Made by a program: the position numbers and the translations under genes
The notes under the pieces: model-generated
Told to the model about the DNA's origin: nothing
Seen by the model: only the letters and a program-made list of their open reading frames with translations
Databases searched by the model: none
Assembly: GCF_032050975.1 (NCBI RefSeq)
Contig: NZ_CP116967.1
Location: 3,903,001-3,967,000, forward strand
Direction of reading: 5' to 3'
Length of the DNA: 64,000 nt
Origin: Candidatus Nitrospira allomarina
Lineage (GTDB): Bacteria; Nitrospirota; Nitrospiria; Nitrospirales; UBA8639
Shown here: in pieces, positions 1 to 64,000 of the stretch
How positions within the stretch are numbered: the stretch's first letter is position 1
Layout of the letters: every line of letters begins with the position of its first letter

Positions 1-237
1 GACCTCACGATGCCGAACATGGACGGGCGACAATTCCTCGAACACATCCAAAGGCTTAATGCGACCATTCCGGTTATTTTGTCCAGTGGATATTCCGAGG
101 AAGAAGCGATGAAAAGATTTCTCAACCCGGACATGGCAGCGTTCATTCAAAAACCCTATCAAGTGGAAACACTCATCGCCAAAGTCGAAGAGATCAGGCA
201 GAGACAAACGACGTCCTCCAATAAACCTGGTCTGTAG
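1..237 (+). CDS. Response-regulator receiver domain, C-terminal part (5' end outside window)
   Basis: The reading frame is open from base 1, so this is the 3' end of a longer gene. The visible 78 residues fit the second half of a CheY-like receiver domain. They show the MPNMDG stretch just after the expected phospho-acceptor strand, the conserved Ser/Thr strand (ILSSGYSEEEA) and the conserved lysine in QKPYQ, followed by the last amphipathic helix. The wording SGYSEEEA with a closing KPYQ is typical of receiver domains fused to the C-terminus of hybrid sensor histidine kinases, so the missing part may be a kinase (inference). The acceptor aspartate lies upstream of the window. Confidence 0.85.
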   Translation, partial: DLTMPNMDGRQFLEHIQRLNATIPVILSSGYSEEEAMKRFLNPDMAAFIQKPYQVETLIAKVEEIRQRQTTSSNKPGL

Positions 238-457
238 GAAGGCCCCCCTCCATGCTCCACCATCTTCCAGCTCGCATGGCTGCGGAAAAAGACAGTCACT
301 ACACAGCCACAAATAATGCCAGTCGATCCCGAAGGACACGGCACACAGACCGTCCGGCAACTGCCTTTTCTCCTTGAGACCGTTCATGCTACATACTTCT
401 ACCCGAAATTCGACCATGTAAATTTGCTCAATTCATCTATCAGAACAAGGCTTTCAC

Positions 458-1843
458 ATGACCTATTCTCATGACCTCATCATTATTGGAGGGGGCTCGG
501 CAGGCTATGCGGCCGCTCGCACCGCTCAAGCTCAAGGAGCCGATGTCGGCATTGTCGATCAGGGTCCGTTGGGTGGCCTCTGCATCTTAAGAGGATGCAT
601 GCCCACCAAAGCCATTCTCCGCTCCTCCGATCTCGCGGCACTCATCCGCCGTGCACCGGAATTCGGGCTTCACTCAACGAACCTTCAAGTGAGCCTCGCA
701 GCCATTATTGATCGAAAAAATCGGTTAATCAAGGAATTTGCTGAAGATCGCATTCAAGCCCTCAAGCATCCGCGATTTACCCTTTACCAGGAACATGCCC
801 ATTTTGTTTCGCCAACGATCATTCAGGCCGGTCACCAGCGGCTATCCGCAAAGGCCTATATCATCGCGACGGGGTCTGTGATCTCACACATCCCCATTCC
901 AGGATTAGAAGAAGCCGGATACCTCACCAGCGATGAGGTATTAGAGCTTGATACCATGCCTGAATCCATGATCGTCCTGGGAGGAGGGCCGGTCGCGTTG
1001 GAACTCGCTCAATTTTTTTCTCGCATTGGCGTTAACGTCACGCTGATTCAACGAAGCGGCCACATTCTCTCGGACTCGGACGAAGATCTGGTTCGGCCAG
1101 TTGAAGCACACCTTCGGGCTGAAGGAATGACCGTCTACACCAATACACGCCTCCAACATATCAGCACTTCCGGCGGAACGAAGACCGTCCACTTTCTGCA
1201 TCAAGGCCAACCACAGCAAGTCAGCGCTACGACAATCCTCCAGGCCCTCGGCCGCCGCCCAAATATCGACGGCCTTAATTTGGAGGCAGCGCAAGTCGCC
1301 CATCAAACGAATGCCATTTTCGTCAACAAGGACATGAGAACATCTCAACCACAGATTTTTGCCGTGGGAGATGTCAACGGCGGGTATGAAATCGTCCATA
1401 TTGCCATCGAAGAGGGCGAAATCGCCGGATGGAATGCCGTTCATCCCAATCTCCCTCCTAAACATTTTGATTCCCGCCTCAAAACCCAGGTCGTCTTTAC
1501 TGATCCCCAGTTGGCCAGCGTGGGACTGTCCGAGCGGGAATGCCTGGACCGTCAACTCCCCTATCTTGTCGCTTCTTACCCCTTTAACGACCATGGAAAG
1601 TCTCTCTGTCTGGGCGAAACGTATGGACACGTGAAAGTGCTCTGTCATCCTGAGTCTGGTGAGATTCTCGGTGGACACATCGTTGGACCGGAGGCTTCAG
1701 AACTTATTCATGAATTGATTGCCATCATGCACTTTCATGGGACAGTCCACGATCTTCTCCGCATTCCCCATTACCATCCAACCCTAGCTGAAATTCTCAC
1801 CTATCCTGCTGAGGAACTCGTCGGAAAATTACCCTCCGTCTAG
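458..1843 (+). CDS. Dihydrolipoamide dehydrogenase-like FAD/NAD disulfide oxidoreductase
   Basis: A 461-residue class I pyridine nucleotide-disulfide oxidoreductase. The N-terminal FAD-binding motif GGGSAGYAAA is at about residues 11-20. The redox-active pair is C42/C47 in GLCILRGCMPTK (CX4C). The NAD(P) motif GGGPVALE is near residue 175 and the FAD-closing GDVNGGYE near 305. The C-terminal HYHPTLAE gives the His-Glu catalytic dyad at the dimer interface. It would pass electrons from NAD(P)H to a disulfide substrate, or the reverse. The true substrate cannot be read from the sequence. No lipoyl dehydrogenase-complex genes are adjacent, so a role as E3 of pyruvate dehydrogenase is not supported by context. 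Length is normal for the family. Confidence 0.85.
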   Translation: MTYSHDLIIIGGGSAGYAAARTAQAQGADVGIVDQGPLGGLCILRGCMPTKAILRSSDLAALIRRAPEFGLHSTNLQVSLAAIIDRKNRLIKEFAEDRIQALKHPRFTLYQEHAHFVSPTIIQAGHQRLSAKAYIIATGSVISHIPIPGLEEAGYLTSDEVLELDTMPESMIVLGGGPVALELAQFFSRIGVNVTLIQRSGHILSDSDEDLVRPVEAHLRAEGMTVYTNTRLQHISTSGGTKTVHFLHQGQPQQVSATTILQALGRRPNIDGLNLEAAQVAHQTNAIFVNKDMRTSQPQIFAVGDVNGGYEIVHIAIEEGEIAGWNAVHPNLPPKHFDSRLKTQVVFTDPQLASVGLSERECLDRQLPYLVASYPFNDHGKSLCLGETYGHVKVLCHPESGEILGGHIVGPEASELIHELIAIMHFHGTVHDLLRIPHYHPTLAEILTYPAEELVGKLPSV

Positions 1844-2034
1844 GATGACCATGCACACTTAAAAGAAGCCCTATGTCGGGATGACTCGAACAGTGGTTAC
1901 AAAGAGAAAGGAATCGCTTTCTTCACTATTCGAATCTTTCTCGTAACAAATGCCCCTGAAGCGCGACTACAGCTCAATATCGCCGAAGACGCCGCTGGAT
2001 AATCTGGCGTAAGGTCCACTATTGGAGAATTGCC

Positions 2035-2799
2035 ATGAAAACCCGCATAATGGAGCCTCACATGTCCCATCCGTCCGCCACCCCAACCGACTCGTCCAAT
2101 CCATTGATGGGAAAGGTTCTCATAGGGAGTATTCTGCTGGCAGGCATCGGTGCGTTTTTCTATTTTGATCTGGGCCACTATCTCTCTCTGGATGCCTTAA
2201 AGGCCAATCGAGACACCCTACTAGCTTATACCGCCTCACATTATGAAATCGCAGCCGCGGTATTTATTCTCATCTATATCCTCCAGACAGCCTTCTCACT
2301 TCCCGGCGGAGCCATCCTCACGTTGACGGGAGGATTCCTATTTGGAAGTCTGATGGGAACGCTATTCGTCAATATCGGAGCCACCGCCGGAGCCACGCTC
2401 GCCTTTTTGGCCGCCCGCTATTTGCTCCACGATTGGGTGGAGCGCAAATTTGGCGACCGGCTCGGGACCATCCAAGAAGGATTTGCCAACAATGCGTTTA
2501 ATTACCTCATGACGCTTCGACTCATTCCAGCCTTTCCTTTTTTCCTCGTGAACCTGGTGTCCGGCCTCACCCGTGTCAACCTCGGCACTTATGTCCTGGC
2601 GACGTCCATTGGCATTATTCCCGGCAGCTTTGTTTTTGCCTTTGCGGGCCGCCAATTGGGCACAATCAATTCCTTGAGCGAAATTGCCAGCCCACCGGTC
2701 TTACTCGCCTTTACGCTCCTGGGCTTGTTAGCCCTCATGCCGGTGGCCTATCAGAAATGGAAGAAGACTCACAGTGGAATCATCAACCCTAAATCGTAA
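2035..2799 (+). CDS. TVP38/TMEM64 family (SNARE-associated) membrane protein
   Basis: A 254-residue polytopic inner-membrane protein. Hydrophobic segments lie at about 25-43, 62-85, 92-112, 118-135, 170-190, 195-215 and 225-243. The TVP38/DedA core is visible as a glycine-rich re-entrant region (LTLTGGFLFGSLMG) followed by GATAGATLAFLAAR. A downstream ATG at 2062 is an alternative start, giving a protein that begins MSHPSATP. It lies between two flavoprotein disulfide reductases, 34 bases ahead of the second. TVP38 genes next to mercuric-reductase-like flavoproteins are a recurrent pairing, which suggests a shared function (inference). Related proteins in other organisms act in lipid scrambling or lipid-carrier recycling. 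Confidence 0.85.
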   Translation: MKTRIMEPHMSHPSATPTDSSNPLMGKVLIGSILLAGIGAFFYFDLGHYLSLDALKANRDTLLAYTASHYEIAAAVFILIYILQTAFSLPGGAILTLTGGFLFGSLMGTLFVNIGATAGATLAFLAARYLLHDWVERKFGDRLGTIQEGFANNAFNYLMTLRLIPAFPFFLVNLVSGLTRVNLGTYVLATSIGIIPGSFVFAFAGRQLGTINSLSEIASPPVLLAFTLLGLLALMPVAYQKWKKTHSGIINPKS

Positions 2800-2833
2800 A
2801 TGACTGAACCCCTTACCAAACTAGAGGCCTCAG

Positions 2834-4384
2834 ATGAACACCCCACAATCACCAGCCCATAGCGGTTTAGTCCTTCCCCAGGACCACTATAACCAGGAGT
2901 TGGTCAACAATGTGCATCCGCCCCAATGGCGCAATCCTACCCCGTCCGGACGATATAACCTCGTCATCATCGGAGCTGGCACAGCGGGATTAGTCACCGC
3001 TGCAATTGCGTCAGCCCTCGGAGCCAAGGTGGCGTTGATTGAACGGCACCTGATGGGGGGCGACTGCTTAAACGTAGGATGTGTGCCCTCCAAAGGCGTC
3101 ATACGGGCGGCCAAAGCCTGGCACGCCGTCAGAGAGGCCGAACAATTCGGTGTGCATATTTCCGGTGAGATCAAACAGGATTTTGGTGCAGCCATGGCCC
3201 GCATGCGTAAACTGCGTGCCCGGATCAGTCATGTCGACTCAGCGCATCGCTATACCAAACTCGGAGTGGATGTCTTTATCGGGAACGGCAGGTTCACCAG
3301 CTCGGGCACCATTGATGTGGATGGAACCACATTGCAATTTTCCAAAGCGGTCATCTGCACGGGTGCCCGCGCCACCGCACCACCAATTCCAGGTTTGGCC
3401 AATACATCGTATCTCACCAACGAAACCATCTTTTCCCTGACGGAACTTCCTGAGAGACTGGGAGTGATCGGTGCCGGCCCGATTGGCTGCGAGCTGGCCC
3501 AATCTTTTGCCCGATTCGGCAGCCAGGTGTTTCTAGTGGAAGCCATGCACGGCATTCTTCCCAATGAAGATCGCGACGCTGCCGACATCGTGGAGCAATC
3601 GATGTTGCGGGACGGCGTGCAACTGCTCTGTTGCGGAAAAGACTTGAACATTCACTCAGCGAACGGCGCCAAACACCTCGTGGTGGACTCGCATGGCACA
3701 CATTATGACATTCCAGTTGATGACATTCTGGTTGGAGTCGGCCGCAGTCCGAACATCGAAGGGTTGGAGCTGGAGAGGGTCGGGGTCGAATACGACAAAA
3801 CCGGCGTGAAGGTCAACCACCGGCTTCAAACCAGCAATTCCAAAATATTTGCGGCAGGAGATATCTGCTCTCCGTTTAAGTTCACGCATACGGCCGATGC
3901 GCAAGCGCAAATTGTCATTCAGAACGCCTTGTTTCCTCATCCGTTCGGCCTCGGCTATGGCAGCACGGAACACCTGGTGATTCCCTGGGCCACCTATACC
4001 CAGCCGGAAATTGCCCATGTCGGTCTGTATGAAAAGGATGCGAAAGACAAAAACATTCCGATCGACACCTTCACATTTCACCTCAACGAAGTCGATCGGG
4101 CTATTCTCGATGGAGAAGACCAAGGCTTTGCCAGAGTCCATGTAAAAAAAGGGACCGATACAATAGTCGGAGCCACCATCGTAGCGGCCCATGCGGGCGA
4201 TATGATTAGTGAATACACTCTGGCCATGAAGGGAGGCCTGGGACTCAACACCATCGCCGGCACCATTCACCCCTACCCGACCCAAGCGGAAGTTGTCAAA
4301 AAGTCGGCGAACGCCTGGCGAAAAACCACCCTGACGGAAGGAAAAAAACAGTTTCTCCGCAAACTCTTTGCATGGACCCGGTAA
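2834..4384 (+). CDS. Mercuric reductase-like FAD-dependent disulfide oxidoreductase
   Basis: A 516-residue class I disulfide oxidoreductase with an extra N-terminal tail of about 40 residues. The FAD motif GAGTAGLVTAAI is at 47-58. The redox pair is C78/C83 in GGDCLNVGCVPSK. The NAD motif GAGPIGCELAQSF lies near residue 213. The dimerization-domain dyad is in HPYPTQAE near the C-terminus. A bona fide MerA carries a C-terminal vicinal cysteine pair for Hg(II). The tail here ends QFLRKLFAWTR with no such pair, and no HMA domain precedes the flavoprotein core, so mercury reduction is unlikely. It is 34 bases downstream of the TVP38 gene and probably co-transcribed with it. Confidence 0.85.
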   Translation: MNTPQSPAHSGLVLPQDHYNQELVNNVHPPQWRNPTPSGRYNLVIIGAGTAGLVTAAIASALGAKVALIERHLMGGDCLNVGCVPSKGVIRAAKAWHAVREAEQFGVHISGEIKQDFGAAMARMRKLRARISHVDSAHRYTKLGVDVFIGNGRFTSSGTIDVDGTTLQFSKAVICTGARATAPPIPGLANTSYLTNETIFSLTELPERLGVIGAGPIGCELAQSFARFGSQVFLVEAMHGILPNEDRDAADIVEQSMLRDGVQLLCCGKDLNIHSANGAKHLVVDSHGTHYDIPVDDILVGVGRSPNIEGLELERVGVEYDKTGVKVNHRLQTSNSKIFAAGDICSPFKFTHTADAQAQIVIQNALFPHPFGLGYGSTEHLVIPWATYTQPEIAHVGLYEKDAKDKNIPIDTFTFHLNEVDRAILDGEDQGFARVHVKKGTDTIVGATIVAAHAGDMISEYTLAMKGGLGLNTIAGTIHPYPTQAEVVKKSANAWRKTTLTEGKKQFLRKLFAWTR

Positions 4385-4500
4385 GGTCATGTCCCATCAA
4401 GCACCTCACCCTAGTATGTTGTGGCCTTTGAACTGCTCAGGGCGAACGGAGTCGGCCCAAAAATGATTTAAACACACTCAGGCTGTATTGGAAATCAGAC

Positions 4501-5274
4501 ATGACACCTATCACACCTCGACCCGCATTCTTCTCTGTCCTCACAGTCGTCTTCGGACTCTTAAGCCTGACCCATTCAAATGCGGTCATCGCCGCAAGTC
4601 CCGATCAAGTCGTCGTCGGCAACTTCTCCATTGCCACACCGGGCGAACCATTTCCTCAAGGATGGAAACCGCTGATTTTTGAAAAAATTCCAGAACATAC
4701 TCAATACGACCTGGTCAAAGACGAACAGCAGGTGGTGGTCAAGGCCATCAGTCGTCAATCATCCTCCGGCCTGACACGGGAAATCTCGATCGACCCAAAG
4801 GAATATCCGGTCATTGCGTGGCGATGGAAAGTCGAAAATATCCTACAGAAAGGGGATGTCGCTCAAAAATCAGGAGATGATTATCCGGCACGGCTCTACA
4901 TTACCTTCCAGTATGACAGCAGTCAGGTCGGGTTTTTTGAAAAGGCGAAATTTGAAACCATCAAATTGATTTATGGCCAATATCCCCCCATTGGAGCCAT
5001 CAATTATATTTGGGAAAGCAAAAGCCCCATCGGCACGATTGTTCCCAATCCTTATACGGACCGGGTCTACATGTTCGTCACCCAAAGCGGAAGTGCCAAA
5101 TTGAACCAATGGATAACCGAGGAGCGCAATATTTATGAAGATTACAAGAAAGCATTCGGAGAAGATCCCCCAAACATCTCAGGAGTTGCCATCATGACCG
5201 ACACGGATAACACCAAAGAGTCGGCCGTCGCCTATTACGGGGATATTGTGTTTAAAAAATCCGGAAAGGAATGA
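4501..5274 (+). CDS. DUF3047 family exported protein
   Basis: A 257-residue protein with an N-terminal Sec signal (hydrophobic stretch at about 11-28, cleavage probably near ANAVIAAS). The body matches what I know of the DUF3047 family: an early WKPLIFEKIPEHTQYDLV, then EYPVIAWRWKV, and a late IMTDTDNTKESAVAYYGDI. The family is periplasmic and uncharacterised, with a predicted beta-sandwich, possibly carbohydrate-binding-like. Neighbours are the flavoprotein gene upstream on the same strand (116 bases away) and a convergent peroxiredoxin-like gene downstream. No catalytic residues can be assigned. Confidence 0.75.
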   Translation: MTPITPRPAFFSVLTVVFGLLSLTHSNAVIAASPDQVVVGNFSIATPGEPFPQGWKPLIFEKIPEHTQYDLVKDEQQVVVKAISRQSSSGLTREISIDPKEYPVIAWRWKVENILQKGDVAQKSGDDYPARLYITFQYDSSQVGFFEKAKFETIKLIYGQYPPIGAINYIWESKSPIGTIVPNPYTDRVYMFVTQSGSAKLNQWITEERNIYEDYKKAFGEDPPNISGVAIMTDTDNTKESAVAYYGDIVFKKSGKE

Positions 5275-5390
5275 GAGAAAAAGAGGGGGAGAAGACATTA
5301 GGAGAGAAAAAATTTCTGAATCGACCCACTTAAGGAAATCGTTGCACTCTACTGCTCAGGCATCAACAATCCCTCCTCACATATTGAGTA

Positions 5391-5966
5391 TCAATAATCC
5401 GGTTCATTTCCAACCTTCCATTTAATACTACAGCCTGCACTAGGCTTTTGCACCACGGCAACAGGTTTTTTATCCAGAACGGCGTCCAGGGCCATTCGTA
5501 AATCCCGCCCGGTCACGGGCTTCCCGTTTCCCGGCCGGCTGTCATCCAATTGTCCCCGATACACCAGTTTGCGTTCTTCATTAAACACAAAAAAATCCGG
5601 TGTACAGGCCGCTGTCAAAGCCTTCGCCACCTCCTGAGATTCGTCATAACAATAGGGAAAATGAAAATCCAATTCCTCCGCCATTTCCTTCAGTCTTGTG
5701 GGAGAATCCTGAGCATAACGTTTCACATCATTACTACTGATCGCCACAATGCCAACATTTTTCTTTTGATAATCTCGACCGAGTTTGGCCAATTCCTCCT
5801 GCACATGAACGACATAAGGGCAATGTCGACAAATACACATCACCAGGATGGCCTGCTTCCCGACGAAACTTTCATGAGACACCATATGCCCTGTCCGAAC
5901 ATCCGGTAGTTCAAAGTGAGGCAAGGGCGTCCCCAACGGAAGCATCGTCGAATCTTTCAAGGCCAT
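5391..5966 (-). CDS. Thioredoxin-fold peroxiredoxin-like protein (AhpC/TSA family)
   Basis: A 191-residue cytosolic protein of the AhpC/TSA-redoxin superfamily. It opens with LGTPLPHFELPDV, the usual redoxin N-terminus. The active-site region is CICRHCPYVVHVQEEL, where the cysteine before HCPY aligns with the thioredoxin CxxC position. Conserved downstream blocks are VGIVAISSNDV and FPYCYDESQEVAKALTAACTPDFFVF. The cis-Pro region TPDFFVF fits the thioredoxin fold. Members are widespread single-domain proteins thought to be thiol peroxidases or thiol reductases; the in vivo partner is unknown. It is transcribed away from the sigma factor cluster start and is 128 bases from the anti-sigma gene. 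Confidence 0.8.
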   Translation of the reverse strand: MALKDSTMLPLGTPLPHFELPDVRTGHMVSHESFVGKQAILVMCICRHCPYVVHVQEELAKLGRDYQKKNVGIVAISSNDVKRYAQDSPTRLKEMAEELDFHFPYCYDESQEVAKALTAACTPDFFVFNEERKLVYRGQLDDSRPGNGKPVTGRDLRMALDAVLDKKPVAVVQKPSAGCSIKWKVGNEPDY

Positions 5967-6094
5967 GGTTCACTCCTTTAGGTTAATCAAGACGGATGGG
6001 TTCGTGTGAACGAGTACGGTCAGAAAAATTGAAGTCCTGTTTACCACATCGGATGGATAGAGAGAAGGGGGCCACGGGTCTTCACTGCGATGCA

Positions 6095-6406
6095 TTAATC
6101 GGTTTCAGAGTTGACGGAAGACTGAGGGGAACGCTGCTTCCAGGCTCGAAACCGCTCAAGAAGCTCCTCTTTCACATGTTGAGGGACGGGCTCAGGAGGC
6201 AATTGACGTAGAGTCGCAATGGTGTATTTCATTTGACGTAAATAATTACGGCAGGCAAAGCACAGACCCAAATGCATTTGAAATCGAATCCGCTCCATAA
6301 GAGTCAGCGACCCATCCAGGTAATCGGTAACGAGTTGGGCGATTTCCTGGCAGGAAAAATTTCCCACCATGTACCGCATAAGTTTGTGTTTCAAATTTGT
6401 ATCCAT
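6095..6406 (-). CDS. Zinc-finger anti-sigma factor (zf-HC2 type)
   Basis: A 103-residue protein with a ZAS-type zinc motif: an early Cys in FSCQEIAQLV, then HLGLCFACRNYL, giving the H-x3-C-x2-C signature at about residues 47-54. The intervening DYLDGSLTLMERIRF helix is typical of zf-HC2 anti-sigma domains. There is no transmembrane segment, so it is a soluble anti-sigma factor. The gene begins 5 bases after the stop of the upstream sigma factor. Its AAGGA ribosome-binding site overlaps that stop codon, which indicates translational coupling. The partner is therefore the sigma factor encoded at 6412-7257 (strong contextual inference). Confidence 0.88.
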   Translation of the reverse strand: MDTNLKHKLMRYMVGNFSCQEIAQLVTDYLDGSLTLMERIRFQMHLGLCFACRNYLRQMKYTIATLRQLPPEPVPQHVKEELLERFRAWKQRSPQSSVNSETD

Positions 6407-6411
6407 TGTCC

Positions 6412-7257
6412 TTAGATGTTCTTTCCCTGAACATAGGGATTAAGCTCCCGGCGCACCCTGGTGCGCGCCCGGTGTAACAGCACCCGTTGATTGGTCTCAC
6501 TGATCTCAAGGATGTTACAGACTTCTTCAGAGCTGACACCCTCGATATCGCGCAAGGTCATCACCTGCCGCTGCGTAGCCGGCAAGTTTTCAATCGCGGT
6601 TTCAATAGCTGCCCGGCATTCCTTTGACAGTAATACCCGTTCCGGTGTATCCGGTTCCCAGTTATGAGGTGGATCTTTCCAATGACCCATTCTGGAACCT
6701 TCTGCCACGAAAAGAGAATCTTCCAAGGAAGGCCCGTCATCGGCATCCGGAGAAGAAGTGCTCAACCCGGACGGCTCATAGCGACTTTCTCGTATTCCTC
6801 GTGTTTTGGCCCGATTCGTCAAAATCCGGAAAAGCCAGGTTTTAAAAGATGACCGGCTCTCAAACCGGTGAATCCCTTCAAATACCCCCATCCAGGTTTC
6901 CTGCACAACTTCTTCGGCTACAGCCCGGCTTGGGACATAGGACATGGCTAACCGCAATAACGAACCGGAATACCAATCCATCACGGCCGCGAACACCTGC
7001 TCATCACCAGCTTGAAGAGCCCGCACCAACCCTGGTTCATCAAGTTTGAGCTTATCGAGCACAGTGTGAGGAGAGGGAGAAATGAGCAACCTCTGAACAT
7101 TTGAAGTGCTGCCAACAGGGACAAGAGGATTATCCTTGGCCTGAAAGTCACAATCAAGGGCTTCCTCAAAAGAAATCTCGTCTGGAAGATCCATTCTTCT
7201 AAGCAGACACGAGGAACCAATAGAAAAAATAGGCAGGCACTGCAGATTGACAGTCAA
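6412..7257 (-). CDS. RNA polymerase sigma factor, sigma-70 family, ECF type
   Basis: Region 2 is recognisable in LRLAMSYVPSRAVAEEVVQE and the following TW..VFEGIHRF block. Region 4 is the HTH in LPATQRQVMTLRDIEGVSSE with LHRARTRVRRELNPY. Between them lies an unusually long linker of about 45 residues, rich in Ser, Asp and Pro. The N-terminal 70 residues before region 2 are also an extension beyond a minimal ECF factor. The annotated start is the first ATG; a second ATG at 7194 (MDLPDEIS) is equally plausible and would give 260 residues. It is co-transcribed with the zinc-finger anti-sigma factor immediately downstream. Confidence 0.88.
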   Translation of the reverse strand: MTVNLQCLPIFSIGSSCLLRRMDLPDEISFEEALDCDFQAKDNPLVPVGSTSNVQRLLISPSPHTVLDKLKLDEPGLVRALQAGDEQVFAAVMDWYSGSLLRLAMSYVPSRAVAEEVVQETWMGVFEGIHRFESRSSFKTWLFRILTNRAKTRGIRESRYEPSGLSTSSPDADDGPSLEDSLFVAEGSRMGHWKDPPHNWEPDTPERVLLSKECRAAIETAIENLPATQRQVMTLRDIEGVSSEEVCNILEISETNQRVLLHRARTRVRRELNPYVQGKNI

Positions 7258-7329
7258 ACGGATTATTGCATGATGGCAAGATCGAAGGGAAAAAGAGAGA
7301 AGGGGCAGCCGGTCGGACGCCTGGATGCG

Positions 7330-8031
7330 TTAGGTATCCTGGAAAATTTGGGCAAGAATGCCCGTTCGGGTCGTGGTTTTCGTTTTCTTGAGAAGATGGC
7401 GAACATGTTCTTTTACCGTATGTTCACTAATCTCCAGATGTCGGGCAATTTCCTTATTGGTCCATCCCTCACTGATATATTTCACAATTTCTACTTCCCG
7501 ACTGGTCAGACGATACTGCTCCTTGGCCTGGTTAGACACCACCCGCCGTTCACGTCCGATTTTCTCCATGATGATGAGCATACAGGCTTCATCTTTTTCT
7601 GTATGGGCCGCTAATGGGAAACCCCTCAGTAATACGGGCGTTTTCACATCGCCTGTCACCCGTCTCAACTCATGCTGGCCCTCGACCAACTGGCTCTCGG
7701 GGTTGTTTAAGAGTGTCCGAAGGGATTCACATAACTCCAAGACATCGGCAGGCCACACACCTCGCGCCTCGGCATCATACGCGTCTCCCATGATTTGGCG
7801 GCTTAACGTTTCTGCTTCGGCATTCATAAACAGCACGTCTCCGGATCCCGAAAAGAGCAACACCCCGGGAATTGATCGTCGGTCGGCAATTTCCTGGAGC
7901 CGGGACAGACCATTTCCCTGGGTAGATTTTGGAACAGTCGTACAAGGAATGCCGATAGATCGTCGACTCAAAGTGTACTCCGTGGACCAGGTTATGTAGC
8001 GATGTAAAAATCCCCTACCAACAGCCTGCAA
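7330..8031 (-). CDS. LuxR-type transcriptional regulator with PAS-like sensor
   Basis: A 233-residue regulator. The C-terminal 65 residues form a LuxR/NarL helix-turn-helix: LTSREVEIVKYISEGWTNKE, then IARHLEISEHTVKEHVRHLL. The middle part (about 55-150) resembles a PAS domain, starting IPGVLLFSGSGDVLFMN with a conserved aromatic and Asn-Ala-Glu turn. There is no receiver domain, so input is probably a small ligand or redox signal sensed by the PAS part (inference). The start is uncertain because no clear Shine-Dalgarno precedes the first ATG. It lies just upstream of the ECF sigma operon on the same strand (72 bases), so the three may form one regulatory locus. Confidence 0.8.
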   Translation of the reverse strand: MQAVGRGFLHRYITWSTEYTLSRRSIGIPCTTVPKSTQGNGLSRLQEIADRRSIPGVLLFSGSGDVLFMNAEAETLSRQIMGDAYDAEARGVWPADVLELCESLRTLLNNPESQLVEGQHELRRVTGDVKTPVLLRGFPLAAHTEKDEACMLIIMEKIGRERRVVSNQAKEQYRLTSREVEIVKYISEGWTNKEIARHLEISEHTVKEHVRHLLKKTKTTTRTGILAQIFQDT

Positions 8032-8438
8032 GGGAGCAACAACTCACGGTGCTTGATGCCCCGCTACCGCTACGAATGATCTTATTGAACTGTTTTCGGA
8101 GTGTGGCAGAAGAAACTTAAATAAACAGAGGAGGATGATAAAGAAAACTTCCAAGATGCGGCACAACGCGGAGGAGCCATGAAGACTGAAGCCTTTCTTG
8201 CCTTTGCCCCATGAGGCAAGAAGGAAAACACAAGTCTTACAACGAACAATCTTTCTTCAAGCCGGATTCCGGTTCGGAAAAACCACCCGCCGGCCCACAC
8301 AGCCCGTACAGGTCACCGACCCTCCTCTGCAGAACCCAAATCAGGGGAGAGTGCACATACTAACAACAATACATAACTGAAACTCGGAGAAGGCGCCACT
8401 GCCCAAACGACGCTAACCGCGACCCCCTGCTGAAGGGT
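8032..8438. other. Intergenic stretch without a supported gene
   Basis: About 400 bases between the start of the LuxR-type gene and the end of the TPR protein gene, both on the minus strand. Short open frames exist on both strands, but none has family resemblance or a convincing start. The stretch must contain the promoter of the LuxR-type gene at its left end. I see no strong hairpin with a T-tract. Confidence 0.5.
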
Positions 8439-10100
8439 TTAAAACCGGGCAGAGGTCAAGATCACATCCGCATCGCTCCATACCTGCCGAAACGACTGAA
8501 GGACGGTTTCCGCCTCATCGGTTTTTCCCTGAGCACGTAAACTCTGTTCCAATCCGAAAAGCGCCCACCCGTTTTGAGGATGATCCCGGAGATCTTCTCG
8601 AAATATGCGCTCAGCTTCGCCAGCTTTTCCGGCCTCCAGGAGCACCGCACCCAACACCTGGCGCGAGGAAATGTACCAATCCTTCGGTTCCGTATAATTC
8701 AATCCGTCTTCAAATTCGACTGCGCGCTGCAACTGCCGCACCGCCTCCTCATAATTCTCATGCCCTGCCGCGATTTCTCCTTTCAGAACAGCCTCCGCAA
8801 TGGCCAGGATATCGGCGATATTATTCAGATCGAGAATTGTCAGCTTGGCTACAGCGGGGTCACGGGCAATCTCTGAAAGTTTCGTGGATTCCTGTTGGGC
8901 AGCCTCCAGTTTCCCCTCACGCACCCATGCTAATCCACGGGCGTAATGCCAAATAGCCGTGGGATACCGTAAATCCCCTGGAGGCGCGGGCTCAGCGAGA
9001 ATGTTCGACCACTGCCCGAATGCAATTTTGGTATAGAGGGGAATAGTCCAAAAATGTTGAATGGAGCCGCCGATGCCGGGAGCGCGCATCATCTCAGGCT
9101 TGACGGACGCCGCGGTCTCAAGAGCCGCCTGCATCGCCAGCTGCTGTTGCCCAAGCTTAATCGCCGCAGCCCAGAGGAAATGTGAATTGTGAGGAACATA
9201 GGCCGCCGTATACAGACTTTCCTCGTGAGCATGGTTCAAATAGTGCGCATCAACTTTAACAGCATGTTGATTGGCCAATACCGCATCTCGATACCGCCCG
9301 ACTCGAATATAGATATGAGCGGGCATATGGACAAGGTGTCCTGAGCCAGGAACAAGGGCTGGCAATCGTTCAGCACTGGGAAGAGCCTTCTCGGGATGGG
9401 ATGAGGCTTCCATGATATGAATATAGAGATGATTGGCCAACGGATGGCTGGCGGATTGGTCTAACACGGACTCCAGCGTCGAGACTATTTCCGGTGTCCA
9501 GGGTTTAGGCTCTCCTCCCCTACTCCAAAAATCCCAAGGATGCAGGTCCATCAGCGCTTCAGCTAATAACGCGCCAATGGTCGGGTCATCGGGAAACTGC
9601 TCTGCGACAGTCCGCATCGCCTCGGCATAGGCCACATCAAGTGGGGAACGATCGGCCACCACCTCTTTGGAGTAGCGCTTCGCCAGCGCCTGGATGAGCG
9701 CGGCCTCTTTTTCCGTGGTCTGATCCCTCAGCGCGACCGCCTTCTCCATGGCTGCGAAGGCCTGGGGAACGACAGAAGGATCCATCGGCGCATTGATATT
9801 CGGACCGAGTACCAACGCCTCACCCCAATAACACATGGCGCAGTCGGGATCGCGCTTTTGAGATTCCCGGAAAGACCTGGCGGCTTCGGCATGATTAAAG
9901 CCAAAGGACAGAATGAGACCTTGATCGAAATACCTCTGCACCATCGCTCCATTGGAGGAGATCGGAAAATGATGGCTCCCTAATCCCTCCTGAAGGAGAA
10001 CGGACTCTGCCAAGCCTTGATTCGGAAAGGGCATGCCCATTCCAGACAGAGCAACAATACACAGGATTGAGAACACCTTTGAATACATAGGAATTTCCAT
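8439..10100 (-). CDS. Secreted tetratricopeptide repeat protein
   Basis: A 553-residue exported protein. I place the start at 10100 because a strong AGGAGG lies about 7 bases upstream; a longer ORF starts at 10130. The N-terminus is a Sec signal (MYSKVFSILCIVALSGMGMP). The body is helical and repetitive, with TPR-like units, e.g. GFNHAEAARSFRESQKRDPD, YEEAVRQLQRAVEFEDG, KAGEAERIFREDLRDHP and KTDEAETVLQSFRQVW. A conserved CAMCYWGEALVLGPNIN block and a histidine-containing LYIHIMEASSHPEKAL occur, as in a widespread family of TPR proteins annotated only as hypothetical. Function is unknown, but a periplasmic scaffolding role is likely from the fold. Confidence 0.8.
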   Translation of the reverse strand: MEIPMYSKVFSILCIVALSGMGMPFPNQGLAESVLLQEGLGSHHFPISSNGAMVQRYFDQGLILSFGFNHAEAARSFRESQKRDPDCAMCYWGEALVLGPNINAPMDPSVVPQAFAAMEKAVALRDQTTEKEAALIQALAKRYSKEVVADRSPLDVAYAEAMRTVAEQFPDDPTIGALLAEALMDLHPWDFWSRGGEPKPWTPEIVSTLESVLDQSASHPLANHLYIHIMEASSHPEKALPSAERLPALVPGSGHLVHMPAHIYIRVGRYRDAVLANQHAVKVDAHYLNHAHEESLYTAAYVPHNSHFLWAAAIKLGQQQLAMQAALETAASVKPEMMRAPGIGGSIQHFWTIPLYTKIAFGQWSNILAEPAPPGDLRYPTAIWHYARGLAWVREGKLEAAQQESTKLSEIARDPAVAKLTILDLNNIADILAIAEAVLKGEIAAGHENYEEAVRQLQRAVEFEDGLNYTEPKDWYISSRQVLGAVLLEAGKAGEAERIFREDLRDHPQNGWALFGLEQSLRAQGKTDEAETVLQSFRQVWSDADVILTSARF

Positions 10101-10353
10101 ATGACTCCTCCTCATCGATAGACCTAGCATCAGGGATGCGTATTATAGATCTTCTTATCGCAATTGACATTTTATGGGCAACATGTTTTTTCTGGTGATT
10201 CGAACTTTTCCTCCGCATTTCTGATTGACTACGCTCTACGGATTGTCCCATATAGTGTTTCAACAGTATTTTCGTTAGGCTACCCGGCCAGTAAATATTT
10301 CGCCGGCTAGGTCGGTTGATGAGAAAGAGCCTCTTGCCGACATTGAAAGGATT

Positions 10354-10689
10354 GTGAGGATGACCTATTTGTATTTGTTTTTGGCTATTGTGGCAGAAGT
10401 GATTGCAACCAGTTCACTCAAGGCAGCCGAGGGTTTCACCAAATTAGGCCCAAGCCTGTTAGTCGTCATTGGATATTTCGCGGCATTTTTTTTGTTAAGC
10501 CTCGTGTTGAGAAGCATGACGGTCGGCATCGCTTATGCCATTTGGTCAGGTGTTGGCATCGTTCTCCTGGCGCTCGTCGGTGCAGTCGCCTTTCGGGAAA
10601 TTCCAGATACGCCGGCAGTCATTGGAATGGGGTTGATCATCGCGGGGGTGATTGTCATTCATGTCTTTTCCCAAACCGTTCGGGTATAG
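10354..10689 (+). CDS. Small multidrug resistance (SMR) family transporter
   Basis: A 111-residue protein with four transmembrane helices, the SMR family length. The essential membrane-embedded glutamate is present in TM1 (LFLAIVAEVIATSSLK; Glu14 in the EmrE scheme). TM2 (VVIGYFAAFFLLSLVLR), TM3 (VGIAYAIWSGVGIVLLALVG) and TM4 (AVIGMGLIIAGVIVIHVFS) carry the expected AYAIWSG signature. The start may be GTG 10354 or ATG 10360; AAAGG upstream suits either. SMR proteins exchange protons for cationic drugs or for guanidinium. The motif fits the Qac-type group more than the Gdx group, but this is not certain. Confidence 0.92.
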   Translation: MRMTYLYLFLAIVAEVIATSSLKAAEGFTKLGPSLLVVIGYFAAFFLLSLVLRSMTVGIAYAIWSGVGIVLLALVGAVAFREIPDTPAVIGMGLIIAGVIVIHVFSQTVRV

Positions 10690-10706
10690 GACGCCCGTCC
10701 TACCCC

Positions 10707-10931
10707 TCAAATCCAATGCTTCTTTCGAAAAGCCCACAGCATGCCGATCGCGAGAACGAGCATGAGGCTCATCACAAGCGGATAGCCCCAGGGCCATTCC
10801 AATTCCGACATCACTTCAAAGTTCATCCCATAGATCCCTACGATAAACGTCAATGGAATAAAAATCGTCGCAATCATGGTCAGCACATTCATGGTTAGCT
10901 TATTACTTAAACTCGTGAGATAGATATTCAT
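10707..10931 (-). pseudogene. Free-standing CorA membrane-domain fragment (truncated corA)
   Basis: These 74 residues correspond only to the last part of a CorA Mg2+ channel. They include the end of the long stalk helix (YLTSLSNKLTMNVLTMIATI), TM1 ending in the signature YGMNF, the periplasmic loop with ELEWPWGYP and TM2 with a basic tail. The whole cytoplasmic funnel (about 240 residues) is missing. A stop codon precedes the ATG in frame and no CorA-like frame is seen further upstream. A good Shine-Dalgarno (GGAAGGA) lies a few bases before the ATG, so it could still be translated. It resembles, but is not identical to, the C-terminus of the full-length CorA at 47732-48679. It is convergent with the SMR gene. 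Confidence 0.75.
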
Positions 10932-11044
10932 CTATTCCTTCCAGCCTTCAAACACAAATGACACACAACCATCATTTTCCTGCTCTTTTCTCCGGCACGA
11001 CTTCGCTGTAACGTCCTCAGTTAAAAATTGACCATATCTCCAAT

Positions 11045-12061
11045 ATGCGAAACTTCGACCAGCCATTGATGTCCCGCCGACGATTCCTGCAATTAAGCGG
11101 GACCTTGGTTGTGGCTCCTTTTTTCTTGGCCAACCAACCGGCCAGGGCCGGCATGTGGAGCCAACTGTTCGGTTCCACCAAACGAACCACGAGTCCTATC
11201 ACCTCAAACGATGAATTTTATATCACCTCTTACCGTACTCCTCCCTTTGTGCCTGCTGATCGATGGGCACTGACCATTCGAGGAACGGTCATATCCCCGT
11301 TTACCCTTACCTACCGGGACCTGCTCGCCCAACCGGCGATCACAGAAATCGTCACATTGGAATGTGTCGGTAATGGGGTCGCGGGAGAAGCGATCGGCAC
11401 GGCTGAATGGCAGGGAGTCCGGCTCAAGGCACTCTTAGACAAGGCCAGGGTCACATCACACACCCAGGACGTGGTCTTTCATGCCGCCGATGGATACTCC
11501 GACAGTCTCACCATCGAACGGGCCATGATGGATGACATCATGGTTGCCTATCGCATGAACGGGGTGTCCCTGCCTTTGGGACATGGATTTCCAGCCAGAA
11601 TGATCGTACCTGGGCATTACGGCATGAAGCATGTCCAGTGGCTCACGGGAATCGAGGTGGTATCCTCGGATTACAAAGGCTATTACCAACGCAAAGACTG
11701 GACGGATGAGGCCATCGTCAAAACCAAGTCCTGGATTACGGATCCACAAACCGGAGATACCCTGCCCGCCCAAAAACCATTCATCATGCAGGGCTTTGCT
11801 TTTGCGGGATCCCGGGGGATTCGTCGGGTGGACATCAGCACCGACGGAGGAGAATCCTGGTCGGCCGCGACCCTGGCCCCGTCACTTTCTCCCTACTCAT
11901 GGGTCATGTGGAAGTATCCATGGGAACCCCAAAAACCGGGTGATTTCCATATTTTCGCTCGAGCGACTGATGGAACAGGGGAACAACAAGCGGCGCAAGA
12001 ACATCCGCCATTTCCCGACGGAGCCTCGGGCTTGCAAGAAGTCATCGTTTCAATTATCTAA
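11045..12061 (+). CDS. Tat-exported molybdopterin oxidoreductase, sulfite oxidase family
   Basis: A 338-residue protein with a Tat signal (SRRRFLQLSG then a hydrophobic stretch to QPARAG), as expected for a periplasmic molybdoenzyme folded before export. The Mo-pterin domain contains the conserved cysteine ligand in TLECVGNG (near residue 100) and the HGFPARMIVPGHYGMKHVQW block. The C-terminal Mo-co dimerization domain is visible as GIRRVDISTDGGESWSAATL. No haem-binding motif is present, so electrons must leave through a partner. MsrP-type methionine sulfoxide reductases belong to the same superfamily, but no MsrQ membrane partner is adjacent and the dimerization domain argues for a sulfite-oxidase-like protein. 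A DUF547 lipoprotein follows 21 bases later. Confidence 0.88.
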   Translation: MRNFDQPLMSRRRFLQLSGTLVVAPFFLANQPARAGMWSQLFGSTKRTTSPITSNDEFYITSYRTPPFVPADRWALTIRGTVISPFTLTYRDLLAQPAITEIVTLECVGNGVAGEAIGTAEWQGVRLKALLDKARVTSHTQDVVFHAADGYSDSLTIERAMMDDIMVAYRMNGVSLPLGHGFPARMIVPGHYGMKHVQWLTGIEVVSSDYKGYYQRKDWTDEAIVKTKSWITDPQTGDTLPAQKPFIMQGFAFAGSRGIRRVDISTDGGESWSAATLAPSLSPYSWVMWKYPWEPQKPGDFHIFARATDGTGEQQAAQEHPPFPDGASGLQEVIVSII

Positions 12062-12082
12062 GAACAGGACCCTGCCAACGTT

Positions 12083-12898
12083 ATGGAATGGATCACCCGA
12101 TTTTCAAGCCCGGGGCAAGCGCCCTTCATTCTTATCATTTCCTTCGTCCTTTCCATGGGGTGCTCGACTATTCCCCATACGTTTACTCCTTCTCATCCCA
12201 TTCCTCCGGAAGCTTTTAGCCATGAATACTTTCATCAAGCACTCATGGCTCATGTGAAAAACGGCGTAGTGGACTATCCCCAATTCGCGCACGATTCACA
12301 CTTCACTGGTTACCTTCACCTTCTTCAACATATCGCCCCCCAACAACTTCCGACTCCCAACCATCGTCTGGCCTTTTGGATTAATGCCTATAATGCTTTT
12401 GCTATCAAAGGCATCATTGATGGGTATACTCCAACCTCACTGACGGGACGGTACACGTTTTTTCTCGGCCGGACATACCAGGTGGGCGGGGAATTATTGA
12501 ATTTGTATGACCTGGAACAGCACCTCTTGATTCCAGACTTCAAGGAACCCCGTATACATTTTGCTATAGTCTGCGCCTCACAATCCTGTCCGAAACTTCA
12601 ATCGGCAGCCTACGCTCCCGAGTCCCTTGACCAACAACTCACGGCAAGTGCCCGACAGTTTATTAACGATCCCACACGCAACCGGTTCGACCGACAACGC
12701 CGCATCGCCTATCTATCCAAAATCTTCGATTGGTTTTCGGAGGATTTCATCAATCATTCAGGGTCACTGCTGGGCTATGTTGCACAATTCGTAACAGATC
12801 CGTATCTCGCGAACGATATCCGCCAGAACTCGTATACCATTGAATTTTTTGACTATGACTGGAGCCTCAATGGAATCCCTCCTCTCTCCCCTTCTTAA
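12083..12898 (+). CDS. DUF547 domain lipoprotein
   Basis: A 271-residue protein with an N-terminal hydrophobic segment ending in a lipobox (VLSMGC), so it is probably a lipoprotein. The DUF547 core is recognisable from LAFWINAYNAFAIKGIIDGY, the later HFAIVCASQSCPKL with two cysteines, and the late YLSKIFDWFSEDF. DUF547 proteins are widespread and functionally uncharacterised. In eukaryotes the domain is often fused to glutaredoxin- or DEP-type modules, and the CASQSCP motif suggests a possible metal or thiol site (inference). The gene starts 21 bases after the molybdoenzyme gene and is probably in the same operon. Confidence 0.85.
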   Translation: MEWITRFSSPGQAPFILIISFVLSMGCSTIPHTFTPSHPIPPEAFSHEYFHQALMAHVKNGVVDYPQFAHDSHFTGYLHLLQHIAPQQLPTPNHRLAFWINAYNAFAIKGIIDGYTPTSLTGRYTFFLGRTYQVGGELLNLYDLEQHLLIPDFKEPRIHFAIVCASQSCPKLQSAAYAPESLDQQLTASARQFINDPTRNRFDRQRRIAYLSKIFDWFSEDFINHSGSLLGYVAQFVTDPYLANDIRQNSYTIEFFDYDWSLNGIPPLSPS

Positions 12899-13098
12899 AA
12901 ATCTGGGTCCATTCCCATCCCGTTCCATCCTTGGCCTTCTATTTCCATGAAATTTTGTTTGCGGGCTTGTAACATCCAATACTCCTCGGAGACTGCCTAA
13001 GTGAAGACGCGTTTCCTGATGGTAGGAGATCGCGCTAAGCAGGGCCCTCATGCCCGCCTAAGTGTCGCAGAGCGCAAGAGTTTGGAGAAAATGTCGGT

Positions 13099-13782
13099 AT
13101 GCTGGTGAAATCCGGCGAGCATGTGCACCTGGCGCAATTACTCCAATTTATGGTCCTGGGCGAACAATTGGCCCACGATTGTGCGAAAACTCAGGCCACC
13201 TTGGTGAGGGAACCAGGTCTGCAGCGGTTTCTTGCCGGTCAGGCCAAGCAGGAGGGGCGACATGCGGTGATCTTTCAGTGGGCGATCCGCTGTCTGGCCC
13301 CACGGGATCGGCAGTCTCCTGTCATTTCTCACCAGATGAATCAGTACCGCCGGCTCATCATGTCCGCCCTGACACGTGGGGACCTTGCGGAATCTCTTCT
13401 GGCGGAACAAATTATTCTAGAGGGGTTAGGCCAAGCCATTTTACAAAGGCTGGAAACGGGTCTTCTCAAACGAGGCGCCCCATTTCGAAAATTACGCCAC
13501 ATACTCCTCCAACAGGAAGAGGCCCATCACGGTTTTGGACTTCGGACATTGCAAAGAATGTTGGACGAGGGTCATACATCCACTGACCACCTGAGGGAAT
13601 TAGCCCCTGCATATTTGGAATTGGGAAAAACCCTTCTGTTTTCGGCACAGGACTCCTTTTATTGCATTCAAGAAGATCCTCACGAATATTGGAAGGACTT
13701 TCAACGCGACCTTCCGGAATGGTTACGAGAGCATCCTCAGGGTGGCCCCTTCCTACCGAATGGTCTTTACGTGGCCCGGTAA
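13099..13782 (+). CDS. Ferritin-like diiron carboxylate protein
   Basis: A 227-residue all-helical protein with no export signal. The spacing of potential iron ligands matches a four-helix diiron bundle: Glu22 in LGEQLAHD, Glu52 and His55 in QEGRH, Glu103 and/or Glu108 in LAEQIILEGLGQ, and Glu140 with His143/His144 in QEEAHHGFG. Thus two ExxH motifs sit in helices 2 and 4, preceded by lone glutamates in helices 1 and 3. This is the pattern of ferritin-like superfamily oxygenases and oxidases, not of storage ferritin subunits. I do not recognise a specific enzyme. A GT2 glycosyltransferase follows after about 20 bases. Confidence 0.7.
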   Translation: MLVKSGEHVHLAQLLQFMVLGEQLAHDCAKTQATLVREPGLQRFLAGQAKQEGRHAVIFQWAIRCLAPRDRQSPVISHQMNQYRRLIMSALTRGDLAESLLAEQIILEGLGQAILQRLETGLLKRGAPFRKLRHILLQQEEAHHGFGLRTLQRMLDEGHTSTDHLRELAPAYLELGKTLLFSAQDSFYCIQEDPHEYWKDFQRDLPEWLREHPQGGPFLPNGLYVAR

Positions 13783-13804
13783 ACGGCGCGCACAGAAAAG
13801 TTTT

Positions 13805-14500
13805 ATGATTTGGGTCATTATTCCCACCTACAACGAGGAGAAGGCCCTCCCGCACACCATCAAGTCCGTGTTGTCGCAATCAACACCCTACCGGGTCATC
13901 GTCGTGGATGGAGGAAGTACCGACCGTACTCTTGAAATCCTCCGCCAGAATCCACAAATTTCCTGGTGTATGGCCCCCAAAGGGCGCGCATCACAAATGA
14001 ATGCAGGCGCCCGAATGGTGATTCAGCAGCAGCCTTCCGCCGCTGATTGGCTCCTGTTTCTCCATGCAGACACTCAACTCCCTCGCGGCGCCTTCCAGCA
14101 ATTACACCATCTTGCTTCCGACCTTTCCTCTCAGGCGGGAGGATTCCGCCATCGCTTCTCTGGAAATGATTGGCGGTTACGGATGATTTCCTGGTTGGAT
14201 AATCTCCGATGCACACATTCACATATCGTCTATGGGGATCAGGCCTTATTCGTGAGACAAGGCCTGTTCACCCAATTAGGAGGATTCCCTCTGCAGGCCG
14301 TTCTTGAAGATGTCGTGTTTGGACAGACTCTTCTGACGAAAACGACTCCCAGACTTTTGCCTTTGACGGTCATCACCGATTCCCGGAAATTTGTCAAAAT
14401 GGGAATATGGCGGAGCTTTATTCGCGTCCTCATGATTATCCTGCATGTGGAATTTGGGCTCCCCACATTTTCTCCTGCTTTTTTCCGGGACGTCCGGTAA
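13805..14500 (+). CDS. Family 2 glycosyltransferase, TIGR04283-like
   Basis: A soluble GT-A fold enzyme of 231 residues. It starts directly with WVIIPTYNEEKALPHTIKSV and has the nucleotide-binding VVDGGSTDRT and the metal-binding DxD-type LFLHADTQLP. The C-terminal part has VYGDQALFVR and an acceptor-site GFPLQAVLEDVVF. GRASQMNAGAR is characteristic of the TIGR04283 group (transferase 2, rSAM/selenodomain-associated), some members of which act in arsenosugar synthesis. No rSAM/selenodomain partner is present here. The ATG at 13805 is preferred over 13742, because the longer version overlaps the upstream gene by 41 bases and adds a non-family tail. Confidence 0.82.
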   Translation: MIWVIIPTYNEEKALPHTIKSVLSQSTPYRVIVVDGGSTDRTLEILRQNPQISWCMAPKGRASQMNAGARMVIQQQPSAADWLLFLHADTQLPRGAFQQLHHLASDLSSQAGGFRHRFSGNDWRLRMISWLDNLRCTHSHIVYGDQALFVRQGLFTQLGGFPLQAVLEDVVFGQTLLTKTTPRLLPLTVITDSRKFVKMGIWRSFIRVLMIILHVEFGLPTFSPAFFRDVR

Positions 14501-14730
14501 ACCCCATCGGCTTGTCTCATTTTGTGGGACTTTCACAAGGTTGTAATGGATACGAGGAATTTTCTTCGTGCAGAAACTAACGCTCAGGAATTGTACACAA
14601 TGAACACGTACTCCACCGGGTAGCATGCGTCGATGGCAGAAGCCCCATCGGGTTCCTGAAGAAATTCTCCCCAAAAACCTCAAGAGTTCCGGGGGCCCGC
14701 ACCGATATATTTTTCATAAGAGATTCCATC

Positions 14731-14994
14731 ATGAGCCATCGCCACGAACCCATTCCTCATACGGAAGATTTACCGAACTTTCTTCGGGAATTCGACGACA
14801 GTGATTTACAACGCTATACCTGTTTTTCCGGCGAATTCCGCGATCAACGGATGGAAGCCGGCGCCATGGCCGAAGCAGGATTTTGGAATGCCGTCGTAAA
14901 CCTATGTATCGATGAACGATTGCGGCGGGACCAGGATATTAAGCGATTAGAATATATGTATCGAACCGGCGTGGATCCGGAGCACAACTCCTGA
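14731..14994 (+). CDS. Small protein of unknown function, paralogue of the gene at 15400
   Basis: An 87-residue acidic, soluble, helical protein with no recognised domain. Its core (FLREFDDSDLQRYTCFSGEF, then RDQRMEAGAMAEAGFWNAVV) aligns along its length with the 77-residue product of 15400-15633. Both keep the order ExFRDQR, A.FWN.V, DER/EER.RR, a charged helix and TG.DP near the end. The shared pattern shows that both are real genes. The charged helix with repeated Arg and Glu suggests protein or nucleic-acid binding, but no function can be given. Confidence 0.7.
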   Translation: MSHRHEPIPHTEDLPNFLREFDDSDLQRYTCFSGEFRDQRMEAGAMAEAGFWNAVVNLCIDERLRRDQDIKRLEYMYRTGVDPEHNS

Positions 14995-15008
14995 ACGATT
15001 CACACCCA

Positions 15009-15269
15009 TCACGTTCCCTCCTCCGTATTCTCTGTCTTCCAGGCCTCTAATCGCTTCCGGGCTTTTTCGGCAAATTCACTCTCAGGATGTTGCTGAATAA
15101 TCTGTTCGTATAATTCTTGAGCATGGGCGCGATTATGTTGTTGCTCCTCAAACTGAGCCGTTTCAAATAATTGTCGAGGATCTTCCCCGCAACCCCAAAC
15201 CATGGCGCACAATACCCCAATCCCGATCCACCGATAGCAGGCGCACATACTGAATGACATATGTTTCAT
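15009..15269 (-). CDS. Small lipoprotein with TPR-like helix pair
   Basis: An 86-residue protein. I place the start at 15269 (MKHMSF), with GGAGG about 10 bases upstream. A hydrophobic signal ends in the lipobox MVWGC, so the mature lipoprotein starts at that cysteine. The remaining 55 residues form one TPR-like helix pair (HNRAHAQELYEQIIQQHPES, then EFAEKARKRLEAWK), as in the BamD/YbgF family of envelope TPR proteins. It is inserted, in opposite orientation, between two paralogous small genes. Its role is unknown; a binding partner in the envelope is plausible. Confidence 0.75.
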   Translation of the reverse strand: MKHMSFSMCACYRWIGIGVLCAMVWGCGEDPRQLFETAQFEEQQHNRAHAQELYEQIIQQHPESEFAEKARKRLEAWKTENTEEGT

Positions 15270-15399
15270 CGAGAAATTTCCTCCCAAGAATTCATCTCAC
15301 CCTAAGGAACACGCCAAGAACCGCCGATACACGTTCTCATGCTCGCTGTGACCAACATTCATTATGTACATCTCCAACTTCAGGAAGGCCAGTTGACTT

Positions 15400-15633
15400 A
15401 TGCATGCTGAAGACGAACTGCTTGAATCACTCAGAAGTTTTAACGATTGCGAAATTCGAGTGTATACCCGTTTTGCGACCGAATGGCGAGACCAACGGTT
15501 AAGCGACGGGTCACAGGCTGAAGTCTCCTTTTGGAATTCCGTCATCTCCATGCTGGTGGAGGAGCGTCACCGCCGCAAAGAAGAAGTACAGCGACTTGAG
15601 GCCATGTTTCAAACCGGCCACGATCCCGGGTAA
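15400..15633 (+). CDS. Small protein of unknown function, paralogue of the gene at 14731
   Basis: A 77-residue protein homologous to the product of 14731-14994. Shared blocks are LRSFNDCEIRVYTRF, EWRDQR, EVSFWNSVISM, VEERHRR and FQTGHDP. The N-terminus is shorter by ten residues. AGGAAGG lies about 11 bases upstream of the ATG. The two copies are separated by a single oppositely oriented lipoprotein gene. Sequence divergence is high (roughly half the aligned residues differ), so the duplication is old or the copies were recruited separately. No function is known. Confidence 0.7.
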   Translation: MHAEDELLESLRSFNDCEIRVYTRFATEWRDQRLSDGSQAEVSFWNSVISMLVEERHRRKEEVQRLEAMFQTGHDPG

Positions 15634-15643
15634 AAAACCCGGG
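15625..15643. terminator. Short GC-rich hairpin at the stop codon of the gene ending at 15633
   Basis: A perfect inverted repeat, CCCGGGT followed by ACCCGGG with an A-rich loop, overlaps the stop codon. It would form a stable seven-base-pair stem. No T-tract follows, so factor-independent termination is unsure; it may protect the mRNA end. Confidence 0.35.
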
Positions 15644-15762
15644 TTCGCGTCCTTTACACCTGCCCGTGGAATGTCCATTCGCCTGGGATCCCTGCTCAAC
15701 TTCCAACACTAGGCCCCGGTTCATATGTTCCTCCACATGGATCTCTCTCACAGCCCCGCACC

Positions 15763-16971
15763 CTAGCTCTCCCCAAGAACGGTTTCGTACAACACCTTCG
15801 TGCGTTTGGCAATTTTGTCCCAGCCAAAAAATTCTTCCGCCCGTCGTCTCCCGGCTTGCCCCATGGGCGCCCGTAATTCAGGATCCCGCATGAGTTGATT
15901 CAACCGATCGGCCAAGTCCTGTGCAAACCGCTCAGGATCTTTCGGACTAAAGGGAGCTTCTTCCAATTGGGCAACCGGCACCAAAAATCCCGTCTCATCC
16001 TCCACAACAACCTCAGGAATGCCGCCGACGGCAGAAGCCACCACAGGCACCTCACAGGCCATGGCCTCTAAATTGATGATCCCGAATGGTTCATAAATAG
16101 ACGGACAACAAAAAACCCCGGCATGAGAATACAATTCAATGAGACTCGGTTTGTCCAGGATATCCGGTATCCAATAAATATGCTTTCGATGGGCGGAAAT
16201 CTGGTCGAGCGCCTCTTTCATTTCCGCTGCCATGGCCGGTGTATCAGGAGAGCTGGCACACAACACTACGGGAAACTCCTCATCTAAATAAGAGAGAGCC
16301 TGAATCAAATAGGTAATACCCTTCTGCCGGGTCATTCTCCCTACAAACAACACATAAGGTTGTCCGGCAGGAATCCCATATCGGGTTAACACCTCCTGGC
16401 TTTGGACTTTCCGAAATTCTTGAAGGTCAATCCCGTTATGAATGACATGAATCCGTTCTTCAGGAACCTGAAACAACTTGAGAATGTCTTTCTTGGTTCC
16501 TTCGGAAACGGCGATAATGGCATCAGCCATCTCCAGGGCAGTTTTCTCAACCCATAGAGAAAAATCATACCCGCCGGCTAATTGCTCTCGTTTCCATGGC
16601 CGAAGGGGCTCCAATGAATGCGTGGTGATGACCAGCGGAATCCCGTAATTGAGCTTGGCCATAATACCGCCCAAATGGGTATACCAGGTATGGCAATGAA
16701 TCAGATCTGCGCCCAACCCCTCGGCATTCATTTGCCAGCAGCGCTGCACCGCGCCAAGGACCGAATGCAAGGGCTTGGGAGCTGTAAACGGAGTGTCTCC
16801 TAAGGGAATCCCATGCACCTTCAGATTGCCTTGATCCAGGCGTTGATCACCAAAACAGCGGACTTCGATGGGAAGAAGATGTGATAATTCCCGACTCAAA
16901 TACTCCACATGCGCCCCGGCGCCTCCATAGGTGTAGGGGGGAAATTCATTGGTGAACATCAAGACTTTCAT
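15763..16971 (-). CDS. Glycogen synthase-like family 4 glycosyltransferase
   Basis: A 402-residue GT-B enzyme. It starts KVLMFTNEFPPYTYGGAGAH, where the glycine-rich loop binds the phosphate of the nucleotide sugar. The C-terminal domain has VLFVGRMTRQKGITYLIQAL and the donor-site EPFGIINLEAMACEVPVVAS with the E-x7-E motif. It resembles the actinobacterial-type glycogen synthase (TIGR02149, GlgM/GlgA-like), which makes alpha-1,4-glucan or maltose-1-phosphate from ADP-glucose. No glgB, glgC or glgE is adjacent, so substrate is inferred from similarity only. ATG 16971 is preferred over GTG 16983 because it begins the conserved core directly. Confidence 0.82.
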   Translation of the reverse strand: MKVLMFTNEFPPYTYGGAGAHVEYLSRELSHLLPIEVRCFGDQRLDQGNLKVHGIPLGDTPFTAPKPLHSVLGAVQRCWQMNAEGLGADLIHCHTWYTHLGGIMAKLNYGIPLVITTHSLEPLRPWKREQLAGGYDFSLWVEKTALEMADAIIAVSEGTKKDILKLFQVPEERIHVIHNGIDLQEFRKVQSQEVLTRYGIPAGQPYVLFVGRMTRQKGITYLIQALSYLDEEFPVVLCASSPDTPAMAAEMKEALDQISAHRKHIYWIPDILDKPSLIELYSHAGVFCCPSIYEPFGIINLEAMACEVPVVASAVGGIPEVVVEDETGFLVPVAQLEEAPFSPKDPERFAQDLADRLNQLMRDPELRAPMGQAGRRRAEEFFGWDKIAKRTKVLYETVLGES

Positions 16972-17320
16972 GGGCAACGACACTCCATTATGATCGTGAG
17001 GACTTTCAGCAGTCTGCTACATTAAAAGAAAATTCATACGAAGTCACCTTCCTTCCTAAAAAAAACATACGAAGAAAAATGGAAGGACCTGAGCAGACAA
17101 CCCGCTCCCGTGAGGACTGAAGGCTGTCACCCTCACATGTCTCTTTCATGATCGCGGTTGGGTCTTTTAAGTACGGAAGACCAAAAACTCGAGACTCACT
17201 TGAAGTTTCAATGAAAGAAAACGCACAATTGAAATTCAAATGAACAGGAGGTTGCCAAGCAGACCGGATAGTAACTTGGACCAACCATCAGCTCTTTAAG
17301 GTTATAGACGAAAAAGGGGA
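16972..17320. other. Divergent intergenic region between glycosyltransferase and fumarase genes
   Basis: About 350 bases between divergently transcribed genes, so it should carry both promoters. I see A+T-rich tracts but no motif I can name. The open frame on the minus strand has no family features. Confidence 0.5.
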
Positions 17321-19018
17321 ATGAGAAACATGGGCGATTTCCAGTACCAGGAAATATTTGAACATCAGGCAGATACGACCAGCTATCGAAAACTCACGTC
17401 GGACTATGTCTCGACCACGACCTGTGACGGCCAGGAACTCCTCAAGGTCCAACCCGAGGCCCTCACACTTCTGGCGAGAGAAGCCATGGATGACATTGCC
17501 CACTTGTTGCGACCAAGCCACCTCGCGCAGTTGGCCAAAATCCTGAAAGACCCCGAGGCATCCGACAATGACCGGTTTGTCGCGTTAGAACTACTCAAAA
17601 ACGCCAACATCGCCTCGGCCCGCGTGCTGCCAGGCTGCCAGGATACCGGAACGGCCATCGCCATGGGATATAAAGGGCAACAGGTGCTTACCACCGGCGA
17701 TGATGCAGAAGCCCTCTCCCGCGGCATCTTCGAAGCCTACGATATGCGCAACCTGCGGTACTCACAGATGGCGCCACTCGACATGTACACCGAAAAAAAT
17801 ACCGGCACGAATCTTCCAGCACAGATCGACCTCTATGCCAAACCGGGATCGGAATATCATTTTTTATTCATTGCCAAAGGCGGCGGTTCCGCAAACAAAA
17901 CCTTTCTCTATCAAGAGACCAAAGCTCTCCTAAATCCCAAATCCCTGCTCGCGTTTGTGGCGGAAAAAATTCGTACTCTGGGCACCTCGGCCTGCCCGCC
18001 CTATCATCTGGCCTTTGTCGTGGGCGGCCTATCCGCAGAATTCACATTAAAGACCGTGAAACTGGCCAGTTGTCATTACCTGGATGATCTGCCTACCTCA
18101 GGCAACACACAGGGGCGTGCCTTTCGCGACCTCGACCTGGAAAAGCAGATTCTTCAACTCTGCGCCGAAACCGGCATCGGCGCCCAATTCGGCGGAAAAT
18201 ACTTCGCCCATGACGTACGAGTCATCCGCTTGCCACGACACGGGGCCTCCTGCCCGGTCGGATTGGGTGTCTCCTGTTCCGCCGATCGACAAGTCCTCGG
18301 AAAAATCACCAAGGAGGGGGTTTTTCTGGAACAACTTGAAACCAACCCTGCGAAATACCTCCCCGAGGTGACAGACGAAGATCTGGATGGCCATGTGGTG
18401 AAAATTAACCTCAACCGACCCATGGCAGACATTCTGGCAGAGCTTCGCAAGCATCCGGTGGCCACACGTCTTTCCCTCACCGGTCCCATCGTCGTGGCAC
18501 GGGATATCGCGCATGCCCGCCTCAAGGAACAATTAGATGCTGGAAAAGGATTGCCCCAATATCTGAAAGATCATGTCGTCTATTACGCCGGACCGGCCAA
18601 AAAACCCCAAGGCCATGCGTCGGGATCGTTCGGCCCCACCACGGCCGGACGCATGGATTCATATGTGGATCAGTTTCAAGAAGCCGGCGGCAGCATGGTG
18701 ATGCTGGCCAAAGGCAATCGCTCCAAACAAGTGCGTGAGGCCTGCGGAAAACATGGCGGGTTTTATCTGGGATCCATCGGCGGCCCCGCCGCACGACTGG
18801 CCGAACATAGCATTAAAAAAGTGGAGGTTCTGGAATTCGAAGATCTCGGGATGGAAGCGGTGTGGAAAATTGAAGTGGAAGACTTCCCTGCCTTTATCGT
18901 CATCAATCATGAAGGCAAGGACTTTTATGCCGATTTGGTTTCTCAACGTCCTCCGGCTTTGGTTCAGCCAGACGACAAGGTGAAAAAAATAGAGGACAAC
19001 CTATCAACAGGAGGATGA
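17321..19018 (+). CDS. fumA: Fumarate hydratase, class I (4Fe-4S)
   Basis: A 565-residue single-chain class I fumarase that interconverts fumarate and malate in the citric acid cycle. The N-terminal Fe-S hydro-lyase domain has the cluster cysteine in [10 protein letters not shown], the block [12 protein letters not shown], and further cysteines in [16 protein letters not shown] and [19 protein letters not shown]. The C-terminal beta-domain includes [27 protein letters not shown] and [16 protein letters not shown]. coli FumA and FumB are of similar length. The enzyme is sensitive to oxygen and superoxide in known cases. ATG 17330 is an alternative start. The gene stands alone, with a lipoprotein run 140 bases downstream. 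Confidence 0.93.
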
Positions 19019-19162
19019 TGCGCGTTTGGACTTCATCAGAACCGTAAGTTTTAGAGATCGAAAAGGCAGTCGTCTTCCTATAGAATGTTTTAAGGGATGC
19101 CCGGTATGTTGGAAGAAATGTTCTTGCAAAGATATGGCTAATATTGAAAAAGGAGCACACAC

Positions 19163-19555
19163 ATGAAAACCATGCCAATCATCATAGGGATGTGCCTCGC
19201 ACTGGGATTATCGGGTTGTGGAGGCAGCAAGGCGGAAATTCCCGATGAGCGTCTGACGGTCGGGAAAGTCCAGGGGGAAATCAAAACGGGAATGAGTGCC
19301 GCACAGGTGGCCGAAATTTTGGGATCTCCCAATATTGTCACGACAGATGACAAACGGCGGGAAGTGTGGATTTACGATAAGGTCTCCACGGATCGGGTGA
19401 ACACGAGTTCATCCTCCTACGGGACCCTCATTATTCTGGGTGCAAACTCTAAAGACAGTTCCAGCTCATCCCGCCAACGAACCCTCACCATTATCATCAA
19501 GTATGACGAAGAAAAAAAGGTGCGGGACTTTGCATACAACTCGACGCAATTCTAA
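19163..19555 (+). CDS. SmpA/OmlA (BamE-like) fold lipoprotein
   Basis: A 130-residue lipoprotein with lipobox LGLSGC and an AAGGAG site 8 bases before the start. The mature part has the SmpA/OmlA layout: LTVGKVQGEIKTGMSAAQVA, ILGSPNIV, then RREVWIYDKV and a late strand LTIIIKYDEEKKVRDFAY. This alpha/beta fold is shared with BamE, a subunit of the outer-membrane beta-barrel assembly machine. Here the gene is far from other bam genes and heads a run of three related lipoproteins, so a BAM role should not be assumed. A serine-rich insert (SKDSSSSSRQR) is unusual. Confidence 0.8.
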   Translation: MKTMPIIIGMCLALGLSGCGGSKAEIPDERLTVGKVQGEIKTGMSAAQVAEILGSPNIVTTDDKRREVWIYDKVSTDRVNTSSSSYGTLIILGANSKDSSSSSRQRTLTIIIKYDEEKKVRDFAYNSTQF

Positions 19556-19565
19556 ACGCCCCGCC

Positions 19566-20147
19566 ATGCCAAAACCGTTGAGATGGGCGGCAGGTGGGAC
19601 ACTTCTTGCTCTTTTGGCCCTCAGCAACGGTTGTACCACGCCGACCCAACCCGCAGAGCTCCTGCAATTGTCGCCTGAAAGTCCGAAAAACCGGGCGATG
19701 CAAATTCGTGTCTTTGAAACGTCCAATGAACAAGAACTCCTATCCGCGTCGGCTGCCGTCCTGCAGGATCTGGGTCTTCAAATCGAGGAAAGCGTCCGGC
19801 AAATGGGATTTCTGCGCGCCACCAAGGAACGAAGCGCCCGGGAATATGGGCAAGACCTCAACCGGTTTTTTATGGGGCTCCTGTCCTTAGGGAACTTCAG
19901 GATGCCGGTAGATCTCCATCAAAAAATCGCGGCCGTCCTGATCGCCCGTCCCATCAACCAGGAGGGCACAAAACATGAGGTGCGAATCATGTTCTACCGG
20001 GTGGTGTGGCAGGGAGACGGACAAGCCGATCGGCAGTATATTCCTCCGGGAGAGCAAAAAATGGAGATGATCCGGGATCCCCTGATCTACCAGGAGTTTT
20101 TCTTCAAACTTTCCAAAGCCGTCTTTTTGGAAGCGTTCACCATTTAA
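19566..20147 (+). CDS. Lipoprotein, first of three tandem paralogues
   Basis: A 193-residue lipoprotein (lipobox near LLALSNGC). I use the ATG at 19566, 10 bases after the previous stop; a longer frame overlaps the upstream gene and lacks the signal. The mature part has MQIRVFETSNEQ, then AAVLQDLGLQIEESVRQMGF, and ends with DPLIYQEFFFKLSKAVFLE. The same three blocks, in the same order, occur in the next two genes. The layout suggests a small alpha/beta domain with a DP..YQ.FF..L motif at the C-terminus. Nothing in it indicates an enzyme; an envelope structural or assembly role is my inference. Confidence 0.72.
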   Translation: MPKPLRWAAGGTLLALLALSNGCTTPTQPAELLQLSPESPKNRAMQIRVFETSNEQELLSASAAVLQDLGLQIEESVRQMGFLRATKERSAREYGQDLNRFFMGLLSLGNFRMPVDLHQKIAAVLIARPINQEGTKHEVRIMFYRVVWQGDGQADRQYIPPGEQKMEMIRDPLIYQEFFFKLSKAVFLEAFTI

Positions 20148-20157
20148 ACGAGGACAT

Positions 20158-20595
20158 ATGACACACACGCAAGCTGTCTGGATGGCACTCCTTTTAAGCG
20201 GAAGCTTGTGGCTTCAGGCATGTGCACCGCCACAACCCGGACCGGATTTATTAGCTCCAACCGCGGCGCAAATGAAACTGCGCAGCTATCAATCACGTTC
20301 ATTTGAGGTCACGGATCCTTCCCAAGCCATGCGAGGGGTGGTTGCCGCACTACAGGATCTTGGGTTCATCATCGAGCGCGCCAATGAACCCATGGGACTC
20401 GTCACTGCGGCCCGATTTGCGGAACCCAATTATACTGATGTCCTGGGGATAACGGTCACCGTGCGACCCCAGACCGAAGGACACATGATGATCCGGGCAA
20501 ATGCCATCTATAACAACAAACCAATTGAGGATCCCAAAGTCTACCAGAACTTTTTCGCGACCTTGGAGCGTTCGCTGTTTATTTCCAAAGAATAA
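20158..20595 (+). CDS. Lipoprotein, second of three tandem paralogues
   Basis: A 145-residue lipoprotein, the shortest of the three and therefore the best view of the conserved core. The lipobox is LWLQAC. The mature blocks are MKLRSYQSRSFEVTD, VVAALQDLGFIIERANEPMG, VTVRPQTEGHMMIRANAIY and DPKVYQNFFATLERSLF. GAGGA lies 5 bases before the start. It begins 10 bases after the previous gene and ends 18 bases before the next, so a common transcript is very likely. Function unknown. Confidence 0.75.
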   Translation: MTHTQAVWMALLLSGSLWLQACAPPQPGPDLLAPTAAQMKLRSYQSRSFEVTDPSQAMRGVVAALQDLGFIIERANEPMGLVTAARFAEPNYTDVLGITVTVRPQTEGHMMIRANAIYNNKPIEDPKVYQNFFATLERSLFISKE

Positions 20596-20613
20596 GCCGG
20601 AGCAGATATCCCC

Positions 20614-21231
20614 ATGCACTGCTATCTGAAACATCTTACACATGCCCTACCGATCGGTTGCCTCATCAGTGTGGGACTGCTTCTTGGGGGCTGCATTTCC
20701 CCCTATGAATCGCGACATGAAAATCAGTGGGATGCGAGGGAACAAATCTGGATGTCTGAAGCCAGTCAGGTCAAATTACGAGCGGCCCAAAGCCGGATAT
20801 TCGATATGACCGATCGTCGAACCATACTCAGAGCCATCCTGTCCACGATGCAGGATCTGAATTTTCAGTTGGAGGTTCTTGATGAAGAACTCGGTATTGT
20901 GTCCGGCAAATATTTTGCGCCCCTTGAACGACCCGAATATGGCTATGACCCTCTCTACCACCTTTACGACGACCAAAGTCTTCTCGTGTTCAGTAAAGCC
21001 TATCTCTCATGGGCACCGTTCTGGCACCGCAATGATGTGGTTCGGCTCACCGTCACCGTACGACCGCGAAACGAAAAACAATTGGTCGTGCGGGCAAGCG
21101 CCCAATTTTATTTGCGGGCGGTCGAGGATCCCGAACCCTATCAGAAATTTTTCCGGTCACTGGAACAAGCCCTGTTTTTAGAGACCGCGTTGGCACAGGA
21201 GCACCCGCAGATCCAACCCAATACCCCCTAA
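20614..21231 (+). CDS. Lipoprotein, third of three tandem paralogues
   Basis: A 205-residue lipoprotein with lipobox LLLGGC. Conserved blocks match the two upstream genes: VKLRAAQSRIFDMTD, ILSTMQDLNFQLEVLDEELG, VTVRPRNEKQLVVRASAQFY and DPEPYQKFFRSLEQALFLE. An insert of about 40 residues, rich in Tyr and Trp (YGYDPLYHLYDDQ and following), separates the second and third blocks, and this is the main difference from its neighbours. It closes the apparent four-gene lipoprotein operon that starts at 19163. Function unknown. Confidence 0.75.
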   Translation: MHCYLKHLTHALPIGCLISVGLLLGGCISPYESRHENQWDAREQIWMSEASQVKLRAAQSRIFDMTDRRTILRAILSTMQDLNFQLEVLDEELGIVSGKYFAPLERPEYGYDPLYHLYDDQSLLVFSKAYLSWAPFWHRNDVVRLTVTVRPRNEKQLVVRASAQFYLRAVEDPEPYQKFFRSLEQALFLETALAQEHPQIQPNTP

Positions 21232-21481
21232 CCAATCGTCTAAACAACGAACACGACCCGGGGTTCCCCCTTGAACCAGGCACGAGCCTTCTAATCCCAT
21301 ATTAATTGCCCAATAGTGTGAAGCACATCTATTCAGAGCTATTTTAGATGGCGGTTTCCGGATCATGGACACAGAATTGATGACGCAGGTGCGTTAAAGA
21401 CCTCAAGCACGTCACCTAGTGCTGAAACAGTGAATGCGGGAAGTACACAGTACCATTTCAAAGGCTTCTAGCTGGTCAAGC

Positions 21482-21916
21482 TTAGCCGGTTGGTTCATAT
21501 CCTGCCTCCTTGAGACATCGGTCCACAAAATTTTGATAGGCGGGGTTTGGTTCGGAACTAGCTGCTCCCAAAAGCCCTCGTACCAGCCCCTGTGCCGCTC
21601 CAGCGGCAGCGCCAAAAGCTGCTCCAATTCCTGCATCACCCGTTAGGAGCCCTATCACTGCACCACCGGCAGCCCCGATGGCTGCCCCAATGGCCGTTTG
21701 CCCGGCAACGTGTTCTCCGGCATTGGATTGAGAAACGTGGTCATCGGCGAGTTTTTCGCATGCCACAATGTCCTTCTCCGCCTGTTCTTCACCAACTTCC
21801 TGGAAATGAACATTGGGAGAGACCTTCGTCCTGCTACTGGAACACCCTCCCAGGACCGTTAAAAAAATAAACAGGAATACCAACGCCACCATGAAGTGAT
21901 TCTGCCGGTTTTTCAT
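21482..21916 (-). CDS. Glycine-zipper lipoprotein
   Basis: A 144-residue lipoprotein; I place the start at 21916 (MKNRQNHF), preceded by GGAGAG. The lipobox is VLGGC. A long glycine/alanine-rich stretch (GQTAIGAAIGAAGGAVIGLL, then DAGIGAAFGAAAGAAQGLV) is a glycine zipper with GxxxG spacing, a module that packs into or onto membranes and occurs in many envelope lipoproteins. The C-terminus (YQNFVDRCLKEAGYEPTG) resembles the terminal block of similar small Gram-negative lipoproteins. Two cysteines (CEKLADDH and RCLKEAG) could form a disulfide. No enzymatic role is visible. Confidence 0.8.
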   Translation of the reverse strand: MKNRQNHFMVALVFLFIFLTVLGGCSSSRTKVSPNVHFQEVGEEQAEKDIVACEKLADDHVSQSNAGEHVAGQTAIGAAIGAAGGAVIGLLTGDAGIGAAFGAAAGAAQGLVRGLLGAASSEPNPAYQNFVDRCLKEAGYEPTG

Positions 21917-22408
21917 AATTTTCTCTCCGATCAAGTCTGGTGATGATCCACTGAATGATGACAAAAAATGATTCAGATTCCTAACTTTTTCCCATAAGGA
22001 TTAAATGGACGTAATTTAAGTAACTCAAGGTCTATGCCAAAGGGCATCAGTGGAAAAATTCCCTTGTTTTCCATGGCTGAAACCTATTGTTTTCATACAA
22101 GACCAGGGAAATTTCCTTTTTCCGGCAATCCCAGTGTCACAGAATGGAACACAAAATGTGCCTAAGCTGTTCCAAAAGAATTCTAGCCACGTGAGCAGAA
22201 GGAACTGAAAAACGGAGAACTTTTGAAAGGAAAAGGTGAAGATGGGTTCGTCACCCATCACAAAGGCAAGACCTTTTACCCCGGACTGACCACCCGGAAA
22301 TTTCCCTGCCTCATCCGGATCGGCGAATTAAGGGAAATGAAAGGCATTTCGAGAAATTCGGGCACCGCCCGTCATCCGCGCAATTCACAAAATACAGCCG
22401 GTGCCCCC
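21917..22408. other. Intergenic stretch without a supported gene
   Basis: About 490 bases between two minus-strand genes. Open frames exist on both strands but show no domain, and the plus-strand one continues as a shadow of the next gene. It contains the promoter of the glycine-zipper lipoprotein at its left end. No repeat or hairpin stands out. Confidence 0.5.
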
Positions 22409-22888
22409 TTAGCGATTTCTGTTCCCTGGGAGAATAGCTTTTTCCAAAAGCACTTTGGTGAGATTATTGATGTCATGATCTTCACTGGCTCTGGAGCCGG
22501 CCACATTCAAGACGGCCGGGTGAAGATCTTGCAACCACCTGCAAACCTGTGGCACGACCTGGTCTATCGATTCTCGAATAAGATCCACATGAAAAACAGG
22601 TTTGCCCAAACGCATGGCGACCTTAAATGTAAATCCGGAACCTCCGGTCGGTGCCCCACGGGTAATCAGTATCGTGGCGTCGGAGTCCCGCACATTATAC
22701 TCAGTCCGTATGTTCGGATCTTCGGATTCTGTCTCGACAAGGTTCGGATACCGTGCGGAAATGACGCCGTCCTCCGCCATGCGCCCTTTCGGAACCCATC
22801 CGCCGCACTCGATTCCAAATTGCTGCGCGAAATCAAGGGCTGCCCGGTCAACACCCGTTTGTCCGCCCGAGATAATTCGATGAACCAT
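22409..22888 (-). CDS. Putative molybdenum carrier, SLOG superfamily (YpsA-related)
   Basis: A 159-residue Rossmann-like protein. The N-terminus MVHRIISGGQTGVDRAALDF is the nucleotide-phosphate-binding signature of the putative molybdenum carrier family, now placed in the SLOG superfamily. Further blocks are GWVPKGRMAEDGVI, YNVRDSDATILITRG and a GSGFTF motif. I start at the ATG of MVHRII, since the upstream extension (from TTG 22930) adds a non-conserved tail. SLOG proteins bind nucleotides or isopentenyl-adenine-like ligands. The molybdenum label rests on a distant structural match, so substrate remains open. Confidence 0.82.
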   Translation of the reverse strand: MVHRIISGGQTGVDRAALDFAQQFGIECGGWVPKGRMAEDGVISARYPNLVETESEDPNIRTEYNVRDSDATILITRGAPTGGSGFTFKVAMRLGKPVFHVDLIRESIDQVVPQVCRWLQDLHPAVLNVAGSRASEDHDINNLTKVLLEKAILPGNRNR

Positions 22889-23164
22889 ATCAATGGAATG
22901 TTCTGCGTTTGCGGTTGAGCAGATATACAAAACCGGTCAATTCAAAGAGAACGTCTGCTCCAGGGGGATCCGATCTCGATGCAGTCGGCCGGTTCCCCGT
23001 TCGAGGGCAGCTAGGCAACAGCATTGTGGTAAAGTCAGGGACGGTTCTATCGTTTTCCTCTAGTCCACATCATTCATGGCGGTGCACTAATGGAAAAAAG
23101 AGAACCATTCATCACGCTGAAGCCTTCTCTCCTTCATACGTCCGAACCATCAGAACAACCAGAC

Positions 23165-24130
23165 TCACCCGGCAACAAGATCAGTGGCGGCGGGGGCCGC
23201 TGTGGCTTCAAGTGGAAAGTTCCGTTCGCGCCAGGCGTCGAGGCCGCCAGCCAGGGGGCGTACTTTCCTGATGCCCCGCCTCCGCAACATTAACGCCATC
23301 ATGGCAGCCGTTGCCTCGTTCGGGCAGGCACAAAATAAAATAACGTCACTCTGTCGCGGGATATCGCCATGCCGCTGTTCTAATTCATCCGGGGTCATGC
23401 GGAGAGCTCCTGGAATGGTGTAGGGGTCCGCCTCGTGATCCAACGGACCGCGCAGGTCCAACACAAAGACCTCCTGGCCGTTGTCCATCATCCCTTTCAG
23501 CTCATCCACGGTCATGCGGGCCATTCGCAACTCGCGCAACACCCATTGCCGGTGGGCAAACTTGAAGGCGATATAGGCCACGAGGCCGATACCCAGTGCA
23601 ACCAGGAAATACATGCCCGCGCGGGAATGCTGCGCGGCAATGGCTTCGATCTCGCTGCTGAAGACATACCCCGGCAACACGAATGTCAAAGCCCAGAGCC
23701 CTGCACCCAGTCCGTCATAGCCCAGGAAACGAGTGAATCTGATTCCAAAAAGACCGGCCATCGCCGGCGCCAGGGTGCTCAAGCCCGGCAGGAACTTGGC
23801 GAGAACCAGCGCGCGAATCCCGTGACGGGTAAAAAAATTCTCGGTCCGCCGCACGCAAAAATCAGGTTCCAACGAAATACGGCAGAGAAGACTGAGGGCC
23901 TGCCGGCCTCGACGCCGGCCCACCTCGTACCACACCACATCGCCGGCCAGACAGGCGACGAGAGAAAGAAGAATGGCGACGCCGAGATCCATCTGCCCGG
24001 CACCCGCCAGGGCACCGGCCGCCAATAAGACCGGAACTGCCGGAATCGGAAGGCCGACCTGCTCGGCGAAGACGATGGCAAACAGCACGATTCCGCCATA
24101 CTGGGAGACGAATAGGCTGATTTCGTTCAC
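23165..24130 (-). CDS. DedA-family membrane protein fused to a rhodanese domain
   Basis: A 321-residue fusion. Residues 1-200 form a DedA (SNARE-associated) membrane domain, with IVFAEQVGLPIPAVPVLLAA near the start and FLPGLSTLAPAMAGLFGI in the second repeat. They contain the conserved arginine and the GxD of DVVWYEVGRRRG. Residues about 215-310 form a rhodanese domain with the active-site loop FCACPNEATAA (candidate catalytic Cys in CACP) and DLRGPLDHEADPYTIPGALR. The start codon is GTG. The layout would place the rhodanese in the cytoplasm. DedA proteins are linked to lipid-carrier recycling and proton-motive-force maintenance. Confidence 0.88.
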   Translation of the reverse strand: MNEISLFVSQYGGIVLFAIVFAEQVGLPIPAVPVLLAAGALAGAGQMDLGVAILLSLVACLAGDVVWYEVGRRRGRQALSLLCRISLEPDFCVRRTENFFTRHGIRALVLAKFLPGLSTLAPAMAGLFGIRFTRFLGYDGLGAGLWALTFVLPGYVFSSEIEAIAAQHSRAGMYFLVALGIGLVAYIAFKFAHRQWVLRELRMARMTVDELKGMMDNGQEVFVLDLRGPLDHEADPYTIPGALRMTPDELEQRHGDIPRQSDVILFCACPNEATAAMMALMLRRRGIRKVRPLAGGLDAWRERNFPLEATAAPAATDLVAG

Positions 24131-24171
24131 ATGGACTCCGACACGACAGAAAGCATGTTTAGGTCACCTCA

Positions 24172-24236
24172 GGGGGGCAATATGCGGTTTAAGGGAGTGT
24201 TGAATAATACTAATTTCCACGGGCATATTGCCCCCC
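24172..24236. repeat. 14-bp perfect inverted repeat upstream of the DedA-rhodanese gene
   Basis: GGGGGGCAATATGC at 24172-24185 is repeated in inverted orientation at 24223-24236, with 37 bases between the arms. It lies just ahead of the GTG start of the DedA-rhodanese gene. It could be an mRNA leader hairpin, an operator, or one end of a small repeat element that runs to about 24415. It is not followed by a T-tract on either strand. Confidence 0.6.
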
Positions 24237-24385
24237 AGGCACGTTGCATATTAGAGGCCTTGGGGCGGTTCAAAAAAGTTCGTCCAGCAAGCCCGCAAAT
24301 TGCCTGCCGTGTCCCGAAGGGCACAACTTTTGTTTTGCGCGCAGAGCGTACTTCCAGTGCGTGAGCACGGGAAAATGGCGAGAAC

Positions 24386-24403
24386 GCCGCTGGCGGCTTT
24401 TTT
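24386..24403 (+). terminator. Intrinsic-terminator-like hairpin
   Basis: GCCGC and GCGGC with a two-base loop, followed directly by six T on the plus strand. No plus-strand gene ends close upstream, so it is probably part of a repeat-derived element, not a terminator of a known transcript. The surrounding words, ending in TTCAACAGCCCC, recall remnants that recur in Nitrospira-type genomes (from memory, not checked). Confidence 0.45.
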
Positions 24404-24414
24404 CAACAGCCCCT

Positions 24415-25281
24415 TTAATACACCACAGAAGGGAGAAAAGCCCCGTCTGGTTCGTTATACAGCCCCATACTCATCAGGGTCATCGGCTGGACCACGCGCA
24501 GCCCTTTCTCCAAACACCAACGAAGCAACTCACTATTGCGCGTGGGGAGCAGGAAGCCCGGTCCGGGAAAAGCAGGAGCCGCCCCGATGAGCGCCTTCAG
24601 ATCTTCATTGTCCTCGGCGACCGCATGGCCGAAAAAACCAACCACGGTGGCATAACCGGTAATGCGGCCCTCGCATTCGACCACGGTGGCGGTCTGTTGT
24701 TTGATGGCGTCCAGCAGCTCGGATTTCCGATCATGGCCATGGACCTGAATACACAGCCGATTGCAATTCGCCACATCCCCTTCGACCGCCGGACGGACGG
24801 CATGGCCGGCGATCCCGATTCCAAGAACCGGTCCTTGAATTGTCGAAAGCGGTTCACGGGCGTTGAAGCCCAGCTTGGTATAGAGAGACAGTGAGCGATT
24901 ATGATACGCCGCTTGCACCAGCCGGACGCCGGCAAAACGAATCTCCCCCGCCCGTTCCAACACATGCTCCATCAAACGTCTACCCACAGCTCCATTTTGG
25001 ACCGCCAGGTCCACGGTGATCGGACCGACCCCGGCAATGACAGTATTCTCCCAGAGGAAATTGCTCCCAATGACGCGACCGTCCATTTCGGCCACAACGG
25101 AATGGATATCAGGACGCGAGAACAGGTGAGAAAATAATTGAACGGCTACCTCCGGGGCGGGAAAATCAGGAGGAAAATTATGCTGTCTGGCAATAGCCGT
25201 AAACGCGTCGAAGCAGATCGAGCCACATGTTTCAGCATCTGCAGGACCACCATTTCGTAATCTAAGGTTCATAGCTCTCAT
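24415..25281 (-). CDS. GNAT family N-acetyltransferase with C-terminal extension
   Basis: A 288-residue protein. The first half is a GNAT domain: LRLRNGGPADAETCGSICFD, VVAEMDGRVIGSNFLW, the acetyl-CoA pyrophosphate loop region VQNGAVGRRLMEHVLERAG, and SLYTKLGFNAREPL. The second half (from about residue 165) is a further alpha/beta domain seen in Acetyltransf_18-type proteins, with VECEGRITGYATVVGFFGHA. Two acetyltransferase-like lobes in one chain may include one inactive lobe. Substrate is unknown. The start may also be the ATG three codons later (25272). Confidence 0.82.
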   Translation of the reverse strand: MRAMNLRLRNGGPADAETCGSICFDAFTAIARQHNFPPDFPAPEVAVQLFSHLFSRPDIHSVVAEMDGRVIGSNFLWENTVIAGVGPITVDLAVQNGAVGRRLMEHVLERAGEIRFAGVRLVQAAYHNRSLSLYTKLGFNAREPLSTIQGPVLGIGIAGHAVRPAVEGDVANCNRLCIQVHGHDRKSELLDAIKQQTATVVECEGRITGYATVVGFFGHAVAEDNEDLKALIGAAPAFPGPGFLLPTRNSELLRWCLEKGLRVVQPMTLMSMGLYNEPDGAFLPSVVY

Positions 25282-25302
25282 TACCCCCCGAATGGTCAGT
25301 CG

Positions 25303-25521
25303 TCATGCGCTCGAGGACGACCGGCCCTGTTGTTGTTTCCATTCATCAGTCAGCAGACCGGAAAATCCCCAGTCTTCCTCATTGATCTCTTGAATCACCA
25401 CATGGATGTGGTCGGGATTTTTTCGCAACACGCGAACCAGGGAATCCGTGACGTCTTTCACCAATTCCGCCTTCTGCTCTCTGGACACACCCTTCGTCAC
25501 TTGAATATTCACATATGGCAT
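25303..25521 (-). CDS. 4-oxalocrotonate tautomerase family protein
   Basis: A 72-residue protein of the tautomerase superfamily. After removal of Met, the N-terminus is Pro1 (PYVNIQVTKG), the catalytic general base of the family. The helix and strand pattern (SREQKAELVKDVTDSLVRVL, DHIHVVIQEINEEDWGFSG) matches 4-oxalocrotonate tautomerase subunits, which assemble as hexamers. The C-terminal tail is serine-rich and slightly longer than usual. AAGGA lies about 7 bases upstream of the ATG. It is 21 bases downstream of nothing coding on this strand, with the GNAT gene following it. The natural substrate is unknown. Confidence 0.85.
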   Translation of the reverse strand: MPYVNIQVTKGVSREQKAELVKDVTDSLVRVLRKNPDHIHVVIQEINEEDWGFSGLLTDEWKQQQGRSSSSA

Positions 25522-25617
25522 AAGACGTCCTTAGTGTAAGTCAGATATTTGAATGACATGTTACACACCTTGGCAGACAACAAAAGTCTTCATCGCCCAT
25601 GGACCAAGTGGCTGACT

Positions 25618-26217
25618 TCAACCACACCCGGAAGCAGTCTCCTGTTCGGCGACATGCCGTCGTACTTTATAGTGGCTCTGCACCAAACCATTCGCAAATG
25701 GGCGTGTCTCAAGATGCTGCAAGTGGATCTCGTGAGAAAGCCGCCCGAACAGGGGAATGCCCGCCCCGAGAAGAATCGGAACTGTCGTAATGATCAGCCG
25801 GTGAATCAGATTTTCGCGAAGGAATCCATGAACGGTCTTGCCCCCGTCAATATAGAGGTGCCTCCATCCACGTCCGGCCAGCCGTTGCACCACCTCATGC
25901 GGTGGTGCATGCATGGACTCAACCGTGCTTGCGATATCCTTGCCAATAGCTACCGTTCCACTGCTGAGAACCACCACGGGCTTTCCCCCATACGGCCAGG
26001 CACCGAAGGATAATACCATCTCATATGAGTGTCGCCCCATAACAATGGCATCAACGGAATCAATAAATTCGTGATATCCGTAATCCTCCGTCCCTGCCTC
26101 TCCCACTCCCGGAAGCCAGTCGATCCCGCCATCCTCGCGGGCAATAAATCCATCGACGCTTGTGGCAATATAGACCGTGCCGATCATCTCTCCCGCTCTA
26201 TCGGTCCTGATGTTCAT
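25618..26217 (-). CDS. Dihydrofolate reductase-like protein (RibD C-terminal domain)
   Basis: A 199-residue protein of the RibD C-terminal/DHFR-like group. Conserved parts are VYIATSVDGFIAREDGGIDW, the VDAIVMGRHSYEMVLSF strand-helix, KPVVVLSSGTV and RHLYIDGGKTVHGFLRENLI. The YIDGG-type loop binds NADPH in this family. Most members act on unknown pteridine- or pyrimidine-like substrates, and no trimethoprim-type DHFR role can be claimed. The ATG at 26217 lies 7 bases after the stop of the TfoX-like gene, which suggests translational coupling. The C-terminus after LVQSHYKV carries about 15 non-conserved residues. Confidence 0.84.
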   Translation of the reverse strand: MNIRTDRAGEMIGTVYIATSVDGFIAREDGGIDWLPGVGEAGTEDYGYHEFIDSVDAIVMGRHSYEMVLSFGAWPYGGKPVVVLSSGTVAIGKDIASTVESMHAPPHEVVQRLAGRGWRHLYIDGGKTVHGFLRENLIHRLIITTVPILLGAGIPLFGRLSHEIHLQHLETRPFANGLVQSHYKVRRHVAEQETASGCG

Positions 26218-26224
26218 ATGACAA

Positions 26225-26575
26225 TCAGTTTCTCTTCTTTACTTTTTTTACCGGCTTTTTTGCGCGCACGGCCGCCTCATACGATCGCAGTGCCCACCCT
26301 TTCGCCTCCGCAGGATCCTCAAAAATCTCCTCCGGAGCCATAAAGTACGACATCTTAAATGTCTTGCCGTGTTTTTCATATTGAAACTGGTCTAATTCCC
26401 GTTCTTCAAAAAATGGGGCCAAAGCATTGTCGGCTTTCAGATACAACACTTCATCCGCAACCAGCCCGAACATCAATCCTTTGTGGAACAAGCCATAGCC
26501 GCCGAACATCCGACGCGGATGAATCGGGCCGAACTGCTCGAACACCTCTTCAAGAAATGTAATGTATTCGCTCAT
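26225..26575 (-). CDS. TfoX/Sxy N-terminal domain protein
   Basis: A 116-residue single-domain protein. The TfoX N-terminal signature is clear: EQFGPIHPRRMFGGYGLFHK, followed by MFGLVADEVLYLKADNALAP, YFMAPEEIFEDPAEAKGWA and a basic lysine-rich tail (KKPVKKVKKRN). Full-length Sxy/TfoX activates competence genes, but it has a second domain that is missing here. Short versions like this one are common in non-competent bacteria and have no known function. The gene forms a two-gene unit with the DHFR-like gene. Confidence 0.86.
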   Translation of the reverse strand: MSEYITFLEEVFEQFGPIHPRRMFGGYGLFHKGLMFGLVADEVLYLKADNALAPFFEERELDQFQYEKHGKTFKMSYFMAPEEIFEDPAEAKGWALRSYEAAVRAKKPVKKVKKRN

Positions 26576-26655
26576 ATGAATGGGTGGAAAAGCCTGTACC
26601 CCAACTACGTGGCAGGGAGATGATACTACGACAGAACCCTGGTGGTCAGCTTCCT

Positions 26656-28038
26656 CTATCGTGACCTTGAAAAAAACCCATCAGGGTCGTAGGTACGTCG
26701 GAGGGCCTGAAGCCGTTGCCAGATCGCAGGGGCAAATGACCCTTCCGCACGCCTCGGATTCTCGACAATGTCCGACTCCCCCACGTAATGTCCCACGGCA
26801 AACCGGTCCAGCGAAGCGAGAGTCGCTCGATGCCAGTCGGCATTCACATCGTCATCCGCCGGCCGCTCCCAGATGGCATAGTTCAGTAATAAAGTGGAGG
26901 CGGTCATCGAGAAGGCCGCGTCGGGTCGCAAAGCCGCACTGCCGTTCACTCCGGTGGAAAATGCGCATAGCGCGAGAGACTCCGGTGACGGCGCCTGCAG
27001 AAAGGCATCGCGCAGAGCCGCCAGTTGTTGCTCCGGTGGGGAGTTTGACCAAACCGTATCGGCCAGGCAGCGATGCAGCTCCGGCCAGAACCTGCCGCCC
27101 ATGTCGAGCAAGGCGTCCATTGAGGCGGGCTGGTTCACGTCCTTTCCCAGGCATTCGGATAAAACGGGGCAGCTCTTCAGAAGTCCGTGGGAGGCGGCGG
27201 CGTCATCAGGTGTGTCGAAGAACCCGGTCGCGCTCAGAATACAAATAAAGCCGTTGCTCGACCGACACCGCTCCGCGAAAGCGGGTGGCGCCTGCGCGCA
27301 GAAAATCGCCAGTTCTACTTCTCGCGGCAACTGTCCAGCAATACCCGCTGCCCATGCGCCGACTTCTGCAATGCGTTCCAACGGGTAATAATAGGTGCTG
27401 GTCGTGATGGCACGCGGCATCGGATACAGCTTAAGAAAATATTGTGTGACGACGCCAAAGAAGCCAGGCCCTGCCCCGCGGATCGCCCAGAGCAGGTCGG
27501 CATGTTGTTCCTGATCGGCAACGACGAGACTGCCATCAGCCAGCACGACATTGGCGGCCTCAACACTAAAGCAGGCCGGCCCCCATGTGTTCCAGTTCCA
27601 GCCCAGCCCGCCATTCAGCAAATAGCCGCTCATGGGAACCGTCGCGCAATGCCCGACAGGAAAGGCCAGCCCGTGTGAAGCCAATTGTTGGTTGAGTGCC
27701 TGCCCCGTGACCGCCGGCTGAATCGACGCCGTGCGAGTCTGATGATCAATCGAAACCCGGTTAAGACGTCCAAGGTCAATTAACAGGCTCCCGTTGCACA
27801 GCGGGAACCCCACCCAACTATGTCCCCCGCCACGCACGGCAATTTTCATGTTCTGCCTGCGGGCAAACCGGACAGCCTCAACAACATCTTCCTCATTCGC
27901 CACCTGCACGACCACCTGCGGATAGCGCATCGGCGTCAGCTGATTCCAAATGAGCGAGCGCCTGAGATCTTCGTACCCGGCGTCGGTTGCCACCGTCACT
28001 TTGCCCTCAATACAGTTCTGCAGCGCTTTCACATCCAT
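26656..28038 (-). CDS. FAD-linked oxidoreductase, berberine-bridge-enzyme type
   Basis: A 460-residue flavoprotein of the FAD_binding_4/BBE family. RGGGHSWVGFPLCNGSLLID contains the His that carries 8-alpha-linked FAD in this family. GHCATVPMSGYLLNGGLGW contains a Cys at the place of the second (6-S-cysteinyl) flavin bond, so the cofactor may be bicovalently attached (inference). The BBE C-terminus is visible as HYVGESDI and RLQALRRTYDPDGFF. Such enzymes oxidise secondary alcohols, sugars or alkaloid-like substrates with O2. The substrate here is unknown. No export signal is present. Confidence 0.87.
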   Translation of the reverse strand: MDVKALQNCIEGKVTVATDAGYEDLRRSLIWNQLTPMRYPQVVVQVANEEDVVEAVRFARRQNMKIAVRGGGHSWVGFPLCNGSLLIDLGRLNRVSIDHQTRTASIQPAVTGQALNQQLASHGLAFPVGHCATVPMSGYLLNGGLGWNWNTWGPACFSVEAANVVLADGSLVVADQEQHADLLWAIRGAGPGFFGVVTQYFLKLYPMPRAITTSTYYYPLERIAEVGAWAAGIAGQLPREVELAIFCAQAPPAFAERCRSSNGFICILSATGFFDTPDDAAASHGLLKSCPVLSECLGKDVNQPASMDALLDMGGRFWPELHRCLADTVWSNSPPEQQLAALRDAFLQAPSPESLALCAFSTGVNGSAALRPDAAFSMTASTLLLNYAIWERPADDDVNADWHRATLASLDRFAVGHYVGESDIVENPRRAEGSFAPAIWQRLQALRRTYDPDGFFSRSR

Positions 28039-28221
28039 CCTGACATTCTACCCTCTTCGAAGGCCGACAGGCAGCATTCATAATGTGGGGGTGGACACCT
28101 CTGGAGCTATTCAAATAACTCGCTCCTAAGGATTGTCCCGTGTAATTTTTTATGGTTCCTCCGAGTTTTCTGGATGCACCCATTACCCTCTGAACTTTTT
28201 GCTAGAGGGTGCTATCTCGTG

Positions 28222-28354
28222 ATTCCTCCCCTTTGTAAGGGGAGGCTAGGTGGGGTAGAGTCTCTGATATATCTACAAGCATTGATGTTTTCCGCCACCA
28301 CTTCCAGGAGAAGACGCTACCTCCCCTCCGCCCCTCCTTACAAAGGAGGGGAAA
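28222..28354. repeat. MITE-like element with about 42-bp imperfect inverted arms
   Basis: The left arm (28222-28263) and the right arm (28312-28354) are imperfect inverted copies containing CCCCTTTGTAAGGGGAGG-type cores and a GGGGTAGAGTCT / AGACGCTACC outer end. About 48 bases lie between them. Each arm is itself a small hairpin around TTTGTAA. Single arms of the same family occur at 32719-32760 and 43573-43618. No coding sequence is present; it is a candidate non-autonomous mobile element. The rest of the 28039-28530 gap shows nothing else. Confidence 0.7.
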
Positions 28355-28530
28355 TTAAGAACGATCAGCCACGAATTTCATCCATGCTATTGTCGAAACA
28401 ACTTTTTTACAGAACTCATAGAATCCGTGACTGAGGGGCGGACCGGAGGCACTTCCTTTCCAACTGAACTGGCACAAACACTCAGATTGCTCGTCGGCTG
28501 CAGGGAATTGTCATGCGGCTGAAGTCCGGA

Positions 28531-29487
28531 TCAGAACTCTTGCAACAACCTTCCCCCACCCGCTAAGGGCCCTTCGAACCCGTTTTCCCGTAGCGCGTAC
28601 CAGAAAGTCACCGTGTTGATCCCCAGGATGGGAATCCCTAGCACCGGTTCCAATTTCTCCGTGACGTTGATCAAGCTCATATTCGTTCCACACTGGACGA
28701 CCGCATCCAATGCATGTTCCTCAGTCGCTAACAATTCCCGAATAGCCTTTTCCTTGGCCGGGTCCGGAACATGCGCGATATGCAGCGCGTTCGCGCAGGA
28801 GAACCCCACGCTCGATACCACCTCGTACCCCAATTCTTCGAACATCTGTGTCGCAGACTCATTCCCTTTCTTGTCGAACGGCGTCAGGATGCCGATCCGC
28901 TTCGCTGAATATTTCTTCAAAGCCGCGTGAACGGCATCATGCCAGGTGGCCCAGGACAGGCCGGAGTATTCTTCAATCTCCTCCATCGGAGCTCGAATGG
29001 CTTCAATGCCTCCAAGGATATGCTCCAGGCTCATGCCCATGATCATATATTGTGGCTCCGCCATCGATGCCACATCCACCGCTGCTCTCAGGCCGCCCAG
29101 AAACTGTTTCTTATACGCCCGCAAATCTTCTTCAGTTTCCAATCTCGGCTTCGGCGTCATGACGGTGGCCGTATGAAGACCGACCCCACGTAGTCCGTCC
29201 GGTCCCTGGTTCTTAAAGATGATGCTCCACAGTTCGTGCTCCATGCTGGTATTGGTGGCGGGAATAATCAGCCCGAACTTTCTTTTGAAACTCCGCACAT
29301 CGGGATATCCGATGGACGAGTCGATCTCGTCGAAGTTCGACGCTTTCGTACCATTGTGAATGACCCCGGGAGGCGCCAGAGCAGGCATCGGGGGAACATT
29401 CACGTCGGGGATGGTGATTGATTTCCCGGACAGTTTTCCAATGAGAGTCTGGTCGCCGCGAGGGTGTGGTTTCTGTTGATCAGTCAT
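28531..29487 (-). CDS. Maleate isomerase / arylmalonate decarboxylase family protein (Asp/Glu racemase fold)
   Basis: A 318-residue protein with a start at ATG 29487, AAGGA 7 bases upstream (a GTG at 29502 is the longer option). The Asp/Glu racemase fold is indicated by KFGLIIPATNTSMEHELW, ALKKYSAKRIGILTPFDKKG, and the C-terminal cysteine loop DAVVQCGTNMSLI, followed by PVLGIPILGINTVTFWYAL. Racemases and maleate isomerases use two cysteines; arylmalonate decarboxylase uses only the second. Here the position of the first is in YMIMGMSLEHILGG, with no Cys, so a one-cysteine, decarboxylase-like chemistry is more likely than racemisation. About 65 N-terminal residues before the core are atypical. 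Substrate unknown. Confidence 0.82.
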   Translation of the reverse strand: MTDQQKPHPRGDQTLIGKLSGKSITIPDVNVPPMPALAPPGVIHNGTKASNFDEIDSSIGYPDVRSFKRKFGLIIPATNTSMEHELWSIIFKNQGPDGLRGVGLHTATVMTPKPRLETEEDLRAYKKQFLGGLRAAVDVASMAEPQYMIMGMSLEHILGGIEAIRAPMEEIEEYSGLSWATWHDAVHAALKKYSAKRIGILTPFDKKGNESATQMFEELGYEVVSSVGFSCANALHIAHVPDPAKEKAIRELLATEEHALDAVVQCGTNMSLINVTEKLEPVLGIPILGINTVTFWYALRENGFEGPLAGGGRLLQEF

Positions 29488-29625
29488 AGGGTCATCCTTC
29501 ACTTATTTATAAAAGTCCACAATAGACAACCTCTCATGGGCTTTAGAATACAAGGTAGGATCCGTTCTCGGCAAAAACCCTTTATTGTTGTCCAATAGTT
29601 TCCGCTCTGTTCGGGGCTCACTGGA

Positions 29626-29845
29626 GATGCCGGGTGTCGGCCCGGCAGCCGAGGTATTGCCTGATGCGTCTCGAGGAGCGCAACCTTTGTTGTGAAGGCA
29701 AAAGGACCCAAAACCATGGAGGCCCCGTCCGGCCTCATTGGATTGATCGGTCGCGAAGCAGGGAGACGGGCTAACTCGCGAGGCTCAAACAAGCCCGTCA
29801 AGAACAAGAGCGCCCGATCATGGGGCCGGACGGCAGGCGTCGGAC
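29626..29845 (+). repeat. Dispersed structured repeat, copy A (long variant)
   Basis: One of seven near-complete copies in this window. From left to right it has a stem CCGGG/CCCGG, GCCGAGG, the long variant of the second stem (TTGCCT...AGGCAA), a GGCCCCGTCC...CGG block, GACGGGC/GCCCGTC enclosing TAACTCGCGAGGCTC, and a terminal GGCCGGACGGCAGGCGTCGG. It lies between the maleate isomerase-like gene and the SDR-SPW-VKOR fusion gene. Confidence 0.9.
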
Positions 29846-29941
29846 AATGGGGAAAAAAGCGTACCGTCTCGCCTCCTTGCCAACTAAAATGAATTTTAAG
29901 GGTTTTTGCCAGTACCCAATCCCTTCATCCTGTCCTAAAAA

Positions 29942-32491
29942 TTGAAAGAGTTAATCAATTATTCTGACGGGGAATGTGGAACGGATAAGATGCATCCGGG
30001 CAAAGAAATTGTGTCCGGTGAGATGGGAGAAAAAGCTGACGAGGTAAAAACCCCGTCCAACACTCTCATCATCACGGGCAGCAGCGGTTTGATCGGCAGT
30101 TCCTTCATTGATCGCGTGGGGGAGAGCTACTGGGAAATGGCCTTTGATCGGGAAGGCCCGCCTCATCCTCCGCCTAGCACCGAGCACATCATCGACTGCG
30201 ACCTCAGTTCGGATACCAGCGTGAGCGCCGCGCTTGACAAAGTGCGTCGGCTTGGCTGCACACACATCGCCTCGGTCATTCATCTGGCCGCCTACTACAG
30301 TTTCTCCGGAAATCCCAGTCCGCTCTATGAACAGGTCACCGTACGGGGCACCGAGCGGCTGTTGCGTGGGTTGCGTGACTTCAAAATCGAACAGTTTATA
30401 TTTTCCAGCACGATGCTTGTGCATGCACCATGCGAACCCGGTCAATCCATCAATGAAGATTCCCCCCTCGGACCGAAATGGGATTACCCGAAGTCAAAGG
30501 TCAAGACGGAGCAACTCATTTTGCGGGAACGAGGTGACGTGCCAGTGGTTTTCCTGCGTATCGCCGGTGTGTATGACGACCGCTGCCATTCGATCCCTAT
30601 CTCACATCAAATCAAGCGAATCTATGAGAGAAAGATGGTCGCCCATGTGTTTCCCGGCGACATCACGCACGGACAATCCTTCGTGCATCTTGACGACCTC
30701 ATCGAGGCCCTGGTGCTCGTCGTCGAACGTCGCAAATCACTTCCGGCCGTTACCACGCTGCTCATCGGCGAGCCGGAAACCCTCAACTACGACGAACTCC
30801 AGCGGGCCATCAGCCGTCAGCTACACAACGAGGACTGGAAGACCTATCGCATTCCCAGGTCGGTCGCAAAGATCGGGGCCTGGCTTCAGGGCTTGTTACC
30901 CGGCCCAGGCCAGTTCATCAAGCCATGGATGATCGATTTGGCAGATGACCATTACGCGCTCGATGTCGGGCGCGCCCGCAAGCTTCTGGGGTGGGAGCCG
31001 CAAAATTCCCTACGCGAGACGTTACCCAAGATGACCGCTGCGCTCAAGGCGGACCCGGCCGGCTGGTATAAGGAAAATAAGCTGAAGGCGAACAATCCGT
31101 CACCGGATCGGCTGACGTGGCCGCATGTGGCAAACATGTTTCTCGGCCTTTGGCTGATTGGCTCTGCGCCCGCCCTCGGGCAGATAAAACCCGCGCTATT
31201 CTGGAGCGATCTGGCAAGTGGAGCGGGGGTGATTCTCTTCAGCTCGTTCGCAATTCGCCATGCGTGGGCAGCTTGGGCCGGGTGTGCGGTCGGACTTTGG
31301 GTGATGAGCGCCCCGCTGCTGTTTTGGGCGCCGAACGCCGCAGTTTACAATAACGACCTGATCACCGGCGCCCTCATAATAGCCTTTTCCGTCATCATTC
31401 CCCAGCTCGGGCTTTCTCCCCCCACCCTCAACTCAAGAACAGGGACAGGCCTGAGGGGAGGGATGAATGATCCGGCCACCTTGGCTCCCCATCTCCTGCC
31501 TTCTTCAGATGAGAGAGAAAAGGATTCCTGGAGGGAATGGTCCGGCTCCGGGATTCCCCCGGGCTGGAGTTATAATCCGTCCGGGTGGGAGCAACGATTG
31601 GGAATCGTGTTTCTGGCGATGCTCGGGTTTTTTCTCTCGCGTTATTTGGCGGCGTTTCAACTCGGGCATATCCCCCATCCGTGGGATCCCATTTTTGGTA
31701 ATGGCACAAGGCAAGTGCTCACCTCGGACATCTCAAAAATGTTTCCTGTGTCGGATGCGGGACTAGGTGCACTCTCGTACCTGTTGGACGCCCTCGCCGG
31801 ATTGATTGGTGGACGTCGGCGCTGGCGTACGATGCCGTGGATGGTGTTGCTGTTCGGACTGTTTATTATTCCGCCGGGCGTGACCAGCATTGTGCTCGTG
31901 ATTCTCCAGCCGGTCAGCATCGGCGCCTGGTGTACACTTTGTCTGGTGGCGGCGGTCGTGATGCTCCTGATGGTACCGCCGGCGTTAGATGAAGTGATTG
32001 CCACCAGTCAATTTCTTCTCCGCACGCGAAACGAAGGTGGAAGCGTGTGGCGGGCCTTGTGGCTCGGGGAAGGCCACGCGGAGGAAGAACCAGCGTCCAC
32101 ACAAGTACGCTCATCTCTCAAGGAAGTCATTCACGGCATTGAAGTGTTCTCCGCACCATGGAACCTCTTGCTGAGCGCGCTCGCGGGCATGTGGCTCATG
32201 GCAATGCCCTCGGTTCTCGGTCTGAACGGGATGGCGGCGGACAGTACGCACATCGTTGGCGCGCTGGTCGTGACCCTGGCCGTGGTAGCATTCGCCGAAC
32301 CGGCGCGCTTGGTGCGCTATTTTAACGTGCTTTGCGGCGTGTGGCTCATACTCGCGCCGTGGCTTGTAGCAGGCGGCACGTCAGCCTGGCTCTGGAGCAG
32401 TGTCGTCAGTGGACTTGCGCTTATGGCCTTGAGTTTACGCTGCGGCCCGGTTGAGGATCGATATGCCGGCTGGCAGCGATTTATCCGTTGA
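29942..32491 (+). CDS. Four-part fusion: SDR epimerase, SPW repeat, VKOR-like, SPW repeat
   Basis: An 849-residue fusion. Residues about 40-350 form an NAD-dependent epimerase/SDR with TLIITGSSGLIGSSF (dinucleotide loop) and WDYPKSKVKTEQ (Tyr-x3-Lys catalytic pair). Residues about 385-490 form an SPW-repeat membrane domain. About 545-680 is a VKOR-like domain with SDAGLGALSYLLDALAGLIG and the CxxC of GAWCTLCLVAAVVM. A second SPW-repeat block covers 735-835. The extra loop cysteine pair of canonical VKOR is not visible; only WCTLC remains. The listed start is TTG 29942; ATG at 29990 or 30023 is plausible and keeps the complete SDR domain. The gene lies between repeat copies A and B with unrelated neighbours. 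Confidence 0.85.
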   Translation: MKELINYSDGECGTDKMHPGKEIVSGEMGEKADEVKTPSNTLIITGSSGLIGSSFIDRVGESYWEMAFDREGPPHPPPSTEHIIDCDLSSDTSVSAALDKVRRLGCTHIASVIHLAAYYSFSGNPSPLYEQVTVRGTERLLRGLRDFKIEQFIFSSTMLVHAPCEPGQSINEDSPLGPKWDYPKSKVKTEQLILRERGDVPVVFLRIAGVYDDRCHSIPISHQIKRIYERKMVAHVFPGDITHGQSFVHLDDLIEALVLVVERRKSLPAVTTLLIGEPETLNYDELQRAISRQLHNEDWKTYRIPRSVAKIGAWLQGLLPGPGQFIKPWMIDLADDHYALDVGRARKLLGWEPQNSLRETLPKMTAALKADPAGWYKENKLKANNPSPDRLTWPHVANMFLGLWLIGSAPALGQIKPALFWSDLASGAGVILFSSFAIRHAWAAWAGCAVGLWVMSAPLLFWAPNAAVYNNDLITGALIIAFSVIIPQLGLSPPTLNSRTGTGLRGGMNDPATLAPHLLPSSDEREKDSWREWSGSGIPPGWSYNPSGWEQRLGIVFLAMLGFFLSRYLAAFQLGHIPHPWDPIFGNGTRQVLTSDISKMFPVSDAGLGALSYLLDALAGLIGGRRRWRTMPWMVLLFGLFIIPPGVTSIVLVILQPVSIGAWCTLCLVAAVVMLLMVPPALDEVIATSQFLLRTRNEGGSVWRALWLGEGHAEEEPASTQVRSSLKEVIHGIEVFSAPWNLLLSALAGMWLMAMPSVLGLNGMAADSTHIVGALVVTLAVVAFAEPARLVRYFNVLCGVWLILAPWLVAGGTSAWLWSSVVSGLALMALSLRCGPVEDRYAGWQRFIR

Positions 32492-32662
32492 GGAGACGAT
32501 AGAACAACGAATTGCGGAGGACCAAGGATTTTGTCTTTACTCCAATTAAGATTTGGGGAGTAAGCCGTGACAATATAGGCACCCGGCCTGCGCCCAATTA
32601 TTAATAAATTCCTGATGGCCTGCTCTTCGTACATTAATAGATTGGTGTCTAATAATTTCCTC

Positions 32663-32710
32663 AGATTAGATTGCTCGGACGCGAAGTAAGGGGAGCCGGG
32701 CTAACTCGCT
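32663..32710 (+). repeat. Dispersed structured repeat, partial copy
   Basis: About 48 bases matching the middle of the repeat (from CAGATTAGATTGCTCGGACG to GGGCTAACTCGC). Both ends of the unit are missing. It runs directly into a single arm of the MITE-like family at 32719, so the two repeat types have recombined or inserted side by side here. Confidence 0.7.
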
Positions 32711-32718
32711 GCGCTGCA

Positions 32719-32760
32719 GATTCCCCGCCTTTGTAAGGCGGGGTGAGAGGAGGTAGAGTT
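32719..32760. repeat. Single arm of the MITE-like inverted repeat family
   Basis: TTCCCCGCCTTTGTAAGGCG followed by GGGTGAGAGGAGGTAGAG is the same unit as the arms at 28222-28263 and 28312-28354. The central hairpin keeps base pairing although its bases differ (CCCCGCC/GGCGGGG versus CCCC/GGGG), which suggests the stem is what is conserved. Confidence 0.65.
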
Positions 32761-32863
32761 TTTCCCTCTTCACACAAGACACCGGCAAACAATGAGCTGG
32801 AATAGCAACCATGACCGATTTTTGGCCATAGCTGTCGTCTTAGTGTAAGTGTAATGTTTTGTG

Positions 32864-33054
32864 TTGCCGGGTTTCGGCCCGGCAGCCGAGCCACTTTGGT
32901 TTCGGTCAAAGTGGCCAAACCCAGTGACGCCCCGTCCGGCCTCATCAGATTGCTCGGACGCGAAGAAGGGGGAGACGGGCTAACTCGCGAGGCTCGAACA
33001 AGCCCGTCAGGAACAAGAGCATCCGATCAGGGGGCCGAACGGTAGGCATCGGTC
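32864..33054 (+). repeat. Dispersed structured repeat, copy B (short variant)
   Basis: Near-complete copy. First stem TGCCGGG/CCCGGCA, second stem CCACTTTG/CAAAGTGG, third CGTCCG/CGGACG around GCCTCATCAGATTGCT, fourth GACGGGC/GCCCGTC. It lies between the fusion gene and the first alcohol dehydrogenase gene. The remaining 140 bases up to the dehydrogenase hold only the decayed counterpart of the small ORF found at 37008-37094. Confidence 0.9.
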
Positions 33055-33197
33055 AGAAAACGGCGGAATCCTCGAAGCACCTCAGGCCCTGCAAGCAAAA
33101 AATTCGCTTTAGGCTTCACTCATTTATCCTAGATCGGAATATCCACTAATTTTTCTTGGGGCTGTTCCATAGTTTCTAACTTCTCTTCGATTATAAG

Positions 33198-34331
33198 CTA
33201 TGCTGATTTGCGATTTACAAATTCACCGCGTGTGGGTCGATCGAGCTCAGTTGCAGAATCCTTAATGTCTTTTATTTTATTATGCAGAGACTCCATATCA
33301 ATGACATGCCTAAAGTCTGCATCATTTCCATTTTCTAATGTTTTTATAACATCATTGATTTCGTCCATTCGAATCATTTTAATGCTTGGTTTAATGTCAT
33401 GCTTTGCACATAACTCCAGAACCTCTTGGGTCTCTTTTATACCGCCGATAAGTGACCCTGCCAGCTGTATGCGATTGAAAACCATAGGGCCCGGTGAAAA
33501 CTCCGGGAACTTGATCATATTACCAACAATAACAATTGTTGAATCCGTCTTCATAAGATCAATATACGGGGCAATATCGTGCGGCACTGGGATTGTGTTA
33601 ATGAGAAGATTAAGGCTTTGCGCAGCTTCTTTCATCTCGTCTTCATCTTTTGAGATGACAACTTTATCCGCACCCATCGTTAATATTTCGTCTCTTTTAT
33701 CTTCACTTCGGGTGAAAGCGACAACTTCAGCGCCAAGAGCTTTACCAAGTTTAATGGCCATATTGCCTAATCCACCAATCCCGGCCACGCCAAGGGTTTG
33801 GCCTGCTTCCAAATTCCAATGAATCATCGGAGAATAAACGGTAATTCCGGCACACATAATAGGGCCGACGTATTTGGGATCCAAATTATCAGGGATCGTA
33901 AGGCCAAATTCCTCGCGCACAACCATGCTGGTTGTATAGCCCCCGTAAGAATTTGTGCCATCCGGATCTTTGGGGCCGTTATAAGTGAGTGTGCAGCTTA
34001 TAGGGCCTTGGCAATAATTTTCCGCGTCTCTTTGGCAAGGGTCGCATTCTTGACAGCTATTGACCATACAGCCAACACCAATGAGATCGCCTTTTTCAAA
34101 TTTAGTGACGCCCGCACCAACGCCCGTCACCACTCCTAAAATTTCATGGCCTGGTACGCACGGATATAGTGTATTATCCCAATCGTTTTTCATCTGGTGC
34201 AAATCAGAATGACAAACACCGCAATATAAAACTTTAAATTCAACTTCGCCCTCTCGCGCATCATTTCGTTCGAATGTTACCGGGGCTAGCTCTACATCGG
34301 ACGATTTCGTGCCGTAGCCATACACTTTCAT
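33198..34331 (-). CDS. Zinc-dependent NAD(P) alcohol dehydrogenase, copy 1
   Basis: A 377-residue medium-chain dehydrogenase. Catalytic zinc ligands are in YCGVCHSD and in PGHEILG; the structural zinc site is the four-cysteine cluster SCQECDPCQRDAENYC. The cofactor motif is GIGGLGNMAIKLGKALGA, with the downstream strand AFTRSEDKRDE favouring NADP(H). It belongs to the CAD/YahK-type group, which reduces aldehydes. By hand count it differs from the copy at 37121-38254 at 29 positions, so about 92% identical. The coding DNA is visibly more A+T-rich than its surroundings. The C-terminal tail (about 25 residues) is longer than in E. coli YahK. Confidence 0.92.
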   Translation of the reverse strand: MKVYGYGTKSSDVELAPVTFERNDAREGEVEFKVLYCGVCHSDLHQMKNDWDNTLYPCVPGHEILGVVTGVGAGVTKFEKGDLIGVGCMVNSCQECDPCQRDAENYCQGPISCTLTYNGPKDPDGTNSYGGYTTSMVVREEFGLTIPDNLDPKYVGPIMCAGITVYSPMIHWNLEAGQTLGVAGIGGLGNMAIKLGKALGAEVVAFTRSEDKRDEILTMGADKVVISKDEDEMKEAAQSLNLLINTIPVPHDIAPYIDLMKTDSTIVIVGNMIKFPEFSPGPMVFNRIQLAGSLIGGIKETQEVLELCAKHDIKPSIKMIRMDEINDVIKTLENGNDADFRHVIDMESLHNKIKDIKDSATELDRPTRGEFVNRKSA

Positions 34332-34471
34332 AATAGTGCTCCTAATTATATGATTGGGTAAAAAGTGAAATTAATCCGACGTTGCGTCATAAAAACTTCA
34401 ATGCTAAAGGTACCTCATTTAACTTTATCACCTTGGACTAAGGTGCGTATGCTCCCACCGGGCTTTCTGGA

Positions 34472-34597
34472 TTAAACTTTTTTATCTTCTAAATCTGGAA
34501 AATATACATATTCTGCTTTACCAAATATTCTTCCATCAGTTGCAGATGCTTTAGTAGTTGTGTCGCCTACAGAAACCGAAGACGAACAAAACCGCAT
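34472..34597 (-). pseudogene. Small decayed ORF upstream of dehydrogenase copy 1
   Basis: A 41-codon frame with KAEYVYFPDLEDKKV at its end, then a stop. In the DNA beyond the stop the same frame reads GGSIRTLVQGDKVK before a second stop. This matches the longer open frame near dehydrogenase copy 2 (38467-38691), which contains GNVYFADLV and GSIHTLVEGDKVKW. The pair shows that a small gene of unknown function was once here and has been broken in both copies. Confidence 0.5.
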
Positions 34598-34825
34598 CAA
34601 CCACCAGAGTTAGTCAACGAGCAGAGTGAACTGTTCGGCGAACGCTTTTGCAATCACACAATCCGCTTTTGGCTTCACTCACCCATCCCAAAGCGTACCA
34701 TCCACTCTGATATTGCAAGACTTGACCGCAAGTGTTTACTTCAATTTCTTCCAAAAACAGAAGAGTGTTCAGATTATTGCTAAATACAGAACCCGCTTCT
34801 TATATAATTTTGAAGGTGTGAGTTA

Positions 34826-35013
34826 GATGCCGGGTGTCGGCCCGGCAGCCGAGTTACTTTGGATTCGGTCAAAGTGGCCAAACCCTGTGACGCCCCGTCC
34901 GGCCTCATTGGATTGATCGGACGCGAAGCAGGGAGACGGGCTAACTCGCGAGGCTCGAACAAGCCCGTCAGGAACAAGAGCGTCCGATCATGGGGCCGGA
35001 CGGCAGGCGTCGG
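34826..35013 (+). repeat. Dispersed structured repeat, copy C (short variant)
   Basis: Near-complete copy with GCCGGG/CCCGGC first stem, ACTTTG/CAAAGT second stem, CGTCCG/CGGACG third and GACGGGC/GCCCGTC fourth, then GGGGCCGGACGGCAGGCGTC. It is placed between dehydrogenase module 1 and the gamma-glutamylcyclotransferase-like gene. Confidence 0.9.
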
Positions 35014-35137
35014 CCAGAGGGGGGACTGGCTTAGGAAGGGGTGCCATAGCCACCGAAAATGCGGTGCAGTTGAATTGTTTCGAAATCACTGAGATCCTTT
35101 TCAAAGATCAACGTACTCGCTTAGGAATGTCCTGGGG

Positions 35138-35668
35138 TTACGAGCTGGAGTATTGTTGAATTCGCTCGATTAACCCTTGATGCTGGATCTGTCTTTCCTC
35201 GTCCGGATCTTCAACCGATTCGATCGATTCGATGGAACGAACGTAGGCATCAGGAAACCGTAAATGCCTGGCGCCCAGGACAATCAGTTCCTTATACCAA
35301 TGAAAGGGCTTCAGACTATTTTGAATGTAAGATGGCTGAGCCAGGTATGTAAGGCAGGAGCACTCTTTGCCATTGAATCTTACCGTGAGTTGGCTATCAT
35401 GATAACCATTCCCCTCGAAACGGTCGAGGATAGGTTTATGGGCTGAATCAATTTGATAGATGGCTCCATACACTCCATCCGATTCTTCTCCTGTGTGGGC
35501 CAGGTTGCACTTACTCGACCCATCCTGACCCCTTTTCTGAAAAGACAGTCGGTAGTGCTTCAACTCAACCACATCAAGCAATTCGGCAGACGGCACGCGT
35601 TCCCGCAACCGGACAGGGTGGAGGTTCGAACCATAAGCCAAATAATAAAGCAAATCCTCACTCATCAT
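35138..35668 (-). CDS. Gamma-glutamylcyclotransferase-like (AIG2/GGCT) protein
   Basis: A 176-residue protein of the AIG2/GGCT-like fold. The substrate loop YLAYGSNLHPVRLRERVPSA carries the YGSN motif. The expected catalytic glutamate is in ILDRFEGNGYHDSQL, in the typical D-x-x-E-G-x-x-Y setting. The family either converts gamma-glutamyl amino acids to 5-oxoproline or resolves gamma-glutamylamines; which applies cannot be told. A C-terminal helix rich in Glu and Gln is non-conserved. The gene shares a repeat-bounded module with the PNPOx-like gene, in the same orientation, 42 bases from it. Confidence 0.82.
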   Translation of the reverse strand: MMSEDLLYYLAYGSNLHPVRLRERVPSAELLDVVELKHYRLSFQKRGQDGSSKCNLAHTGEESDGVYGAIYQIDSAHKPILDRFEGNGYHDSQLTVRFNGKECSCLTYLAQPSYIQNSLKPFHWYKELIVLGARHLRFPDAYVRSIESIESVEDPDEERQIQHQGLIERIQQYSSS

Positions 35669-35710
35669 TCATTCATAATTAAGTAAAAGCAAGCGGTCTT
35701 CTAGTCCGCA

Positions 35711-36256
35711 CTACAATCCAAGAATCCCTGTCGGCTTCCCGTCGATACTGAGCTGGTTCTTTTTTTGCCAATACTCCGAGATCCCTTCCTCGCCCTTCTT
35801 CTCAGCCCACGTCGAAAGGACATGACGGTCTTCAACGTAGTTCATGAAAGGCACAGCATGACCGCAGGAGGTTTGCACCCGATCGATAGACACCAACACG
35901 TACTGCCGTGTTCCGGTTGTGGAAGGCAATTGACTCGAAAACTCCGCCCAACGAGCATCCCTCGGATGAAAAACTTGGGCCGCCCCATAAACGCGAAGGA
36001 TTCGTGGCGGCCCTTCAAAAGCACACCACATCATGGTTATTCGGTTGAATTCGGCCAGATGGGCTGCCGTTTCGTTTCCGCTGCCGGTCAAGTTCATCCA
36101 GAGAATCTCGCAAGAGTTGAGGACACGAAGTGAATCCTGGCCCTTCGGGGAGAGATTGATTCTTCCATCCGGCGCAGCCGTGGCCACAAAAAATACTTTT
36201 TGTTCCCCAATAAATTGGCTTAACTCATCACTCAGCTCTGGAAATTGAATAGCCAC
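35711..36256 (-). CDS. Pyridoxamine 5'-phosphate oxidase family protein
   Basis: A 181-residue split-barrel flavoprotein-like protein. ELSQFIGEQKVFFVATAAPDG, INLSPKGQDSLRVLN and EILWMNLTGSGNETAAHLAE are typical of the PNPOx-like FMN-binding group (the heme- and F420-related branch), not of PdxH itself. RITMMWCAFEGPPRILRVYG fits the second barrel half. Such proteins bind FMN, F420 or haem and are often stress-related; substrate is unknown. It forms a two-gene unit with the gene downstream at 35138, between repeat copies C and D. Confidence 0.85.
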   Translation of the reverse strand: MAIQFPELSDELSQFIGEQKVFFVATAAPDGRINLSPKGQDSLRVLNSCEILWMNLTGSGNETAAHLAEFNRITMMWCAFEGPPRILRVYGAAQVFHPRDARWAEFSSQLPSTTGTRQYVLVSIDRVQTSCGHAVPFMNYVEDRHVLSTWAEKKGEEGISEYWQKKNQLSIDGKPTGILGL

Positions 36257-36397
36257 AATTACGCTCCATTGATTTTAGTTACTCACGGCCCAGCCCATTT
36301 TCAGATCACCCCTAAAGAGGTCACAGGGGTTAAACGATTTCGGTACCGTAGCCTAACGATAATTGCACTGACTGTAAAATTTTGAAAGATATATTAG

Positions 36398-36618
36398 CTG
36401 CCGGGTCTCGGCCCGGCAGCCGAGGTTTTGCCTGAGGCGTCTCGAGGAGCGCAACCTTTGTTGTGGAGGCAAAAGGGGGCAAAACCATTGACGCCCCCGT
36501 CCGGCCTCATTTGATTGATCGGACGCGTAGAGGGGGAGACGGGCTAACTCGTGGGGCTCGAACAAGCCCGCCAAGAAGAAGAGCGCCCGATCATGGGGCC
36601 GAACGGCAGGCGTCGGGC
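36398..36618 (+). repeat. Dispersed structured repeat, copy D (long variant)
   Basis: Same overall unit as copy A, including the long second stem TTTTGCCT/AGGCAAAA enclosing GAGGCGTCTCGAGGAGCGC. The fourth stem reads GACGGGC/GCCCGCC. It is located between the PNPOx-like gene and the second dehydrogenase module. Confidence 0.9.
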
Positions 36619-36660
36619 AGGGGAAGGAAGGTAGGTAGGGAAAGGAAAAATCGGGTTCAC

Positions 36661-36870
36661 TCAACGATCAAAAAACATAACCATCTTTTGTGGCATGCAA
36701 GATTTATCCCCAAGAATGGCAAGACCTGACCTCGAGCACATCTGGTTCTCGGATGCGGTTGGAACAGCACTCTCAACATTGCTTAGCGTGTCTTTAGTGG
36801 GCTCACCCTCTGGCCTTTCGGCAAGAACAAAGTGCCGGTTTGTTGTATCGGACTGTGCGAATTGCTTCAA
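36661..36870 (-). pseudogene. 5' stump of a CurA/YncB-type NADP-dependent oxidoreductase gene
   Basis: The first 40 residues resemble the N-terminus of the zinc-less medium-chain reductases of the CurA (YncB) family: TNRHFVLAERPEGEPTKDTL then SAVPTASENQ. After this the frame diverges into unrelated sequence. A neighbouring frame continues with DVLEVRSCHSWG, which may be the shifted continuation. The remaining 300 residues are absent. It is a truncated, frameshifted remnant, lying within 50 bases of repeat copy D. Confidence 0.5.
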
Positions 36871-37007
36871 GCAGAGGTTTTCATGGTCTCAGTTTCTTTC
36901 AATTTCAATGTGTAGATATATGTCAAATTTCCACGCATAGCGCCCGGATACTTTAGAAATGTTTCATTTTATTAACTAACCGTGATTGATTTAATATTGA
37001 CATTCTT

Positions 37008-37094
37008 TCAATCCAAATCCGCCATGTTCACGACCATATTAGTGCCTACAGCTTTTCTATCGTCTTCCGTTAATTGTTCTTGGGGCTGTGCCAT
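37008..37094 (-). CDS. Very small ORF downstream of dehydrogenase copy 2
   Basis: A 28-codon frame starting MAQPQEQLTEDDRKAVGTNM, with AAGGA about 6 bases ahead of the ATG, 26 bases after the dehydrogenase stop. The first copy has the equivalent start (MEQPQEKLVDIPI) but stops after 13 codons. It may be a genuine microprotein or the truncated start of a lost downstream gene. No homology can be named. Confidence 0.35.
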   Translation of the reverse strand: MAQPQEQLTEDDRKAVGTNMVVNMADLD

Positions 37095-37120
37095 AGTTTT
37101 TCCTTCTCTTCGATTATAAG

Positions 37121-38254
37121 TTATGCTGATTTGCGATTTACAACGTTACCGCGTATGGGTTGATCGAGCTCGGTTGCAGAATCTTTTATGTCATGTATTT
37201 TACTATGCAGAGACTCCATATCAATGACATGCCTGAAGTCTACGTCATTTCCATTTTCTAATGTTTTCAGAACATTATTGATTTCGTCCATTTTGATCAT
37301 TTTAATGCTTGGTTTAATGTCATGCTTTGCACACAACTCCAGAACCTCTTGCGTCTCTTTTATACCTCCGATAAGTGACCCTGCCAGCTGTATGCGGTTG
37401 AAAACCATAGGGCCCGGTGAGAATTCCGGGAACTTGATCATATTACCAACAATAACAATCGTTGAATCCGTCTTCATAAGATCAATATACGGGGCAATAT
37501 CGTGCGGCACTGGAATTGTGTTAATGAGAAGATCAAGGCTTTGCGCAGCTTCTTTCATCTCATCTTCATCTTTTGAGATGACAACTTTATCCGCACCCAT
37601 TTCTAATATTTCGTCTCTTTTATCTTCGCTGCGGGTGAAAGCGACAACTTCAGCGCCAAGAGCTTTACCAAGTTTAATGGCCATATTGCCTAATCCACCA
37701 ATCCCGGCCACACCAAGGGTTTTGCCTTCTTCCAAATTCCAATGAATCATAGTAGAATAAACGGTAATACCGGCACACATAATAGGGCCGACATATTTGG
37801 GATCCAAATTTTCAGGAATCGTAAGGCCAAATTCCTCGCGCACAACCATGTTGGTTGTATAGCCACCGTAAGAATTTGTACCATCCGGATTTTTAGGTCC
37901 GTTATAAGTCAACGTGCAGCTTTTAGGGCCTTGGCAATAATTCTCCGCGTCTTTTTTGCAAGGATCGCATTCTTGACAGCTATTGACCATACAGCCAACA
38001 CCAATAAGATCGCCTTTTTCAAATTTAGTGACACCCTCACCAACGGCCGTCACTTCTCCTAATATTTCATGGCCTGGTACGCACGGGTATAGTGAATTAT
38101 TCCAATCGTTTTTGATCTGGTGCAAATCAGAATGACAAACACCGCAATATAAAACTTTAAATTCAACTTCGCCCTCTCGCGCATCTTTTCTTTCGAATGT
38201 TACCGGGGCTAGCTCTATATCGGACGATTTTGTGCCGTAGCCATAAACTTTCAT
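37121..38254 (-). CDS. Zinc-dependent NAD(P) alcohol dehydrogenase, copy 2
   Basis: The 377-residue paralogue of the gene at 33198, with the same zinc ligands (YCGVCHSD, PGHEILG, SCQECDPCKKDAENYC), the same cofactor loop GIGGLGNMAIKLG and the same long C-terminal tail ending NRKSA. The 29 differences are mostly conservative and spread along the chain, so both copies appear to be under purifying selection (inference). The similarity continues into both flanks, which marks a duplicated segment and not independent acquisition. Upstream lies a stump of an old-yellow-enzyme gene. The module is A+T-rich compared with the chromosome on either side. Confidence 0.92.
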   Translation of the reverse strand: MKVYGYGTKSSDIELAPVTFERKDAREGEVEFKVLYCGVCHSDLHQIKNDWNNSLYPCVPGHEILGEVTAVGEGVTKFEKGDLIGVGCMVNSCQECDPCKKDAENYCQGPKSCTLTYNGPKNPDGTNSYGGYTTNMVVREEFGLTIPENLDPKYVGPIMCAGITVYSTMIHWNLEEGKTLGVAGIGGLGNMAIKLGKALGAEVVAFTRSEDKRDEILEMGADKVVISKDEDEMKEAAQSLDLLINTIPVPHDIAPYIDLMKTDSTIVIVGNMIKFPEFSPGPMVFNRIQLAGSLIGGIKETQEVLELCAKHDIKPSIKMIKMDEINNVLKTLENGNDVDFRHVIDMESLHSKIHDIKDSATELDQPIRGNVVNRKSA

Positions 38255-38324
38255 AATAGGACTCCTTATATAATAGGGTTGGATTTAAAGTGAAATTAAT
38301 CTGACGTTGCGCTATAAAAACTCT

Positions 38325-38393
38325 ATTGGGTAGCTCCAGGTCACCTACTTTAATTGTACTCAATAATTTTCCCTCATTATTCTTCTTTAACAT
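38325..38393 (-). pseudogene. 5' stump of an old yellow enzyme (NADH:flavin oxidoreductase) gene
   Basis: The codons from ATG 38393 read MLKKNNEGKLLSTIKVGDLE then LPNRVFIA. This is the well-known N-terminus of NemA/OYE-type alkene reductases (LF.P.KLG...L.NRVVMAP). After about 23 codons the similarity stops, and the frame runs into sequence shared with the leader of the dehydrogenase. So only the first strand of the enzyme remains. Confidence 0.55.
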
Positions 38394-38466
38394 TTTGCAA
38401 TTCCTTTTTTTATTAATCCTCTCTCGCCACTCCATTATTATTATGTCTTCCAATCGATGCTATTCA

Positions 38467-38691
38467 TTAGTTAGAAGGTCGTTGAATTTTATGAAGGCTA
38501 AATATCATATTTGAAATTTCATCGGCGGTCTCGCTCACTCTAGAATTGATAAATAAAAGATGGTTATCAGAAATACGAAATTTGTCTCTCCATTTCACCT
38601 TATCACCTTCGACTAAAGTATGTATGCTCCCATCGGGATTTCTGTATTGAATTTTAATATTTACTAAATCTGCAAAATATACATTTCCTGC
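38467..38691 (-). pseudogene. Remnant small ORF upstream of dehydrogenase copy 2
   Basis: A 74-codon open frame without a start codon, reading GNVYFADLVNIKIQYRNPDG, then SIHTLVEGDKVKWRDKFRI and EISNMIFSLHKIQRPSN. A stop lies immediately upstream in frame. It is related to the broken frame at 34472-34597. The composition looks like real coding sequence, but no family is recognised. Confidence 0.45.
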
Positions 38692-38864
38692 TTATCGCAG
38701 CAGTTTTAGTGGTTTTGTCGCAAACAGGTACGTTCATGGAATCAGGTCTTGCCATCGCTCAAACCCCTTTCAGCTTCATTTACCTATCCCAAAGGGTGAC
38801 CATTTACTGTGTCATTACAAGGCCTGACCACAAGAACGGTAGAATTTTGAAGGATTGAATTAGA

Positions 38865-39053
38865 AGCCGGGGTTCGTCCCGGCAGCCGAGGTCCTTTTCT
38901 TTCGGGAAAAGGACCCAAAACCATTGACGCCCATCCGGCCACATCAGATTGGTCGGATGCAGGAGAGAGAGCGGGCCAACTCGCCAGGCTCAAACAAGGC
39001 CCGCCGGCTGACCAGAGCATCCGCCCATAGGGCCGAACGGCAGGCGTCGGACA
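38865..39053 (+). repeat. Dispersed structured repeat, copy E (divergent)
   Basis: The most divergent copy and the most informative one. First stem GCCGGG/CCCGGC, second stem GTCCTTTTC/GAAAAGGAC, third CATCCG/CGGATG, fourth GCGGGCC/GGCCCGC. Each stem differs in sequence from copies B and C yet stays paired. It lies between dehydrogenase module 2 and the lipoprotein gene at 39156. Confidence 0.88.
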
Positions 39054-39155
39054 GGCAAAGGAAAGGATGTGAAATTAATTGGGATGCTTGCAAACCATCC
39101 GTGGAAAATCCCGTATCCCGGAAAATTTCGTCAGCGGTCGACTGAACGCCCAGAC

Positions 39156-39638
39156 TCAGAGATGGGCACCTTCGTCGCGCTTCAACTGCAAAGCTCGTTT
39201 TGAGGCCATTGGATGCATTAGATATGGACTTCCACCGGAACCTCTCTCTAAAAGGAACATTGCCTCAGATTTCGCAATAGGCTTAGCTAGGATGTCCTCA
39301 TCAAAATTTACAATCCGCCGAGACACCTCTTCATGGTATGTAACCCTTCCGCCAACCAGGAAGACTATCAAATGTTGTCCTTCATCTACGTCCTTGAGCT
39401 TTGCATTGTCGCACTCTGAGGCCGACAGCCCGATTTCATGGCAAATCTGCGTCGGGTAAGAGTACGGTCCAAATACTAGAAGCTTATCCCAATCAAATCC
39501 GCTGACCTGGCGTAAATCGACGCCGTTACCGCCACTTTCAGCCTTTATTTGAGCATCGATCGTGCGCGAGACGGGCCCTCCACAGCCAAAGAGTGCGAGA
39601 ATTAGCAAAACCGCAATAGGGTAATGAAAAAAGCCCAA
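39156..39638 (-). CDS. Lipoprotein of unknown function
   Basis: A 160-residue protein with a TTG start and GGAGG seven bases upstream. The signal ends in lipobox LALFGC. The mature part contains VDLRQVSGFDWDKLLVFGPY and HLIVFLVGGRVTYHEEV, as in small proteins often found in mobile gene contexts. Two cysteines (QICHEIGLSASECD) could form a disulfide. It has no recognised domain. It is downstream of the UDG-fold gene, same strand, 102 bases apart. Confidence 0.65.
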   Translation of the reverse strand: MGFFHYPIAVLLILALFGCGGPVSRTIDAQIKAESGGNGVDLRQVSGFDWDKLLVFGPYSYPTQICHEIGLSASECDNAKLKDVDEGQHLIVFLVGGRVTYHEEVSRRIVNFDEDILAKPIAKSEAMFLLERGSGGSPYLMHPMASKRALQLKRDEGAHL

Positions 39639-39740
39639 ATTCCCAGCCTCCTATCCCCCCTAGCAGCAGCGGCAGCGGAACATGGGATGCATCGGTTTAT
39701 AGGGTTCGGTCTTGCAACGCGCAGCTTTTTTCGGGTCGGC

Positions 39741-40292
39741 CTATAGCACCTTGTTGGGTGTTTTCCCCATTGCTATTCTCAAGGCGGCTTGAATAGCTTG
39801 TTGCCAATCTGAGTATCTAAAGCCACCAGCAGACGGATGTTTCACGTTGCAAACCACCAAATCTAGCGGCACCTTCGGCAAATTACTTTGCAGCTCATAT
39901 CCAAGAACTACCAATACATTCGGCTCTAACTCGCCTAGAGTATCGTTGAATGCTGCTGCAGATCTTTCCCACATTTCCTGCGCGGGGCGTTGACGCGGCC
40001 CTGCACCTACGAATTCTTGGATGTAGTTGTAAAACGCTACTTGTTCCCAGAACTCTTTACGATCTTGAGCTAGTACCCGTTCGCCCGATGCTGTTCCTTG
40101 GATGAGTTTTTGAGTAACCGTAAAAAAACGAGACCTCTTTTCTTGACCCCATTCCTTCACTACTTCAGATGTGAGTTCTGCCGTTTCCGTTCCAGCATCT
40201 CCGTAGTGAGACTCACCAAGAATCAGAACTTTCAGTCCATTGAATCCTTCGTACCTATATTTTGTTCCTACCCAAGGGTCAAACCTTCTCAT
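39741..40292 (-). CDS. Uracil-DNA glycosylase-fold protein
   Basis: A 183-residue protein. The start at ATG 40292 (MRRFDPW) is preferred over TTG 40304. LKVLILGESHYGDAGTETAE recalls the motif-1 strand of the UDG superfamily, PNVLVVLGYEL the central strand and NVKHPSAGGFRY the HPS-type C-terminal motif. The catalytic Asp/Asn of true uracil glycosylases is not evident, since motif 1 reads GESHYGD. The fold assignment is moderate; activity is not claimed. Proteins like this are common as lone genes in mobile or defence-associated DNA. Confidence 0.55.
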   Translation of the reverse strand: MRRFDPWVGTKYRYEGFNGLKVLILGESHYGDAGTETAELTSEVVKEWGQEKRSRFFTVTQKLIQGTASGERVLAQDRKEFWEQVAFYNYIQEFVGAGPRQRPAQEMWERSAAAFNDTLGELEPNVLVVLGYELQSNLPKVPLDLVVCNVKHPSAGGFRYSDWQQAIQAALRIAMGKTPNKVL

Positions 40293-40310
40293 TTGTACAC
40301 CCAACAGTGA

Positions 40311-40328
40311 TTAGGCGGATCCGCATAA
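40311..40328. repeat. Palindromic site upstream of the UDG-fold gene
   Basis: TTAGGCGGATCCGCATAA is a near-perfect palindrome (one mismatched pair) about 20 bases upstream of the UDG-fold gene start. GTTGGGT follows towards the gene on the minus strand. It may be an operator or a relic of a recombination site. Confidence 0.45.
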
Positions 40329-40533
40329 CGCCAACTTCTCTAAACGTTCAAATTAGAGATGATAATTTAATAATTGTCGAGATAAGTCAAGGAAAAATTC
40401 GTGTTTGTTTAAAAAACATTCGAGGCCGAAACCAAAAGCCTAAATCCATCTGGTCTCTTTTCAAGCACGAAAACAATCGTCGGGCTGGGCACAGATTCTT
40501 CGCGGAGCTCAGAATGACAATTTAGTCGAGAAC

Positions 40534-40718
40534 TCGGACGCCTTCCGCCCATCCCCATGATCGGACGCTCTTCTTCTTGGCGGGCTTGTTCGAGCCCCGC
40601 GAGTTAGCCCGTCTCCTCTCCTTCGCGTCCGATCAATCTTGTGAGGGCGGGGCGTTAATGGTTTTGGCCACTTTTGCCGAAACAAAAGTGGCTCGGCTGC
40701 CGGGACGAACCCCGGCAT
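40534..40718 (-). repeat. Dispersed structured repeat, copy F (inverted, short variant)
   Basis: Same unit in the opposite orientation. Read on the minus strand: TGCCGGGGTTCGTCCCGGCA first stem, CCACTTTT/AAAAGTGG second stem, GACGGGC/GCCCGCC fourth. The switch to minus orientation starts here and continues in copies G, H and I. Confidence 0.9.
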
Positions 40719-40728
40719 CTATCGTTTT

Positions 40729-40811
40729 TTAGAAGTCGGCAGGAATTTTTTCTAAGACTTCTTGAAAGAGGCGCTCCACCCGCTCACTGGGCAGACAACT
40801 TCATAGGCCAT
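40729..40811 (-). pseudogene. Remnant downstream of the Phd/YefM-type antitoxin, possible toxin stump
   Basis: Directly after the antitoxin stop, an ATG starts MAYEVVCPVS, which soon ends. Another frame of the same stretch reads SERVERLFQEVLEKIPADF and then stops, 11 bases before repeat copy F. Two short coding-like pieces in different frames fit the stump of a frameshifted toxin gene. Which toxin family it was cannot be decided. Confidence 0.35.
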
Positions 40812-41093
40812 CTAGACGTCCATTTTTTTGAAGAGGCGCTCGGCGGGTACGGCTTGGCCCTGAGCATAGTCTTTCCGGGCTTGTTCGATTTCCCTAAGGA
40901 ACTTTTTGTCCTTTAACTCATCGAGCGTTTCGACAAGATCCAGCATATCTTCATAGGGCACGAGGAACGATACCGGTTTGCCATGCGAGAGCACCATGGA
41001 GGGAGACTTTGACTTGATCAACTTCGACAATTGAGCTTGTGCTTCTCGCACATTAACAGGCTTGGTTTTTCGCAAAAAATTATTTGCACTCAT
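40812..41093 (-). CDS. Phd/YefM-family antitoxin
   Basis: A 93-residue protein; ATG 41093 (MSANNFLRK) is the family-like start, while the longer frame to 41222 adds a non-family tail. TKPVNVREAQAQLSKLIKSK, then SMVLSHGKPVSFLVPYED, is the N-terminal DNA-binding part of Phd/YefM antitoxins. The C-terminal helix (KFLREIEQARKDYAQGQ) is the toxin-binding part. Normally a toxin gene follows, overlapping by a few bases. Here only a decayed stretch of about 80 bases remains before repeat copy F. It is therefore an orphan antitoxin. Confidence 0.8.
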   Translation of the reverse strand: MSANNFLRKTKPVNVREAQAQLSKLIKSKSPSMVLSHGKPVSFLVPYEDMLDLVETLDELKDKKFLREIEQARKDYAQGQAVPAERLFKKMDV

Positions 41094-41151
41094 GATAGCT
41101 TCTCCATATGTATTGCACTTGCATGTGTATAACAGAGGCCTTCCCCGATGA

Positions 41152-41403
41152 CGAGGTAAGAGGCCAAGAGAACACCAACCAAGACTTAAAGACCACGAAA
41201 AGTTCCCTCGATTCCACACCACTCTTTCTCTTAACCGCCGCGCGCGCTATCATGCGCTAGGGACAACCGACAACAAGCGTCAGCTTCACCTGACCTTTAC
41301 TGTACGATCGAGTACTGCCGGTATGTTAATTCGGATCATTTCAGCGCGTGACATGCACCGCAAAGAGAGGACCAAATATGAACAATCGAAAAAAAATTCC
41401 TGA
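41152..41403 (+). pseudogene. brnT: 5'-truncated brnT toxin gene
   Basis: The frame upstream of the CopG/BrnA-like gene reads RYHALGTTDNKRQLHLTFTV, then GMLIRIISARDMHRKERTKY. This is the C-terminal part of BrnT toxins (IR.ISAR.A...ER..YE). The stop at 41401-41403 overlaps the brnA start at 41378 by 26 bases, as in intact brnTA operons. The N-terminal half of BrnT (WD..K...N..KHGV) is absent; an in-frame stop precedes the fragment at 41149. So the toxin is dead while the antitoxin frame is intact. Confidence 0.7.
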
Positions 41404-41641
41404 GTTTAAAAGCGAAGCTGAAGAACGTGCGTTCTGGGAAAGTCATGACTCCAGTGAGTATATAGACTGGGATAAGGCTCAGACTGCCTCTTTCCCAAAT
41501 CTGAAGCTGTCAACAAAAACCATTTCGCTCCGGCTTCCCGAGGGACTGCTGGATCGTATAAAAATTGAGGCGAACAAGCGCGATGTGCCCTACCAATCCC
41601 TTATCAAAACCTGGCTGTCGGAAGATGTTAAACCTCGCTAA
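41378..41641 (+). CDS. brnA: BrnA-type / CopG ribbon-helix-helix antitoxin
   Basis: An 87-residue protein; ATG 41378 is preceded by GAGAGG at seven bases. The N-terminal part FKSEAEERAFWESHDSSEYI with W and acidic residues is typical of BrnA-like antitoxins. The C-terminus TISLRLPEGLLDRIKIEANK, then DVPYQSLIKTWLSE, is a ribbon-helix-helix DNA-binding domain. In the known system BrnA neutralises the RNase BrnT and represses the operon. Here BrnT is truncated, so the gene is an orphan antitoxin. It is divergent from the Phd-type antitoxin at 40812. Confidence 0.78.
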   Translation: MNNRKKIPEFKSEAEERAFWESHDSSEYIDWDKAQTASFPNLKLSTKTISLRLPEGLLDRIKIEANKRDVPYQSLIKTWLSEDVKPR

Positions 41642-41856
41642 CAACGGTCCGCTCGGTTTTTCGGTGGGGTGAGGTCTCCAGACCGAATCCGGCTCGTTTT
41701 CACCACCTACTACACCCTCTGCTGACTTCTGCACGCCCATTTGCCGAAAGAAAAGGACTTCGTCCGCCTGGACGAACCACGGCAACATGGAGCATCAAGC
41801 CGACTCCAACCCTCCAGGTAAACAGATGAGTTAACGATTGAGGTTTCCCCCCTTCT

Positions 41857-42071
41857 CCGACGCCTGCCGCCCGTCCGCATGATCGGACGCTCTTCTTCTT
41901 GGCGGGCTTGTGTGAGCCCCGCGAGTTAGCCCGCCTCTTCCCCCTTCGCGTCGGATCAATCTGATGAGGGCGGGGCGTCAATGGTTTTGCCCACTTTTGC
42001 CTCCACAACAAAGGTTGCGCTCCTCGAGACGCATCAGGCAAAACCTCGGCTGCCGGGGCGAAACCCGGCAA
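41857..42071 (-). repeat. Dispersed structured repeat, copy G (inverted, long variant)
   Basis: Near-complete minus-strand copy of the long variant, with TGCCGGGTTTCGCCCCGGCA first stem and the TTTTGCC.../...GGCAAAA second stem. It is followed by a second, interrupted copy in the same orientation (H plus I). Both are preceded by the same flank (GTTAACGATTGAGGTTTCCC at about 41830 and a close match at 42117), so this is a local tandem duplication. Confidence 0.9.
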
Positions 42072-42141
42072 CCCAGAACCTCACGCCGCCCCCAAACATT
42101 CCGTGATGACGAAAAGTTAACGATTGAGGTTTTCCCCCCTG

Positions 42142-42203
42142 GTCCGACGCCTTCCGGCTGGCCCACGGGAGGACGCTCTCATGAGTTGGCGGGCCTTGTT
42201 TGA
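42142..42203 (-). repeat. Dispersed structured repeat, copy H (distal part, cut by the IS110 element)
   Basis: Contains the terminal CCGACGCC...GGACGC part and ends at GGCGGGCCTTGTTTGAG, i.e. inside the loop of the fourth stem. The missing part resumes at 43396. Joining the two restores the loop sequence, which shows that the mobile element inserted here. Confidence 0.85.
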
Positions 42204-43395
42204 GATTCTATGGTTTAGGTCAAGCCTTTTGTGAGCCGGTCCGGGTTAAAAGTCGTCTGATAGCGATGAATGGACCACGCGGCTCGGGCGATTTTGCGCG
42301 CGATAATGACTAACGTCGCCGTGCCACTCCAGCCTTGGGTGCGATAGGCGTCGTAGATGGGTTTCCAGACTTTGGTTCAGACCGCGGCCATGGCAACATT
42401 AAAGAGCAACCGGCGTACCTCGGCCGGGCCGCGTTTGGATAAGCGGCGGCGCCCGCTTTTCTGCCCCGAGTCCTTGGCTCGCGGGTCGAAGCCGATGAAG
42501 GCGACGAAGGCATCGGCATTGCGGAACGGCACCCGCTCTAACGTATTGGTGAGGCTCAGCCCGACCAACGGGCCGACGCCCACGATAGTTTCGATCCGCG
42601 GTTGGGCGTCTCGATGCCCGGGCGCCCGGGCCGCCAGCGTGGCCATGGTGGCATCGAGCTTGGCCAGCAAGGCATCCAACTTTTGGAGCACGGCCTTGAC
42701 GTCAGAGGCAAACCCGCTGAGGTTGTTCATCGTGAGCTTGAGCATGCCCTTGATCCGGACGAGCTTGGCCCGCCGCCGAATTAACCGGTCGAGTTGGCGT
42801 TGGGTAGCCGTCGGCGGTGTGTAAGGCCGCAGGCACTGGTGTTCTTGGGCGACCAAGCGAGCCAACAACGTCGCATCGACTCGATCCGTTTTCGCCCGCG
42901 CGCCCATGGCTTTGGCATAAGGCCGGGTTTCCATCGGATTCAAGAGAAAGACGGTGTGACCGTGGGCATGCGCCAGATCCGCGAGGACCTCATGAGAGGT
43001 ATTGGTGGATTCGAGCCCAAGGCGACTGCCGGCGGGCAAAGACTTGAGCCACGTGCGTAAGGCGGTGCGCTGATTGCGGATCTCGTGAACTGGAAAGTGT
43101 TGCTCGGCACAAGCTACGACTACGGTGTCTTTGGCCACATCGCCTCCGACATTCAAAACGGGTTGCATACGCGTCGCCTCCACAAATAAGGTTCACCAAT
43201 GGGGTGGGCCACACCAACGTAAGCTTGCGTTCAAATCGGCGGTCAGGAGTCCTGCCGCAAGATTCTTCATCGACGTTGAGGATGTGGATGGGAGAAGTCT
43301 CAAACCGTCTGTCCAGAAACTGGCAGATGCGAAGCGATGTCCCTCCACCCCCGACCCCTCGGAGCTTCTCAAGAATGACAAGAAAAGACCATACA
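42204..43395 (-). mobile_element. IS110-family insertion sequence in a repeat hairpin loop
   Basis: About 1.2 kb between the two halves of one repeat copy (H and I). No terminal inverted repeats are evident, as usual for IS110. The transposase is on the minus strand, with about 210 bases of non-coding DNA on its 5' side (43184-43395) and about 11 on its 3' side. That layout fits the IS110 group, not IS1111, and the long 5' non-coding end is where bridge RNAs are encoded in characterised IS110 elements. Boundaries are inferred from the broken repeat and may be off by a few bases. Confidence 0.8.
42215..43183 (-). pseudogene. IS110-family transposase interrupted by an in-frame TGA
   Basis: The first 268 codons encode a DEDD RuvC-like domain (VGGDVAKDTVVVACAEQHF, GLESTNTSHEVL, then AKTDRVDATLLARLVAQE) and most of the Transposase_20 domain with the serine region IGFDPRAKDSGQKSGRRRLS. 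At 42377-42379 there is a TGA. The frame continues for 53 codons (TKVWKPIYDAYRTQGWSGTA, then TLVIIARKIARAAW) to a TAA at 42215. Those codons match the usual IS110 C-terminus, so the stop is a nonsense mutation. The ancestral length would be about 322 residues. The truncated protein may be inactive, or acts only with read-through. Confidence 0.85.
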
Positions 43396-43525
43396 AGCGG
43401 AGCGAGTTGGTCCGCCCTCCTAAGACTGGCGTCCGTCCCCTGCATGAGGCCAGACGGGGCGTCAATGGTTTTGCCCACTTTTGCCGAAACAAAAGTGGGT
43501 CGTCCGCCGGGGCGAAACCCGGCAA
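43396..43525 (-). repeat. Dispersed structured repeat, copy I (proximal part, other side of the IS110 element)
   Basis: Continues copy H. It holds the second stem CCCACTTTTG/CAAAAGTGGG and the first stem TGCCGGGTTTCGCCCCGGCG in minus orientation. The outer part up to 43440 is more diverged than the same part in other copies. Confidence 0.8.
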
Positions 43526-43572
43526 ACCTTCCAAAAACTGCAAGGCTGACGAACGAAGAGAAAAATAATTAA

Positions 43573-43618
43573 AAGACTCTACCTCCCCTAACCCCGCCTT
43601 ACAAAAGCGGGGAATCTG
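43573..43618. repeat. Single arm of the MITE-like inverted repeat family (inverted)
   Basis: AGACTCTACCTCCCC, then CCCCGCCTTACAAAAGCGGGG, is the reverse complement of the arm at 32719-32760. The two single arms bracket the repeat-rich region from 32.7 to 43.6 kb and face each other. The rest of the gap up to 43965 contains no supported gene. Confidence 0.65.
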
Positions 43619-43965
43619 CAAAGAAAAAAATGCCCTCTTAAGACCGTAGCTATGACCAAGGATTTGAGTTTCCGGTTTATCTAGCTTGCCGACGATGCGG
43701 GGATATCCCCGCATCCACTCATTCGTCCCCGCAATCCCCGCAAACCGAGCCACGCCACATTACGCATAACCAACTGTTTTACAACAACTTTCCCAATTCA
43801 TCGTCATGGCAAGCCCCTTGCGATAGGACGGTTTCAACAATCGCATTCGCAATCGGAAAGGAGGTGAACATTCACAGGTGCTAAAGAGCGGCTTTTAAAA
43901 GAGTCCGCGAAACAGGACGACCGGAAATGCCAACGACAACTTAACGACTTCACAAGGAGACAGCC

Positions 43966-44835
43966 ATGAACGTGAAAATTTCTCAACCACCTGCATCACA
44001 ACATCACACGGAGCCCCCAGCCTCTGAGCCCGAAGCCGGCCCATCGGATACCAAGGAGATTATTTACCTCGCCTCCGGGTTACTCATCCTGGTTTTGGGG
44101 ATAGGCGGCCTCTTGATGTATTCCGAGGAAACACCCCTGCCTGCGACCGCTTCTCAGGGAATAGATAAAGCGCAAATGGCGAGTGCGTTTACCTCCTCCG
44201 AACAGCAACCCGCTTCTGACGAACCCCTGGCATTGAGCCAGGCCTTGGCTGAAGAGCCAGGGACCAATACGATCATCCCTGCCACCGGGCCGGGTGAGAA
44301 GCAGCCGATGGCAGAGACGGATGTCTATTTTGCGTTTAACGAGTCGACCTTGTCCGATGAGGCAAAGGACAGACTTAAAACCCGAATGGAGAACAGGCCG
44401 GAGGGATGGAGCGGCACCCTCCGCATCGTGGGACATACCGATGCTCAGGGACCGGATGCCTATAACCGTGCCTTGGGGCTCAAGCGAGCGCAGTCTGTCA
44501 AAACCTTCTTGCTGTCACTTGGCGTGGCTGAGAATGACGTCCAAGTAGACACGTTGGGGAAAGACGGATCAATCTGTCAGGAAGAAACGCCGGAATGTTT
44601 TGAACAAAACCGTCGGGCACATGTCGCGTTACTCCCTGCTTCAACACCAGAAGGAGGAGACCTCCAACTGTCATTGGCTCCCGCAGACACGGACAGCCCG
44701 GCCGGTGAAGAACTGGGTCTGACCACTGACGAATCACCCATCGTCTCTTCGGACACTGAAGTCTCCTTCCAGGAGGAAGTTCAAGAGGAATCGGTCTCTT
44801 CCGATCCACTCCTCACTGTGGAATCCCTTCCCTAA
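43966..44835 (+). CDS. pdsO: Sortase-system OmpA family protein (PdsO-like)
   Basis: A 289-residue inner-membrane-anchored protein. A single transmembrane helix at about 31-52 (IIYLASGLLILVLGIGGLL) follows a Pro-rich cytosolic tail. After a low-complexity linker comes an OmpA C-terminal peptidoglycan-binding domain at about 120-225: VYFAFNESTLSDEAKDRLK, IVGHTDAQGPDAYNRALGLK and NRRAHVALLP. AAGGAGA precedes the ATG. Position directly upstream of a VIT/vWA protein and a class GN sortase identifies it as the PdsO-type component of the proteobacterial dedicated sortase system. The acidic C-terminal tail of about 65 residues is not conserved. Confidence 0.8.
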   Translation: MNVKISQPPASQHHTEPPASEPEAGPSDTKEIIYLASGLLILVLGIGGLLMYSEETPLPATASQGIDKAQMASAFTSSEQQPASDEPLALSQALAEEPGTNTIIPATGPGEKQPMAETDVYFAFNESTLSDEAKDRLKTRMENRPEGWSGTLRIVGHTDAQGPDAYNRALGLKRAQSVKTFLLSLGVAENDVQVDTLGKDGSICQEETPECFEQNRRAHVALLPASTPEGGDLQLSLAPADTDSPAGEELGLTTDESPIVSSDTEVSFQEEVQEESVSSDPLLTVESLP

Positions 44836-44844
44836 GACTCTCAC

Positions 44845-44880
44845 CCCGGGTTGGCTCACCCTGCTGTGGGTCGGCCCGGG
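44845..44880. other. GC-rich inverted repeat between pdsO and the sortase target gene
   Basis: CCCGGG at 44845-44850 is repeated at 44875-44880, with further partial pairing between (TCACCC/GTGGGT). No T-tract follows, so it is more likely to modulate expression or mRNA stability than to end transcription. Confidence 0.4.
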
Positions 44881-44935
44881 CCCGCCCTGACGGACAGTCT
44901 TAACTATCACCTTTCATGACGATAAAGGAGCCGGT

Positions 44936-47053
44936 ATGAATTTCTGGAAGCAACTTCTTCTGCCTCTTGCCTTTTGGCTCACCGGCAGTGTGGTGGATTG
45001 CCTGGGCCTTCCTCCCGTGTCCGCTCAACCATTGGAACCCGACGTCCCGGCACCCTCTCAACAGGCCGGACCGGACATATCACATGGCTTGTCGATTCGC
45101 CCCATGTCGGGAGGCTCCACTCTCCCAGCCCCCACCGTCTCCACCCATGTCACCACGACCATCAGCGGGCTGATCGTCCGCACCACCGTCTCGCAAACCT
45201 TTCACAATCCCAGCTCCGAATGGGCCGAGGGCATCTATGTCTTTCCGTTACCCGAGCAGGCGGCCGTCGATCACCTGCGCATGCGGATCGGCGAGCGGGT
45301 GATTGAAGGGATGATCCAGGAGCGGGCCGAAGCCAGGAAAACATTTGAACAGGCCAAGCGCAAGGGACAACGCGCCAGCCTGCTGGAGCAGGAACGACCC
45401 AATGTGTTTACCGCGTCCGTGGCGAATCTCGCGCCGGGTGAACCCATCATGGTGGAGATTGAATATCAGGATACGGTCCGGTATGACCAAGGCCGGTTTT
45501 CTCTCCGGTTTCCGATGGTGGTCGGGCCACGCTATATTCCCGGCACTCCCCTATCTTTAGTCGAGGCTCAACCCCAAACGACCGGCGCGGGGTGGGCGGT
45601 CAATACCGATCAGGTTCCCGATGCGTCACGGATCACGCCGCCGGTACAGCATCCCGTTGAAGGCCCCATCAATCCCCTCACCTTGCAGATCGATCTGGCA
45701 CCCGGCTTTCTACTTGATCGCGTGGAGTCCCCCACTCACCCCATTCGGGTTGAAACCCATTCCAACGGACGCCTACATATTACCTTGGCCGACCCATCCA
45801 CGTTTGCCGATCGCGATTTCGAATTGGCCTGGACTCCGCAAGCTTCGCATGAAGCCCAAACACAACTGTTTCTGGAGGAACACGAGGGCGAGACCTACGG
45901 TCTGGTGTTTTTCCTTCCGCCACAAATTAACGAAGCCGGGCCGGGTGACATACCGCGTGAAGTCATCTTTGTGATGGACACCTCGGGTTCCATGGCCGGC
46001 GCATCGCTCGTGCAAGCCAAAGCCGCTCTGAAACTGGCCGTGTCCCGGCTGACTCCCAGGGACCGATTCAACATCATTCAGTTCAATTCCATCACGAAAC
46101 AATTATTTCCACTGGCCGTGCCGGCTGACACCCGCGCAATTCAACGCGCGCTTTCGTATGTGAACAGCCTTCAAGCTGAGGGCGGGACGGAAATGCTTCC
46201 GGCAATGGTTCAAGCATTGTCCCATCAAAAAGAAGAACAAACCTCTCTCAGGCAGGTGATCTTTATCACGGACGGGCTGATCGGCAATGAAGAGGAATTC
46301 TTTGCGACCCTTCAACGTCTCCTCGGCCAGACCCGCTTGTTTACCGTGGGCATCGGCTCCGCTCCCAACGGACATTTCATGCGGAAGGCCGCTCAACATG
46401 GACGGGGTACCTTTACCTACATCGGCACCACACAAGAGGTGCAAGAGAAAATGCATCGCCTGTTTGTCAAACTCGAACAACCCGCATTTCTCAATCTTGC
46501 GCTGGAAGGTTCCGCTGGTGCGGCATGGGATCTCCTTCCGGCTCCACTGCCGGATGTGTATGCGGGGGAACCGCTCATGGTATCGTTTCGAACCGCGACG
46601 CCGCCCTCCCAACTTATCGTTTCCGGCACTCACGGAACCGTTCCATGGAAAAGGGAACTGCCGTTCGCGGCCGGGCTTTCCCGGTCGGGCATCGCGGTCC
46701 ATTGGGCCAGGCAAAAGATTTCACAACTCACGGATCACCAGGCTTCATCGGCCCAACCTGATCAATCCAAACAGCAAACGGAACTCCGTCAGGGGGTCAT
46801 CGATGTGGCCCTTAGACATCATCTGGTTAGCCGCTACACCAGTCTGGTGGCCGTAGAAACCACCCCTGCTCGCCCTGAACATCGCCCACTCCACTCCCAT
46901 GCGATGAAGGCCAACCTTCCGCATGGCATGCAGTACGAGGCAATCTTTGGCTGGCCGCAAACCGCCACACCGTCAACGCTCTATCTTCTGTTAGGAATTT
47001 TCATGCTCTGGATGGGAGGGTTATGGACGCGACAACAAGTCGCACGGATGTGA
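44936..47053 (+). CDS. Sortase target protein with VIT and vWA domains
   Basis: A 705-residue secreted protein. After the signal peptide (to about residue 30) comes a VIT domain (about 55-190: GLIVRTTVSQTFHNPSSEWA, then EGIYVFPLPEQAAVDHLRMR). A von Willebrand A domain follows at about 340-510, with an intact MIDAS start VIFVMDTSGSMAGASL. The C-terminus has the sorting signal layout: WPQTATPSTLYLLLG (an LPxTA-like motif), a hydrophobic segment and the basic end RQQVARM. This is the TIGR03788 type target of class GN sortases. AAAGGAG lies before the start. The downstream sortase gene overlaps its 3' end by 31 bases. Confidence 0.88.
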   Translation: MNFWKQLLLPLAFWLTGSVVDCLGLPPVSAQPLEPDVPAPSQQAGPDISHGLSIRPMSGGSTLPAPTVSTHVTTTISGLIVRTTVSQTFHNPSSEWAEGIYVFPLPEQAAVDHLRMRIGERVIEGMIQERAEARKTFEQAKRKGQRASLLEQERPNVFTASVANLAPGEPIMVEIEYQDTVRYDQGRFSLRFPMVVGPRYIPGTPLSLVEAQPQTTGAGWAVNTDQVPDASRITPPVQHPVEGPINPLTLQIDLAPGFLLDRVESPTHPIRVETHSNGRLHITLADPSTFADRDFELAWTPQASHEAQTQLFLEEHEGETYGLVFFLPPQINEAGPGDIPREVIFVMDTSGSMAGASLVQAKAALKLAVSRLTPRDRFNIIQFNSITKQLFPLAVPADTRAIQRALSYVNSLQAEGGTEMLPAMVQALSHQKEEQTSLRQVIFITDGLIGNEEEFFATLQRLLGQTRLFTVGIGSAPNGHFMRKAAQHGRGTFTYIGTTQEVQEKMHRLFVKLEQPAFLNLALEGSAGAAWDLLPAPLPDVYAGEPLMVSFRTATPPSQLIVSGTHGTVPWKRELPFAAGLSRSGIAVHWARQKISQLTDHQASSAQPDQSKQQTELRQGVIDVALRHHLVSRYTSLVAVETTPARPEHRPLHSHAMKANLPHGMQYEAIFGWPQTATPSTLYLLLGIFMLWMGGLWTRQQVARM

Positions 47054-47619
47054 CACCCCATACGCGTCGGGTGTTGGCAGGCATGTTGTTGGTCCTGGGA
47101 GTCTGGTTGATTGGACAGGGGCTGTGGATTCCCGTGAAGGCCATTGCCGCCCAATGGCTCTTGCAACATGCCTGGGCACAGACTCTTAAGACACAACAAC
47201 CTGCCAAACCCTGGCCGTGGGCGGATACCTGGCCGATCGGACGCTTGCTCGTTCCGCGACACCGCATCGACCAGATTATCCTGGCCGATGACAGCGGACA
47301 ATCGTTAGCCTTCGGACCGGGACAGCTTTCCGGAAGAGTGCAGGCGGATGAACCCGGTGCCATCGTGTTGAGCGGACATCGCGATACGCACTTTCAGTTC
47401 TTACAATATCTTCAGAAAGACGATCTCGTCGCTGTGGAATGGCCGACTGGGAATCGAACGTCCTATTTCGTTCAGGAACACATGATAGTTGATAGCCGCC
47501 ACACCCGTCTTGCCAATCATGCGGATGCAGATGCATTGATCTTGACGACCTGTTATCCCTTTGATGCGATCGTCCCTGGCGGGCCGCTCAGGTATGTGGT
47601 GAGAGCAGAAAAATTCTAG
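47023..47619 (+). CDS. Class GN sortase
   Basis: A 198-residue membrane-anchored sortase. The N-terminal transmembrane helix is at about 13-30 (AGMLLVLGVWLIGQGLW). The catalytic His is in LSGHRDTHFQFL, the catalytic Cys in LILTTCYPFDA (the TLxTC motif) and the Arg in GGPLRYVV. It would cleave the target at its WPQTA signal and attach it to an envelope nucleophile that is not known in Gram-negatives. The start is inside the target gene and is preceded by GGGAGGG. The usual PdsR/PdsS two-component genes are not in this window. Confidence 0.9.
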   Translation: MDATTSRTDVTPHTRRVLAGMLLVLGVWLIGQGLWIPVKAIAAQWLLQHAWAQTLKTQQPAKPWPWADTWPIGRLLVPRHRIDQIILADDSGQSLAFGPGQLSGRVQADEPGAIVLSGHRDTHFQFLQYLQKDDLVAVEWPTGNRTSYFVQEHMIVDSRHTRLANHADADALILTTCYPFDAIVPGGPLRYVVRAEKF

Positions 47620-47731
47620 CGCTGAAGAATGACAGTCGTGCAGGAAAGAGAATAGTTCACGTTCGGCTGTATCGTTTGGTTGAAAACCCACTCGCGTCCA
47701 CCTGCCCGAGACGCTCAAACTCGGTTATCCC

Positions 47732-48679
47732 TCACAACCATCCCTTCCGCTTAAAATACCAATAGGGAGCGATTCCGGATAACACCATGGCGCATAAAGC
47801 CAGGGGATACCCCCACCACCAATGCAGTTCCGGCATCACATCGAAATTCATCCCGTAGATACTGGCAATCAAGGTCGGAGGCAGAAACACCACTGCGGCA
47901 ATGGAAAAGATTTTGATAATTTGATTTTGTTCGATACTAATGAGCCCCATTGCGGCATTCATTAAAAAATTGACCTTTTCAAACAGGAAGGCGTTATGCG
48001 GCAGAAGAGAATCGATATCACGTAAAATTTCGCGAATCCAATCACGGACAGTTTCATCTCCCCGCCCCCGCCGAAGGAGGAAGGCTAAGGCACGTTGGGT
48101 ATCCATCAAACACAGCCGCACTTTCCCGTTCCCATCTTCCTCCCTGGTGAGCAAATCGATCGCCCCCTGCAAATTTCTGCCCTCTTTGGTCAGTACCGTT
48201 TGACTAATGGTTTCCAAAGCCAAATGGGTGGCTTCCAACTGGTCGGCCAGGTGTTCAATTTTCAATTCAAACAAAGCCAAAAGAACCGACAATGGATCCC
48301 GGATCAAATCCGATTCATGGCGGGCTCTTCGCCGCATCAGACGAAACAACGGGATGGGATGATCGTGCAAGGTAATGATGCAGTTGTCTCTGATCGTAAA
48401 GGCCACCGCCCTCGTGGTGGCACGATGATCTTCTTCCTGAAAAAAGAATGAATAGATATGAAGGCTATCCTCTCCTTCATTGACACGGGCACTGGCTTCA
48501 ATTTCCCGCACCTCTTTGCTGGTGGGCAAAGGTTGCTCGTACAGCGTCTCAATTAATTGCCGTTCGTCGTCCGTTGGGGCGGTGAGATCGATCCACATGG
48601 CCACGTCAAGAGAATTGGAAAGCTCCGGGACGGACAAAGCCTGGAACTTTCCATCATGTAAAACATACGCGTTGATCAA
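47732..48679 (-). CDS. corA: CorA family divalent cation channel
   Basis: A 315-residue protein starting at TTG 48679 (LINAYVLHDGKF), with GAGG eight bases upstream. This gives almost exactly the length of E. coli CorA, while the longer ORF to 48940 would add 87 non-family residues. The cytoplasmic funnel contains SLHIYSFFF and AVAFTIRDNCIITLHDHPIP. The channel part has PPTLIASIYGMNFDVMPELH (YGMNF signature) and TM2 with the basic end YFKRKGWL. It transports Mg2+ (also Co2+/Ni2+) in known homologues. The GMN loop is very similar to that of the fragment at 10707-10931. Confidence 0.9.
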   Translation of the reverse strand: MINAYVLHDGKFQALSVPELSNSLDVAMWIDLTAPTDDERQLIETLYEQPLPTSKEVREIEASARVNEGEDSLHIYSFFFQEEDHRATTRAVAFTIRDNCIITLHDHPIPLFRLMRRRARHESDLIRDPLSVLLALFELKIEHLADQLEATHLALETISQTVLTKEGRNLQGAIDLLTREEDGNGKVRLCLMDTQRALAFLLRRGRGDETVRDWIREILRDIDSLLPHNAFLFEKVNFLMNAAMGLISIEQNQIIKIFSIAAVVFLPPTLIASIYGMNFDVMPELHWWWGYPLALCAMVLSGIAPYWYFKRKGWL

Positions 48680-49067
48680 TGGTCGATCCTCTCTTGTTCG
48701 CGAGATCGAAAAGAGTAACTCTTCATTCAGATCCTTCGTCTGATCCCGGGCTCGGCACCACCAGGCCCCTGCAAAAATTACTGCCGGAGTGCCCTCCTCA
48801 TCACATGGACGCCAGAATGGGTAAGAGAAAAAACAACGTGCCGGTTTTACATTAACCTGATTCGATGAAGCAAGCCGCGAGCGACAGTCTTGTGTCCACA
48901 GCCAAAACGAGGCGATTCTCTCCCAGTGGAAATGGGCCAAGAGAACGAGAGACCCATAAAAAAATTTACTCCAGCAGGAATCAGGAATAGATCAGAGGAT
49001 GAGGAAGGTTCAAACCCTGCTGACGGGAGGCGATCTTCTTATGAACCGATGAAGTGGACCCGGGGGC

Positions 49068-50648
49068 TTAATGCACCAATCCCGGGAGGGGCCCCACCTC
49101 AACAAGCGAAGGCATGGACTCCTGATAAGAGTGCAGATACGCATGATGGTCGTGCATCGTGGCCCCATCAGGAAGCAGGTCGTATAACGGGCCGAGTTTC
49201 CCACGAATTTTTCTTGCATAAAACTTCGGTAACTCCAACGTTTCCCCCTCCAGAAAGCTGCGGACCGACACATTCGTATCCAATAATCCCCGGATCTTCG
49301 TGTGGTATTTGATCCGGCCGAACCCTTCACTCGACACCGACCGGATGAAATTAAACCATGTGGGAATCCAGCCACGATTCAGCATCATCCGCCTGGCAAT
49401 CATCGGCCAGGAAAACGCATGCCGGGACAGATCCACGACATGATCATAAAATTCCGGCCAGGCATAATGCTTGGGACGCACGTTCATCGCGTGGTTGTTA
49501 TCAAGAAAATGAAAAGGGAAGGGTAGCACCCGTCCATCCCGTTGCAATTCCCGATTAAAGGGAGCGGCCTGACCAAAGGCCGTCAGCAGGGAAAAGGCAG
49601 GAAAGGCTCCGGGAGCCAAGTCTAAAAATTGTTTGGTGAGGTCAAACGGTTCAGATCCCTGGTCGGAATCCAGGCCCAACACGAAATTCACCTGAACATA
49701 GGGGATATAGCGGAGTATCAGATTGATATGATCGGCCACCTGCTTCACTTTTTCTTGTCCTCTGTGGCGACCGGTCCGGGATTTATCGCCCATGTCATAC
49801 CACGACTCAATCCCCGGCAAAATTGCCTTGAATCCATTTTGCTTCAATCGTTTCAGGTGGGGTTCGGCCAGGAGCGACAGGGTACTTTCTGCAATGAAGT
49901 CGATACTATCGGGCGGAATCGCCGTTTCAATGGCATTCATATATTCCTGAAACCGCACGCCGAAATTCGGGTCGTGCCAGGCCACAATCGGTCGCTTCAA
50001 CTTTGTCCGCAGAAATTTGAGATCCTCGCTGATCTGATCAAACGATAAAGGCTGATAGTCCACATTGGCGTCCACACAAAACCCGCAGGTATAGGGGCAT
50101 CCCATGCTGCCGATCATCGGCACGACTTTAAATGAGGTGGGCGCCTTGGCAATGGTCGGCTCAATAAATTTCCAGCGCTCCTTCGCCCCGGGCAATGCGG
50201 TCGGCTGCCGGGCTGCTGCGAGCTGAACTCCCAGAGGACGATGCTGCGCACAATCCGCCAGAATATCCTGAATGAGATTCTTGTCGGTAAACCCGACGAC
50301 ATAATCGAAGTACTTGGCCGCATCCTGCGGATAGCTCCGGGCGTGAGGCCCGCCCAGTACCGTCACGGCCCCTCGAGCTCGAAACATCTGACTGATGGCA
50401 TACGCTGTCAGCGCCGATCGGGTAAAGGCCCCGATAAACACAATATCGGTTTCGTCTAATAATTCCTGTTGGAGATCTTCGCGCCCGGTGTAACACACAA
50501 AACGCACTTGATGACCCAATTCTTCACACCACACTCCGACGACCTGCGGCATGATGCTCGCCAGATTTTGATTCATCACCCTGGCATAGAGAGAATTGGT
50601 GGGACCTTTGGTGACCAGATCCAGTATCGTCACCCGACGTGGGCGCAT
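49068..50648 (-). CDS. B12-binding radical SAM protein
   Basis: A 526-residue protein; the start at ATG 50648 has AGGAGG six bases upstream, which rules out the longer frame to 50756. The N-terminal half is a cobalamin-binding Rossmann domain (VTILDLVTKGPTNS, DIVFIGAFTRSALTAYAISQ, VTVLGGPHARSYPQDA). The radical SAM domain carries the 4Fe-4S triad in GSMGCPYTCGFCVDANVDYQ, and IPYVQVNFVLGLDSDQG is in the TIM barrel. The C-terminal 130 residues are family-specific. Such enzymes methylate or rearrange unactivated carbons, e.g. in hopanoid or natural-product pathways. No neighbouring pathway gene is present, so substrate is unknown. Confidence 0.85.
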   Translation of the reverse strand: MRPRRVTILDLVTKGPTNSLYARVMNQNLASIMPQVVGVWCEELGHQVRFVCYTGREDLQQELLDETDIVFIGAFTRSALTAYAISQMFRARGAVTVLGGPHARSYPQDAAKYFDYVVGFTDKNLIQDILADCAQHRPLGVQLAAARQPTALPGAKERWKFIEPTIAKAPTSFKVVPMIGSMGCPYTCGFCVDANVDYQPLSFDQISEDLKFLRTKLKRPIVAWHDPNFGVRFQEYMNAIETAIPPDSIDFIAESTLSLLAEPHLKRLKQNGFKAILPGIESWYDMGDKSRTGRHRGQEKVKQVADHINLILRYIPYVQVNFVLGLDSDQGSEPFDLTKQFLDLAPGAFPAFSLLTAFGQAAPFNRELQRDGRVLPFPFHFLDNNHAMNVRPKHYAWPEFYDHVVDLSRHAFSWPMIARRMMLNRGWIPTWFNFIRSVSSEGFGRIKYHTKIRGLLDTNVSVRSFLEGETLELPKFYARKIRGKLGPLYDLLPDGATMHDHHAYLHSYQESMPSLVEVGPLPGLVH

Positions 50649-50951
50649 AGACAACCTCCTAAGGTGGGAGAACAGAAAATCCTGCTGGAGGGGAATAGAG
50701 GAATCTCCTGAAGCTGCCCTACCGTAGAGGAAATCCTGTGATGAGGTCAAGGACAACCAGTTGCATTAAGACCGATCTTCCTGTACGGTTTCGTGAGAAT
50801 CGACCGTCTTGCAGGATCCAAGCCATTCTCCGGCTGTTCTGGCCGGTGCCGTAGCCCAAATCTCCTCAGACCGGCCTCGATACGCAACCTCAGCATAGAA
50901 CAATGTCGTTCGTGCTTCGTCTGGTTGTGCCCAACAAAGGAACCGACAGTC

Positions 50952-52790
50952 ATGCTGAATCAAAAACGCCGAAAAGACCTTCGCAATGTCGCCATCATCG
51001 CTCACGTCGATCATGGCAAAACAACGTTAGTGGATGCCCTGCTCAGGCAAACCGGCGCGCATATATTTAAAGAAGGCGAAGCCGTCATTATGGATTCGAA
51101 TCCTCTGGAAAAAGAGCGTGGCATTACCATTTTTTCGAAAAATGCTTCCCTCCTCTATAAAGATACCCGCATCAATCTCGTCGATACGCCTGGCCATGCC
51201 GACTTTGGGAGTGAAGTCGAGCGCATTCTCCGCATGGTGGATGGCGTGCTTTTACTCGTGGATGCCTTTGACGGCCCGATGCCCCAGACCAAATTCGTCC
51301 TGAAAAAATCGTTGGAACTGCATCTGAAGCCCATCGTCGTGATTAACAAGATCGACCGCCCCAGCGCCCGTCCTGAAGAAATCGTGAATCAAACCTTTGA
51401 TTTGTTTTGTGAACTGAACGCGACCGACGAACAGTTAGATTTCCCCATTGTGTATGCATCCGGAAAAGAAGGAAAGTCCACGCTGGACATGAGTGATCCC
51501 GCCGTTGATATGAAACCCTTATTAGACACGATCATTCATCGGGTCCTCCCGCCCGTGGCTGATCCGGAGCAACCGTTTCAAATGCTCGTGACGATGTTGG
51601 AATATGACTCCTACATCGGTCGTGTGGCAGTGGGACGGATTGTCCATGGGATGATTGAAGTCGGCAATCAGATCGTCGCTGTTAAACGGGATGGCACCAT
51701 TTCCCGCGGCAAGGTCACCAAACTGCTGGCCTATCAGGGGCTCACCCGGATCGAAACCGATTCCGCTCAAGCCGGAGACATTATTTCCCTGGCCGGCCAT
51801 CAGGACGTTCGGGTGGGAGAAACCTTAGCTTCTCCTCAAAACCCGACAGCCTTACCGACCGTCAACGTTGATGAACCGACGATTTCCATGAACTTCTCTC
51901 ATAACACCAGCCCGTTGGCCGGGAAAGACGGAGGGCGTTTTCTCACGTCCCGACACATTCGTGAACGCCTGGCTCACGAAGCCATGATGAATGTGGGCAT
52001 TAAAGTAGAGGAAGCCGATGGTGGCGAACGATTTACGGTCTCGGGACGCGGAGAACTTCATCTGTCCATTTTAATCGAAACCATGCGTCGGGAAGGTTTT
52101 GAATTGGAAGTATCCCCACCGAAGGTCATTTATAAAGAAATGGACGGCGAAATTCTGGAACCCGTCGAACTCGTGGTCATTGAGGTGGACCCCGGTTATC
52201 AGGGTGCGGTCATCGAAGCGCTGGGTGGCCGGAAAGCCGAAATGAAGGACCTGCGGATCAGTGCGGTCGGCACCGTCCGCATGGAATTCCACATTGCGTC
52301 ACGTGCCCTTTTGGGATTTCGCAGTGAATTATTGAGGATGACCAGAGGCAGCGGTGTCATGTCCCAAATTTTCCATGAATACCAACCCTTTAAAGGAGAG
52401 ATTCCTCATCGTTCGGCTGGCGTGCTCATTTCTCATGGTCCTGGACAAGCGGTGGCCTATGGCCTCTGGGGCCTGCAAGATCGTGGAGAAATTTTCCTCC
52501 ATCCTGGAGACGATATTTATGAAGGCATGCTGGTTGGGGTCAACAACAAAGGCAATGACCTGGTGGTGAATGCCATTCGCGAGAAAAAACTCACTAATAT
52601 TCGAGCCTCAGGAACCGATGAAGCCATTCACCTCATTCCCCCACGGGAAATGACCCTGGAATTCGCCTTGGAATTCATCGAAGATGATGAACTGGTCGAA
52701 GTGACTCCAAAAAATGTGCGGCTGCGAAAACGCTACCTCACGGACAACGAACGCCGCTCCGCTCGCAACCTGTCCAAGAAGGCTCAATGA
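50952..52790 (+). CDS. typA: Translational GTPase TypA/BipA
   Basis: A 612-residue ribosome-associated GTPase, normal length with the start at ATG 50952 (the longer frame upstream adds a non-family leader). G motifs are all intact: AHVDHGKTT (G1), RGITIFSK (G2), DTPGHADFG (G3), NKIDRPSA (G4). Domain II contains [20 protein letters not shown], and the EF-G-like domains III/V contain [20 protein letters not shown]. The BipA-specific C-terminal domain includes [20 protein letters not shown] and [11 protein letters not shown]. It binds the 70S ribosome and assists 50S assembly and stress adaptation. It is divergent from the radical SAM gene. Confidence 0.95.
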
Positions 52791-52824
52791 CTTTTGCCTC
52801 TTTGTAATTTTTGATGTGATTTTT

Positions 52825-52860
52825 GGGCCTTGCCATCACTTAACCGTGGCGGCGAGGCCC
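52825..52860. terminator. Stable hairpin downstream of typA
   Basis: GGGCCT at 52825 pairs with AGGCCC at 52855, extended by TGCCA/TGGCGG pairing. It lies 34 bases after the typA stop and is preceded, not followed, by a T-rich stretch. It may be a mRNA 3' end structure. The remaining 380 bases to the next gene at 53245 show no supported gene. Confidence 0.35.
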
Positions 52861-53244
52861 ATGGCCATTCTCTCCGAATCAACCCGCATGCCTTGTGGAA
52901 CACATCACTGTTCGCCTGACTCCAATACCCTTTGACGAGTGTTGATGCAGGACACCTTCCTCTCAGGTCTTTCTCAACAATCCTTCGAACAAATGGATCA
53001 CAAAAGACTGGAAATCACTCTTGGGGCCCCCTCTTGTAATTTCAAATTAACCGGTTCCAGTGGCTATCAGGCAACGCTCCGCCCTACTCGCCATAAGATT
53101 TTGACCCCTTAGGCCTTTTCCCTTCTTCAGCACTTTCCTCTTTCATCATTTTTACGTATAATTCAGGCCTACCGTCCAGACGGGAAAAAGCCTTGCCGGC
53201 AAGGCCTATCGCCCGATAGCAGTCCATACCATTGTGGAGCAGGC

Positions 53245-54114
53245 ATGAACAACAATTTCTTCAAAGGACATGGCCTGGGCAATGACTATATTGCTCTCGA
53301 CCCGGCCAAAATGTCTTTTAAATTAACACCGCGGACCATCCGGGCTCTCTGTGATCGGCATTGGGGAGTGGGAAGTGACGGCATTCTGGCGCTCGGGCCT
53401 TCGAAAAAAGCAGACTTTGGACTGCGCATATACAACCCGGATGGGAGTGAGGCCGAGAAATCCGGTAATGGACTGCGGATTTTCGGCTGCTATCTGTACC
53501 ACACCAAGCATACGAGGAAAAAACACTTTACGGTTGAAACCAAGGGCGGATTGGTTGAGATCCATTTGGAACTCAACGGTCACGGATACGTGAATGGGGC
53601 CACAGTCGATATGGGACGAGCCTCGTTTCAACCCATTTCGCTTCCCTGCACCTTACGGGTGCCTGAGTTGATTCAACAGCCCGTGAAGGCCGCAGGCCAG
53701 TCTCTCCGGTTTACCGGAGTCAGTGTCGGAAACCCGCATTGCGTGGTGTATAAGAAAGAGGAAGAACAATGGACCCGCCAGGATCTTCTTGAAATCGGGC
53801 CGGAACTGGAAAACCATATCATTTTCCCCAAACGAACCAACGTCCAACTGGCCGTTCCAACCGGACCTCGAACCATTTCTATTTTGATCTGGGAACGGGG
53901 TGCGGGAGAAACACAGGCCTCGGGTTCCTCCGCCTGTGCGGCAGCTTGTGCCGGAGTACGGTTAGGATTAGTGAAAAGCCCCGTGAGTGTGAAGGCCCCT
54001 GGGGGAACCTTGGATATTACCGTTGATCCTCAGTACAACATCACAATGAAAGGGCCCGTGACCGAGGTCGCCAGAGGGGAAATCAGTCAAGCCTTCATAG
54101 ACGGCCTGCGGTAA
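53245..54114 (+). CDS. dapF: Diaminopimelate epimerase homologue lacking both catalytic cysteines
   Basis: A 289-residue protein with the DapF fold, two alpha/beta halves: KGHGLGNDYIALDP, RIYNPDGSEAEKSGNGLRIF in the first half; VSVGNPHCVVY and ILIWERGAGETQASGSSACA in the second. DapF needs two cysteines, in GNG.RCFA and GET.ACGTGA. Here the first is Ile79 (GNGLRIFG) and the second is Ser (ASGSSA). Therefore ordinary cysteine-based epimerisation of LL- to meso-DAP is doubtful. It may be a divergent isomerase or a binding protein; the symbol marks homology, not proven function. GGAG precedes the ATG. It stands alone, not in a lysine operon. Confidence 0.72.
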   Translation: MNNNFFKGHGLGNDYIALDPAKMSFKLTPRTIRALCDRHWGVGSDGILALGPSKKADFGLRIYNPDGSEAEKSGNGLRIFGCYLYHTKHTRKKHFTVETKGGLVEIHLELNGHGYVNGATVDMGRASFQPISLPCTLRVPELIQQPVKAAGQSLRFTGVSVGNPHCVVYKKEEEQWTRQDLLEIGPELENHIIFPKRTNVQLAVPTGPRTISILIWERGAGETQASGSSACAAACAGVRLGLVKSPVSVKAPGGTLDITVDPQYNITMKGPVTEVARGEISQAFIDGLR

Positions 54115-54561
54115 AAAAAATATTTATTCCCCACTCCTCGGCTCGCATTCGAATTTGATTCGTCACCCTGCTGAAATGACCTCCCGAACTCTCACAGAAA
54201 AGCCAAGACATCCCTTATACACTGCTACGATAACCCTCCTTTCAAGAAAGGCATCCAGGTCCCTGGCTTTCCAACTCGAAAAATCATTAACGATTCTTCC
54301 TCAGACTTTTTTTTCACCTTCTCCGAGGCGAGGACAGCGGGCCTAAACCTGAGCCTATCTGCCATCGGCTCCCTCACGCTTACCTTTGGTCCCGTGGCCA
54401 TCCCCATTCAGGAATAGCCATAGGTCCGGCACACACTTTTGCCCTGCTCTGCTTTGCCTGAGGGATTATCCGCAAACACCAGTTCCCTCCGACAGCATGA
54501 GGCAACCTATCCGATATCCACCTGGAAACGAGGAACCAGCTATTCTCCTGTTTAGGCTGGA
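54115..54561. other. Convergent intergenic stretch
   Basis: About 450 bases between the converging dapF-like and peroxidase genes. Small open frames have no family features. A short A-tract follows the dapF stop. I see no clear hairpin with T-tract on either strand. Confidence 0.45.
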
Positions 54562-55632
54562 TTACTCTGGTAACTTTGGAAACTCAAACGGAATCGGTTC
54601 GCCGGTCAAAGCTTTTAGAAAGGCAATAAGATCGGCTTTCTCTTGCGGCGCCAATCCCAGTGGTTTCATCAACGGACTCAACTGAGGATTGGCATTCCCG
54701 CCTTTATCAAAAAAGTCGATAACCTCCTCTAATGATTTATAAGCACCATCATGCATATACGGGGCAGTTTCCGTGATGCTTCGAAGGGTTGGAGTTTTGA
54801 ATGCTCCCTTATCGCGTTCTCGAAGAGTCACATAATACCGCCCCAAATCTTCTTCCATCGGTCCCACTTGCGGCACGCCGAGGTTGTGAAACCGATTATC
54901 CGTAAAATTGGATCCGTTGTGACAGAGGATGCACCGGCCTTTTCCCTTAAAGAGGGCCATCCCACGTTGAGCATCTTCTCCCATCGCTTGTTGATCACCT
55001 AAGATAAACTTATCGAAGGCCGAATTGGTGGAGATGATGGTCCGTTCATAGGCAGCTATGGCTTCGGCGATTCCCTGCAAACTCACTCCGGTTCCGAATA
55101 CTTTCTGGAACTCTTCCTGATAGCCTTTTATCTTCGCAATTTTTGGAACGACATGTTCATGGGTCTCAGCCATTTCAACAGGATTATGAATAGGACCAAT
55201 GGCCTGTTCCTCCAACGAGCCGGCTCGACCATCCCAAAATTGGAAGGGATTAAAGGCGGTGTTGTACACTGTAGGCGATTGCCGGCCGCCCCGTAGCCCT
55301 CCAACGCCCACCGAGGTTTGGTTGGGATCGGCAAATCCCGCAACAGGGTTATGACAAAACGCACAAGAGATGGCATTGTTTTTGGATAACCGTCCATCAA
55401 AATACAGCTGTTTTCCAAGAGAAATTTTTGCCGCGTAATTGAGGTTACCGGGAGGCTGTGGAACAACAGTCGGCAGTGGACCAATGTCGGAAACCGTATG
55501 ACCATCAACCGTGATCATTCCCGCTGCTGAATCAGGAGTCGTTTCACTCCCTATTCCAGTGGAAGTGAGGCTCAGTCCTACCAGGATTGTGCAAAGTCCT
55601 GTGGTCAGTTCCCTTCTGAATGCTGGCTTCAT
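54562..55632 (-). CDS. Di-haem cytochrome c peroxidase (CcpA/MauG family)
   Basis: A 356-residue exported protein with a Sec signal to about residue 30. Two haem c sites are present: CAFCH (ISCAFCHNPVAGFADPNQ, near residue 92) and CILCH (RCILCHNGSNFTDNRFHNLG, near 237). The blocks KISLGKQLYFDGRLSKNN, GGLRGGRQSPTVYNTAFNPF and FKTPTLRSITETAPYMHDGA are typical of bacterial CCP; the last includes the distal-haem methionine. It reduces H2O2 in the periplasm using cytochrome electrons. MauG-type function is not suggested, as no mau genes are near. Confidence 0.92.
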   Translation of the reverse strand: MKPAFRRELTTGLCTILVGLSLTSTGIGSETTPDSAAGMITVDGHTVSDIGPLPTVVPQPPGNLNYAAKISLGKQLYFDGRLSKNNAISCAFCHNPVAGFADPNQTSVGVGGLRGGRQSPTVYNTAFNPFQFWDGRAGSLEEQAIGPIHNPVEMAETHEHVVPKIAKIKGYQEEFQKVFGTGVSLQGIAEAIAAYERTIISTNSAFDKFILGDQQAMGEDAQRGMALFKGKGRCILCHNGSNFTDNRFHNLGVPQVGPMEEDLGRYYVTLRERDKGAFKTPTLRSITETAPYMHDGAYKSLEEVIDFFDKGGNANPQLSPLMKPLGLAPQEKADLIAFLKALTGEPIPFEFPKLPE

Positions 55633-55853
55633 TCCGTCTTTCCCTCCTGATCAGTTTGATGCCGTTCCCGATGAACACAACCCCTTAATCAATACCTTAG
55701 TGTACCCTGAATGTCAGCAAAATAAAAAGACAAATGCTTCATCTATACTAAAGAGAGATGCTCCAACCTGGATTTTTCAGGTAAGTTCCTTTTCAAGATG
55801 GGGGCCTTGCTGAGAACCTCTAATTCGCTATTTCACCTCACAATGAATGTTGC

Positions 55854-58373
55854 ATGAAGACACACACGTATCCCATTGATGCGGTAGTTCCAAAGCTACA
55901 GCAGACCCTCAGGCAACACCCAATTGTCCTTCTGACCGCTCAGCCGGGTGCCGGGAAAACGACACAGATCCCGCTGGCCCTTCTCAAAGAGCCGTGGCTG
56001 ACAAAAAACATCATCATGCTGGAGCCGCGACGGTTGGCCGCGCGTGCCGCCGCACGCCGCATGTCCGATCTTCTGGGGGAAACCGTTGGCACTACCGTTG
56101 GATATCGAACGCGGTTGGATACCAAAATCAGCCCGAACACAAAACTGGAAGTGGTAACCGAAGGCATTCTCACAAGAATGCTTCAACACGATCCATCATT
56201 ACAGAACTATGGCCTGGTCATTTTTGATGAATTCCATGAACGCAGTTTGCAAGCCGATCTGGGTCTGGCCCTCTGCCTGGAATCCCAGAAGGTATTTCGA
56301 GAGGACCTTCGGCTGTTGATCATGTCGGCCACACTCGACAGTGCGGCCATTTCGCAACAATTGAAACAGGCTCCAGTGATCACCTGCGAGGGCAGGATGT
56401 TTCCCGTTGAAACCCGCTACGTCGGAAAGCCGGATGGGATAAATTTCGCCAGACAGGTGGCCCATACCATTCATCGTCTGCTGAAGACCGAACAGGGCAA
56501 CCTCCTGGTGTTTCTTCCAGGTGCGGGAGAGATCCGCCAAGTGGAACGGCTCCTGGCAGACCTTCCGCTTGACCCACATACTCGCATCGCTCCGCTTTAT
56601 GGGGATCTATCCGCTCAGGCCCAGGACCAGGCAATTCTTCTACCGCCTGCCGGATGGCGCAAAGTGGTCCTATCCACTAATATTGCCGAATCCAGTCTCA
56701 CCATCGAAGGTATTCGTCTCGTCATCGATACCGGACTCATGCGCGTACCACATTTTGATTCACGCAGCGGTATGAGCCGGCTGGCCACCCTCACGGTCTC
56801 CCAACAATCGGCAGGACAACGTCGCGGGCGGGCGGGACGCCTGGAACCCGGCCTGTGTATACGGTTCTGGTCTGAAGCCGAGCAGCGTACCCTCACCCCC
56901 CGAACCACACCGGAAATTCTTGATGCGGATCTCACCTCGCTCGTGTTGGAGTTGTCTCAATGGGGAAATCACGATCCCCAGGAATTATTCTGGCTTGACC
57001 CTCCTCCTTCCGGCGCCATCGCTCAGGCACGACAGCTCCTTCACTCCCTTGGCGCATGTGATACCCATGGCCACATCACCGATCATGGCCGGGCGATGGC
57101 CGACCTCCCCATGCACCCGCGTCTCGCGCATATGGTCCTGAAGGGAAAGGCGCTGGGGGCGGGAGCCTTGGCGTGCGATCTTGCCGCAGCCCTAAGCGAA
57201 CGAAACCTGTTCAAAGGATCAATCGCACGAGAACATGCCGATCTTCGCACCCGATTTGATTTGCTCTATGGTGGGGCCCATGTTCAGAGAAACACCGGGG
57301 CTCCGGATAAGGGAACCATCCAACGCATTCGCCAGGTCTCTCAGTCATGGCAACGGACACTGCACATCACCGCTCCTCGCCATGTCTCCAAACAACGAAT
57401 CGATCAGTTGGGTGTGCTCCTGGCACTGGCCTATCCCGACCGGATAGCGCAACGGCAATCAGCTGAGGACAGACGATACCGCCTGGCCAATGGGCGAAGC
57501 GCAAGATTCCATCACCCGGATCCATTAGAACATGAAGAATGGCTTGTGATCGCAGACCTTAACGGTGCCCCGGCAACGGCACTTATCTATATGGCTGCCC
57601 CGATTTCACATAAAGATCTGATCTCCCACTGCGGGGATCTCATACAGTCAACGGATTCTGTAATGTGGGAAGGCTCAACGCAAGCAGTCAGATCCATGCG
57701 GCAACGACGATTGGGAGAACTTATTCTGGAGGAAACCCGCCTTCCCGATCCTGATCCTGATTTAGTGTTGACCGCGCTCCTCGACGGCCTTCGAAACACG
57801 GGACTTTCCCGTTTGCCCTGGAACCCCACACTCAGAAACTGGCAGGCGCGCGTCCAATTTCTGCGCCGCGCCACGGAACCGGAGTCCGCTTGGCCGGATG
57901 TCTCGGACGACACACTCCTTCAATCACTGGACCAGTGGCTAGGGCCTTTTCTCATCAATCTCTCCAGCCTCAATCAGGTGAAACGAATCGATCTTGCCTG
58001 GCCGCTCCAGGCGCTCCTTTCTCCTGAACAACGGCGCACGCTCGACTCCCTGGCGCCCACCCATCTCACTGTGCCGACAGGATCGCACATTCCCTTGGAT
58101 TATCTCTCAGGAGAGATTCCCGTTCTGGCTGTCCGTCTTCAGGAATTATTCGGACAATGCGACACGCCCCGCCTGGTCAACGGGAGGATCCCTGTCCTCA
58201 TTCATCTGCTCTCTCCGGCCAGACGTCCCGTTCAGGTCACCCAGGACCTCACAAGTTTTTGGAAAACCGGTTACACGCAAGTGAGAAAAGAATTGAAGGG
58301 CCGCTACCCCAAACATTTCTGGCCCGATGACCCTTTTCAGGCCCCTCCCACTCGCGGCATTAAAAAGCAATAA
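55854..58373 (+). CDS. hrpB: ATP-dependent RNA helicase HrpB
   Basis: An 839-residue DEAH-type helicase of HrpB length. Walker A is TAQPGAGKTTQIPLALL (about 28-44), motif II DEFHER (near 126), motif III SATL, motif IV LVFLPGAGEIRQVERLL, and motifs V and VI VLSTNIAESSLTIEGI and GQRRGRAGRLEPG. The HA2-like and HrpB C-terminal parts (FHHPDPLEHEEWLVIADLNG, and the terminal PKHFWPDDP) are present. The molecular role of HrpB in most bacteria is unknown; in some it is involved in mRNA processing and virulence. Confidence 0.94.
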   Translation: MKTHTYPIDAVVPKLQQTLRQHPIVLLTAQPGAGKTTQIPLALLKEPWLTKNIIMLEPRRLAARAAARRMSDLLGETVGTTVGYRTRLDTKISPNTKLEVVTEGILTRMLQHDPSLQNYGLVIFDEFHERSLQADLGLALCLESQKVFREDLRLLIMSATLDSAAISQQLKQAPVITCEGRMFPVETRYVGKPDGINFARQVAHTIHRLLKTEQGNLLVFLPGAGEIRQVERLLADLPLDPHTRIAPLYGDLSAQAQDQAILLPPAGWRKVVLSTNIAESSLTIEGIRLVIDTGLMRVPHFDSRSGMSRLATLTVSQQSAGQRRGRAGRLEPGLCIRFWSEAEQRTLTPRTTPEILDADLTSLVLELSQWGNHDPQELFWLDPPPSGAIAQARQLLHSLGACDTHGHITDHGRAMADLPMHPRLAHMVLKGKALGAGALACDLAAALSERNLFKGSIAREHADLRTRFDLLYGGAHVQRNTGAPDKGTIQRIRQVSQSWQRTLHITAPRHVSKQRIDQLGVLLALAYPDRIAQRQSAEDRRYRLANGRSARFHHPDPLEHEEWLVIADLNGAPATALIYMAAPISHKDLISHCGDLIQSTDSVMWEGSTQAVRSMRQRRLGELILEETRLPDPDPDLVLTALLDGLRNTGLSRLPWNPTLRNWQARVQFLRRATEPESAWPDVSDDTLLQSLDQWLGPFLINLSSLNQVKRIDLAWPLQALLSPEQRRTLDSLAPTHLTVPTGSHIPLDYLSGEIPVLAVRLQELFGQCDTPRLVNGRIPVLIHLLSPARRPVQVTQDLTSFWKTGYTQVRKELKGRYPKHFWPDDPFQAPPTRGIKKQ

Positions 58374-58630
58374 TTCAAAGGGGACTGTGATTTAATCCGT
58401 CTGGATCCTCATCTAACTCGTTATAGAGGGTGAGGATGGATTCATCCAAACCAATCCAGCCATGTCCTTCGAGTTTCGGCGGCATCAACAAACTATCTCC
58501 CGGCAAAGAGGGGTGGCTCCACACAAATAGAACATATTCAGTCATTCCTTCCAGAAAGGGTTATGCTTACTCATTCAGATGGCAGCGACTTTTTCAAAGA
58601 CGTGACAATGACAATGTTCCCGATAAACAA

Positions 58631-59851
58631 CTACATCTTTCCATTATGCAGCCGTGAGAGCTCCAGGCCCATTCTGCGATTACCCTCGTCATTCAAATGT
58701 TGGTCAATTTGCCAGTAGAGATCTTCTTTTCTCCAACCCCTTTCTTTAAAGATGGGAGCGAAGTCAATAAAGTCGATCTTTTGGCCACGAAGAAATTCTT
58801 TTACCTGATTAAAGATATCGGCATTATTGAAATCACTTCTTGGTGGGATTAATAAAAAAATCAAATGATATCCATTCAATTTCGCATCTTCGCCCCAAAC
58901 CGTAATCGCTTTTTTGGTTTTCTCCGCAAAAGGGGAAAAAGAAAATTGGTTCAACACTTCTGAATCCTCAAACAACCTATAAATACTTCTTTTTTTTGGT
59001 TTGTCGGGAGAACGAATTCCTGTTGCCAGAAGCATTTTTTTGAAAAGGGCATTGGAAATATTCGTCAACAATGAATGCCGTAGCAAAAAACTCTTTGTTT
59101 TCCTCCATAAGGATTGTGATTCTTCGGGTTCTTGAAAAGTATGTTCATCAATTGCCCTAATTTTCGGGGAAATCTCACGAACCCGATCTTCATCGGGTAT
59201 ACGAATGATCTGCTCCTTTCCCATTTCATAAACCGTATCGATGAGAAAACCATCGACGACTATCGAATGTGGAAAGGTGAAATCATTGATAATATCATTA
59301 GCAAAAAAACCGACAAACACGACAGTCGGCTGACGCCCAATTGTTTCAATAATCTTTTTGAATTTACCAAATTGGTGTATTGTCCCTGTATGGCCCACTC
59401 CACATTTGGCTGTTAACATTCCGGTGTTATTTTCCCAGACTGTCGCAAATTTGTCTTCGTAACGGCCAAAACCCCAAGTAAATGAGTCCCCAGCGAAATA
59501 AACATAGCCTTCTTTGCTAGTAGAGAAATCCTCCAGACTGTTTCTATCGAAACACCCAAGTTCATTGGCAAATATTTCAAATTCCACCCCGTCGGGTATC
59601 GACTGGGTTCCCCTAGCAAGAGGGGTAATATCAAAACCAAGAAGAGGGTCGGCCTGATAATAATAACGTGAGCCCCCCCTCAGTCCGCTCAAACGCGGGT
59701 CCTTGGGGTGGGACCGATAATCTGGAGCAAATTGAGCCCATTGGGGAGGTATCAAAAAATACAATCCGACGTCGACGAGAAAAAAGCCGAAAAAGGTCAA
59801 GAGAATCAAAGAGAGCCATAGGAAGGTAGGATGAGTCAGACGAGAAGTCAT
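58631..59851 (-). CDS. Membrane-anchored SGNH/GDSL hydrolase-like protein
   Basis: A 406-residue protein with one N-terminal transmembrane helix (about 9-31) and an extracytoplasmic domain. SGNH blocks are visible: block I GYVYFAGDSFTWGFG (GDS with the nucleophile Ser), the Gly region GVGHTGTIHQF, block III VFVGFFANDIIND, and block V DQHLNDEGNRRM with the catalytic Asp and His. Such proteins deacylate or acylate cell-surface polysaccharides, sometimes next to MBOAT proteins. No MBOAT is present here. An insert of about 90 residues (EPEESQSLWRKTKSF and following) separates blocks III and V. Confidence 0.78.
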   Translation of the reverse strand: MTSRLTHPTFLWLSLILLTFFGFFLVDVGLYFLIPPQWAQFAPDYRSHPKDPRLSGLRGGSRYYYQADPLLGFDITPLARGTQSIPDGVEFEIFANELGCFDRNSLEDFSTSKEGYVYFAGDSFTWGFGRYEDKFATVWENNTGMLTAKCGVGHTGTIHQFGKFKKIIETIGRQPTVVFVGFFANDIINDFTFPHSIVVDGFLIDTVYEMGKEQIIRIPDEDRVREISPKIRAIDEHTFQEPEESQSLWRKTKSFLLRHSLLTNISNALFKKMLLATGIRSPDKPKKRSIYRLFEDSEVLNQFSFSPFAEKTKKAITVWGEDAKLNGYHLIFLLIPPRSDFNNADIFNQVKEFLRGQKIDFIDFAPIFKERGWRKEDLYWQIDQHLNDEGNRRMGLELSRLHNGKM

Positions 59852-60837
59852 TGTCGAATCTTTTCTTGGTTTTTGGTTAATACAAAAAATAGTTTTAGCC
59901 TACCGACATTACAGAATTTCGGTACCGTAATCAAAAGCAGAGTCGCATCGCATATGGAGACAAGAGTAATTTGGATGGTGCGCAGTCGTCAGGATAAGCG
60001 AGTCCTCTTCCCCTCAGCCCCGTTTGGTCTTATGTGCAAAGGATCGCCAATCTGGAAGCTCGATACGATCCCAGGAGTGTATTTTAAAGACATCTTAACG
60101 GGAGAATTGTCGATAACGGGATGCGGGCCGCACTGCCGGTTCTCTGCATAGCTAATGATGGTGGCGTGATTGTTCGTGAGGTAAATACCCAAAAGTCGCC
60201 TTTGGCGAAGACCCGATAGGGATCCGGAAAGCATGGTACCTCCAATCAATGTCCCCACTAAGTCCCCACTAAAGCCAACACATACTCGACATCTTTGATG
60301 CTCCTGACCGATCATGATTCAACACGATTTTACCAGCCATGACATTATCAACATTGATCCAAAAGACCAACTTCTCTACCAATGGTTTGAAGCCCTGCCC
60401 CGGTGCCTCTTCCATGCCCGCAAGGCTCTCCAATGAGCCGGCATTCAGCAAGATTTTAGGCACACCTGCATTTAAAGATATCCATGGATGTTCTCCAGAG
60501 ACACTTATTTTTTTGGTAAACTATCCAAATTCTGAAACTCGTTGGCATGGTCTGTCTGCGAAAATCCTTAGTAATCTCTTTAGAAAAAACGCGCATCACA
60601 CATACCAGTGCATTGGTATGCCCATTTCACGGTTTCCTTGCAGTCTTTCGTACGAGGAAAATTTTCCACCACATATTATGCCCATGGACACACTACTTCA
60701 CAATTTCGCACATCTCTTTCCATCGTTAAGGGGAAAATCCAGATTCTCTTGCTATTCTTCTGGAGAATTTTTAAGGTAGGCTTGATAAATAATTCCTTCT
60801 ATAGGCCTTTTCATTTTCGACCTAAGGAGCCGGCCTC
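59852..60837. other. Approx. 1 kb without a supported gene
   Basis: Several open frames (longest 146 codons) overlap on both strands and have neither a family resemblance nor a convincing start. A tandem repeat of the 11-mer GTCCCCACTAA occurs at about 60257-60279. The word ATTTCGGTACCGTA at about 59920 also occurs near 36340. The stretch may be decayed mobile DNA. Confidence 0.45.
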
Positions 60838-61644
60838 ATGCATTTAAAATTCACTTCTCATATCCTGGTGACGGCGGGTTGGGTCTTCGGCAGTTTTTTT
60901 CTGGGATGCTCCAGCGTGGAACTCACAAAGATCCCCAAAAAACCCTTGCCCTTCCATCCCCCTCCTCTGATTGAATTACCATTGGAATTGCCACCGGAAG
61001 GAGGTCCACGACGCCCCGTCGATGCCATGTCCCCCACAACCTTATCCGGTCCGGGACCGGAAATTATCATTGTCGAATCGAACCAGCCTGCCTTACGTGC
61101 CACAGCAGAACGGGATCCAGACGTGAAGACCAAATTGGGCGATCGTTTTGCCTTTATTAATACCGAGGAAGTCCCTGCCGACCAATGCCTGGTGACCCTG
61201 CAGGGAGACGACACGGCTAACCCTCGAACGACCGAACGGGCATCGGCTTCCGATGCCTCCGCATATCGGTTAACCTACTACAGTTACACCCACAATGTGG
61301 CCGTGCATGTCTGCATGGAAAAAGACCGAGTGTCTTCTGTCCAGCAGGATCCGCGTGAAGGCTACCAGCCCGAAGAAGGTGAAGAAGAAATCACCACAGC
61401 CATTGAGCTGGCCAGAGTAGATCCACGAATTGCCCAGGAGGTTCAGCATCTGTACGGACATGCCATTCTGACTTCCCCTGAAGAATACCGGTACTTTTGG
61501 GTGAGCGACGAAGCGGGTTTCGGGGACCGGGTATTTTGGGTCACATTTTCTGAAACACCGGAGAGCTTGGCCCTCTACTTTGCACGAGTTGACCTCACTT
61601 CTCAGACCGTCCTAGACGCAGGCAAGGAGGCAGGACCCCAATGA
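60838..61644 (+). CDS. Lipoprotein of unknown function, paired with the amine-oxidase-like gene
   Basis: A 268-residue lipoprotein with lipobox SFFLGC and a proline-rich linker (PLPFHPPPLIELPLELPP). The mature domain has two cysteines (DQCLVTLQG and VHVCMEKDR) that could form a disulfide, and an acidic region YQPEEGEEEITTAIELARVD. No known domain is recognised. Its last four bases overlap the start of the next gene (ATGA), so the products are probably made together and may act together in the envelope. Late strands such as RVFWVTFSETPESLALYFAR suggest a beta-rich, amine-oxidase N2/N3-like layout, but this is speculative. Confidence 0.65.
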   Translation: MHLKFTSHILVTAGWVFGSFFLGCSSVELTKIPKKPLPFHPPPLIELPLELPPEGGPRRPVDAMSPTTLSGPGPEIIIVESNQPALRATAERDPDVKTKLGDRFAFINTEEVPADQCLVTLQGDDTANPRTTERASASDASAYRLTYYSYTHNVAVHVCMEKDRVSSVQQDPREGYQPEEGEEEITTAIELARVDPRIAQEVQHLYGHAILTSPEEYRYFWVSDEAGFGDRVFWVTFSETPESLALYFARVDLTSQTVLDAGKEAGPQ

Positions 61645-62654
61645 CTATTCCCAGACAAGGAGCGCGTCGCATGGCATCATTTCGATATTTACTCGCCGGT
61701 GTCGCATTAACCAGTGCTTTGATGGTCAGCCCCGCTTGGGCCGACTGGGAATCCAAACCGTTTACCTGGGGCCCGTGGGACTTATACCTTGAGATGAAAG
61801 ATGCCGCTGGCCTCGGACTGCGCAATGTGTCCTATCAAGGCAACCAGATTTTAGGTAAAGCGGATTTGCCGGTGATCCGGGTCAAGTATGTGCGGGAGTG
61901 GCCGGCCTGGCATCCCTTCAGTTGGTTTGGCCTAGGGCGATCCAGTGGCCGATGCGGACCATTCGAGGACCGGATCAGCCCACAGCGCCTCAAAAAAAAT
62001 CCTAACTGCGATGGGAAAAAGCTCTGTCAGGCCGAACATACCATCCAAGGGGTCAAGTGGTTGGAATTAGGTGTGTATGCCAAAATCGGTCAATACCATC
62101 TGTACCAGGCCTGGTATCTGAGCGAAGACGGTCGCCTGTATCCAAGCGTTCAGAGCTGGAATCTCTCCTGTAATACCGACCATGAACACCATGCCTACTG
62201 GCGGCTGGACTTTGATATCGGCGGATCCGATCAGGATCAGGTCTTTGTCCTGGACCGGAATTCTGTAAAAGACAACGGTTGGGGACCCGGGTGGGAAAAA
62301 TATTTGGTAGAGGAGGATGACAAGAAGCCCGGCACCAACAGTCAGGATCGCGTTTGGTTTGTACGCGATTACCCCACCGGGCAGGGTGTCTGGGTTATTC
62401 CAGGTCCATTTGATGGAGAATCGAAGAAGTTTTCAGATCGTGATGTCTCGATTCGAAAATTTTACCGGGATGAAGATGCCGGCTGGCCATTCGGCGCACG
62501 TGGAGATTTGGAATTTAAAAGTGATGAAAGCGTCCAAGAGACCAATGTGGTCTTTTGGTATGTGGCCCATCTTCCTCATAAGGCAGCGGAAGGGGATCGA
62601 CCGATGCGTTACTGGATGGGGCCACTTCTCCAGGTTCATCAAGAAACTCCCTGA
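61641..62654 (+). CDS. Secreted copper amine oxidase-like barrel protein without TPQ motif
   Basis: A 337-residue exported protein (signal cleavage near SPAWA). The sequence resembles the catalytic beta-sandwich of copper amine oxidases: GLGLRNVSYQGNQILGKADL with VIRVKYV at the start, NTDHEHHAYWRLDFDIGG in the middle (histidine pair in the place of copper ligands) and VVFWYVAHLPHKAAEGDRPM near the end (compare the usual WY....H.PR.ED.P). The topaquinone-forming NYD/E motif is not found, and it is about half the length of a true enzyme. It is therefore a barrel-only homologue that may bind metal. It overlaps the lipoprotein gene by four bases. Confidence 0.68.
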   Translation: MTIPRQGARRMASFRYLLAGVALTSALMVSPAWADWESKPFTWGPWDLYLEMKDAAGLGLRNVSYQGNQILGKADLPVIRVKYVREWPAWHPFSWFGLGRSSGRCGPFEDRISPQRLKKNPNCDGKKLCQAEHTIQGVKWLELGVYAKIGQYHLYQAWYLSEDGRLYPSVQSWNLSCNTDHEHHAYWRLDFDIGGSDQDQVFVLDRNSVKDNGWGPGWEKYLVEEDDKKPGTNSQDRVWFVRDYPTGQGVWVIPGPFDGESKKFSDRDVSIRKFYRDEDAGWPFGARGDLEFKSDESVQETNVVFWYVAHLPHKAAEGDRPMRYWMGPLLQVHQETP

Positions 62655-63125
62655 CACAACTTGTGGCAGTCTTCAGCAAGTCCCTGTCAGTGTGTTCTCT
62701 CCCCTGTGGCTTCAGTGGGAATAGGCTTCCTGGCGGGTAGGACTATCGTTTACTCAGCCTTAACCAGCTGATCCGGCCTGAGCCTTCCGGATACCGGAAA
62801 GAGGAAAGCATGAGAAGTGCCAAACTCTCGGCAAGAAGTTTTCCCTGCACCGTCAATTGAGAGAACCTATTCAAGAAGGCCCCAATGCTCCAAATGAATT
62901 CGATACCCGTCACATTTCCAAATTGCTTCCACAGTCCCTCTCAACAATTTCTTTTCTGAGTATCCAAACTTCTGGTATGGCCTCAATGGTTAGGTTTCCT
63001 GCAGTGCCTCATCGCCTTTTTCAGGAAAGGTTTGCTATGGTGATTGACTCATGCAGAACAGTTGACATCACATGGATAGTTCTTTTTTCTTCATTTTTCT
63101 AGCTTCACAAGTAAGGAATCATGTC
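62655..63125. other. Intergenic stretch without a supported gene
   Basis: About 470 bases. Short plus-strand frames have no family features. The promoter of the gene at 63126 should be near its right end. No strong repeat is visible. Confidence 0.45.
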
Positions 63126-63686
63126 ATGAATTTACTTTTCGGCATTCTAAGCATACGAACCTGGGCACTCCTCACCAGCGCTTCAATTGTCCTATCGGGT
63201 GGGCTGGGTTTGGCAGAGACCGGAATTGATGGCTTCCGGGATTTAAAATTTGGCATGACGGAACAAGAGGTAGCCGCCCTACCAGCCTGCAACAACTCTA
63301 AGGAATGTCTCTATGAACTTACCGATAAAAATCGATATGTTGAACTGACCTATTTACCCGACGAGGTCTCAGATACGACGGAACCAACCGGGAAACTGGC
63401 AAACATTTCCATTGATATGGGGCTATATACAGATGATTGGTACCAGCAATTACAGATCATTCTTGGAGCGAGTTATGACCTCACGCAGGATCTTACTGAA
63501 GCGAACAAGCAATCGTTTCTTTCTGGACAACTCGACGAGCTGAATTCAGGATTTGAAAATGGACAGGTGTTACTGAAGGTCGTGCGCCGCCCGTTCGGCA
63601 ATCTGGAATTAAAGGTCGTGTATCAAAATGCTGTCCTTGCGAAAGCATTTATTCAAGAGAGACAAGCGACCATTTCCTCCAAATAA
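63126..63686 (+). CDS. Exported protein of unknown function
   Basis: A 186-residue protein. I start at ATG 63126 (AAGGA upstream); a longer frame from 63072 lacks a ribosome site. The N-terminal signal (about 1-30, ending GGLGLAETG) leads to a mature domain with the opening GFRDLKFGMTEQEVAALPAC and the disulfide-like pair PACNNSKECLYEL. The GMTEQEVAAL segment is reminiscent of the short helix found in BamE/SmpA-like and other small alpha/beta periplasmic proteins. Later strands are ISIDMGLYTDDWYQQL and LELKVVYQNAVLAKAFI. No function is known. Confidence 0.7.
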   Translation: MNLLFGILSIRTWALLTSASIVLSGGLGLAETGIDGFRDLKFGMTEQEVAALPACNNSKECLYELTDKNRYVELTYLPDEVSDTTEPTGKLANISIDMGLYTDDWYQQLQIILGASYDLTQDLTEANKQSFLSGQLDELNSGFENGQVLLKVVRRPFGNLELKVVYQNAVLAKAFIQERQATISSK

Positions 63687-63765
63687 ATTTTCACGGATAG
63701 ACCTTATACGACCTAGATGGTTGAGCCATTTGCCCCTATTTCTCAACCTCTCTTTATGGCGGGGG

Positions 63766-63999
63766 TTAGGACGCTTGCTTGGGAAGGGAAGCCATTTTGG
63801 GTATCAACAGGCGAGGTCGGAGATTTTTCTCTTTCGCAAAGAAGGAAATGGGCAGGGTCACCACCCCCGTCTTCCGTTGTTCATGCATCAACTTCCGCCA
63901 ACACCGCCGGCACAGGTCATGATCTTTCAACGAGACTGCCCGGCCTAATTTACTGGAATGGGGATTTCGTCTAGGAGAAACAAAGACCTTCACCTCACT
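63766..63999 (-). CDS. Small CxxC protein, 5' end outside window
   Basis: The frame is open to the window edge, so the gene probably starts beyond it (a GTG at 63993 is the first visible start). HDLCRRCWRKLMHEQRKTG contains a single CxxC with basic neighbours, similar to half of a zinc ribbon. The last part is basic and hydrophobic. The partner cysteines, if any, are not in the visible part. Low confidence that this is a real gene. Confidence 0.35.
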   Translation of the reverse strand, partial: SEVKVFVSPRRNPHSSKLGRAVSLKDHDLCRRCWRKLMHEQRKTGVVTLPISFFAKEKNLRPRLLIPKMASLPKQAS

Positions 64000-64000
64000 A

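What the first reader, a model, noticed from the sequence alone, without database searches (positions are those of the whole stretch)
32864..39053. Compensatory base changes show that the repeat is a folded RNA or single-stranded DNA element
Stems differ in sequence between copies but remain paired. Stem 2 is CCACTTTG/CAAAGTGG in B, CCACTTTT/AAAAGTGG in F, CCCACTTTTG/CAAAAGTGGG in I, GTCCTTTTC/GAAAAGGAC in E. Stem 3 is CGTCCG/CGGACG in B and C but CATCCG/CGGATG in E. Stem 4 is GACGGGC/GCCCGTC in B but GCGGGCC/GGCCCGC in E. Covariation in several stems implies selection on structure. I know of no described element with this four-stem architecture, though my knowledge of repeat families is limited.
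Basis: seen in the sequence. Interest (0 to 1): 0.88.

Follow-up and report, generated by a model that had tools for sequence, protein, structure and literature searches.

The report
Folded repeats bordering shuffled gene cassettes
In marine nitrite-oxidising Nitrospirales a 190-base folded repeat, present in about a hundred copies per genome, sits at the borders of gene blocks that have been reordered, duplicated and moved between species, and flanks slots that hold a different anti-phage defence system in each species, which points to an undescribed structured element acting as an exchange joint for genes.

Summary
The repeat is ~190 nt: hairpin H1, hairpin H2, single-strand CAAAACCATT, then one long three-part hairpin (H3-H4-H5). 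Structure is under selection: 26 of 53 pairs change on both sides (0/500 shuffles), and 13 of the 20 strongest covarying column pairs in an independent alignment are predicted pairs. Eight copies lie in the window, ~95-100 in the genome. All 20 searched members of the genus carry it; no Rfam family matches.

Two further results. (1) DNA between copies behaves as cassettes: at three loci shared with other species these blocks are ~82-95% identical but permuted, duplicated or moved. Two loci are divergent arrays around a slot with a different defence system in each species. (2) H1, H2 and the long hairpin assort independently; H1 follows the DNA on its 5' side, the long hairpin that on its 3' side.

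No RAYT and no integron integrase was found in the host. Most likely: a mobile structured repeat whose copies serve as recombination joints. Site-specific (attC-like) or homologous joining is unresolved.

The parts
29628..29843 (+). element copy, H2 enlarged (216 nt)
   Evidence: cmsearch 144.3 bits; 5' boundary of cassette B
32665..32715 (+). fragment of an element, ends in the apical loop
   Evidence: repeat families D11 and I10; BLAST
   Evidence: 177.3 bits
34828..35013 (+). element copy, between cassettes C and D
   Evidence: 183.9 bits
36399..36616 (+). element copy with enlarged H2, between cassettes D and C'
   Evidence: 128.1 bits
   Evidence: 187.8 bits
40535..40717 (-). element copy, minus strand
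   Evidence: 168.0 bits
41857..42070 (-). element copy with enlarged H2, minus strand
   Evidence: 126.3 bits
43334..43524 (-). diverged element copy, minus strand
   Evidence: 95.6 bits
29844..32864 (+). cassette B (849-aa protein with epimerase, VKOR and SPW domains)
   Evidence: 90.9% identical block in another position in G011; Pfam
33053..34827 (-). cassette C (zinc alcohol dehydrogenase)
   Evidence: 91.2% identical block in G011, order swapped with B; second copy in own window
35014..36398 (-). cassette D (gamma-glutamylcyclotransferase-like and pyridoxamine-phosphate-oxidase-like genes)
   Evidence: 88.3% identical block in G011, different neighbours; Pfam
36617..38864 (-). cassette C' (second alcohol dehydrogenase copy)
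   Evidence: 92.6% to C over 1253 bp; 90.2% to the single G011 copy
40718..41856 (-). cassette with a Phd/YefM-like antitoxin gene
   Evidence: 497 bp at 94.6% between elements in G011; Pfam match below the curated cut-off
42377..43183 (-). IS110-family transposase gene between two copies; bystander as far as seen
   Evidence: Pfam DEDD_Tnp_IS110 and Transposase_20

Best explanation
The repeat is a non-autonomous mobile element of about 190 bases that works as a folded strand: two short hairpins (H1, H2), a conserved single strand and one long hairpin. An unidentified factor that recognises the fold spreads it into intergenic DNA, and this keeps the fold under selection. Same-direction copies then serve as joints at which gene blocks are excised, reordered, duplicated and exchanged between loci and species, above all around two slots that hold defence systems. 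Exchange happens in the linkers between the hairpins, so that H1 stays with the DNA on its 5' side and the long hairpin with the DNA on its 3' side. The likeliest agent of the exchange is ordinary homologous recombination between copies; products that join unmatched hairpin arms are lost. Shown: structure under selection, dispersal, clustering, shuffled blocks bounded by elements, modular linkage, variable defence cores. Inferred: mobility of the element as a unit, the agent of exchange, and that folding serves propagation.
For: Covariation. 95-100 copies, intergenic, clustered and same-stranded in clusters. Blocks between copies permuted, duplicated or moved between loci across species at 82-95% identity. 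Defence cores replaced between species inside conserved divergent arrays. A 99.4% block shared by two species that ends right after H1 of an element. H1 tracks the 5' neighbour and the long hairpin the 3' neighbour. Three unlinked modules with breaks at columns 22 and 52-58. Empty site for one copy in at least ten relatives. No RAYT and no integron integrase in the host. Long stretches of near identity between copies (H2, CAAAACCATT, loop) give homology for recombination.
Against: Copies are often only 70-80% identical, which is poor substrate for homologous recombination. The one empty site shows an insertion of about 430 bp, not a clean 190 bp, and no target duplication was seen. No transposase was identified that could spread the element. 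Some homologous blocks do not reach the element on one side. No expression or recombination data.
Confidence: 0.45

Rival explanations
1. The element is an attC-like recombination site. A recombinase (the host Xer proteins or an unrecognised enzyme) binds the folded single strand and joins cassettes at a fixed point between H1 and the long hairpin, as the integron integrase does at attC.
For: Cassette arrays with uniform site direction and order changes. Breaks concentrated between H1 and H3. The most recent junction lies exactly after H1. Conserved bulge and loop as expected of a protein-read hairpin.
Against: No IntI over the cut-off in the genus members searched; in the own genome only Xer-like proteins. 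No gene polarity relative to the element. A single narrow crossover window does not beat a uniform model. Another recent block ends at column 68. Selection against crossovers inside hairpins would give the same linkage map.
Confidence: 0.25
2. The element is a structured non-coding RNA gene or a regulatory RNA whose copies act on neighbouring or distant transcripts; gene shuffling is a side effect of having many copies.
For: Covariation and conserved unpaired motifs typical of RNA. The core module H1-H2-CAAAACCATT recurs in Acinetobacter in intergenic DNA. Isolated copies are kept at matching sites in several species.
Against: No consistent orientation to neighbouring genes. About 100 copies per genome with patchy occurrence in the family. 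No Rfam match. No transcript data were available.
Confidence: 0.15
3. REP/BIME-like selfish palindrome or architectural site: a dispersed hairpin spread by a RAYT-type transposase, or bound by nucleoid proteins, with no part in gene exchange.
For: Intergenic, dispersed, many copies, palindromic arms, patchy in the family.
Against: Much longer and more complex than REPs. No Y1 transposase in the own genome or in G023, G030 and G032, which also carry many copies. Block shuffling with borders at elements.
Confidence: 0.1

Closest known systems
Integron attC sites and cassette arrays (including integrase-less CALINs)
   Same: Folded sites in one direction between exchangeable gene blocks; blocks permuted, duplicated and gained or lost; bulge and loop conserved while stem sequence varies.
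   Different: 190 nt with three hairpin units instead of one 57-141 nt hairpin (sizes from general knowledge); no IntI in the host; no gene polarity; divergent paired arrays around a defence slot; many isolated copies elsewhere in the chromosome.
REP/BIME palindromes with RAYT (PMC2817692), and CGTC-tagged REPs without a transposase (PMC3733652)
   Same: Dispersed intergenic palindromes, often in clusters; CGTC REPs also lack a dedicated transposase.
   Different: REPs are 20-40 bp single palindromes; here about 190 nt with H1, H2 and a long hairpin; the CGTC at the 3' end is paired; no RAYT in the host.
MITEs and enterobacterial repeat units RU-1 to RU-3 (PMC2229807, PMC2759123)
   Same: 100-200 bp non-autonomous intergenic repeats with secondary structure.
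   Different: No terminal inverted repeats at the two ends; no target duplication seen; internal modules assort independently.
OMEGA/HEARO RNAs and IS110 bridge RNAs (general knowledge)
   Same: Structured elements of about 200 nt linked to mobile DNA.
   Different: No match to any Rfam family; no nuclease gene seen beside the copies examined; an IS110-family gene lies between two of the window copies only by position, and the other copies in the window have none beside them.

Membership tests
Integron (attC/IntI) | integron integrase in the genome | tested here: not met
   TIGR02249 over its cut-off in no genus member searched; the own genome shows Xer-like proteins only
Integron (attC/IntI) | gene blocks between folded sites, reordered between strains | tested here: met
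Integron (attC/IntI) | genes in a fixed direction relative to the site | tested here: not met
   no bias over 63 own and 170 other copies
Integron (attC/IntI) | crossover at one fixed base (R box) | tested here: inconclusive
   breaks concentrate between H1 and H3, one junction exactly after H1, but no narrow site is favoured by likelihood
REP/RAYT | Y1 (RAYT) transposase in the genome | tested here: not met
   PF01797: no match in the own genome, G023, G030 or G032
REP/RAYT | short single palindrome of 20-40 bp | tested here: not met
   190 nt with several hairpins
MITE | terminal inverted repeats | tested here: not met
   the 5' end pairs within H1, the 3' end pairs with column 62 onward
MITE | target site duplication at insertions | tested here: inconclusive
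   one empty site only, with about 430 bp of extra DNA
Rfam RNA families | covariance-model match | tested here: not met
Structured non-coding RNA | covariation across copies | tested here: met
Structured non-coding RNA | transcription as a discrete RNA | not testable with these tools
   no transcript data available

The most novel reading that the evidence does not exclude
An integron-like gene-exchange system without integron integrase: a three-unit folded single-stranded DNA site, recombined at the linker after H1 by a host or unknown recombinase, whose paired divergent arrays form plug-in slots for defence systems in a genus of nitrite oxidisers, with related sites in Gammaproteobacteria.
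Probability: 0.22. Interest if true: 0.9.

Novelty: new variant of a known kind. Interest (0 to 1): 0.68.

Why it matters
Defence genes cluster at hotspots, but how these are loaded and reshuffled in lineages without integrons is mostly unknown. Here one structured repeat marks the joints, and its own modular break-up records where exchanges took place. If the folded strand is the substrate, it would be a second, independent solution to what attC does. If homologous recombination does it, the repeats are a worked example of how structured repeats make a chromosome modular. The family has no Rfam entry, and its core hairpin recurs in Acinetobacter, so it may be widespread and overlooked.

Tried and rejected
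RAYT-driven REP family: rejected, no Y1 transposase in the host. Rfam family: none. Plasmid or phage carriage of the full element: no match to a full-length copy. Uniform gene polarity as in integrons: a first impression from two arrays, not upheld over all copies. A single sharp crossover by likelihood: a localised window does not beat a uniform model. A fixed 400-bp unit around the element at 799,760: its flanks are shared with almost no other copy. More recent transfers to pin the junction: only 15 blocks of 97% identity or more in the data held, most not ending at elements. Literature searches by motif and by topic found no description; subscription papers are not held.

Full report
WHAT WAS CHECKED. 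The repeat is there. A BLAST search of the whole 4.55 Mb genome with the copy at 34826-35016 gave 44 matches. A covariance model built from 34 full-length copies gave about 95-100, eight of them in the window between 29628 and 43524, on both strands. A copy starts at TGCCGGG and ends at GGCGTCGG; flanks are not conserved except in a subset.

STRUCTURE. Individual folds and the alignment give this layout: H1 GCCGGG/CCCGGC; linker CGAG; H2 GGTCCTTTTG/CAAAAGGACC; single strand CAAAACCATT; then one long hairpin made of H3 (GACGCC-CCGTCCGGCC with GGCCGGACGG-CA-GGCGTC), H4 (GGACGGACGC with GCGTCCGTCC) and H5 (GGCGGACC with GGTCCGCC), topped by the conserved loop AACTCGCnnnGCTCAAACAA. On 34 copies 26 of 53 pairs have changes on both sides, 156 such cells against 56 in shuffles, 0/500. 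On 210 distinct copies from several genomes, aligned without structure, the strongest covarying column pairs are the predicted ones: 7 of the top 10 and 13 of the top 20, out of 17,391 possible pairs. Stem 3 was paired locally (CGTCCG with the nearby CGGACG); that pairing has no covariation signal, while both arms covary with distant partners in H3 and H4. Selection on a fold is therefore well supported. The data do not say whether the folded molecule is RNA or single-stranded DNA.

DISTRIBUTION. A full-length relative occurs in a Nitrospinota contig (L168, 51 bits). The apical loop motif caps other long hairpins in Wenzhouxiangella and a Legionellaceae bin. The H2 hairpin plus CAAAACCAT recurs in Acinetobacter baumannii chromosome-sized records at 97% over 34 nt. 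There it has an H1-like hairpin before it and a long hairpin of unrelated sequence after it, in three places of one genome. None was found in E. coli genomes or in IMG/VR.

GENOME CONTEXT. Copies are intergenic (0 of 63 own and 1 of 170 other copies inside a called ORF), strongly clustered (59 of 94 gaps under 5 kb, 9 expected) and same-stranded within clusters (47 of 59). Two clusters are divergent arrays: eleven minus-strand copies, an 11 kb gap, seven plus-strand copies (3.43-3.46 Mb); and six minus, 5.4 kb, six plus (3.63-3.65 Mb). Relative G011 has the same arrangement at 1.40-1.45 and 1.61-1.63 Mb. The gaps hold defence genes. In the own genome one holds a Dsr1-like pair, a schlafen-group helicase and a SIR2-like protein, the other a 5-methylcytosine methyltransferase, an HNH endonuclease and Vsr. 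In G011 one holds type I methyltransferase and specificity genes with PtuA-like and McrB-like genes, the other a type I restriction-modification system; the G015 locus holds another type I system. Orthologous gaps share only about 0.8-1.4 kb.

CASSETTES. Comparing the window with the matching locus of G011, the blocks between copies are about 82-95% identical but in another order: own B-C-D-C' against C-B-(other)-D in G011. The alcohol dehydrogenase block occurs twice in the window and once in G011. Blocks of the own 3.43 Mb locus are found at the other array locus in G011, and blocks on its right side are permuted without inversion. One block is 99.4% identical over 864 bp between G011 and G018, although homologous blocks of these two genomes average 89%. 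Its identity runs through the whole H1 hairpin of the next element and stops right after it; its other end lies in an older element.

WHERE THE JOINTS ARE. Element pairs that share only the DNA on their 5' side are alike in H1 (0.77 at variable columns against 0.55 for unrelated pairs). Pairs that share only the 3' side are not alike in H1 (0.57) but are in the long hairpin (0.73 against 0.52) (same pattern). Independently, over 21,272 element pairs without shared flanks, identity is correlated within H1, within H2 and within the long hairpin, and near zero between them. Adjacent-window correlation drops to 0.01 at column 22 and 0.05 at columns 52-58, and is 0.22-0.53 elsewhere. So the element consists of three independently assorting units with breaks in the linkers. 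Two readings fit: a recombinase that acts in the linker region, or homologous recombination anywhere with loss of products that join unmatched hairpin arms. A likelihood comparison does not favour one narrow site over a uniform model, a second recent block ends at column 68, and H2 changes fast even between copies with both flanks shared, so this stays open.

MOBILITY. At the own site 799,760 the element is present in several relatives, partly deleted in G015, and absent in at least ten other genus members, where the flanking genes are about 30-100 bp apart. The extra DNA there is about 430 bp, not a clean 190 bp, and no target duplication was seen. No Y1 transposase occurs in the own genome. 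No integron integrase over the cut-off occurs in the genus members searched; only Xer-like recombinases were seen in the own genome.

INTERPRETATION. I commit to a non-autonomous mobile structured repeat whose copies act as joints for gene exchange, with homologous recombination as the likeliest agent (0.45), and an attC-like site-specific mechanism as the main rival (0.25). In outcome it works like an integron array; by the features tested (no integrase, no gene polarity) it is not a member of the integron family. In dispersal it works like a REP or MITE; by the features tested it is not a REP/RAYT element or a MITE with terminal inverted repeats. No description of it was found in the papers held.

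Noticed in passing
window 28221-28350, 32715-32763, 43572-43620: A second repeat family with the core CTTTGTAAGG flanked by GC-rich inverted arms and GGTAGAGT; at 32715 and 43572 it lies next to copies or fragments of the element.
   Followed up: no
own genome 3,443,773-3,454,576 and 3,636,109-3,641,499 (L208, L209, L210): Two defence-gene slots between divergent element arrays; contents differ between species.
   Followed up: partly
L309, L311, L312, L313: Acinetobacter baumannii chromosome-sized records deposited as plasmids carry an H1-H2-CAAAACCAT module followed by long hairpins of other sequence.
   Followed up: partly
L119, L137, L145, L148: Apical loop CAACTCGCTNCGCTCAGACA on long hairpins of unrelated stem sequence in Wenzhouxiangella and a Legionellaceae bin.
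   Followed up: no
L210:5040-5102, L208:2657-2719, L232:11726-11793, L234:11120-11204: Short copies of the H4-H5 part only (about 63-85 nt) lying near a full element.
   Followed up: no
window 29942-32491: 849-aa open frame that joins an epimerase-like, a VKOR and two SPW domains in one protein.
   Followed up: no
H2 of copies such as window 29628, 36399 and 41857, and L286, L289: Several copies carry an extra 25-30 nt arm inserted in H2, in unrelated loci and also in matching sites of relatives.
   Followed up: no
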